Shown here in pieces: positions 1 through 38,151 of a stretch of DNA of 38,151 nucleotides. The first letter of the stretch is position 1; each line of letters opens with the position of its first letter. Origin of the DNA: Flavobacteriales bacterium (GTDB lineage Bacteria; Bacteroidota; Bacteroidia; Palsa-965); NCBI GenBank assembly GCA_002737665.1, contig NSIF01000012.1, forward strand, positions 1 to 38,151. The letters are read 5' to 3'. Under the pieces are notes generated by a model that was given only the letters and a program-made list of their open reading frames with translations, ran no database searches and was not told the origin of the DNA. The position numbers were made by a program, and so were the translations under genes.

Positions 1-1
1 G

Positions 2-1033
2 ATATCAAGTTGTTTGGGAACAGCCACCATTTTTAATGATTTATCCGTTCCAACAACTGGTGTAGTTACCAATTGGGTTTGGGACTTTGGTGATGGCTCA
101 CCAATTTCCAACCAGCAAAATCCTTCTCATATTTTCTTAAACGACACTACTTTCAATGTAACGCTTATTGTTACAAATACTGCTGGATGTATTGACACGG
201 TAATCATTCCAGTAATTGTAAGTCCATTGCCAGTAGTTGCATTTTCTGCAGACACTTTGATAGGCTGCCCACTTTTTTGTGTGAATTTCACAGACCTATC
301 AACAATATCTAATGGAGTAATTACTGCTTGGGCATGGGATTTTGGTGATGCTTCACTTCCTTCACCGATGCAAAATCCTTCCCATTGCTATGCTACATCT
401 GGAACTTATTCTGTTACTCTTGTTGCTGTTGGTACAGGAGGTTGCACTTCTACTTTAACTATTCCGAATATGATTACGGTACAGCCAGTACCACATGCTG
501 ATTTTACCGCAACACCTAATCCAACAATTGTCCTAAGTCCTATAGTTACCTTTACCGATTTATCGACAGGAAATCCTTCAACATGGTCTTGGGATTTCGG
601 CGATTTAACATCTGCATTAGATGTTGCGAACACTCAGAATGCACAGTACACTTATTCTGCTGAAGTAGGTGGTGTTTACCAAGTAAATCTTGTGGTAACA
701 AATCAGTTTGGTTGCGTAGATGATACCACAATAGAAATTATTGTTAAGCCAGACTTTGCATTTTTCATTCCAAATTCATTTACTCCAAATGGCGACGGAA
801 AGAACGATGGATTTTTTGGTTCTGGTTATGGAATAACTGACTATCAAATTTGGATATTTGATCGTTGGGGTAATTTAGTCTTTACATCAACTGATATTAA
901 TAAGGAATGGGATGGTACTGTATTGGGTCTTGGCGACGTTGTTCAAAATGATGTCTATGTCTGGAAGGTTATGTTGAGTGATATTTTTTATAAAAAACAT
1001 AAATATATTGGTCACGTAACAGTTATTAAATAA
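2..1033 (+). CDS. PKD-domain surface protein with CHU_C (T9SS type B) sorting domain, 5' partial
   Basis: This is the C-terminal end of a large secreted adhesin-like protein. The reading frame is open to the left edge with no stop, so the TTG at 14 is internal and the true start lies outside the window. About three PKD beta-sandwich modules can be read; each carries a WDFGD-type motif (WVWDFGDGS, AWAWDFGDA, TWSWDFGD) and a C-x-G/Cxx-type strand. The last roughly 90 residues hold the gliding-motility-associated C-terminal domain, recognisable by IPNSFTPNGDGKNDGF, then FDRWGNLVF and WDG. This domain is known to route proteins through the type IX secretion system to the cell surface. Ligand and total size are unknown. 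The next gene starts 41 bases downstream. Confidence 0.92.
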   Translation: MSSCLGTATIFNDLSVPTTGVVTNWVWDFGDGSPISNQQNPSHIFLNDTTFNVTLIVTNTAGCIDTVIIPVIVSPLPVVAFSADTLIGCPLFCVNFTDLSTISNGVITAWAWDFGDASLPSPMQNPSHCYATSGTYSVTLVAVGTGGCTSTLTIPNMITVQPVPHADFTATPNPTIVLSPIVTFTDLSTGNPSTWSWDFGDLTSALDVANTQNAQYTYSAEVGGVYQVNLVVTNQFGCVDDTTIEIIVKPDFAFFIPNSFTPNGDGKNDGFFGSGYGITDYQIWIFDRWGNLVFTSTDINKEWDGTVLGLGDVVQNDVYVWKVMLSDIFYKKHKYIGHVTVIK

Positions 1034-1045
1034 TTAACGGAGACC

Positions 1046-1069
1046 TTAAACATTAAATTAAACATTAAA
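1046..1069. repeat. 12-bp tandem duplication in a 5' leader
   Basis: The 12-mer TTAAACATTAAA occurs twice back to back directly upstream of the ATG at 1075. It makes an unstructured, A/T-only leader. It may be a simple slippage duplication, or it may help ribosome access in a phylum that rarely uses Shine-Dalgarno pairing. No function can be shown from sequence. Confidence 0.6.
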
Positions 1070-1074
1070 AACAA

Positions 1075-1626
1075 ATGAAACGTTTATTTTTAATTTCAAT
1101 TTTTTTAGGTGTGCAAGTCCTTTCATTCGCACAATACAACCACACACAACTTTATGCCAATGGTAATATAGTTGAGCAAGGTCAATACAATGCTGACCCT
1201 GGTATTACTAGCACGGATAGCAAAGAAACCATTGCTAAAAAAATGGCTGTCGTCCACAAAATTGGAACATGGAAATACCATTATGAAAACGGATCTTTAG
1301 TTGCTGAAGAATATTATTCAAATGCTGGAATTTCAATTGGAGTTTGGAAAAACTGGCATGTAAATGGAAAGCTATCTTCAGAAATTAATCGTACTACGGG
1401 TATGGCAACTTATTACCATCAGAATGGAAGTAAAGCTGAAGAGGGGATTATTAATGCAGCGGGACAACATACAGGTAATTGGAAAGGATGGCACGAAAAT
1501 GGAAAAGTTAATTATGTTGGTACATGGACTTCTACAGGATTAAAAACAGGTACTTGGAAGTACAATGATACAAATGAGCAACTTTTTGGTACAGAAATTT
1601 GGAATAACGGAGTGCTAGTTCATTAG
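1075..1626 (+). CDS. Exported MORN-like repeat protein (YwqK type)
   Basis: This 183-residue protein has an N-terminal signal peptide (MKRLFLISIFLGVQVLSFAQ, cleavage likely after the AQ region). After that it consists of about five short beta repeats of the G-x-W-x-x-(W/Y)-x-x-N-G type: GTWKYHYENG, GVWKNWHVNG, a YYHQNG unit, GNWKGWHENG and GTWKYND. This is the MORN-repeat variant found in proteins annotated as YwqK-family antitoxins; in Bacteroidota such proteins are common exported or periplasmic repeat proteins, and the antitoxin label should not be taken literally. No toxin gene is adjacent. It lies 41 bases after the PKD/CHU_C gene and is followed by a strong terminator, so the two may be co-transcribed. 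Its role is unknown. Confidence 0.85.
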   Translation: MKRLFLISIFLGVQVLSFAQYNHTQLYANGNIVEQGQYNADPGITSTDSKETIAKKMAVVHKIGTWKYHYENGSLVAEEYYSNAGISIGVWKNWHVNGKLSSEINRTTGMATYYHQNGSKAEEGIINAAGQHTGNWKGWHENGKVNYVGTWTSTGLKTGTWKYNDTNEQLFGTEIWNNGVLVH

Positions 1627-1643
1627 TAATACAGTTTTTATTG

Positions 1644-1678
1644 AAAGGCGTTTTCTTATATGGGAAACGCCTTTTTTT
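1644..1678 (+). terminator. Rho-independent terminator
   Basis: A perfect 10-bp inverted repeat, AAAGGCGTTT (1644-1653) and AAACGCCTTT (1665-1674), encloses an 11-base loop and runs into a T tract (1672-1678). It sits 17 bases after the stop of the MORN-like gene, so it ends that transcript and separates it from nth. Confidence 0.9.
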
Positions 1679-1703
1679 ATGATTTAATTGAAATGATGAT
1701 ACT

Positions 1704-1711
1704 TATCTTTG
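1704..1711 (+). promoter_or_regulatory. Bacteroidota -7 box TATCTTTG, abutting the nth start
   Basis: TATCTTTG matches the Bacteroidota -7 consensus TAnnTTTG exactly. It lies just after the upstream terminator and ends five bases before the ATG of nth at 1717. No well-placed -33 TTG/TTTG partner was found at about 19-20 bases spacing. If it is used, transcription would begin at or within a few bases of the start codon. Confidence 0.5.
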
Positions 1712-1716
1712 TTTGA

Positions 1717-2358
1717 ATGACTAAAATTGAACGATATAAATTAGTAATCGAATGGTTTAAAAAAAATATGCCATTAGCAGAAACCGAATTAGCATATGAG
1801 AATTCTTTTCAATTATTAGTTGCTGTTATTTTATCTGCACAGTGTACCGATAAGCGTGTAAACCTAGTTACTCCAAAGTTGTTTGAACGATTTCCTGAAG
1901 CTTTGTCGCTTGGTGTCGCATCTCCAGATGAGGTTTTTACTTATATCAGAAGTATTTCTTATCCAAATAATAAAGCAAAACATTTGGTTGGAATGGCGAA
2001 AATGTTGATTTCGGATTTTAATGGATTGGTACCTGATTCAATAGAGGACTTAATTAAACTTCCTGGAGTTGGCCGAAAGACGGCTAATGTGATTTTATCC
2101 GTTGTTTATGATCAACCGGCTATGGCAGTTGATACGCACGTGTTTAGAGTATCGGCACGAATTGGATTAACCACAGGGGCGAAAACACCATTGCAAACAG
2201 AGTTACAGCTTGTGAAAAATATACCAAACAATCTTTTGTCTATTGCTCATCACTGGTTGATTTTGCATGGTCGATACATTTGTTTGGCTCGAAAACCTAA
2301 ATGTATTTCTTGTGGATTGCAATCCTTTTGTAAATTTGGTTTGAGATCTAAATTTTAA
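1717..2358 (+). CDS. nth: Endonuclease III (DNA glycosylase/AP lyase)
   Basis: This base-excision repair enzyme removes oxidised pyrimidines and nicks the resulting abasic site by beta-elimination. The 213-residue length fits the family. It has the helix-hairpin-helix motif LPGVGRKTANVIL (about 115-127) with the catalytic lysine K121, the catalytic aspartate D139 in VDTHVFRV, and a C-terminal iron-sulphur loop with cysteines 189, 196, 199 and 205 in the C-x6-C-x2-C-x5-C spacing that binds a 4Fe-4S cluster. The gene stands alone between a strong terminator and the SBBP gene, with a possible -7 box immediately before its ATG. All key residues are present and nothing suggests loss of activity. 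Confidence 0.97.
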   Translation: MTKIERYKLVIEWFKKNMPLAETELAYENSFQLLVAVILSAQCTDKRVNLVTPKLFERFPEALSLGVASPDEVFTYIRSISYPNNKAKHLVGMAKMLISDFNGLVPDSIEDLIKLPGVGRKTANVILSVVYDQPAMAVDTHVFRVSARIGLTTGAKTPLQTELQLVKNIPNNLLSIAHHWLILHGRYICLARKPKCISCGLQSFCKFGLRSKF

Positions 2359-2445
2359 AATTTGATTGCTTGTTAGAATTACATTTATATTTTTTAAGTA
2401 ATCGAAAATTAGTGAAGAAATAAAATCATCTTTAGTTATTGAGAA

Positions 2446-4677
2446 ATGAATAAAATAATTGCAGCATTCTTAATTTTTCCATCTGTATTTTTTGCTAATA
2501 CGAATACTGCTATTCATTCAAATTTACTGTTTGAAGAAAATGTAGGACAAGTATCCTGTAAAAATATCAACGCGGAATCCTTAATTCATCCAATTGACGG
2601 CAAGGCCTTACTTTACGAAAATTCGGCCATTCGATTTATTTTAAAAGGCAGTTTACTCACATATTATTTTTCTGATCGAGGATATTCAATTGTGCAGAAA
2701 GATAATTTAGGAAATTTGAATCGAACTGATTTTTATTTTGAAAACGATGTTCGAATTCAACCGATAGGGGAAGTACTACAAAATTCAGCTAGTAATTATT
2801 ATTTAGCATCTGGGCATTTTATTGCAAAAAGGTATTCTAAAATCGTTTATCAAGATATTGTCGGTGGAATTACTTTAGAATTTGCTGTAAAAGGAGATGC
2901 TATTGAAAAAACAATAATTTCAAATACTGCTTATCTTTTTCGGACTAATTTATTTCACAGCGTTGGTTCTATTGTAACGGAAGGTGAAGCAGGAAATCAA
3001 TTACGTTATTCATCTGCTGCAGGTTTTTTTAATGAAACGTTAAGTGCTTCAAAGGTGAATGTTCAAATGTCAATTTCTACAATTAGTTGGCTTACATATT
3101 TGGGTGGAACAAATTCAGAGGATATTTTTGGAATAACGCTTGCTGCTGATAGTGGTGTTGTGGTAACTGGTAGAACAGGTAGTATAGATTACCCAACAAC
3201 TGTTGGATCAATGCAAGATTCATTGTCATTAAGTTATGATGCTGTGATTACACGATTTGATAAAAATGGTATTTGTTTATGGTCAACTTACTATGGAGGA
3301 ACAAATTTTGATGGAGCTTATCAGGTTGTGACCATTGGTTCTTCTTTTGTTATTTGTGGTATGACGAGCAGTACCGATCTTCCTATGCTTGCTCCAACGC
3401 AAGTTGGGAATAATGGAAGCTATGATGCATTTTTACTAATGCTTGATTGGAATGGTCAATTAGTTCGTTCTACCTATTATGGTGGTAGTGGCGGCGACCA
3501 GGGTATTTGTTTGGCAAAAGGACCAGGAAATGAAATTGTACTAGGCGGCTCAGCAACTTCTACCGATTTGCCTTTTGCAAGTTCTGGATTTCAAGCTACC
3601 ATGGCTGGCCAAATTGATGCGTTTCTTGCTGTCTTTGATAATTCTTTGAATGTTATTTGGTCAACTTATTATGGAGGATCTAATTCTGAGGATATTCATT
3701 CACTTTGTATTACACCACAACAAGAAATTGCATTTCTTGGAGCAACGCAAAGTTTTGATTTTCCTATTACTGCTAACGCTTGGCAAATGGGTTTATTAAA
3801 TCAACCTGATAATTATTTGGTCAAATTTGGAATGGATGGATCGCGGCATTATGCCACATTTTTTGGTGGAACAAATATGGAAGACGCCAATGGAATTACA
3901 GCTGATGCAGTTGGAAATTTATATTGTACAGGATTTACTTTCAGTGTTGATTTTCCCACACTCGGAACTATTTTTCAACCCAATTTGCAAGGGCAATCTG
4001 ATATTTATGTTTCTAAATTTGATGTCAATGGTCAATTGGTTTGGTCAACTTTTGTTGGTGGAGCAGGGCAGGACGTAGGTTATGGAATTCATGTTTTAGG
4101 AAAGTATATTTTCATTTGTGGTCAAACGGAGAGTCCTACTTTTCCGGTTAGTGCGAATGCTATTCAATCTGCTTATGCAATGAATGGAGATGGATTTGTT
4201 ATTAAGATGGACACTACAGGACAAATGATTACTGGAACATTTATGGGGGGAAATGGGGGAGATGGACTATTGGCATTAACTGTTGATGCTGATACAAATG
4301 TTATTGCTTGCGGTTCTACTTATAGCACAGATTTGCCTGTACTTAATCCATTCCAATTAATTAACGCAACAAATGGTGATGGTTACGTAGTGAAATTTGG
4401 AATGGCTGAAGAATTACTTTCTACTTCAATCCAAACCATAAACAATAACGTTTCTGTTTTCCCTAATCCTACCAATGATTATATTTTCGTTTCAACAGAG
4501 GGGCGCCGTATTACTTCTATTGAAATAGTTGATGTTTCCGGAAGGACTGTGCTGCTTGATCATTCAAACACTGATTTAATACGTATTGATTGTAAGCAAC
4601 TCGTTAAAGGTGTCTATTTTATTAAGATAACTGAGCCTAATTTAGGTGTTCAAATTTGTCGTTTTGTTCGGAATTAA
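2446..4677 (+). CDS. Secreted SBBP beta-propeller protein with T9SS type A sorting domain
   Basis: This 743-residue exported protein begins with a signal peptide (MNKIIAAFLIFPSVFFANT). An N-terminal beta domain of about 200 residues follows; it has an ENVGQV opening and a YSKIVYQDIVGGITLEF strand and resembles the DUF7948-type region that precedes SBBP repeats in many Bacteroidota proteins, though it is short and divergent. The middle holds seven SBBP repeats, each starting with a variant of TYYGG (TYLGGTNSED, TYYGGTNFDG, TYYGGSGGDQ, TYYGGSNSED, TFFGGTNMED, TFVGGAGQDV, TFMGGNGGDG) and ending in a TDLP/FP turn, enough for a seven-bladed propeller. The last 75 or so residues are a type A sorting domain (VFPNPTNDYIFV, then VKGVYFIKI). 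It is probably displayed on or released from the surface by T9SS. Its binding partner is unknown. Confidence 0.93.
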   Translation: MNKIIAAFLIFPSVFFANTNTAIHSNLLFEENVGQVSCKNINAESLIHPIDGKALLYENSAIRFILKGSLLTYYFSDRGYSIVQKDNLGNLNRTDFYFENDVRIQPIGEVLQNSASNYYLASGHFIAKRYSKIVYQDIVGGITLEFAVKGDAIEKTIISNTAYLFRTNLFHSVGSIVTEGEAGNQLRYSSAAGFFNETLSASKVNVQMSISTISWLTYLGGTNSEDIFGITLAADSGVVVTGRTGSIDYPTTVGSMQDSLSLSYDAVITRFDKNGICLWSTYYGGTNFDGAYQVVTIGSSFVICGMTSSTDLPMLAPTQVGNNGSYDAFLLMLDWNGQLVRSTYYGGSGGDQGICLAKGPGNEIVLGGSATSTDLPFASSGFQATMAGQIDAFLAVFDNSLNVIWSTYYGGSNSEDIHSLCITPQQEIAFLGATQSFDFPITANAWQMGLLNQPDNYLVKFGMDGSRHYATFFGGTNMEDANGITADAVGNLYCTGFTFSVDFPTLGTIFQPNLQGQSDIYVSKFDVNGQLVWSTFVGGAGQDVGYGIHVLGKYIFICGQTESPTFPVSANAIQSAYAMNGDGFVIKMDTTGQMITGTFMGGNGGDGLLALTVDADTNVIACGSTYSTDLPVLNPFQLINATNGDGYVVKFGMAEELLSTSIQTINNNVSVFPNPTNDYIFVSTEGRRITSIEIVDVSGRTVLLDHSNTDLIRIDCKQLVKGVYFIKITEPNLGVQICRFVRN

Positions 4678-4692
4678 TTCCAATTATTTTTT

Positions 4693-4998
4693 ATGACTAT
4701 TCTTAGATCTGACAATGCTAATTTGAAATTTTTTTTCGGTATTATTCTTATTTGTTGTGGTTGGATTATTTGTTTCAATGTTTTGATGTGGGCGATTGGA
4801 ATTTCATTTTTTCTTTTGGGTTCAATAATAGTTTTATTTTCAAAAAAATCATTATTAATCAAATTACTTGCAGTTGGGATTCCAATTTTATTGTGGTTTG
4901 TTGGATTCGAACTAATTCTTAATCAGCTTAACAAACAGAAGTCAAGCGGCGTTGCGATTTCAAAAGATTCTGTATTATTGGATTCTACTAAAAAGTAA
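4693..4998 (+). CDS. Small hypothetical membrane protein
   Basis: This 101-residue protein begins 15 bases after the SBBP gene. Residues about 12-50 and 55-78 are strongly hydrophobic, suggesting two or three membrane helices separated by a short SKKSLLIK basic loop. The last 20 or so residues are polar (QLNKQKSSG onward). I recognise no family. The close spacing suggests read-through from the upstream gene. Its end faces the convergent yajQ gene. The overlapping frame on the other strand is less protein-like, so this one is preferred, but it remains a modest call. Confidence 0.6.
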   Translation: MTILRSDNANLKFFFGIILICCGWIICFNVLMWAIGISFFLLGSIIVLFSKKSLLIKLLAVGIPILLWFVGFELILNQLNKQKSSGVAISKDSVLLDSTKK

Positions 4999-5016
4999 AT
5001 TAAGAAATAATAGTTC

Positions 5017-5049
5017 ATCCAATTTTTTTTGTAAATTTTGCAATTGGAT
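5017..5049. terminator. Weak hairpin between convergent genes
   Basis: ATCCAATT (5017-5024) and AATTGGAT (5042-5049) form an exact 8-bp inverted repeat around a T/A-rich 17-base loop. It lies between the stops of the small membrane protein and the oppositely oriented yajQ. It could act as a weak bidirectional terminator, but the stem is AT-rich and the loop long. Confidence 0.25.
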
Positions 5050-5061
5050 TAAAAACATTTT

Positions 5062-5550
5062 TTATTTCATATTCACAAATTGCACAGGTAATTCGTAATT
5101 TCCTTTTCTTACAAGTGAAATTACAGCTTGTAAATCATCGATTTTTTTAGCTGTAACTCGAATCATATCTTCCATTTGTTGTGCCTGCACTTTAAGCTTG
5201 GCATCTTTAATGTCTTTTTGAATTTTTCTGGCTGAATCTTTATCTATTCCTTGTTTTATCTTAATGTCTTTCTTTACCATATTACCTGATGCGTAATGTT
5301 CTTTTCCTTCATCAATACAGCGCGGATCAATTTGCTGTTTGATCATTCTATTTCGGATAATATCTACAATAGATTGTAACCGCATCTCGTCTTCTGTTAA
5401 TATATTTAGACTGAGGTCTTTTTTGTTTAATTCAATCTCACTTTTTGTTCCTTTAAAATCAAATCGCCCAAAAATTTCTTTGCGTGCACTGTTGATAGCA
5501 TTGTCTAATGTTTGGGTATCTATTTTGCTGACGATATCGAATGAAGGCAT
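5062..5550 (-). CDS. yajQ: YajQ-family nucleotide-binding protein
   Basis: At 162 residues this is the normal family length. It begins with MPSFDIVSKID, followed by the typical N-terminal stretch in which asparagine or aspartate replaces the usual VDNAVD element (TLDNAINSARKEI), then FDFKGTKSEIEL and the conserved C-terminal block IQKDIKDAKLKVQAQQ with VTAKKIDDLQAVI. YajQ proteins have two ferredoxin-like lobes, bind nucleic acid or nucleotides, and are described as cyclic-di-GMP effectors in Xanthomonas; that role is not established for Bacteroidota. It is the last gene of a six-gene minus-strand run, 35 bases after the AddA-like helicase. Confidence 0.95.
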   Translation of the reverse strand: MPSFDIVSKIDTQTLDNAINSARKEIFGRFDFKGTKSEIELNKKDLSLNILTEDEMRLQSIVDIIRNRMIKQQIDPRCIDEGKEHYASGNMVKKDIKIKQGIDKDSARKIQKDIKDAKLKVQAQQMEDMIRVTAKKIDDLQAVISLVRKGNYELPVQFVNMK

Positions 5551-5585
5551 ATTGGTTGTTGGTTAGTATAAGGAGTTAATAAAAT

Positions 5586-8500
5586 CTAATTCCAGCTCTC
5601 CACTTTTAGGCTTTCTGTGTAAACAATTATTTTTGAAATATTTGAATACCCCATTTCTTTTAAAACTACGGCATAATTGTCAATTTGTTTACGATATTTT
5701 ATATTTTCTGCACCAGTTTTATAATCTAATATAATGGTTTCTGATTGATTTTCAATCACCCGATCAGGCCTTAAACTACTTCCGTTAGGCAAAAGTAATT
5801 CTGTTTCTTTTCTAATTTTACCAAGTCCTGAAAAGCAGTTTTCTAAAGCTGGTATATTTATTATTTTAATTATGAGTTGTTTCAGTTCTTCGCTTTCAAT
5901 TCGGTCGATAATCCCATTTTGAATTGCTTTCTCAATGGCGGAATCAATATCACTTTTAGTATTGATATCGGCAAGAATTTTGTGCAGTAAATTTCCTTTG
6001 TCCCGACTTCCATGCAGGTCATCGTGTTTCCAATGCTCAGCACTTGTTGATCGAATACGTACACTGTTCTCCCAAGTATTACTGTTCATATTTTCCGGAC
6101 GAATACAAACTATTTTATTTTTTTCTGAAGGAATAGTTGGAACCGCTGAGCCACTTTCGTAAATATTATTTACAAATGGGCAGCCCATTTGTACTAGTGT
6201 TGAATTAAATAAATCGCTTACCGTGCTGGCTATCGAATTTGTTTTTAATGATATTTCAGTTATTATATACAATCTATTTTGTGGTCGAGTCATAGCAACA
6301 TAGAGCATGTTTAGATGGTCAAGAAAAACTTTATTTAATTCATCTTGATAAACTGCGTCATATTGTGTAGTTGCGACAGCTTTATTTAGTGAGATGAGTG
6401 CTACAGGAAGTTCAGGTAATTCTGGATCATTAATTTCAACCCATTTTTGTTCTGCTTTAAGTTTTATTTTCCAATTAGCAAAGGGTATAATAACAACTGG
6501 AAATTCCAATCCTTTTGCCCTATGAATAGTCATTACTGTTACAGCATCCATGCCTTCTGGAACTACTATGGATGCCTTAATACTTCTTTCTTCCCACCAA
6601 TCGAAAAAATCTATTTTATCTTTACTTCTACTCGTAGCGTAGTTTAATATTTCGTCTAAGAAAAATATTAAATAGGAATCTGATTTTGTTCCAAGGTCAA
6701 AGAAATTAATCAGTTCTTCGCAGCGTTGGTAAATTGGAAGTCGTGCAAATTTTAATGTATCAAAATTAAAATTTTGTTTTTTTAGAAAGAGTGAAATGTC
6801 GTTTGCTAATTCATGAAATTCTATTAATGATTCATGTAAGGTTTTATTAATTCTATTTGTGGAAATAAGATATTCCAAAACTTGAGCGCTTGCTAATTCA
6901 TCTGCTGGGTAGTCTATGCAGCGCAGCAGGGCTACCATGAATGACACAATTGGTGAATTATTTAGTAACAACGACTCAGCTGAAAGAACAGGAATGCCTG
7001 CTTCAAGCAGTGCGGTTGCAATTGCAGCACCTTCTTTATTGGCTCGCACTAGAATTGCTATGTCCGAATAAGAATATCCATCACTTCGAATTTGTTCAAT
7101 TAAATCGATTGCTTTTGTAATCTGCAGCGCTGTCTCGGCGTTTTTGTCCGTTGTGATGGCTTCTATTCTAACATATCCTCCAGTATTTCCAGCTTTTGGA
7201 ATTTGTTCTAACTTATCGTAAATTAATTTTGACGTAGTATCTAATTGTTCAGATGCAATTCTGAAAAATTTATTATTAAAATCAACAACTTCTATTTTGC
7301 TTCGCCAGTTATTTTCAAGGTACTTTTCTCCATGGTTTCTGACTAAACTTTTTTCTCGTTCTTTAATCAGGGGGTTATCTGTTTTTGAGGGTAGGTACGG
7401 AAGTTTTACAAATTGTTCTACTTCGCCACCTCTAAATCTGTAAATGGATTGCTTGCCATCACCTACAACCATGTTGAAATTGTTTCCAGCTAGTGCGTTT
7501 TCTATGAGTGGTAGTAAATTTTGCCATTGCACAATGGAAGTGTCTTGAAATTCGTCAATAAGGTAATTTGTATATTTTTCGCCAAGCCTTTCGTAAATGA
7601 ATGGTATTGGCTCTGCTAAAACTACTTGTGCTATGATTCTATTAAAATCTGAAATGGGTATAGTATTTTGTTCCGTTCGAAAGCTGAAAATAATTTTTTC
7701 TATCTCATTTAATAAAGCAATAGTATAAATATTTTTACGGATTAATTCTCTAAAATAATAATTTGGGTATTCCTCAACAAAAATTGTTGTAAGTTCTTCC
7801 CAATAAATTTTTAATTGATCTTGAATTGTGCTTATTGTAATTTTTGATGCTTTTGAACATGTTGATGAGTACAATATACCCTGGTTAACCTTTGAATTGA
7901 TTTGTTTCGAGCCACCATCAAATTTAAATGGTTTTGAATTTTCGTATGAATTTAATCTCGTTGCAATTCCACTTTTGCCACCTACAAAATCTGAGATTCC
8001 CAACCCAGAATTTTTAATTAAAGTATTGGCATTTTTTGCAATACCCCTTACCTTTTCTTCAAATGCTATTTTTAGATTTAGCAGTCGATCTCTAATACTT
8101 AAAAAATCGTCGATACTTAAATGGAGAAGTTTTTTCGCATTATCAAATCCTTCTTCATTGAGCAAATTAGTAGCAGTGCTTTTTAATGCCCATTCAAGTT
8201 CCCATGAATTCCCTTCCTCTGCATTTGCTTCTGAGAATTGAATGAGTATATCTGTTAATTTTTCATCTTCGCCAATTTTACTGATCAACACGTCTACAGC
8301 TTCAGCAATTAATTTTTTTCCATCTGCTTCAATTTCAAAATTAACAGGTAGTCGTAAATCATGGGCAAAGGCCCTTACTATTCGATGTGTGAAACTGTCA
8401 ATTGTTCCAATTGCAAAATCTGTGTAGTTATGAAGAATGGCAGATAAAATAAGGGTTGCTCTTTTTGATAACGTAATTAAATCAATTTTTAATTCAGCAC

Positions 8501-8753
8501 TTAATTCGCTGGCCATTGTGGACGTACTGCCTGGTAGTAGTTTGGATAATTCTTTTAAAGAGGCAATGATTCTTGATTTCATTTCTGCCGCTGCTTTATT
8601 GGTAAACGTAGTGGCTAGAATTTGTCTGTATAGTTGTGGTATTTCTCCTGTATCTGCTAACGCAAGACGCAGGTATTCCTTCACGAGTGTGAATGTTTTT
8701 CCTGAACCTGCGGATGATTTATAAACAGTAAAATTGTTTGGTGCTTTATTCAC
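5586..8753 (-). CDS. AddA/RecB-like UvrD-family helicase-nuclease
   Basis: This 1055-residue superfamily 1A helicase is fused to a C-terminal PD-(D/E)XK nuclease and is expected to process double-strand DNA ends for recombination. Visible motifs in order: Walker A SAGSGKT (14-20); motif Ia TTFTNKAAAEMK; Walker B LIDEFQDTS (about 395); motif III GDGKQSIYRFRGG (about 435); motif IV NNWRS; motif V TIHRAKGLEFPVV (about 744); motif VI YVAMTRPQNRL (about 820). The nuclease signature LRPDRV...ILDYKTG lies near residue 1000, preceded by the GNLLHKIL helix. In AddAB-type enzymes a second subunit (AddB) is needed, and in many relatives it is adjacent; here neighbours are rsmE upstream (54 bases) and yajQ downstream. 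Several long frames on the opposite strand inside it are shadows. Confidence 0.93.
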   Translation of the reverse strand: MNKAPNNFTVYKSSAGSGKTFTLVKEYLRLALADTGEIPQLYRQILATTFTNKAAAEMKSRIIASLKELSKLLPGSTSTMASELSAELKIDLITLSKRATLILSAILHNYTDFAIGTIDSFTHRIVRAFAHDLRLPVNFEIEADGKKLIAEAVDVLISKIGEDEKLTDILIQFSEANAEEGNSWELEWALKSTATNLLNEEGFDNAKKLLHLSIDDFLSIRDRLLNLKIAFEEKVRGIAKNANTLIKNSGLGISDFVGGKSGIATRLNSYENSKPFKFDGGSKQINSKVNQGILYSSTCSKASKITISTIQDQLKIYWEELTTIFVEEYPNYYFRELIRKNIYTIALLNEIEKIIFSFRTEQNTIPISDFNRIIAQVVLAEPIPFIYERLGEKYTNYLIDEFQDTSIVQWQNLLPLIENALAGNNFNMVVGDGKQSIYRFRGGEVEQFVKLPYLPSKTDNPLIKEREKSLVRNHGEKYLENNWRSKIEVVDFNNKFFRIASEQLDTTSKLIYDKLEQIPKAGNTGGYVRIEAITTDKNAETALQITKAIDLIEQIRSDGYSYSDIAILVRANKEGAAIATALLEAGIPVLSAESLLLNNSPIVSFMVALLRCIDYPADELASAQVLEYLISTNRINKTLHESLIEFHELANDISLFLKKQNFNFDTLKFARLPIYQRCEELINFFDLGTKSDSYLIFFLDEILNYATSRSKDKIDFFDWWEERSIKASIVVPEGMDAVTVMTIHRAKGLEFPVVIIPFANWKIKLKAEQKWVEINDPELPELPVALISLNKAVATTQYDAVYQDELNKVFLDHLNMLYVAMTRPQNRLYIITEISLKTNSIASTVSDLFNSTLVQMGCPFVNNIYESGSAVPTIPSEKNKIVCIRPENMNSNTWENSVRIRSTSAEHWKHDDLHGSRDKGNLLHKILADINTKSDIDSAIEKAIQNGIIDRIESEELKQLIIKIINIPALENCFSGLGKIRKETELLLPNGSSLRPDRVIENQSETIILDYKTGAENIKYRKQIDNYAVVLKEMGYSNISKIIVYTESLKVESWN

Positions 8754-8807
8754 TTTATAATTTTTGTATTTTGTTTAAACTCAGCTTTTAATTTTGTTTT
8801 CCATATG

Positions 8808-9515
8808 TTAATTACTAGACTGTAAATGGATACTCATTACTGCCACAAGCGCAGCTGTTTCCGTTCGGAGCCTTCGTGTTCCAAGGGTGATGGGTACGAA
8901 TTTATGTGCTATAGCTAACTCAATTTCAGGTATTGAAAAATCGCCTTCTGGACCAATTAGAATATAAATTCCCTCCTCTAGATTAAAATTAGCATTTAAT
9001 ATTTTTTTCTCTCCTGTTGCACAATGAGCTATAAATTTTTGAGCGTTTAATGGAATACTATTTAAAAAATCTTTAAATGAAACAACACCTGTGATAGTTG
9101 GCAACCAACTTTGTTGTGATTGTTTAATTGCTGCAACAGTAACTTTTTCCATTCGCTCCATTTTTACTGTAAATCGTTCTGAATGTTCGCAGCCAATTAG
9201 TATAATGGAATCAATTCCAATTTCTGTCGCTTTCTCAATAAACCATTCTAGTCGGTCAAGATTTTTAGTTGGGGCAATTGCTATGTGTAATTTGTATGCA
9301 CGATCTGATTTTTCTTTTTCGCGAGTTTGTATTTCCAATGAACATCTTTTTGGATGATCTTCATTCACCACTGCAATCGCTCGTGTTCCCTTGCCATCTA
9401 CTAAAATAACTTCGCTGCCAATGACTAAACGTAAAACACGAATGGCGTGTTTCGATTCATCTTCGTCTAGTGTTATATTGTTGGGACTAAGGTCTGAGAC
9501 GTAAAATGTATGCAT
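8808..9515 (-). CDS. rsmE: 16S rRNA (uracil-1498-N3)-methyltransferase
   Basis: RsmE methylates U1498 of 16S rRNA using S-adenosylmethionine through a SPOUT trefoil-knot fold. The 235-residue protein starts with MHTFYV and has an N-terminal PUA-like part (about 1-70, HAIRVLRL). Diagnostic motifs are KNLDRLEWFIEKATEIG (about 95-112), SERFTVKMER with IKQSQQS, and the knot/SAM-binding segments IGPEGDFS and LGTRRLRTETAAL near the C terminus. All are intact. It sits 41 bases after the transketolase C-terminal subunit and 54 bases before the helicase, so it is probably part of the same transcript. Confidence 0.96.
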   Translation of the reverse strand: MHTFYVSDLSPNNITLDEDESKHAIRVLRLVIGSEVILVDGKGTRAIAVVNEDHPKRCSLEIQTREKEKSDRAYKLHIAIAPTKNLDRLEWFIEKATEIGIDSIILIGCEHSERFTVKMERMEKVTVAAIKQSQQSWLPTITGVVSFKDFLNSIPLNAQKFIAHCATGEKKILNANFNLEEGIYILIGPEGDFSIPEIELAIAHKFVPITLGTRRLRTETAALVAVMSIHLQSSN

Positions 9516-9556
9516 GGTTAATTTGTACTATTCTCCTTCTAAAATAAATTAGCAAA

Positions 9557-10516
9557 TTATTTTTTTCTTTCGATTGCTCGTAAAGCCGCAGCAACAATAT
9601 CTTTTGTATCAAGGCCGTATTTAGTCATCAATTGATCTGGCGTTCCACTCTCACCAAAGCTATCATTAACAGCTACCATTTCTAATGGAGTAGGTATTGT
9701 GCTGGTCAGTACATGGGAAATACTTTCACCGAGACCTCCAAATTTATTATGCTCCTCTGCAGATACAGCACACTTGGTTTTTTTTATTGATGCTATGATT
9801 GCTGCTTCATCAAGTGGTTTAATGGTATGTATATTTATTATTTCAGCAGAAATTCCTTGCTTTTGTAAAATTTCCCATGCTTCAATGGCCTTCCAAACTA
9901 AATGCCCTGTAGCAAATATACTTACGTCTGTGCCATCATAAAGTGTAATTGCTTTTCCTATTTCAAATTGCTGGTCAGCTGCAGTAAAATTGGGAACTGA
10001 TGGACGACCAAATCGAAGGTAAACAGGGCCAACATAATCTGCAATTGCAATAGTTGCCGCTTTAGTTTGATTGTAATCGCATGGATTAATAACAACCATT
10101 CCAGGAAGCATTTTCATTAATCCGATATCTTCTAATATTTGATGTGTTGCACCATCTTCACCAAGTGTTAAACCTGCATGGGAGGCACAGATTTTTACAT
10201 TTTTACCAGAGTATGCAACGGATTGTCGTATTTGGTCATACACACGGCCAGTAGAAAAATTGGCAAATGTTCCTGTGAATGGAATTTTTCCGCCGATTGT
10301 TAAGCCAGCTGCAATGCCAATCATGTTTGCTTCCGCAATTCCAACTTGATAAAAACGTTCTGGATGATCTTTTTGAAACGCATCCATTTTTAATGAGCCC
10401 GTAAGATCCGCGCAAAGTGCCACGACATTTGTATTCTTTTTTCCCAATTCAGAAAGTCCTGCTCCAAACCCAGACCTGGTATCTTTTTTTTCCGTTGTAG
10501 TGAATTTATTCTCCAT
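9557..10516 (-). CDS. Transketolase, C-terminal subunit
   Basis: Transketolase moves two-carbon units between sugar phosphates in the pentose phosphate pathway. Here it is split in two; this 319-residue half carries the pyrimidine-binding domain and the C-terminal domain. The glutamate that activates thiamine diphosphate is in FYQVGIAEANMIGIAAG (about 57-73); other hallmarks are TFANFSTGRVYDQIRQSVAY, HAGLTLGEDGATHQ and VYLRFGRPSVP. The start MENKFTTTEKKDTRSGFG is typical for the split form. Unusually, its partner (11926-12774) is not immediately adjacent: a vWA gene lies between them, 5 bases upstream of this start. Confidence 0.95.
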   Translation of the reverse strand: MENKFTTTEKKDTRSGFGAGLSELGKKNTNVVALCADLTGSLKMDAFQKDHPERFYQVGIAEANMIGIAAGLTIGGKIPFTGTFANFSTGRVYDQIRQSVAYSGKNVKICASHAGLTLGEDGATHQILEDIGLMKMLPGMVVINPCDYNQTKAATIAIADYVGPVYLRFGRPSVPNFTAADQQFEIGKAITLYDGTDVSIFATGHLVWKAIEAWEILQKQGISAEIINIHTIKPLDEAAIIASIKKTKCAVSAEEHNKFGGLGESISHVLTSTIPTPLEMVAVNDSFGESGTPDQLMTKYGLDTKDIVAAALRAIERKK

Positions 10517-10521
10517 AAAAA

Positions 10522-11922
10522 TTAATATAATTTTACTGTTATTGCACCACCCGATTCAATTTTAAATTTACGTTCTACTGTATAAATTGTTTCGTGTGCA
10601 GCTTTTGTTCGAAATATAATTCGGTAATTCCCAGGTTGAAGAACAATGTTTTCATTCAATTGGCTAGAAGTTAAATTAGAAATCCAAACTAATTTATTTT
10701 TTTCTTCCAAAAACAATTGCCCTGTTCCTTCCGAAGGTTTGAAAATACTAACCATACCTGCTTGTGGAATTTGAATTAATGTTGTTTTGTTTTGCCCTAC
10801 ATCAATATCGCTCATGTAAATTCTGGGTAGTGTTAATATTTCGATATCATATTTCCCTACAATGTATTTTTCGATTTTTCCGAAATCTTGCATATTCATA
10901 GTTTCCATTAAATCTTTTTTCCTAACTATGCATTGTAAGCGTTGGTAATTATTTATTCCTGATACTTGAAGATTTAAATATCCTTGAGGCGCATCGACTG
11001 CAATAATATTGTGCTTGCCCGGTATAATTGTAATATTTTCTTTGACAACTTGCGGAATTGTATGCAACACTAATTTATAGGTGCTTAAAGGATCCAAAAC
11101 AATTGTGTCGGGTATCCCTCGATTATTCATCGTGTGCATGTAGTTATACCTAATAACACCGTTTTGCTGGTCATAAAAAGTCATTGTTACATCTGTCTCC
11201 GCTGGCTTTCCTGCAATGTCAAGTAAATTTACCTGCGCAGTTGTGCTGTTCATGGCTTGTGAAACCACTATGTTAAGGATGTTATTAAATGTAGCTTCCT
11301 CTGCAACATTATAAACTTTACCAATACAATTAAGTGACGAGTAATCTACTGTCCCAATTCCTAAAACAAATGGCTTTAGGACTATTCCTTTACTCTGAAG
11401 CGCTAAAGAAACTGCACATGGATCGCCACCGCATTCTTCAATTCCATCTGTAATTAAAATAATAATATTTCTTGTAGTTTTTCCATCTGTTGGAAAATCG
11501 TCACCACATTTTTCTAATGTAAATGCAATTGGAGTTGTTCCTTTAGGTACAATTCTATCAATGGTATTTTTCATTAAGGGAACGCACACTGATGGTTTGC
11601 CAATTGCAACTTCTAGCTTAGTGTCTTGACAATTTCGGTTAGGTAATATATTATATTGGTGTCCAAAACATCGTAATCCTATTTCTAGGTTATTGATATT
11701 TTTTAAACTGTCAAGAAAATTGGCGAATAATTTTTTTGCAATATCCATTTTTATTCCAGACTGCCATGTTCCATACATGCTAAAGGATGCATCGAAAACA
11801 AATAGAATCCTTGTAAGTGGTTGCGAATAGGAACGTGCTTGCGATTTTAAATTTACTGGAATGAAAATAATTCCAATCAGACTAAAAATCAATAACCGAT
11901 GAAATAGTTTTAATTTTTTCAT
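10522..11922 (-). CDS. Exported von Willebrand factor A domain protein
   Basis: This 466-residue protein has a signal peptide (MKKLKLFHRLLIFSLIGIIF, cleavage probably after KSQA, residue about 29). Immediately afterwards comes a vWA domain with a complete-looking MIDAS metal site: D44-x-S46-x-S48 in FDASFSMYG, a threonine in the KGTTPIAFTL segment, and the aspartate in IILITDGIEECGGDPC. The domain ends near residue 215. The remaining 250 residues are beta-rich with repeated short blocks reminiscent of stacked Ig-like or carboxypeptidase-regulatory folds; I do not recognise them. There is no T9SS tail, so periplasm or outer membrane is likely. It is packed 3 and 5 bases from the two transketolase halves. 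Its function is unknown. Confidence 0.88.
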   Translation of the reverse strand: MKKLKLFHRLLIFSLIGIIFIPVNLKSQARSYSQPLTRILFVFDASFSMYGTWQSGIKMDIAKKLFANFLDSLKNINNLEIGLRCFGHQYNILPNRNCQDTKLEVAIGKPSVCVPLMKNTIDRIVPKGTTPIAFTLEKCGDDFPTDGKTTRNIIILITDGIEECGGDPCAVSLALQSKGIVLKPFVLGIGTVDYSSLNCIGKVYNVAEEATFNNILNIVVSQAMNSTTAQVNLLDIAGKPAETDVTMTFYDQQNGVIRYNYMHTMNNRGIPDTIVLDPLSTYKLVLHTIPQVVKENITIIPGKHNIIAVDAPQGYLNLQVSGINNYQRLQCIVRKKDLMETMNMQDFGKIEKYIVGKYDIEILTLPRIYMSDIDVGQNKTTLIQIPQAGMVSIFKPSEGTGQLFLEEKNKLVWISNLTSSQLNENIVLQPGNYRIIFRTKAAHETIYTVERKFKIESGGAITVKLY

Positions 11923-11925
11923 AGT

Positions 11926-12774
11926 TTAATAGTCGCCACTTGTTTCGGGCAGTTGGTTCAAAGCTTGTGCCAGTTGATCATCGTTTGGTGCAACGCCATG
12001 CCATTTATGTGAACCCATCATAAAATCAACCCCTGCACCCATTTCGGTTTTCATTAGTATAACGACAGGTTTACCTTTTCCTGTATGTGATTTTGCTATT
12101 TTAAGTCCTTCTAATACTTCTGCTATTTTATTTCCGTCGCTAATTTTCAAAACTTTCCATCCAAAAGCATTGAATTTGGCTTCTAAATCACCCAATGGTA
12201 AAACTTTATCAGTAGGTCCATCAATTTGTTGGCCATTTACATCAATGGTGCAAATTAAATTATCTACTTTATTTCCAGCTGCATACATGGTAGCTTCCCA
12301 GATCTGTCCTTCACCTAATTCTCCATCTCCATGCAACGTATAAACAATTGAGTTATCGTTATTTAATTTTTTTGCAAGTGCAGCGCCAATCGCCACCGAC
12401 ATACCCTGTCCTAATGAACCAGATGCAATTCTTACACCAGGAAGATGTTCATGCGTTGTTGGGTGGCCCTGTAATCGAGTATTTAATTTACGGAATGTTC
12501 CTAATTCACTTACAGGAAAGTAACCAGATCGGGCTAATGTGCTGTAAAAGACAGGCGAAATGTGTCCATTCGACAAGAAAAATAGGTCTTCATTGTACCC
12601 ATTCATATTGAAATCTTTAGCGTTATGCTTCATTATCTCGAAATAAAGGGAGACAAAATATTCGGTACAGCCCAAAGAACCACCCGGATGTCCAGAATTA
12701 ACGGCGTGAACCATTCTTACAATGTCTCTTCTTACCTGTGAACACAGGCTTTCTAGCTCTTTTACTGTAGGCAT
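11926..12774 (-). CDS. Transketolase, N-terminal subunit
   Basis: This half carries the thiamine-diphosphate-binding (PP) domain. The 282-residue product starts at MPTVKELESLCSQVRRDI, the usual start for split N-terminal subunits. The same frame stays open up to 13269, but that extension would overlap ychF on the other strand and reads as non-protein, so I place the start at 12774. Motifs: NSGHPGGSLG (about 24-33), RLQGHPTTHEHLPGV, ASGSLGQGMSVAIGAALA, and the ThDP/Mg site GDGELGEGQIWEATMYAA followed by IDVNGQQIDG. It is the first gene of the six-gene minus-strand run, divergent from ychF, with a possible -7 box about 45 bases upstream. Confidence 0.95.
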   Translation of the reverse strand: MPTVKELESLCSQVRRDIVRMVHAVNSGHPGGSLGCTEYFVSLYFEIMKHNAKDFNMNGYNEDLFFLSNGHISPVFYSTLARSGYFPVSELGTFRKLNTRLQGHPTTHEHLPGVRIASGSLGQGMSVAIGAALAKKLNNDNSIVYTLHGDGELGEGQIWEATMYAAGNKVDNLICTIDVNGQQIDGPTDKVLPLGDLEAKFNAFGWKVLKISDGNKIAEVLEGLKIAKSHTGKGKPVVILMKTEMGAGVDFMMGSHKWHGVAPNDDQLAQALNQLPETSGDY

Positions 12775-12819
12775 AATTAAATTTAAAATAAATTTGTTAA
12801 GCTTGCTAAATTTTGGCTT

Positions 12820-12827
12820 CAAAAGTA
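12820..12827 (-). promoter_or_regulatory. Candidate -7 box for the transketolase operon
   Basis: Read on the minus strand this is TACTTTTG, an exact TAnnTTTG match, 45 bases upstream of the transketolase start at 12774. No clear -33 element was found. It would drive the run tktN-vWA-tktC-rsmE-addA-yajQ. Confidence 0.4.
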
Positions 12828-12932
12828 AAACCTTTCTCTTGTAGGCATTCATTGTGTTCATAACATTCGCTTTTAGTTGAAAACTGCGCACCACATCAAA
12901 TAAGAGATTCGGCTCCATTATTTTGAAAATAG

Positions 12933-12940
12933 TATTTTTG
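12933..12940 (+). promoter_or_regulatory. Candidate -7 box for ychF
   Basis: TATTTTTG matches TAnnTTTG and ends 51 bases before the ychF ATG, in the 217-base divergent region shared with the transketolase operon. No convincing -33 partner was seen. Confidence 0.35.
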
Positions 12941-12991
12941 CGCCCTAGAGCTTGCATTGAATTTACCTTTTTAAAACAATTAATATAAATT

Positions 12992-14092
12992 ATGGCCTTA
13001 AAGTGTGGTATTGTTGGTTTGCCGAACGTGGGAAAATCGACTTTGTTCAATTGCTTGTCAAATGCAAAAGCACAAGCAGCTAATTTTCCTTTTTGTACTA
13101 TTGAGCCTAATGTCGGTGTGATCACTGTTCCCGATGCTCGAATGAATATACTTGCTGAGCTTGTAAAACCTGAGCGCGTAGTTCCAACAACAATCGAAAT
13201 TGTCGATATTGCTGGGTTAGTAAAGGGTGCGAGCAAGGGGGAAGGCCTAGGGAATAAATTCCTAGCCAATATTAGAGAAACAAACGCAATACTTCATGTG
13301 GTGCGTTGCTTTGATGACCCGAATGTGGTTCATGTTGATGGCTCTGTTAATCCAGTTCGTGATAAGGAGATCATTGATATGGAGTTGCAATTTAAAGATT
13401 TGGAAGCGGTAGAATTACGATTGAAAAAATTGGAGAAACAGGCAAAGTCTGGTGTTGATAAAGACGCTAAAAAAACCTACGATATTCTTCAACAAATTAA
13501 AGATGCTTTGAATCAAGGCAAGTCGGCAAGAACGGTTGTAATTGCCAAAGAAGAATTGAAATTTATTGATGATTTACATCTATTGACTGTAAAGCCGGTT
13601 TTATATGTTTGTAATGTTGACGAAGCTTCAGTAAAATCTGGCAATAAGCATACGCAAGCATTAATGGAAGCAGTAAAGGATGAGTCTGCAGAAGTTATGA
13701 TGATTACCGCTGCAATGGAGGCTGATATTGCAGCAATGGATAGCTTTGAAGATCGTCAGGCATTCCTTGCTGATATTGGTTTGGAAGAACCGGGTGTGAA
13801 TAAACTTATTAGTGCTGCTTATAAATTACTAGATCTGCAGACTTATTTCACTTGTGGAGTCAAGGAAGTTCGTGCATGGACTATCACGCGTGGAATGAGT
13901 GCACCACAAGCAGCAGGTGTTATTCACACCGATTTTGAAAAAGGATTTATCAAAGCAGAGGTAATTTCCTACACTGATTTTACTTCATTGGGTTCTGAAT
14001 CGGCTTGTCGTGATAATGGTAAAATTAGAATTGAAGGAAAAGAATATGTTGTAGCAGACGGTGATGTAATGCATTTTCGATTTAATGTATAG
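12992..14092 (+). CDS. ychF: Ribosome-binding ATPase YchF (OLA1 family)
   Basis: YchF is an Obg-related P-loop ATPase that binds ribosomes and modulates stress responses. The 366-residue protein has the standard length and motifs: G1 GLPNVGKST (9-17), G3 DIAGL (72-76) followed by KGASKGEGLGNKFL, and NVDE (208-211) in place of the usual GTPase NKxD, the change that gives the family its ATP preference. The C terminus carries the TGS domain (YFTCGVKEVRAWTITRG, FEKGFIKAEV, EYVVADGDVMHFRFNV). It is divergent from the transketolase operon and ends two bases before a small membrane protein gene. Confidence 0.97.
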   Translation: MALKCGIVGLPNVGKSTLFNCLSNAKAQAANFPFCTIEPNVGVITVPDARMNILAELVKPERVVPTTIEIVDIAGLVKGASKGEGLGNKFLANIRETNAILHVVRCFDDPNVVHVDGSVNPVRDKEIIDMELQFKDLEAVELRLKKLEKQAKSGVDKDAKKTYDILQQIKDALNQGKSARTVVIAKEELKFIDDLHLLTVKPVLYVCNVDEASVKSGNKHTQALMEAVKDESAEVMMITAAMEADIAAMDSFEDRQAFLADIGLEEPGVNKLISAAYKLLDLQTYFTCGVKEVRAWTITRGMSAPQAAGVIHTDFEKGFIKAEVISYTDFTSLGSESACRDNGKIRIEGKEYVVADGDVMHFRFNV

Positions 14093-14094
14093 CA

Positions 14095-14316
14095 ATGGAA
14101 GAGTTTGGCTATATTTTGTTTTTTTTGTTAGTTTGGTTTGTAGTTCCATTTCTTATAGGAACATTGTTATTTAAATTTTTAAAAAAGCGTTGGAAAGCAT
14201 TAAGCAAAGAAAAAGGATTAGTACGATTTTTTAATTACGGAGTTTTTTTAATTTGCGCTTTAGTAGGATGGTTTTTCGAAATGTTAGTGTTAACTGGTAT
14301 AAAAATGATACTGTGA
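14095..14316 (+). CDS. Tiny two-helix membrane protein
   Basis: The 73-residue product starts two bases after the ychF stop, so translation is probably coupled. It has two clear hydrophobic helices, about residues 5-27 and 48-72, separated by a basic loop (KFLKKRWKALSKEKG). I recognise no family. Its position between ychF and parE, tight spacing, and plausible topology support a real gene. Confidence 0.65.
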   Translation: MEEFGYILFFLLVWFVVPFLIGTLLFKFLKKRWKALSKEKGLVRFFNYGVFLICALVGWFFEMLVLTGIKMIL

Positions 14317-14354
14317 ATTTTCGATTTTCGGATGTTCAAATTATAAATTAAGAA

Positions 14355-16235
14355 ATGGCTAAAGATTCAAATTATAATGAAGACAGTGTAAAGTCACTTG
14401 ACTGGAAAGATCATATTCGGTTGCGTCCAGGAATGTATATTGGTAAGTTAGGAGATGGTTCTTCTCCCGATGATGGTATTTATATTTTGTTGAAAGAAGT
14501 AGTTGATAATTGTGTTGATGAATTTGTGATGGGTCATGGAAAAGTGATTGATGTGACTATAAAAGATGGCATTGTAACAGTTCGTGATTTTGGTCGTGGA
14601 ATTCCATTAGGGAAAGTGATTGATTGCGTATCCAAAATTAATACAGGAGCAAAATACGATTCTGAAGCATTTAAAAAATCAGTTGGCTTAAATGGTGTTG
14701 GAACTAAGGCTGTAAATGCATTATCAATGTGGTTTCAGGTGCAGGCAGTGCGCGATGGGAAATCAAAATTAGCAGAATTTAAACGAGGGGATCTTATTAA
14801 AGATGATCGGATAAAATCTACTGATGAGGCTGATGGTACAATAATTTCTTTTCGTCCAGATGAAAAGGTATTTTTCAATTACCATTACATCAATGATTAT
14901 GTAGAAAAAATGTTGTGGAATTATGCCTATTTAAATTCCGGATTAACACTTCGCTACAATGGGAATTCAATAAAATCTGAAAATGGTTTATTGGATTTAT
15001 TAACGAAAAATTTGACTGGTCCAATTGTTTATCCAATCATTCATTTGCGAGGTGAAGATATTGAAGTGGCGATTACACACAGCGACCAGCAATATGTTGA
15101 AGAGTATTTTTCTTTTGTGAATGGACAGCATACCACTCAAGGTGGAACACACCAAGCGGCATTTCGAGAGGCGGTGGTGAAAGTTATTCGTGATTTTTAT
15201 AAGAAAGATTACGAGGCCTCAGATATCCGAACATCAATTGTATCTGCTGTTGCAGTTAAAGTTTTGGAACCTGTTTTTGAATCGCAAACAAAAACGAAGT
15301 TAGGGTCACAGGACGTTGGACCCAAGGGGCCAAGTATGCGTACTTTTATTTATGATTTTTTGAAAGTTGAATTGGATAATTACCTTCATAAAAATCCTGA
15401 GACAGCCGACTTGTATCAACGTAAAATTTTGCAAAGTGAGCGGGAGCGCAAAGAACTTTCAGGAATTCAGAAATTGGCTCGTGACAGGGCAAAAAAGGCA
15501 AATCTTCATAATAGAAAGTTGCGCGATTGTAGAGTTCATTTGAATGATATGAAAGATGAGCGTAGATTACACTCTTCGCTATTCATTACAGAGGGTGATT
15601 CTGCAAGTGGATCAATCACAAAAGCACGCGACGTTTCCACACAGGCGGTTTTTAGTCTTAAAGGAAAACCATTGAATGCTTATGGATTAACAAAAAAAAT
15701 TGTCTATGAAAATGAGGAATTTAATCTTATTCAGGCGGCAATGGATATTGAGGATGGTTTAGAAAATCTTCGGTACAACAATATTGTAATCTCTACTGAT
15801 GCCGATGTGGATGGAATGCATATTCGTCTATTACTAATGACTTTTTTCCTTCAATTTTTTCCAGACCTTGTAAAAAATGGACATTTGTATATTTTGCAAA
15901 CGCCTTTGTTTCGAGTTCGAAATAAAAAAGAAACCATTTATTGTTATTCAGAAGAAGAACGTAGAAATGCAGTAGCAAAATTAGGAGTGAAACCAGAAAT
16001 TACTCGCTTTAAAGGGCTTGGAGAAATTTCTCCTGATGAGTTCAAGCATTTCATTGGAAAAGATATTCGATTAGAGCCCGTAATACTTGGAGTTGGGACA
16101 AGCATTCCTGCAATTCTTTCTTATTACATGGGTAAAAATACGCCGGAACGCCAGGATCATATTATCGCGAATTTACGTGTTGAAAAAGATCTTGTGGATG
16201 GAGCAGTGGCAATTCAAGTAGAGGAAAAGGTATAA
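14355..16235 (+). CDS. parE: DNA topoisomerase IV subunit B
   Basis: This is the ATPase and TOPRIM subunit of the type IIA topoisomerase that decatenates daughter chromosomes. The 626-residue length suits a ParE. The GHKL ATPase opens with LRPGMYIG, catalytic E48 and N52 in [12 protein letters not shown], and GRGIP plus [14 protein letters not shown] (ATP lid). The TOPRIM domain has EGDSASGS at E413 and the metal-binding DADVDG at 482-487, then GKDIRLEPV near the end. The TOPRIM placement and pairing with a downstream A subunit indicate topoisomerase IV rather than gyrase, in line with Bacteroidota practice of a parE-parC tandem. Confidence 0.93.
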
Positions 16236-16269
16236 TTTATTTAATTGATTTGTAAGCGATCGATATATT

Positions 16270-18903
16270 ATGGCAACAAAAGACAATGAAGGACTTTTTG
16301 AAAATCAGGATGATGCTAATGGCGGGCAACACCATGGAGAGCGGAATGATTTGCGCATGGTTTCTGGCATGTATGAAAATTGGTTTCTTGAATACGCTTC
16401 ATACGTAATTCTAGAGCGTGCTGTTCCTTATATTGAAGATGGTTTAAAACCTGTGCAACGCCGTATCCTCCATTCGATGTGGGAAATGGAAGATGGCCGC
16501 TATAATAAGGTTGCGAATATCATTGGTAATACTATGAAATTTCACCCCCATGGTGATGCTTCTATTGGTGATGCTTTAGTTCAGCTAGGACAAAAGGATT
16601 TATTAATTGATCAACAAGGAAACTGGGGAAATATATATACTGGCGATCGTGCTGCAGCTCCTCGATACATAGAGGCAAGACTTTCTAAGTTTGCGTTGGA
16701 TGTTGTTTTTAATCCTAAGACAACAGTTTGGCAGGCGAGTTATGATGGACGTAATCGAGAGCCAGTAACTTTACCAATGAAATTTCCTTTGTTGTTAGCA
16801 CAAGGTGTGGAAGGAATAGCTGTTGGTCTTGCTTGCAAAATTTTGCCACATAATTTTTGTGAATTAATTGATGCATCTATTGCTGCACTGCGTGGTCGTA
16901 AATCTGATTTGTATCCTGATTTTATTACTGGAGGCACAGCAGATTTTTCTGGTTATAATGATGGACTACGAGGTGGTAAAATACGTGTAAGAGGAAAAAT
17001 TAAAGTAAAAGATAGTAAAACACTCATTGTCACTGAAATTCCATTTGGTACCACAACTGGAAGTTTGATCGATTCTGTTATTGCCGCAAATGAAAAAGGT
17101 AAAATTAAAATCAGAAAGATTGAGGATAATACAGCCGAGTTTGTTGAGGTAATGATTCATTTACAACCTGGTACTTCTACTGATAAAACCATTGATGCAC
17201 TATACGCATTTACAGATTGTGAAGTTTCTATTTCTCCAAATGCTTGTATTATAGAAAATGAACGTCCTCGTTTTGTGGGCGTGAATGAAATGCTTAAAAT
17301 TTCCACAGCAAAAACGTTGGAGCTACTTCAAAAGGAATTGGAAATTGAATTACACGAATTGCAAGAACAGTGGCACTTTTCTTCACTTGAGAAAATTTTT
17401 ATTAAGGAAGAAATGTACATTGATTTTAAAAAGTACAGTGATCGAGAAAATCTTTATAAATATTTATACGATTGTTTTAAACCTTATAAGAAAAAGTTGC
17501 TTCGTGACATTAGCGATGAAGATTTACATCGACTGACTCAGATACCGATGATTCGTATTACTCGTTTTGATACGATCAAGGCAGATGAAAAAATGCAAGA
17601 TCTTGAAAATAAAATTAAAGGTGTAAAGCATCATCTTGATCATTTGGTTGATTTCGCAGTCGATTATTTTAAAGATTTAAAAAAGAAATACGGTGCTGGC
17701 CGAGAACGAAAAACTGAAATTCGTCAATTTGAAATCATTGAGGCTCGGCAGGTGGTAATGAATAATGTTAAATTGTACGCTAATAAAGAAGAAGGTTTTA
17801 TTGGTACTGGTTTGAAAAAAGATGAATTTATTTGTGATTGTTCAGATCTTGATGAGGTAATTGTTTTTCGTCGTGATGGTTTTATGATGGTTACTAAGGT
17901 GGCAGATAAAACGTATGTAGGGAAAGATATTATTCACATGGCTATTTTCAAGAAAGGAGATGATAAAACTGTTTACAACATGGCTTATCGTGATGGGCGT
18001 GGTGGAAATGTAATGGTGAAGCGTTTTAATGTAACTGCTGTAACACGCGATAAGGAATATGCACTCTCTCGTGGATCTAAAGAATCTAAAGTCCATTATT
18101 TTTCTGTTTGTCCGAATGGTGAAAATGAGATTATTAAAATTTCATTAACAGAAAAGTCTGGCGCGAGAAAGTTAGAGTTTGATATGGATCTTAGTCAGGT
18201 TGCCGTAAAAGGGCGCGATTCTCAAGGTAATATTCTCACTCGTTATCCTGTACGCAAGATTGTTTTGAAGTCAAAAGGAAAAGTTGCGATAGTAAAACAG
18301 AAAGTTTGGTTTGACGATTTAACGCATCGCTTGAATTACGAAGAGCGAGGAACTTACCTTGGTAATTACGGTCCCGATGATAGAATTCTTTCCATTACAC
18401 AAACAGGACATTATCGAATGACGGGCTTTGAAACTTCATTGCATTTTGATGACGATATGATTCGTATTGAAAAGTATGATTCAAGCGCCATTACTACTTG
18501 CATTTATTTTGATGGCGAAAGTAAAAATTATCTTATTAAACGTTTTGCTTTTGATTTCACGGATAAGAAAACTCTTTTTATTACAGAGCATACTGATTCT
18601 AGAATTGAACATATTTGTAATAATCCTGGTCAAAAAATTGTCTTGAAATTTAAAAAATCAAAAGGAATTGAGCCAAAACCTGAAAAAATTACGGCCGATG
18701 ATTTTATAGAAGTTCGAAATATGAAAGCGAAGGGTAATAAATTAAGCGCTGGAAAAATTTCTGAAATTGATATGATTGACCCATTTTCAAAAGTTACCGC
18801 TGATGAAATAGAAAGTGAAGAAGTGGGCGAGAGTCCACTAGACCAACTTCGCAAATCGAAGGAAACGGGTAAGAAGAATGGACCACAAGGGAAGCTTTTT
18901 TAA
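16270..18903 (+). CDS. parC: DNA topoisomerase IV subunit A
   Basis: This is the breakage-reunion subunit and partner of the preceding ParE (34 bases apart). The 877-residue protein has the catalytic tyrosine Y133 in AAAPRYIEARLSKFA and the quinolone-resistance region FHPHGDASIGDALVQL (91-106). At the site equivalent to E. coli GyrA Ser83 there is alanine, with the acidic residue at the Asp87 equivalent retained; as far as I know this is normal for Bacteroidota ParC. A coiled-coil tower lies around 345-500 (EKIFIKEEM, KKKYGAGRERKTEIRQFE). The C terminus carries a degenerate beta-pinwheel, without a clean GyrA-box, ending in a polar K/E-rich tail. This supports ParC over GyrA. Confidence 0.93.
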   Translation: MATKDNEGLFENQDDANGGQHHGERNDLRMVSGMYENWFLEYASYVILERAVPYIEDGLKPVQRRILHSMWEMEDGRYNKVANIIGNTMKFHPHGDASIGDALVQLGQKDLLIDQQGNWGNIYTGDRAAAPRYIEARLSKFALDVVFNPKTTVWQASYDGRNREPVTLPMKFPLLLAQGVEGIAVGLACKILPHNFCELIDASIAALRGRKSDLYPDFITGGTADFSGYNDGLRGGKIRVRGKIKVKDSKTLIVTEIPFGTTTGSLIDSVIAANEKGKIKIRKIEDNTAEFVEVMIHLQPGTSTDKTIDALYAFTDCEVSISPNACIIENERPRFVGVNEMLKISTAKTLELLQKELEIELHELQEQWHFSSLEKIFIKEEMYIDFKKYSDRENLYKYLYDCFKPYKKKLLRDISDEDLHRLTQIPMIRITRFDTIKADEKMQDLENKIKGVKHHLDHLVDFAVDYFKDLKKKYGAGRERKTEIRQFEIIEARQVVMNNVKLYANKEEGFIGTGLKKDEFICDCSDLDEVIVFRRDGFMMVTKVADKTYVGKDIIHMAIFKKGDDKTVYNMAYRDGRGGNVMVKRFNVTAVTRDKEYALSRGSKESKVHYFSVCPNGENEIIKISLTEKSGARKLEFDMDLSQVAVKGRDSQGNILTRYPVRKIVLKSKGKVAIVKQKVWFDDLTHRLNYEERGTYLGNYGPDDRILSITQTGHYRMTGFETSLHFDDDMIRIEKYDSSAITTCIYFDGESKNYLIKRFAFDFTDKKTLFITEHTDSRIEHICNNPGQKIVLKFKKSKGIEPKPEKITADDFIEVRNMKAKGNKLSAGKISEIDMIDPFSKVTADEIESEEVGESPLDQLRKSKETGKKNGPQGKLF

Positions 18904-18969
18904 ATGGGGCGTTTAATTGTTTTCGTTTTTGTCTTTTAAATTGAGATTTTTGATTAATAAATTCAAAAT

Positions 18970-19617
18970 TTGAATCATTTAAAATCTGCAATTGTTTTTG
19001 GCTCTTCCGGTTTAGTTGGTTTAGCTCTTTTGGAGCAACTTTTAAATGATGATCGCTACAAAACTGTAAAAATTCTTGTTCGAAAATCAATTGGTATCAA
19101 GCACCCAAAGTTGGACGAATTAATTATTGATTTTAATAAGTTTGAAGATTTTCGAGATCAAGTTACGGGCGACGATTTGTTTTGTTGCTTGGGAACAACC
19201 TTACACAACGCTGGTTCAGCGGAGGCCTTTAGAAAAGTAGATTTTGAATGGGTTAGGTGTTGTGCCGTGTACGGTTGTGAAAATGGGATTAAAAATTTTA
19301 TTGTTGTGTCATCTGTTGGCGCAAATGCAAATTCCAAAAATCTTTATTTGCGTACAAAAGGTGAAATGGAAAAAGCGATAGCTGTTTTTAAATTTGAAAA
19401 GCTTGTTATTTTACGACCTTCAATCTTATTAGGAGATCGTAAAACATTTAGGTTAGGAGAAGTTATTGGGAAGTTTTTAGTGCTGCTATTTTCGTTTTTA
19501 ATTCCCAAGCGCTATAAAGGTGTAGCAGCAAGTGTTGTTGCAGCTACAATGGTTAATGCTTCAAATCATGCTACGTTTGAGGGTGTAATCGAAAACGAAC
19601 AAATTATTTCATTTTAA
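18970..19617 (+). CDS. NAD(P)-binding oxidoreductase, HTATIP2/atypical SDR-like
   Basis: This 215-residue Rossmann-fold protein begins at a TTG codon; there is a TAA in the same frame at 18958-18960 and no ATG between, and the residues after the TTG (NHLKSAIVFGSSGLVGLALL) form the expected first strand and glycine-rich nucleotide loop GSSGLVG. A C-C-L-G-T-T motif in FCCLGTTLHNAGSAEAF and the YLRTKGEMEKA segment supply the YxxxK-like catalytic pair, as in atypical short-chain dehydrogenases related to human HTATIP2. The substrate is unknown. It lies 66 bases after parC and runs convergently into the metalloprotease gene, with only 31 bases between stops. Confidence 0.85.
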   Translation: MNHLKSAIVFGSSGLVGLALLEQLLNDDRYKTVKILVRKSIGIKHPKLDELIIDFNKFEDFRDQVTGDDLFCCLGTTLHNAGSAEAFRKVDFEWVRCCAVYGCENGIKNFIVVSSVGANANSKNLYLRTKGEMEKAIAVFKFEKLVILRPSILLGDRKTFRLGEVIGKFLVLLFSFLIPKRYKGVAASVVAATMVNASNHATFEGVIENEQIISF

Positions 19618-19648
19618 CGAGTTTTTTAAATTTATTTTAAATTCAAAT

Positions 19649-21790
19649 TTAATTTTTAGAAAGTTTACCATAATATTCCAGCTTTTCAGACTTGTATCTT
19701 AAGCTTACAATATAAATTCCATTCGCTAAAAAACGGATATCTATTTTTTGATTCGCAGCAGTTATTTTTTCCGTATGAACTATTTTTCCTTCTAGCGTTA
19801 GTAGGCATAGTTCAGCTTCTGAAAAAATTTCGTTCGGATTTTGAAATGTGAAATAATCATTTGCTGGATTTGGAAAAAGTGTAAGATGCATATTATTAAA
19901 ATTTTCTTCAATGCCAATGCTTGAGTTACAAATGGAACCAGCGAGAATTGTTTCGTTTGGTTTTTCATTGTATTGATATTCCAAAAGTGTGATTCCATTT
20001 ATTGATGAAACAGATATTTTCATCCAACCATAAAAGAAGTCATTTCCTATTTGCATTCTGAATCCAACGAAACCGGTTTGATTATTTAGTGAAGTATAAG
20101 TGGAAGAATATAAAACACCTTGCCCACCACCAATTCTCCATGTACTTGCTGCACCTATTGCAGTGCCTGTAGTTAGAAATTGGATATTGTCACTTGAAAT
20201 TCCTGTGGTTATTATTCCTCTTCCATAATTTTCTAGATAAAATGTATTTGCATTATACCATAAACCATAAAAGCGTGGGACCGGCCCAGCTGTTTCAAAA
20301 CTATTCCATGTTGATGTGGGTGTTGTTGTAATAGTTAATGTTTCACATATTTGTTGCCAAGGATTCTTAAATGATATTCTGAAATTTTTTGTGTTGTTTT
20401 GAACTGCACTCACATTGCCTCCAATAATTGATGCGTTAGTAAATGTTAGTAATATGTTATTTACTGAATTTGATGAGCTGTGGTTTGTTGCTTGGCCACT
20501 AAAATTCATTGTTGCACTTTTTCCATTACTAGCCGTAACAATGGATACTGTTAATCCTGCTGGAACATTCGTAATGTTATAATGTACACCTGCAACTAAA
20601 TTGCCTCCACTGATTGAAAACTGAGTACTTCCACAAGCATAAATACTTATTGGAGGCATTTCAATTGTTCCATTGTTTGCAAGGGCTTCAACTAAATCTG
20701 TTTTTGTATAAGCGAAAAAATCATTTAAAACCACACAGCTATTAGTAGAAAGAGGGTTTAGTAATCCAGTAGCTACTAAATTATCATACTGCCACAACGA
20801 TTGTCTTGATGGCGTTAACAGGGCCGCTTCCATTCTATCATTTTGTTCCATCGTAAAGTTTTTCATACACGATGTATTGTAATCCATGTAGTTTTCCCCA
20901 TTTATTGGTCCTGTGCATGCCGTAACTAAACAGCCCGCACCAGCGTTATCAGCAGGTGGTGTATCTGCACAATAATCTCCATTTCCAGTGCAGCTATTCC
21001 CTTCGAAAGTATGGTATAGATTTAGGTAATGCCCACATTCATGTGTAAAGGTTTGATTAAATTCTAAATAATTATAGGATGAACCACCTTGACCAAAATA
21101 GACATAATTGTAAACCATTCTTGCAGTTCCATTATTGCTCATGAATGTTGATGGGTACCAACACACCCCTGAATTATTAGTCGTATTGTTGGCATATAAA
21201 TCATTCATGATATAAACATTAAAGTATTTGTGATTTTCCCATGCACACGAAATAATTTCATTATCCCAACCACTTCCGTTTCCAAATCCAGATTGTTTGT
21301 CTTGGTAATAGACTACGCCAGTTGTAGGATTTCCTTTTGGATCTATTAGCGCTCTGGCAAAACGAATTTTAGTATAAGATTTTACTCCTGCAAAAATTGG
21401 ATTGACGGTTGAATAATCTGCATCTATACCTGCAAAAGTTAAGTTTAAATCATTTACCGCATAATTTATTTGACTCATGGGAACACCCGCGCTTCCTTGG
21501 GGATGAAAAACATGAAATACAATAGGGATGGTTACGATGCAGGAAGTGTCTGGTAAAATTGAATTTGTATTTATCGGATTTATTAATCGTTCAAGATAAT
21601 TTTTTGTAAAAAGTTTAGTAGAATTTAAACCCTCCTCTGTTGTAATTTGCTGATGTAGTATCTCAATTTCTTTAGCGAGGCCGTGGTCAGCTGACGTTAA
21701 TTCAATTGTGGAAGGTTCTGCTGGAGTTGTTTGCGCTGTGGAATTGCTTGCAAAGCAAATAATTATAATTAATAATTTAATAATTTTCAT
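19649..21790 (-). CDS. Secreted M43-type (PAPP-A-like) zinc metalloprotease with T9SS sorting domain
   Basis: This 713-residue exported protease has a signal peptide (MKIIKLLIIIICFASNSTAQ), a propeptide-like region to about residue 85, and then a catalytic domain. The zinc site is HECGHYLNLYH, with H250, E251, H254 and H260; the methionine turn is NYMDY (300-304). Both are typical of cytophagalysin-type M43 proteases. After about residue 320 come beta-rich domains (an Ig-like or adhesin-like part rich in T, S and N) and, in the last 80 residues, a type A T9SS sorting domain starting LTLFPNPANDYFTF. It is presumably secreted to degrade extracellular protein. The gene follows the glycosyltransferase at a 110-base gap in the same direction. 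Confidence 0.93.
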   Translation of the reverse strand: MKIIKLLIIIICFASNSTAQTTPAEPSTIELTSADHGLAKEIEILHQQITTEEGLNSTKLFTKNYLERLINPINTNSILPDTSCIVTIPIVFHVFHPQGSAGVPMSQINYAVNDLNLTFAGIDADYSTVNPIFAGVKSYTKIRFARALIDPKGNPTTGVVYYQDKQSGFGNGSGWDNEIISCAWENHKYFNVYIMNDLYANNTTNNSGVCWYPSTFMSNNGTARMVYNYVYFGQGGSSYNYLEFNQTFTHECGHYLNLYHTFEGNSCTGNGDYCADTPPADNAGAGCLVTACTGPINGENYMDYNTSCMKNFTMEQNDRMEAALLTPSRQSLWQYDNLVATGLLNPLSTNSCVVLNDFFAYTKTDLVEALANNGTIEMPPISIYACGSTQFSISGGNLVAGVHYNITNVPAGLTVSIVTASNGKSATMNFSGQATNHSSSNSVNNILLTFTNASIIGGNVSAVQNNTKNFRISFKNPWQQICETLTITTTPTSTWNSFETAGPVPRFYGLWYNANTFYLENYGRGIITTGISSDNIQFLTTGTAIGAASTWRIGGGQGVLYSSTYTSLNNQTGFVGFRMQIGNDFFYGWMKISVSSINGITLLEYQYNEKPNETILAGSICNSSIGIEENFNNMHLTLFPNPANDYFTFQNPNEIFSEAELCLLTLEGKIVHTEKITAANQKIDIRFLANGIYIVSLRYKSEKLEYYGKLSKN

Positions 21791-21900
21791 TTCTTTCAGT
21801 TAGAAGTGTTTAATTTTAAAAGAGAAATCGTATTTTATTGATTGAGTGCTACATGTTTTTAATTGTTTAAATATACTAATTTTTCTGTTTCTATTGTATG

Positions 21901-22914
21901 TTAACTCGCCATAATAAAGTCTGTGCCTTCTTCAAATTTTTTTCTTTTTAACATCCTTCTTATTTCATCTCTTGCTCCACGGGTTCCCACATAACTTACA
22001 ACGTATGCCAATTCTTTTTCTGGCATCTCCTCCGCTTCAAAAACGGTTAGTCCATTAAATACCTTTCCTGTCTTTTTCGGATCTACGTCGAGGTAACCAC
22101 CAAAAGAATAATTAGATGCTAATAGAAGATCACTTTTTTTTCGTGTACCTCTTCCTGCACCACACAACCATATTTTTCTACCTTTTATTTTTTCTTTTAA
22201 ATATTTTATGAGATAATTGGTCTTGATTTTATTAAATGCGTCACTCGAATAGCGGTCATCTAATCGGGACAATCTACTTGCTAAATCATTCCAATAAAGT
22301 AACTGCCGCTTGACTTTTCCCATTTTAATACCAGCATCTAACCACCTAAGCCATAATTCATAATCCTCAGGAAAATCACCATTTTGATAAACTCCAAAAT
22401 TTTCCGTGATCTGTTTCCTAAATACAACTGAAGGATGTGCGATGGGCGATTCAACAAAACGATTTACATTAATATCTTCAGTGCTCGTTATTGAATTTAT
22501 CCAATGTACATGTGTTGCATAACCTTCTTGCATAGTGGCATGGCCTCCATGTTCAACTAAGCAACTTACAAGATCTATTTCCTTATTATTATTTAAAAAT
22601 TCAATTTGTTTTTCTAATCGTTCAGGATACATTACGTCATCGGCATCCATTCGGGCAATAAATTCCCCCTTCGCTTGTAAAATTCCAAAATTTAAAGCAG
22701 CTACAATTCCATTGTGAGTATTCGAAAAAATTTTTATTCTACTATCTGATTTGGAAAAAATAGTAAGAATTTGAATCGTTTCGTCTGTTGATCCATCATC
22801 AATGATGATAAGTTCAAAGTCTGAAAAAGATTGATCAAGACAAGATTGTATTGCAGCTTGAAGTGTGGTCGCAGCATTGTAGGTAGGCAGAATTACAGAA
22901 ACTTTCGGTGGCAT
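21901..22914 (-). CDS. Family 2 glycosyltransferase with extra C-terminal domain
   Basis: The 337-residue protein starts MPPKVSVILPTYNAATTL, the usual GT2 nucleotide-binding strand. It has IIIDDGSTDET (37-46), the metal-binding ARMDADDVMYPERL (87-100; DxD at 90-92), and FPEDYELWLRW (181-191) as the acceptor-side ED motif. After about residue 245 a second short domain begins with KIWLCGAGRGTRKKSDLL and SFGGYLDVDPKKTG; the glycine-rich loop and the acidic end of the next strand look like a small Rossmann fold. The donor and acceptor are unknown; envelope polysaccharide or glycoprotein is likely. No other sugar-pathway gene is nearby. Confidence 0.88.
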   Translation of the reverse strand: MPPKVSVILPTYNAATTLQAAIQSCLDQSFSDFELIIIDDGSTDETIQILTIFSKSDSRIKIFSNTHNGIVAALNFGILQAKGEFIARMDADDVMYPERLEKQIEFLNNNKEIDLVSCLVEHGGHATMQEGYATHVHWINSITSTEDINVNRFVESPIAHPSVVFRKQITENFGVYQNGDFPEDYELWLRWLDAGIKMGKVKRQLLYWNDLASRLSRLDDRYSSDAFNKIKTNYLIKYLKEKIKGRKIWLCGAGRGTRKKSDLLLASNYSFGGYLDVDPKKTGKVFNGLTVFEAEEMPEKELAYVVSYVGTRGARDEIRRMLKRKKFEEGTDFIMAS

Positions 22915-22998
22915 ATTAAAATAAATAATTGCTATTTATTAACTCCTTGCAATTCTTCACGATTACATTTTCAATGCATATTTTCTACGAAGTTAAAG

Positions 22999-23006
22999 TA
23001 TCTTTG
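22999..23006 (+). promoter_or_regulatory. Bacteroidota -7 box TATCTTTG near the sua5 start
   Basis: TATCTTTG is an exact match to TAnnTTTG and identical to the box before nth. It ends eight bases before the ATG at 23015, so a transcript would have an almost absent leader. No -33 TTG was found at the expected distance. Confidence 0.5.
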
Positions 23007-23014
23007 TGTGGCCA

Positions 23015-23977
23015 ATGCTAACTATTACAGGCACAGATATTAATAAATCAGCGGAACTGCTTAACAGTGGTGCCCTTGTTGCAATTCCAACCGAAACGGT
23101 TTATGGTTTGGCGGCAAATGCATTAAATCAAGATGCAGTACTTAAAATATTTGAAACGAAAGGTCGACCTACTTTTAATCCACTCATTGTACACGTTCAT
23201 GATGCGAAGGAATTTTTGAAATATGCTGTGGAAGTTCCTGAATTAGTTACGAAGCTCGCAAAATCTTTTTCGCCAGGTCCCATAACATTTGTACTTCCCA
23301 AAAAAAGCAACATTCCCGATATTGTGACGGGTGGAGGAGATACTGTTGCGCTTCGTGTTCCAGACCACCCAATAACTTTAAAGTTACTTGCACAATTAGA
23401 TTTTCCACTTGCCGCTCCTAGTGCAAATCCATTTGGTTACATCAGCCCCGTTGATGCAAGACACGTGAAAGATCAATTAGGTGGAAAAATTCCATATATT
23501 TTAGATGGTGGCCAATGCATGATTGGAATTGAATCAACTGTCGTTACCGTATTAAGTGGTAAAGTTGTAGTTTATCGTTTGGGAGGAGTTTCTTTGGAAG
23601 ATTTAAAAGATGTAGTTGGTGATGTGGAATTACGAATACATGGTGATGCGAATCCAGTTTCTCCAGGACAATTAAAATCTCATTATGCTCCAACTATTCC
23701 TTTGAAGTTGGGGAGAATGAAAGATTTATTAAACGAATTTGCATCAAAGAAAGTGGCTTGTTTGACTTTCTCGCAGAATTATTTTGAGGAAAATATAATA
23801 GCTGAATCAATCCTTTCACCGGGTCGTGATTTGCATATTGCTGCTCGAAATTTATTTACTGCACTACGAAAATTGGACAATTCCAATGCTGAACTAATTT
23901 TAGCGGAGCGCTTTCCGGAGTATGGTTTGGGACTTGCAATTAATGATCGTTTGGAACGTGCAGCTGCCGAAAACTAA
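23015..23977 (+). CDS. L-threonylcarbamoyladenylate synthase (Sua5 type)
   Basis: This enzyme makes threonylcarbamoyl-AMP from threonine, bicarbonate and ATP for the t6A37 modification of tRNAs that read ANN codons. With the ATG at 23015 the product has 320 residues, the length of the two-domain Sua5 form rather than short TsaC. The YrdC domain shows ALVAIPTETVYGLAANALN, KGRPTFNPLIVHV, ALRVPDHP and AAPSANPFGYISP; the Sua5 domain follows SPGQLKSHYAP. A GTG three codons upstream (23006) is in frame but overlaps the putative promoter, so I prefer the ATG. Its stop is 12 bases from the convergent OmpA gene. Confidence 0.95.
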   Translation: MLTITGTDINKSAELLNSGALVAIPTETVYGLAANALNQDAVLKIFETKGRPTFNPLIVHVHDAKEFLKYAVEVPELVTKLAKSFSPGPITFVLPKKSNIPDIVTGGGDTVALRVPDHPITLKLLAQLDFPLAAPSANPFGYISPVDARHVKDQLGGKIPYILDGGQCMIGIESTVVTVLSGKVVVYRLGGVSLEDLKDVVGDVELRIHGDANPVSPGQLKSHYAPTIPLKLGRMKDLLNEFASKKVACLTFSQNYFEENIIAESILSPGRDLHIAARNLFTALRKLDNSNAELILAERFPEYGLGLAINDRLERAAAEN

Positions 23978-23989
23978 TTGACGATTTTT

Positions 23990-25096
23990 TTAACGATCTG
24001 AAAAAATAAATTCCACACGCCTATTTATATTTTTATCAGTACCAATTGGTTTAGTATTTCCAAAACCATTTGTGCTAATATTTTCCGATTCAGTTCCTTT
24101 TGATTTAAAATAGTTGGCTACTGCATTTGCGCGCTCTTGGGAAAGCTGAAGGTTGTAATTGGAATCTCCGTCTTCGTCTGTGAAGCCATTAATTTGAACT
24201 TTTAAATTTGGTTGGTTTTTCATCCCCATAAAAATGACATCTAGTACTAGGAATGAAACGGCTGTCAAAGTAGATTTCCCTTCTTCGAAATAGATTTTAT
24301 TTACAACAAGTTTTTTATTGTCAACAATGCCCAATGTGTCCCATGTATATTCATTTTCCAGAAATGGACTAATGAGCAATTTGTCGGCTGCGATAGGCGT
24401 AATTTTAGTTGGTTCAAAAACTGCAATCAATGACACATCATCGAAATAATAATATGAATTAGGCAATTTTCCTTTGGTAACGTTTCTGTCAACATGTTGC
24501 GTAGTATTATCAGTCTTAAAATTTCCAATCGTGATGTACTTCTCTCCGCCCTTTGCAATATAGGAATAGCTTACTATGATCCAATTTCCATCGGTCATTT
24601 TCTTACTCAAACTGTCTATTCTAACTTGTGGTTTTAATTTTAGATTCAAAGCTGTTTTTTTATCAGCTACTTTAGTTTTTGAAAAATAGACACCAATTTC
24701 TTCTGTAGCTATTCCAGCGTATTCTGCTAATGCTATTGCCATTGAAAAATTGTATTTTTTTCCTGACGCTAGCGGAATATTTATTTCTCCCATAATGTAT
24801 TCGCGGTATTCTTTTTTCTCTCCATACAATACAGCCCCCGCAAATGCATTTCCTGTGTGACTTTTTGCTTGGCCATACGCATTGATTAATTTTTCAGTTG
24901 TGGTATTGAAGTAATCTGGTGAGCCTATGTTGGGAGATGTCCATGATTTTACTTGATTTTCTTTTAGATTATCCTTGTTAGGGCTGTTGCCTGCTATTTC
25001 TCCATGTTCTTCAAAGCCAGGATTTAAAATAAGATTTTGAGCAACAGAAAAATTCCATGAAAATAAAAAGAAGCTAATCAAAGAGGCGTGTTTCAT
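23990..25096 (-). CDS. Exported OmpA-family protein with N-terminal carbohydrate-binding-like domain
   Basis: This 368-residue protein has a signal peptide (MKHASLISFFLFSWNFSVAQ). Its N-terminal 200 or so residues begin NLILNPGFEEHG and have the layout of a DUF642 or galactose-binding-like beta sandwich (SWTSPNIGSPDYFN, then YYYFDDVSLIAVF near the end), often seen in exported Bacteroidota proteins. The C-terminal domain is OmpA-like and should anchor the protein to peptidoglycan: KIYFEEGKSTL, NGFTDEDGDSNYNLQLSQER with the conserved aspartate, and the binding arginines in NRRVEFIF. It is transcribed towards sua5 and divergent from accC. The ligand is unknown. Confidence 0.9.
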   Translation of the reverse strand: MKHASLISFFLFSWNFSVAQNLILNPGFEEHGEIAGNSPNKDNLKENQVKSWTSPNIGSPDYFNTTTEKLINAYGQAKSHTGNAFAGAVLYGEKKEYREYIMGEINIPLASGKKYNFSMAIALAEYAGIATEEIGVYFSKTKVADKKTALNLKLKPQVRIDSLSKKMTDGNWIIVSYSYIAKGGEKYITIGNFKTDNTTQHVDRNVTKGKLPNSYYYFDDVSLIAVFEPTKITPIAADKLLISPFLENEYTWDTLGIVDNKKLVVNKIYFEEGKSTLTAVSFLVLDVIFMGMKNQPNLKVQINGFTDEDGDSNYNLQLSQERANAVANYFKSKGTESENISTNGFGNTKPIGTDKNINRRVEFIFSDR

Positions 25097-25251
25097 TCCT
25101 TAAAATTACTAAAATATTTTTTGTAAATTCAATATTATATATATTTCACATCTCAATTTAATTTATACTATTCGTTAGTATTGCGTTTCTTGTGGATTTT
25201 TCAAATTAAACCTTACTTTTACTTTTCATAGGATACTTTTTATAATTCAAC

Positions 25252-26742
25252 ATGAATAAAATATTAGTTGCAAATAGAGGCGAGATAGCGTTGCGCGTTA
25301 TGCGATCTTGTCGAGAGATGGGAATTAGTACTGTGGCAGTTTTTTCAGAAGCAGACCGTAACGCACCTTTTGTTCGATATGCCGATGAGGCCGTTTGTAT
25401 TGGACCAGCTCCTTCATCTCAGTCGTATTTAAATCAAAAGAAAATTATTGAAGTTGCTTTAAGTCTTGGTGTGGATGGGATTCATCCTGGTTATGGCTTT
25501 CTATCCGAGAATTCTTCCTTTGCCAATGCTGTTGCTGAATCTGGAATTACATTCATTGGACCTACAGCTTCAGCGATGGAAATTATGGGCGATAAGCTAT
25601 CGGCAAAGGCGGCAGCAAAGAAATATAAAATCCCAATGGTGCCTGGTTCTGATGGTGAAATAACGGATATAAATGTGGGAAAGAAAGTTGCTTTAGAAAC
25701 AGGATTCCCCTTGCTAATTAAAGCGAGTGCAGGTGGCGGTGGTAAGGGGATGCGGTTGGTAGAACGAATTGAAGATTTTGAAGAACAAATGAAAATGGCA
25801 GTAGGCGAGGCAACTTCCTCTTTTGACAATGGTGCAGTTTTTATTGAAAAATATGTTGCAGGGCCTCGACACATTGAAATTCAAGTATTAGCTGATAATT
25901 TTGGTGCTGTTGTTTTTCTATTTGAACGCGAGTGTTCTATTCAGCGTCGTCATCAAAAGGTAATTGAAGAGGCACCAAGTTCAATTTTAACCGCTGAGCT
26001 TCGTGAACAAATGGGTAAGTGCGCAATGGATGTAGCGAGGGCTTGTTCTTACACTGGTGTGGGAACAGTCGAATTTCTGCTTGATGAAGATAATAAGTTT
26101 TATTTTCTAGAGATGAATACACGTTTACAGGTGGAACATACCGTTACAGAAATGATAACCGGTATAGATTTGGTGAAGGAGCAGATTAAAGTCGCAAGGG
26201 GAGAAAAATTATCCTTTACTCAAGCTGATTTGAAAATTAATGGTCATGCTCTTGAAGTTCGTGTTTATGCCGAAGACCCCACAAATAATTTCTTACCCGA
26301 TATTGGAAAACTAATCACTTATCGACGCCCACAGGGGCCAGGTGTTAGAGTGGATGATGGATTTGAAGAGGGAATGGAAATTCCAATTTACTATGATTCG
26401 ATGTTAGCTAAACTAATAACTTGGGGAAAGGATAGGGATGAGGCAATCAGCAGAATGGTCAGAGCAATTGATGAATACCAGATAACTGGAGTTGAAACCA
26501 CCCTTCGTTTTTGTCGTTTTGTTATTGAACATGAGGCATTTAAGTCAGGTAACTTCGACACTCACTTTATTGCTAAATACTTCAAGCCAGAGATGCTTGT
26601 TTTGCATAACGAACAGGAGGCTGAGGTTGCCACTATTATTGGTGCTGCATGGTTAAATGCTCAAAAAAATAAGATCAATAGACGTGCTGATTCAGGTGAA
26701 AATTTATCTAATTGGAAAGCTAATAGAAGTTGGTCGGAATAG
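25252..26742 (+). CDS. accC: Biotin carboxylase subunit of an acyl-CoA carboxylase
   Basis: Biotin carboxylase uses ATP and bicarbonate to carboxylate biotin on a carrier protein, the first half-reaction of acetyl- or propionyl-CoA carboxylase. The 496-residue sequence has the N-terminal ILVANRGEIALRV, the ATP-grasp glycine loop KASAGGGGKGMRL, RRHQKVIEEAP, and the catalytic EMNTRLQVEHTVTE. It is about 45 residues longer than E. coli AccC, as in the form paired with acyl-CoA carboxylase in this phylum, so propionyl-CoA specificity is possible. No biotin-carrier or carboxyltransferase gene is in the window; partners must lie elsewhere. Confidence 0.93.
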   Translation: MNKILVANRGEIALRVMRSCREMGISTVAVFSEADRNAPFVRYADEAVCIGPAPSSQSYLNQKKIIEVALSLGVDGIHPGYGFLSENSSFANAVAESGITFIGPTASAMEIMGDKLSAKAAAKKYKIPMVPGSDGEITDINVGKKVALETGFPLLIKASAGGGGKGMRLVERIEDFEEQMKMAVGEATSSFDNGAVFIEKYVAGPRHIEIQVLADNFGAVVFLFERECSIQRRHQKVIEEAPSSILTAELREQMGKCAMDVARACSYTGVGTVEFLLDEDNKFYFLEMNTRLQVEHTVTEMITGIDLVKEQIKVARGEKLSFTQADLKINGHALEVRVYAEDPTNNFLPDIGKLITYRRPQGPGVRVDDGFEEGMEIPIYYDSMLAKLITWGKDRDEAISRMVRAIDEYQITGVETTLRFCRFVIEHEAFKSGNFDTHFIAKYFKPEMLVLHNEQEAEVATIIGAAWLNAQKNKINRRADSGENLSNWKANRSWSE

Positions 26743-26864
26743 TGAAAAAAATAGATGGTTGGCAAAGTGTTTAACATTTATTTGCGTACTGCCCAGTAAC
26801 AAAATGCTAGCACTTTCGTTATACTAGGAGTATTTGGCACAACATTTGGATTACATTTATAGAA

Positions 26865-27473
26865 ATGAAAATCGTAGCTCTAATCTTTAGTTTCTTTTGT
26901 TTTACTTCAGTTGCTGTAGCTCAGTCGCTTGGAACTGGTAGTGTAGCGGCTTATCCCAAAGACATGGTTTCATTTATTGTTGATGAGCAAGGCGAAACTT
27001 ATGTAAAAATCATGAATTATACTTGTGTTATTACTGCCGAAAAATCTTTTGCAAGCGCAAAAGAAAAACTGAAGTGGGATAAATTGAAGTATGATGTGAA
27101 GAAAGCTTATCCCTATGCCGTAATGGCTAAATTGAAATTAGCGGAAATGGATGCTCAACTTGTTTATGTAAAGGGTGAGAATAATAAAAAAGAATTTACT
27201 AAAGCATGTGAGAAGGAATTGACAAGACAGTTTTCAGGTGACATGCGAAATTTGACTTTTTCTCAAGGTAAAATACTTGTTAAATTACTGGATCGTGAAA
27301 CAGGATCAACAACTTATCAAATTATAAAAGAACACCGTGGTTCATTCACTGCATTCATGTGGCAAAGTGTTGCTGGCTTATTCGGAAATAATCTGAAAGC
27401 TAATTATGAGCCATTGGGTGATGATGCGAACATCGAAGCGGTGGTTGACCTAATTGAATTGGGCGTAATTTAA
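26865..27473 (+). CDS. DUF4294-family exported protein
   Basis: This 202-residue protein starts with a signal peptide (MKIVALIFSFFCFTSVAVAQ). The rest matches the Bacteroidota-specific DUF4294 pattern: KLKYDVKKAYPYAVMAKLKLAEM, then KACEKELTRQFSGDMRNLT, LVKLLDRETGSTTYQIIKEHRG and FMWQSVAGLFGNNLKANYEP. The family is of unknown function and almost confined to this phylum; a periplasmic location is inferred from the signal peptide. It is separated from accC by 122 bases and from prmA by 256 bases. Confidence 0.92.
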   Translation: MKIVALIFSFFCFTSVAVAQSLGTGSVAAYPKDMVSFIVDEQGETYVKIMNYTCVITAEKSFASAKEKLKWDKLKYDVKKAYPYAVMAKLKLAEMDAQLVYVKGENNKKEFTKACEKELTRQFSGDMRNLTFSQGKILVKLLDRETGSTTYQIIKEHRGSFTAFMWQSVAGLFGNNLKANYEPLGDDANIEAVVDLIELGVI

Positions 27474-27729
27474 GAAGTATTTCGTACTTACTATAAGTTC
27501 CTACTACGACCTACCAAAGCCACGTCGATTCGTCTTTTCCAATTTTATTATTCCCAAAATAATTTCCAAATATTATGATGGTGCTCATTTCGCAAAGCTT
27601 TTATTTTGGCTTTGTAGTAAGGGTTTTGCATATCGGAAATCGTAGCACAAAGTTTTCAAATTATTATTGTTAAAAACAACATTTCTCTATAAGGATATTT
27701 GTAAGAAAATTGCCCTAAACTTACAGAAT
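27474..27729. other. Intergenic region with GC-richer patch and small inverted repeats
   Basis: This 256-base gap upstream of prmA holds no clear gene. A patch at 27501-27534 has 18 G/C of 34, higher than the AT-rich surroundings. CAAAGCC (27515-27521) is complementary to GGCTTTG (27608-27614), and a local hairpin CAAAGC/GCTTTG (27593-27598/27609-27614, 10-base loop) uses the same arm, so two structures compete. On the minus strand a 27-codon frame (27631-27548) reads MQNPYYKAKIKALRNEHHHN and continues to a stop; after two stops the same frame stays open for 17 more codons. A gene remnant or structured RNA is possible but unproven. Confidence 0.35.
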
Positions 27730-28563
27730 ATGGTAAATTACATTGAGCTCGATGTGCATGTTAGTCCAAAACAGCCGGGCAGCGATTTATTAATTTCTGA
27801 ATTAGCTGAAAATGGATTTGAAAGTTTTGTTGAAACAGAGAGGGGCTTTCTTGCATATATACAAGAAAAAGAATTTGCCGATGTTTTAGTAGCCCCTATA
27901 AATGAGTTTACTGCAGATTTAGGTAAGGCAAATTTTTCTATGAAAATAATTCCCGGTCAGAATTGGAATGCCATATGGGAAAAAAGTTACGATTCAATAA
28001 TTTTTTCAACTAAACTTTGCATTCGGGCACCCTTTCATGAACCTAATTTAAATGTGGAGCTTGATGTTGTGATTCAGCCACAGCAATCATTTGGCACGGG
28101 TCACCATCCGACTACTCGGCTAATGGCTGAAAAGTTATTAACAATGTCGCTTCAGGGTTGTGCTGTTCTGGATATGGGTTGTGGGACTGGCGTGTTAGCT
28201 ATTCTTGCATCTAAATTAGGTGCTTCTCATGTTATTGGTATAGATATTGAATCGAATGCAGTCAACAATGCATTTGAAAATGCGAGTCGAAATAATGTTG
28301 TTGATGTAAGTATTGAACAAGGTACTGAAGTTCAAATTAGAGATCGTAAATTTGACTTTGTGCTTGCGAATATTAATAAAAATGTCTTGATGGAAGCAAT
28401 GCCCACTTATGCTAATGCAATGAACAGTAATTCTCATTTATTACTTAGTGGTTTTTTTCTGACTGATGTTGACGAATTAAAACTTGTTGCAACTAAAAAT
28501 GGATTACAATACATTTCATACGAAACAGATGGTGAGTGGGCTTTAATTCATTTGGCAAAATAA
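27730..28563 (+). CDS. prmA: Ribosomal protein L11 methyltransferase
   Basis: PrmA trimethylates lysines and the N terminus of ribosomal protein L11. I start it at MVNYIELDVHV, 277 residues, because this matches the typical N terminus; the frame is open 21 codons further upstream to 27667, but that stretch is not conserved-looking. The N-terminal substrate-recognition domain includes ENGFESFVETERGFLAYI; the methyltransferase domain has GTGHHPTTRLM (about 123), the SAM loop VLDMGCGTGVLAILASKLGA (about 145-164), IDIESNAVNNAFEN, and LANINKNVL in place of the usual NPPY-like motif, as is normal for PrmA. The next gene begins 10 bases downstream. Confidence 0.95.
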   Translation: MVNYIELDVHVSPKQPGSDLLISELAENGFESFVETERGFLAYIQEKEFADVLVAPINEFTADLGKANFSMKIIPGQNWNAIWEKSYDSIIFSTKLCIRAPFHEPNLNVELDVVIQPQQSFGTGHHPTTRLMAEKLLTMSLQGCAVLDMGCGTGVLAILASKLGASHVIGIDIESNAVNNAFENASRNNVVDVSIEQGTEVQIRDRKFDFVLANINKNVLMEAMPTYANAMNSNSHLLLSGFFLTDVDELKLVATKNGLQYISYETDGEWALIHLAK

Positions 28564-28573
28564 TATTTTTTTT

Positions 28574-31500
28574 ATGGTAAAGTGTTTTCGTATTTATTTC
28601 TTTATTTTTATTGTGCTATCGAGTTTTACATGTAAACTCAATGCTCAGATAATGCCTAAGAGTTTTCAAGATGACCATGTTAAATTCATTACAGAACTTC
28701 GTGACTTTTTTGAAAGTTACGAAGGGAAAGAAGGGAAAGAGTTTATCAATCAATTTAGTGAGGAGTTCTGGGTTTCCAATTTTTTAAGTCAGGATATGAA
28801 AGAGGCGATGTATTTAAATTGCAACCAGATGTGTAAAAAGAAATTTCGGCCAAAGCCGGAATATTATTCTTACATCAACACCATCAAGACACTTGCCAAA
28901 CAAAATATTTCTGGCGTTGCTTTTGCTGAGTGGCAGGCATGTTTCACAAGTAGTGCAAATGGTCGCTTGAATAAACCTTTTAGCGATTTTATTAGCATGA
29001 GTGAATCTCTTTTTATTGAGAATAAGTTTTATAAAACAGCATCTGGTTTTTGGGAAGTCATCGGTGGTTCTTGGCAATTTATTTGTGATTCAGTACCGTC
29101 AATAGAATTTTCTGATGTTACTATTCAAGGTGTCGCGAAAAATGATAGTACTACTATTTACAATACAGAAGGCACCTATTTTGTCAATTCTGGAATGTGG
29201 GTTGGGCGAGGGGGGAGAATCGATTGGGAGCGGGCTGGATTAAAAGAAGAAATCTATGTAGATTTAAAAAAATACACTTTTGCTGTTAAAGGATTTTCCA
29301 TTGTAGCTGATTCTGTAACATTTATAAATCAAATTTATTTTAAGGATAAACCACTTCAGGGAAGACTTTCAGAAAAATTAATTGCTGACGCACAAGAGAA
29401 ATCGGCTTCTTTTCCTCGTTTTGAATCTTACAGTTCTAGGTACCAAATTAAATCGATGTACCCGAATGTTGATTATGAAGGTGGATTTACTCAAGTGGGA
29501 GCAAAATTTATTGGTAGTGGGTCAAAAGATAATCTCGCTTTTTTTATTTTTAAATTTTCCGGTAAAAATTTCCTGAAGGTATCTTCCCAGAGTTTTTCAA
29601 TTTCAAAAGGTAAAATTACAAGTCAGAATACAGCTATAAAATTTTCCCTCGATGCTGATTCTATTGTACATCCTTCTGTTGACTTTAAATATTTTATTGA
29701 CAGCGCTCGTGTTGTAATCTACAGACCTGACGCTGGGGCATCTCAAGCTCCTTTTTATGATTCTTTTCATAAAGTGAATTTGTTTGTTGAGCAAATACAA
29801 TGGCAAACGAATGAGCCCACAATTTTCATGAATACAATTATTGGTTCTTCGGTTGGGAAAGCGTCATTTCCTTCTTCTGATTATTACCGTCAATATTTAT
29901 ACGATGGATTACAAGGAATGGACCCCGTTCATCCTTTAATTAAAATCCGAAATTTTGTTCGTGATGTAAACGCAGGAATTAGAACTTTCACGATGTTAGA
30001 TCTTGCTATTTATTGGAAAATTGGTCCAGAACAATTAAGACCCGTGATTATGGAACTTTCAAACCAGGGTTTTGTTTTTTATGATCCTAAAACGGATGGA
30101 CTTACTTACCTCGACAAATGTGACACTTACATTGCTGCACGCGCAGGGAAAAAAGATTATGATAATATTATGTTTAATTCTAATGTCATTGCTGGTTCTG
30201 CAAATGCGAAAATTAATTTATTAAATTATGACATGACACTTTTTGGAGTTAAAGAAGTGGCATTAAGCGATTCGCAAAATGTAACAGTTTTCCCTGCAAA
30301 TGATATGTTGGTATTGAAAAAGAATAGAAATTTTACATTTGAAGGTTCCATAATTGCAGGTCGTTTTGATTATTATGGAAAACTATTTGCTTTTGATTAC
30401 AGTACTTTTAAATTGAGTTTAAATAATGTAGATTCAGTTCGTATTTGGGTTGACACAGAACAGCACGATCAGAAAGACCCCAAAAACGGTTTTATTCAAA
30501 TGAAAGTGAAAAGTGTCATTGAAAATTTAAATGGTGAGTTGAAAATAGATGATCCTTCTAATAAATCAGGAACACAAAATAAAAAATATGCCCAGTATCC
30601 TGTTTTTACAAGTGCAAAACCATCTTTTGTGTATTACGACAAGCCAGGTGTGCAACGAGGAGTCTATAATAGAGATAAATTTTATTTTAAGTTAGACCCA
30701 TTTTCCATTGACAGCTTAGATAATTTTGTGAATGCTTCTTTGCAGTTTGGTGGTATATTTCAATCAGCAGGGATTTTACCTGAAATTCGTGACACCTTGC
30801 GTTTGATGCCCGATAAATCACTTGGCTTTGTGCGAAAAGCTCCATTAGCAGGTTATCCATTGTATGGTGGAAAGGCAAAATTTACAAGTGAAATACGATT
30901 AAGTAATCGAGGTTTGCGTGGCGATGGAGAAATAGCTTATATCACTTCAACGAGTACATCCAAAGACTTTATTTTTTTTCCAGATTCGGTCAATGGCACC
31001 GCACAACGTTTTGTTATGCGAGAGCAAAATGCAACGAATCGAACAGAGTATCCACAGGTTAATGGAACTAAAATTTACATTCATTGGATGCCCAAAGAAA
31101 ATTACATGAATGCTACTAATAAAGATTCTTTATTTGCTTTATTAAATGGCCAGGCAACAGCTAAGGGTACACTTACGCTTTCACATAGAAATGTGTTTCT
31201 AGATGGGAAGCTGTTCTTAGCAAATGCAATTTTAGAGTCGAGAAGAAATATAATTAAGCACCATATATGTGATGCTGACAGTGCTGATTTTAGTCTCAAA
31301 TCTGTCGAACTGTCTGGACTCGCTTTTGATACTAAGAATTTTAAATCGCACATCGATTTTGAAAAACGAAATGGAACATTTTCATCAAATGGAGATGGTT
31401 CATTGGTAGAATTTCCAGTCAATCAGTACGTCTGTTTCATGAATAATTTTAAGTGGTTCATGGATAAAAGCGAATTGGAATTAGGAGGTGCTGAAAATGC

Positions 31501-33118
31501 AAAATCTGGAAATGATCAAATTGATCTTGATGGGCCAGAGTTTATATCTGTACATCCAAAGCAAGATTCTTTGCGATTTAGGGCACCACGAGCAAAGTTT
31601 GACTATAAAAATTATATAATAAATGCTTTTGAGGTAAAGGAAATTAATGTGGCCGATGCACAAATTATTCCTGATAGTGGTCATGTTACTATTCTGAAAA
31701 AGGCCTATATGGAAAAATTGTATGGTGCACAAATTAATGCGAATACAGTAACTCAATTCCACCATCTTTTTAATTGTATTGTAGATATCTATTCTAGAAA
31801 AAATTACCTCGCTTCAGGCGATTATGCATATGTTGATGAATTGAAAAAAGAACAAATCATTCATTTTGCAAAAGTTGTCCCTGATACTGCTGGTCAAACT
31901 TATGCCGATGGTCTAATTGCAGATTCTTCAATGTTTTATTTGAGTCCAGCTTTTGATTTTCGTGGTAAGGTTATTTTAGCAGCAAATAATCCATTTCTTA
32001 TTTTTGAAGGAGCAACTTCTTTGAATCATGATTGTGCAATAGGAAAAAGCAAATTATATTTTAGTGGACTAATTGATCCAGATGAAATTTACATTCCCGT
32101 TCCAAAAAATCCTGTAGATAATACTGGTGCTCCGATTTCATCGGGTTTAATGAGTACAGTTTTAGCTGATTCAGTACATATTTATGGCTCATTTTTGTCA
32201 AACAAATTGGGAAAGACAGATGTTAATGTTGTAACTGCCGATGGTTTTTTGTTTTTTGATAAGGCAGCTCGGGAATACCGAATTGCAAATAAAGAAAAAT
32301 TGGTTGAGCGCTCACTTCCTGGAAATTATGTTAGTTTGAATATAAAAAATTGTACAGTTTATGGCGAGGGTAAAATGGCTTTAGGTGCAAGTCTTGGTAA
32401 AGTTTTTCTAAATCCATATGGAAATGCCACTTACAATACGGTTAAACATACTAGCTTTTTTGATCTTGTGTTGGGGCTTGATTTTTATATCAACGACAAA
32501 GCAATGGATTTGTTAATTGAGGACATAAATAACTCAACAAGTTTAACTGGAGTTGATCCAGCTCGAGAAACTTTTCAGAGCGCATTGAATGAAATGGTGG
32601 GTAAGGATAAAGCAGATAAGCTCATTTCACAGTTATCCATTTATGGTTCGTATAAGAAGTTTCCAGATGAGTTGAAATACAACATGTTTTTTACAGATTT
32701 AAAAATGAATTGGAATCAAAAAACCAAATCGTATATTTCTGATGGTAAAATTGGTTTGGGTAGCATTGGTAAGGAACAGATTAATAAGTATTTAACAGGT
32801 ACTATAATGTTAGAACGAAAGCGTACAGGTGATGTACTTACCATTTATTTTGAGTTGGATAACAGTAAATGGTATACATTTAGCTATGCCAATGGTGTTA
32901 TGCTTTGTTATTCATCAAACGAAAAATTTACTACACTTATTAAAGATTTAAAGGATGACGATAAAGTGGCACCAGATGGGTTTGACAGCGAACGATTAGG
33001 TGACAACAAAGTGCGGTATAAATTCACAGCAGGAAGTCCGAATGAGCGTAATCTTATGCTTAAAAAGTTGAAGAGGGCTGGAGATGCTGAAGTAGAGAGC
33101 GGATCAGATGATAAATAG
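28574..33118 (+). CDS. Unrecognised 1514-residue exported beta-rich protein
   Basis: I do not recognise a named family. The protein has a signal peptide (MVKCFRIYFFIFIVLSSFTC, cleavage likely near NAQ at 23-25; the Cys at 20 could alternatively suggest a lipoprotein). A helical N-terminal domain (26-140) has C-x3-C (CNQMCKK). Residues about 190-450 and 540-1300 are dominated by alternating beta strands with short turns, such as FTFEGSIIAGRFDYYGKLFAFD at about 590-610. A short segment near 473-512 (AIYWKIGPEQLRPVIMELSN) looks like a winged helix. The C-terminal 200 residues resemble a beta-barrel edge or sandwich and end in a K/E/D-rich tail with no T9SS domain. It is 10 bases after prmA and 7 bases before plsY. 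The layered strand pattern suggests a periplasmic or outer-membrane scaffold, possibly OstA/LptA-like; that is inference. Confidence 0.85.
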   Translation: MVKCFRIYFFIFIVLSSFTCKLNAQIMPKSFQDDHVKFITELRDFFESYEGKEGKEFINQFSEEFWVSNFLSQDMKEAMYLNCNQMCKKKFRPKPEYYSYINTIKTLAKQNISGVAFAEWQACFTSSANGRLNKPFSDFISMSESLFIENKFYKTASGFWEVIGGSWQFICDSVPSIEFSDVTIQGVAKNDSTTIYNTEGTYFVNSGMWVGRGGRIDWERAGLKEEIYVDLKKYTFAVKGFSIVADSVTFINQIYFKDKPLQGRLSEKLIADAQEKSASFPRFESYSSRYQIKSMYPNVDYEGGFTQVGAKFIGSGSKDNLAFFIFKFSGKNFLKVSSQSFSISKGKITSQNTAIKFSLDADSIVHPSVDFKYFIDSARVVIYRPDAGASQAPFYDSFHKVNLFVEQIQWQTNEPTIFMNTIIGSSVGKASFPSSDYYRQYLYDGLQGMDPVHPLIKIRNFVRDVNAGIRTFTMLDLAIYWKIGPEQLRPVIMELSNQGFVFYDPKTDGLTYLDKCDTYIAARAGKKDYDNIMFNSNVIAGSANAKINLLNYDMTLFGVKEVALSDSQNVTVFPANDMLVLKKNRNFTFEGSIIAGRFDYYGKLFAFDYSTFKLSLNNVDSVRIWVDTEQHDQKDPKNGFIQMKVKSVIENLNGELKIDDPSNKSGTQNKKYAQYPVFTSAKPSFVYYDKPGVQRGVYNRDKFYFKLDPFSIDSLDNFVNASLQFGGIFQSAGILPEIRDTLRLMPDKSLGFVRKAPLAGYPLYGGKAKFTSEIRLSNRGLRGDGEIAYITSTSTSKDFIFFPDSVNGTAQRFVMREQNATNRTEYPQVNGTKIYIHWMPKENYMNATNKDSLFALLNGQATAKGTLTLSHRNVFLDGKLFLANAILESRRNIIKHHICDADSADFSLKSVELSGLAFDTKNFKSHIDFEKRNGTFSSNGDGSLVEFPVNQYVCFMNNFKWFMDKSELELGGAENAKSGNDQIDLDGPEFISVHPKQDSLRFRAPRAKFDYKNYIINAFEVKEINVADAQIIPDSGHVTILKKAYMEKLYGAQINANTVTQFHHLFNCIVDIYSRKNYLASGDYAYVDELKKEQIIHFAKVVPDTAGQTYADGLIADSSMFYLSPAFDFRGKVILAANNPFLIFEGATSLNHDCAIGKSKLYFSGLIDPDEIYIPVPKNPVDNTGAPISSGLMSTVLADSVHIYGSFLSNKLGKTDVNVVTADGFLFFDKAAREYRIANKEKLVERSLPGNYVSLNIKNCTVYGEGKMALGASLGKVFLNPYGNATYNTVKHTSFFDLVLGLDFYINDKAMDLLIEDINNSTSLTGVDPARETFQSALNEMVGKDKADKLISQLSIYGSYKKFPDELKYNMFFTDLKMNWNQKTKSYISDGKIGLGSIGKEQINKYLTGTIMLERKRTGDVLTIYFELDNSKWYTFSYANGVMLCYSSNEKFTTLIKDLKDDDKVAPDGFDSERLGDNKVRYKFTAGSPNERNLMLKKLKRAGDAEVESGSDDK

Positions 33119-33125
33119 GAAATAG

Positions 33126-33782
33126 ATGACAACAACTGGTATTATTTGTTTAGTGTTATCTTATCTTATCGGATCTATTCCGACTGCTGTTATCATTAGT
33201 AAATTAGTTTATAAAATTGATATTCGTGAATACGGAAGTGGCAATCCTGGTGCTACGAATACCTTTCGTATTTTAGGAAAGAGAGCCGGGTTAACTATTT
33301 TATTATTTGATATTTTTAAGGGGTGGATAGTTGTGACTCTTGCTTGTTATGTTTCGCAAGCGCCCCCACATTCCCAGGATTTTGTAAATCTTAATATTTC
33401 CTTTGGTGTTGCATCGGTATTAGGACATGTTTTTCCCATTTATATCGGCTTTAAGGGGGGAAAAGGCATTGCAACTTTATTCGGAGTCGTTTTAGCTATC
33501 CATCCTTACGCCTGTTTAATGCTAAATGGCGTTTTCTTAATTGTTTTTCTACTTACACATTATGTTTCTTTAAGTTCAATTTGTGCTGGAATTTCCTTCC
33601 CATTTATTCTTATTTTCATTTATGGTAATAATATTGTTCCTTCAATGGTAATTTTTTCTTGCTTTGTGGCTTTGCTTGTTTTAGTTACACATCAGAAAAA
33701 TATAGAACGCTTACTTAGAAGACAGGAATCAAAGATTTTTATATTGAAAAAGAACGGAAACGGACCAACTCAAAGTTCATAA
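33126..33782 (+). CDS. plsY: Acyl-phosphate:glycerol-3-phosphate acyltransferase
   Basis: PlsY is an integral inner-membrane enzyme that moves an acyl group from acyl phosphate to glycerol-3-phosphate, the first step of phospholipid synthesis. The 218-residue protein shows the three family motifs: SYLIGSIPTAVI with REYGSGNPGATNTFR (about 35-49), GHVFPIYIGFKGGKGIAT (about 101-118), and the later THYVSLSSI region, among five or so hydrophobic segments. It starts 7 bases after the giant exported protein and has a slightly longer polar C terminus (QESKIFILKKNGNG) than the shortest relatives. Confidence 0.95.
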   Translation: MTTTGIICLVLSYLIGSIPTAVIISKLVYKIDIREYGSGNPGATNTFRILGKRAGLTILLFDIFKGWIVVTLACYVSQAPPHSQDFVNLNISFGVASVLGHVFPIYIGFKGGKGIATLFGVVLAIHPYACLMLNGVFLIVFLLTHYVSLSSICAGISFPFILIFIYGNNIVPSMVIFSCFVALLVLVTHQKNIERLLRRQESKIFILKKNGNGPTQSS

Positions 33783-33949
33783 TTGAAAGAAATAATTGGT
33801 TTCAATCTGTTCCCGCTAGGTTTTAACAAAAGCTATTAACTACCCTGTGTGGAAATTATCCTTTTTTTGCATCTATTGTAATAGCATTATCTTCGTAGAT
33901 TGCTTGACAAACTATAGGGTAAATTGCAGTAAATAAAACATTTTATTAA

Positions 33950-33981
33950 TTGACAATAAAAATAGTTTTCGGCTATTATAA
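33950..33981 (+). promoter_or_regulatory. Possible sigma-70-like promoter for the TPR/PD40 gene
   Basis: TTGACA (33950-33955) is followed after 18 bases by TATTAT (33974-33979) overlapping TATAAC, ending just before the ATG at 33983. A second TTGACA occurs at 33904-33909. The primary Bacteroidota sigma factor prefers TAnnTTTG, so this may be chance in AT-rich DNA. The 200 bases between plsY and this gene hold no other feature. Confidence 0.2.
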
Positions 33982-33982
33982 C

Positions 33983-36900
33983 ATGCGTATTAGACAAATT
34001 TTAACTTTTGTTTTTATTACTTTGGCGGTAGCGCTATTGCCATGTCAAATTTATGCACAGGTTCAAACGGAGGCTAAAGTAATTGCGGATGCAAATGAAA
34101 AATTTGAACGAGAAGATTACACTTCTGCCATGCCTTTGTATTCCCAGTTACTTTCTAATGACAAAAACAATGCGAATTATAATTACCGCTATGGTGTTTG
34201 TGTTCTTTTTGCAAGTGCTCAAAAAGAAAAAGGATTGCAGTTTTTAGAAATAGCGTCCAAATTTGCGGATGTTGATGGAACAGTTTGGTTTTATTTAGGG
34301 AAGGCTTATCATTTAAATTATCAATTTGAAAATGCAATTGGAGCATATTCTAAATTTAAATCTGTAGTTGGGATTAAGAAAGCTGCTAAATATAAGGTTG
34401 ATAATGAAATTGAGATGTGTAGAACGGGAACTCAATTACTTCAAGCCATTACAGACATTACTGTTTTTGATAAAGCAGAATTAAATGAAACTGATTTTTT
34501 TCGACGGTACGATTTAAGTAGTTCAGATTATAGTGGAAAGCTTTTAGTAAAGCCCGATGAGTTCAAAACTTCTCTGGATAAAAAGAAAGGCGAACAATCT
34601 GTTATTTTTCTATCTGCTGAAAAAGATGAATTGTATTTTGCATCTTATGGTACCGATGCTACAAAAGGGAAGGATATTTTTGTGGTACATAAACTTTTTA
34701 ATGGAACTTGGGATAAGCCGGAGAATTTAGGATTTCCAATTAATACAGAATACGACGAAGATTTTCCATTCATGCATCCTAATGGAAAAATTTTATATTT
34801 TTCTTCAAAGGGTCCGAATAGTATGGGTGGTTATGATGTATTTCGATCTGCGTTTGATGAAGAAACTAACACTTGGGAAAAGCCAGTTAATTTAGATTTT
34901 CCAGTTAATTCTGCTGATGATGACATCATGTTTGTTAGTGATTTAACTGAAAAAACAGCATGGTTTGCATCTAGCAGGAGTAGTCCTGATGGAAGGATGG
35001 TTGTTTACCATGTTGTTGTGGAACGCAAACCAATTAATGTTTGTTTGATTTCTGGAACTTTCACATCAACCGATGGCGATCCTAATCGTGTAGCAAAAAT
35101 TACGGTAAAACTTTTTGATTCAAATGAACTAATTGGAGAGTATTATTCTAGTGAGGCAACAGGAGCGTATATGATTAGTCTTCCTAAAAGTGGTGGAAAA
35201 TATTCTTTTACTGTAAAGCACAGCGGTATTGCAGATCAAACAGAAATTGTTTCAATTCCTGCTCAAGGAAAAATAAAAGCAATCAATCAAAAGATAGGTT
35301 ATGCTGATGTTAATAATGAAACGAAATTAGTCATACAAACTAATTTTGACACAGACATATCTTTAATTAACCCAACTTTTTTAAAAGACAAGGCTAATTT
35401 GGATTTAACTCCTGTTGCCTCGCAAACTGAGCCTGTTGTAGTTGAAAGCCAGAGCACTGATATTTTAATTGAAGATGCTTTAGTAGTTGATCCTGCGGCC
35501 AATGTTCCTTCATCAAGTTCACGAGTAGGGAATGAAGAGTTGGTTAAGTCTGCCAATGAAGATGCACTCGCTACACAAACTGAAGTAATTGAACTCGAGA
35601 ATCAGAAGGCACGAGTTTATAATTACGCAGCACAATTAAATGTGCAGACAAAAATAAAAAAAGCAGAAGTAGTTCAAGCTAAATCTCAAGCCGATGCGAT
35701 GGCTGAAGGGCCAGGTAAAATTGCTGCAAATGAAAAGGTAGCTGAATTGCAGTCACAAGTAAATGCCTTACAAGCTCAAACTACTGCCGCGACCACTATC
35801 GGGAATGCTTTAGAAACTGATGTAAAGAATAAAAAGTTGGAAGCGAATAAAGCCAAACAGTTTTCAATAAGTATTGCTAACGCTGTCAAATCGAAGGATA
35901 CAAAAGTAATGGACGAGGCATTAAAACAGCAAGTAGAATTGGAGGCATTGTCAGGGATTCGATCTGAAGGAGATTTGACTGCAAAGAATATACAGGAAGA
36001 AGCAGAAAAAAAACGAACTAAGTTTGAAGTAGAAAAAAATAAAACGCAGGACTTAAAAGAAGAAATAGCAGCGAATCAAACTCGGATTGATCAATTGAAA
36101 ATAGAGCAAGCTAAAGAGAAAGATAATGACTTGAAAGAAGGAATAGCTTTTCAAATCGAAGGGATTAACGATGATATCAACGCTAATAAAAAACAATTAG
36201 TAGTTGTGGAACAAAATCTTAAAAATTCAGAGAACCAGTACAACGATTTAGCTAATCAATCAAAGGCGGCAAATGAAGCGATTGTAGAATCAAAAAATCC
36301 TTCTAATTCAAGTGTTGCGATGAATGCTATTGATAAAAAAGCTTTGGAAAATGATGTTAAGATTTACCAACAAACTATTTCTGAAATAGGTGTTTTAAAT
36401 ATATATGCACCTATAGTAAGTAAAAATCCTATTAGTACTAATCCAGTTGTTGAAGTCAATAATACTAAGCCAGTCACTGAATCGGACAAAAATTCTAATG
36501 TGAACTTTGCCAAGTCAATTCAAGATTTAGATAAGGTAACTGATCCTGTTGTACGCAATAACGCGAAAGCCAAAGTTTATAATGAGTGGGTGGCAAGTTT
36601 GGACGAACAAATAAGTGAAACAAAGCAAGAAATTGCTGGTACATCCGATAAGAAGAAAAAGGAAGAGTTAAATGTTGAATTAAAAAAATTACAAGCGGAA
36701 TCGATTCAAAAAAAACAAGATTCAAAACAGAGTTTGCTTGCTGTTGAAAATTCAAATAAGGGAAAGGATGCAGCTATTATTAGGATTGAAGATAAATATA
36801 ATCAACAACTTACAGTAGCTGAAAAAGAAACAGACGTAGTTGTAAAGGGAAATTTAAAAGCGCAAGTGTATAATGAGTGGGCCGATTCTTTAGAGTCAAT

Positions 36901-38151
36901 TGCAATTGCTAGAGAAAAGAGTGTACTTAAAATAAAAAATATAGCAGCACAGGAAAAAGCCAAACAAGAAATAATGGCTTTTAAAGTTGCAGCTATGGAA
37001 AAAAGGAATTTGGCCGAAGATGCTATTGGTAAACCTGTAGAAGCTGTTGTAGCTACTGCACCAATAACACCAACAATGAAAGATCCGGTTGGACCAATTT
37101 TAAATTACAGTGATCCGATTGCGAAGCAAGCCATTGAGGAGCAAAGAATATTATTATCCAAAGCAGAACGTAATAGAATAAATAAAGATTCTTTAACACA
37201 ACTTGCAAATGCTACTGCTGGGGCGAAGCGGACACAGCTTTTGTCGCAAGCAACAGAAGAGCAGCGTCAAGCATGGAATAAAGATTCGGAAGCTGCAGCT
37301 AAACTTGGCGAAGCAGATAAAATTCAGTTTGAAAAAAATAATACACTTTTAAATTCATTTGAAGTTCCACAATCAAATAGTTCGAATGATTTAGTTTCGA
37401 AATCTGCAGTACTACTAAAGGAGGCGAACACTTTTTTTGAAAAAGCGAAAGAGGATCGCGCCATGGCTACAACTGCTACTACTAATTACATTAGAGCCAG
37501 CGCACTTAAAAGTGCAGAAGAGAATGAAAATAAAGCCATTCAAAAACAACAAGATGCTATTAAGTTGTATCAGGAAAATGGATTTGTGGTATTGGATGAA
37601 TCTATCATTGCAGTTCAAAATCCTCCCTCATTACCGATTGAAACAACGAATACACCCGTTGCAACACAAAATGATGTAGCGAATAGCCAGGAAAAAATTA
37701 TAAATGCGCAAACTGGTCAGCCATTATCAATGATTGAAATAAATCAGCTCAAAGCTTCTGGATTATACTTAAAGTATATGGAGGAAACGCAGTTGGCAGT
37801 AAATGCAGAGAAGGAAGTAATTGAATTGAAAAAGTTGGAAGCGAAGTATCAAGAAAAAATAGGATTAAGTATTTCGAAATCTACAGAATTTTCATTACAA
37901 GCTGCTAAAGAGCCCGATCCAGTTAAAAAGAAAAGCTTAACCGCGAAGTCAAATAAATTGAGCAGTACAGCTGCTGCAGATATGAATAGTCGCGATTCAA
38001 TTACTGAGCTTGTTACGCGTGCTACAAAAAAGGCAAATGATATTCGTGAGAAAGAAAAATTGGCTTTAATGAGTATTGATCCAGAGGGTGCTGAAAATAT
38101 TATTGCAATTGCTAAATCAGAACAAAAAAGTAAATCTGTTGCTACACCAGT
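33983..38151 (+). CDS. Giant exported TPR/PD40/coiled-coil protein (PorE-like front half), 3' partial
   Basis: Starting at the ATG, the frame is open without a stop for 1389 codons to the right edge. Signal peptide: RIRQILTFVFITLAVALLPC, then QIYAQ. Residues about 25-135 form TPR-like helices (ANEKFEREDYTSAMPLYSQL, TVWFYLGKAYHLN). Residues about 195-345 contain PD40/WD40-like beta-propeller repeats (DELYFASYG; GKILYFSSKGPNSMGGYDVF; TAWFASSRSSPDGR). Residues about 350-420 look like a carboxypeptidase-regulatory beta sandwich (VCLISGTFTST). This order matches PorE, a periplasmic T9SS-associated protein that ends in an OmpA domain. Here instead about 850 residues of A/K/E/Q/N-rich predicted coiled coil follow, with three copies of an A-x-VYN-(E/Y)-(W/A) motif at residues about 543, 863 and 960. 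Any OmpA domain would lie beyond the window. Confidence 0.9.
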   Translation, partial: MRIRQILTFVFITLAVALLPCQIYAQVQTEAKVIADANEKFEREDYTSAMPLYSQLLSNDKNNANYNYRYGVCVLFASAQKEKGLQFLEIASKFADVDGTVWFYLGKAYHLNYQFENAIGAYSKFKSVVGIKKAAKYKVDNEIEMCRTGTQLLQAITDITVFDKAELNETDFFRRYDLSSSDYSGKLLVKPDEFKTSLDKKKGEQSVIFLSAEKDELYFASYGTDATKGKDIFVVHKLFNGTWDKPENLGFPINTEYDEDFPFMHPNGKILYFSSKGPNSMGGYDVFRSAFDEETNTWEKPVNLDFPVNSADDDIMFVSDLTEKTAWFASSRSSPDGRMVVYHVVVERKPINVCLISGTFTSTDGDPNRVAKITVKLFDSNELIGEYYSSEATGAYMISLPKSGGKYSFTVKHSGIADQTEIVSIPAQGKIKAINQKIGYADVNNETKLVIQTNFDTDISLINPTFLKDKANLDLTPVASQTEPVVVESQSTDILIEDALVVDPAANVPSSSSRVGNEELVKSANEDALATQTEVIELENQKARVYNYAAQLNVQTKIKKAEVVQAKSQADAMAEGPGKIAANEKVAELQSQVNALQAQTTAATTIGNALETDVKNKKLEANKAKQFSISIANAVKSKDTKVMDEALKQQVELEALSGIRSEGDLTAKNIQEEAEKKRTKFEVEKNKTQDLKEEIAANQTRIDQLKIEQAKEKDNDLKEGIAFQIEGINDDINANKKQLVVVEQNLKNSENQYNDLANQSKAANEAIVESKNPSNSSVAMNAIDKKALENDVKIYQQTISEIGVLNIYAPIVSKNPISTNPVVEVNNTKPVTESDKNSNVNFAKSIQDLDKVTDPVVRNNAKAKVYNEWVASLDEQISETKQEIAGTSDKKKKEELNVELKKLQAESIQKKQDSKQSLLAVENSNKGKDAAIIRIEDKYNQQLTVAEKETDVVVKGNLKAQVYNEWADSLESIAIAREKSVLKIKNIAAQEKAKQEIMAFKVAAMEKRNLAEDAIGKPVEAVVATAPITPTMKDPVGPILNYSDPIAKQAIEEQRILLSKAERNRINKDSLTQLANATAGAKRTQLLSQATEEQRQAWNKDSEAAAKLGEADKIQFEKNNTLLNSFEVPQSNSSNDLVSKSAVLLKEANTFFEKAKEDRAMATTATTNYIRASALKSAEENENKAIQKQQDAIKLYQENGFVVLDESIIAVQNPPSLPIETTNTPVATQNDVANSQEKIINAQTGQPLSMIEINQLKASGLYLKYMEETQLAVNAEKEVIELKKLEAKYQEKIGLSISKSTEFSLQAAKEPDPVKKKSLTAKSNKLSSTAAADMNSRDSITELVTRATKKANDIREKEKLALMSIDPEGAENIIAIAKSEQKSKSVATP

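Follow-up and report, generated by a model that had tools for sequence, protein, structure and literature searches.

The last gene of the stretch of DNA analyzed here raises the question of what a protein might do that starts like PorE and then runs into a very long helical region, and whether it has anything to do with the type IX secretion system (T9SS). The window, i.e., the whole stretch, is one complete contig (G000:C4) of 38,151 bases. The open reading frame covers 1,389 codons of its forward strand (33983..38149), the strand of all the window features given below, starting at an ATG at 33983 (an alternative TTG lies upstream, at 33950) and running into the contig edge, which cuts its 3' end. 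It lacks a stop codon because the contig ends. When the C-terminal half of the protein of a genus mate was used to search for this 3' end in the other contigs of the genome, which is 66% complete, only the window itself was matched. Full-length orthologues in relatives have 1,800–2,600 aa, and the frame in the window is expected to be the front two thirds of an envelope protein of ca. 2,000 to 2,250 aa. Protein identity with genus mates is ca. 50% across some 810 residues, and since it persists well into the helical part, this region must be coding. The long open frame is real; the earlier note on this DNA had named a stop near residue 480 as what would undo the idea of one long protein, and the frame has none there.

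The product begins with a signal peptide recognizable in the sequence (residues 1-25, with cleavage between QIYA and Q; 33983..34057). No lipobox was found in any of the family members (0/22), and inspection of the sequence revealed no membrane helix past the signal peptide. Then follow a TPR domain (residues 30-155, 34070..34447), a PD40 region resembling a shortened propeller (residues ca. 158-350, 34454..35032), and a carboxypeptidase-regulatory-like domain (CRD; residues 354-455, 35042..35347). The TPRs are weak in Pfam and clear in a profile comparison with TPRs of solved structure (best E, 1.9e-22). The PD40 match in Pfam reaches 23.3 bits (cut-off, 20.9), while that of the CRD to CarboxypepD_reg is below its cut-off. 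A profile built from 22 family fronts was found to be collinear with one made from ten PorE proteins over residues 12-440 (hhalign, 99.95%; E, 5e-38), which demonstrates the architecture at the level of profiles and bears out the PorE-like order of TPR, PD40, and CRD read earlier from the letters alone. The PD40 part, at ca. 190 residues, is about a third shorter than that of PorE (ca. 270 residues [PMC7192894]), with a stretch of ca. 80-100 residues missing. An iterated blade model detected two full PD40 units in the window (residues 217-266 and 271-320), to which some relatives add a half or partial one; PorE shows about four such stretches and other paralogues as many as six. The AF2 model of the window, made from a four-sequence alignment and reaching residue 1020, draws the TPR helices (pLDDT, ca. 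55-85) and the CRD strands and gives the PD40 part low confidence. Modeling of the front thus supports the TPR and the CRD and not a confident propeller; the β-propeller proposed in the earlier note stands as a PD40 region, while a complete, closed one is not confirmed, given the two full units and the low confidence. The two AF2 models obtained, both shallow, have mean confidences of 49.5 and 56.3. Fold searches with them gave no match at an E of ≤0.001; only the TPR part produced sensible matches, and the PD40 and SPOR parts had no significant one.

From residue 514 up to the contig end (residue 1389; 35522..38149), the protein is helical, charged, and poor in aromatic residues and Gly. Up to residue 1020, AF2 predicts antiparallel hairpins (514-572/577-637, 663-711/715-769, and 855-886/890-925) formed by confident pieces with weak linkers between them. 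Hydrophobic periodicity near 3.5, the mark of heptads, was not significant in nearly all the 84-residue segments. A repeat of ca. 72 residues, corresponding to the third hairpin, was recovered both by an iterated HMM and by a blastp self-comparison run on tiles, with two copies in the window (residues 842-913, 36506..36721, and residues 939-1011, 36797..37015) and one to four in relatives. A single coil of 850 residues would measure ca. 125 nm (0.15 nm per residue), several times the usual depth of the periplasm, and a string of hairpins is therefore more sensible. The charged coiled coil of at least 850 residues that had been suggested is indeed helical and charged; its continuity was rejected on the heptad test and the AF2 hairpins. 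In the models, the region resembles a chain of helical hairpins, antiparallel and including the ca. 72-residue repeat.

What follows the helical region can be read in the orthologues, for which we sampled up to twenty kilobases around 20 relatives, plus two named loci from a genome scan. Three C-terminal SPOR-like domains, of some 75-90 residues each, are present in 20 of the 21 orthologues that reach a stop, including the frame-broken copy of one relative (G001); SPOR3 is missing from the remaining one, L079. The sequence of the window copy stops at residue 1389, before the SPOR region of the orthologues. All the genus mates with a complete end (5/5) carry three SPOR domains, so that the same tail is very likely in the window copy. 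Of seven proteins scanned over their whole length, five exceeded the Pfam SPOR cut-off of 21 bits (L058, 35.1; L078, 32.9; L065, 23.5; L067, 29.7; and L077, 47.5 bits), with L060 and L062 below it, and 16 of 21 single SPOR domains matched at an E of ≤0.01. It should be noted that our in-house SPOR HMM was seeded on SPOR3, so that recovering SPOR3 with it was a foregone result; SPOR1 and SPOR2 were detected independently, and the Pfam matches were obtained without this HMM. The domain profile matches the SPOR structure of CwlC (1x60; E, 1.5e-5), and the AF2 model of L078 shows the α/β order of SPOR in the first two domains and in part of the third. Copies 1, 2, and 3 each have a conserved pattern of their own, suggesting a single, old triplication. 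The alignments show that the β-1 Gln, equivalent to the Q270 with which RlpA contacts glycan (PMC6895207), is retained by 59 of the 62 domains (21/21 SPOR1, 21/21 SPOR2, and 17/20 SPOR3), and the β-3 Arg is present in all SPOR1 and SPOR2 domains (21/21 each). SPOR domains recognize denuded glycans, which are enriched at septa, and most SPOR proteins are membrane anchored (PMC6895207). No OmpA domain was found in four full-length orthologues, in agreement with the earlier observation that none follows the front. That a coiled coil takes the place of OmpA was, by contrast, an effect of the contig end, since the orthologues continue to their three SPOR domains. Judging from them, the wall anchor is replaced, a triple SPOR for OmpA, and not lost.

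Compared with PorE (PG1058 of Porphyromonas gingivalis; NCBIfam NF052230), the family shares the TPR-PD40-CRD order, export, and, in the orthologues, a C-terminal wall-binding domain. It differs in having SPOR three times rather than OmpA_C, ca. 1,000-1,400 extra helical residues, and the shorter PD40 part, and in lacking a lipobox. The latter criterion is weak in this clade because the host's own PorE (L048) is also devoid of a lipobox. The score against the PorE family model (T9SS_PorE, NF052230) is 88.5 bits, with a cut-off of 600, a shortfall that cannot be put down to truncation because both the front and the CRD are complete. The best NCBIfam match is CHU_0125_OmpA (NF053607; 98.3 bits, cut-off 620, residues 205-472), named after a Cytophaga hutchinsonii protein that shares the TPR and PD40 front. 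Unlike this family, CHU_0125 has an OmpA_C end, 656 aa (PMC5891637), and no helical spacer. With SPOR proteins such as FtsN, DamX, DedD, RlpA, and CwlC, the orthologues share the C-terminal SPOR (Pfam PF05036) and its conserved glycan-contacting Gln. In those proteins, however, a small SPOR unit is usually attached to a membrane anchor (PMC6895207) or to an enzyme, whereas here three SPOR domains come after a giant helical spacer that is itself preceded by the TPR-PD40-CRD front. With a membership threshold of E ≤1e-70, 66 of the 128 related genomes carry the family, compared with 2 of 158 genomes spread over the phylum. Orthologues had E values no higher than 2e-124; besides them, the listed matches comprise only a second, partial copy in one genome (G055) and proteins with tandem fronts. 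A scan of named genomes recovered four loci only, in Flavobacteriales and Crocinitomicaceae MAGs plus one paralogue. In the tree of the fronts, the 22 members fall on one side of a branch (support, 95/75) and at a large distance from canonical PorE (100/99); their nearest relatives are proteins of ca. 930-1,000 aa with two fronts in tandem.

We regard it as about an even call that this protein is a secreted periplasmic scaffold that tethers an envelope partner to denuded, chiefly septal, cell wall. The TPR-PD40-CRD module, homologous to those of PorE and CHU_0125, would dock on a putative envelope partner, and the spacer of ca. 1,000-1,400 residues, with its antiparallel hairpins and flexible linkers, would supply reach. 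The three SPOR domains of the C terminus (seen in the orthologues and presumed in the window copy) would bind denuded glycan strands of peptidoglycan. Since this is the ligand of SPOR, the protein would accumulate wherever the wall is stripped by amidases, chiefly at the division site, and its partner would be tethered there. Some observations point away from septal tethering, namely, the low AF2 confidence, the fold searches with no significant match for the PD40 and SPOR parts, the loss of the SPOR3 Gln in 3 of 20 domains, L079 without SPOR3, and the missing lipobox and membrane helix in view of the membrane anchoring of most SPOR proteins.

The homology with PorE also suggests an accessory part of the T9SS, with the front binding T9SS components and the tail anchoring the machine to the wall via SPOR instead of OmpA. 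We consider this unlikely, in spite of the collinear match and of the PorE of P. gingivalis having been pulled down with Sov (PMC8754138). The genomic context adds little to it. The conserved gene order is tpiA, prmA, a 1,500-aa protein, plsY, this gene, clpS-like, an M48 lipoprotein, nfeD, and floA-like (order from gene-order clusters, names assigned from sequence). In the window, the two upstream neighbors are plsY (glycerol-3-phosphate acyltransferase; 33126..33782) and an unannotated exported protein of 1,514 aa (28574..33118) that matched no NCBIfam family. Co-occurrence with the latter was discarded as a signal because it is found in all 66 carriers and also in most noncarriers. These neighbors are housekeeping genes, and no T9SS gene was found in the conserved neighborhood. 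The window was confirmed to encode two T9SS type-A cargo proteins, where the earlier note had counted three cargo genes; such genes are scattered in these genomes and hence say little on linkage. SprA is present in 123 of 128 genomes, with or without this gene, and the five that lack it include four also devoid of the gene. This last count favors a T9SS role, but about half of the SprA-positive genomes lack the gene, and SprA is so nearly universal that its co-occurrence is uninformative and was dropped as a test. A second PorE was looked for, and this genome does have a separate, OmpA-type one (L048), as do most carriers among 59 genomes compared, with matches of several hundred bits. Replacement of PorE by this protein was rejected on these grounds. 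Besides, the clade stands apart from PorE, nearer to other paralogues of unassigned role, and CHU_0125, whose architecture is of the PorE class, is described as an envelope-integrity protein (PMC5891637). The T9SS connection drawn by the earlier note is thus unproven, with housekeeping neighbors, SprA present regardless, and a PorE of the OmpA type alongside.

Less probable still is a general tether between outer membrane and wall, of the CHU_0125 or Pal kind, holding the outer membrane in place over the whole cell, in which SPOR would be just one more wall-binding module. CHU_0125_OmpA is the best family match (98 bits), and deletion of CHU_0125 harms outer-membrane integrity, with division remaining normal (PMC5891637). 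Nevertheless, this score is far under the 620-bit cut-off, both lipobox and OmpA are missing, and the SPOR ligand is septum enriched and not evenly spread (PMC6895207). A regulator of the divisome like FtsN, DamX, or DedD, sent to the septum by SPOR and stimulating wall synthases or hydrolases through its helical region or its front, seems very unlikely. The SPOR tail would fit, and DamX and DedD are described as stimulating wall synthases (PMC7642682). However, no division genes adjoin this gene in the conserved neighborhood, the sequence shows no sign of a transmembrane anchor, and its being missing from about half of the related genomes argues against a core divisome part. Finally, that misassembly or a frameshift created the long frame, the true gene stopping near residue 480, is hardly credible: in its favor are the frame break of G001 at about residue 486-509 (giving pieces of 509 and 1,646 aa) and a window gene without its end, but the other full-length relatives have a single frame, front and helical region share one frame in 19 of 20 relatives with the triple SPOR tail, and protein identity crosses the junction, so that for the family these one-frame orthologues can be taken to have refuted it already.

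Returning to a scaffold at the stripped, mostly septal, wall, the current view of PorE-like proteins is that they hold envelope machines on the wall via OmpA, which binds the peptide stem. The swap of OmpA for three SPOR domains would move the hold of the anchor to stripped glycan, mostly septal, and leads to the prediction that, in some Bacteroidota, the position of a PorE-like scaffold depends on the state of division. It is possible, if on the unlikely side, that the PorE front, hairpin spacer, and triple SPOR make up a clade-wide protein that, at the division site of Bacteroidota, forms a physical link between freshly stripped wall and either the outer envelope or the T9SS. We know of no such division-site coupling job for any PorE relative, and a literature search found no paper that connects the T9SS with SPOR domains in such a way.

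The exchange of the anchor has a parallel in the same genome. A paralogue of 658 aa (G000:C49, L051:190-2166) has the same module order, TPR-PD40-CRD-SPOR, with SPOR (25.7 bits; cut-off, 21) where PorE has OmpA. It differs from the family in carrying only one SPOR, with Val instead of the β-1 Gln, and in lacking the long helical region. Relatives are thus found with OmpA, one SPOR, three SPOR domains, or no anchor, and therefore the wall-binding end is interchangeable within this superfamily.

In the tree of TPR-PD40-CRD fronts, the closest kin of the family gene are proteins that carry a tandem pair of TPR-PD40 fronts. They are encoded at loci L084 (G008:C42), L085 (G041:C83) and L086 (G044:C27), are 926-1,001 aa long, and have their C-terminal end within the second PD40 part. 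The genome of the window encodes a 658-aa TPR-PD40-CRD paralogue (L051:190-2166, G000:C49) with a C-terminal SPOR domain (25.7 bits, cut-off 21). Whereas PorE has OmpA at its C-terminal position, this paralogue has one SPOR domain at exactly that place, with Val instead of the glycan-contacting beta-1 Gln.

The family gene is followed, in loci L076, L077 and L071, by conserved genes for M48 lipoprotein, NfeD-like and flotillin-like (FloA) proteins, always in the same order and preceded, in L077 and L071, by a ClpS-like gene. On the upstream side, a 1,514-aa exported protein (window 28574-33118), with only a weak Pfam match and no NCBIfam family, was found in 111 of the 128 related genomes, where the usual place of its gene is two genes upstream of the family gene. 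A 202-aa exported protein (window 26865-27473) had no match in NCBIfam and is conserved upstream of prmA in genus mates. The earlier note had counted three T9SS cargo genes in the window; type A sorting domains (cut-off 23) confirmed two of them, at 2446-4677 (50.1 bits) and 19649-21790 (27.2 bits), and a scan of ten proteins revealed no third one.

In one genus mate (L061, ca. 10290-10420, G001:C52), a frame break splits the front and the helical region of the family protein into 509 and 1,646 aa. The member at L079:9983-15799, a near-copy of that at L078, carries a low-complexity Asn-Thr-Ser tail in place of the third SPOR domain, probably derived from repeat slippage or an assembly error.
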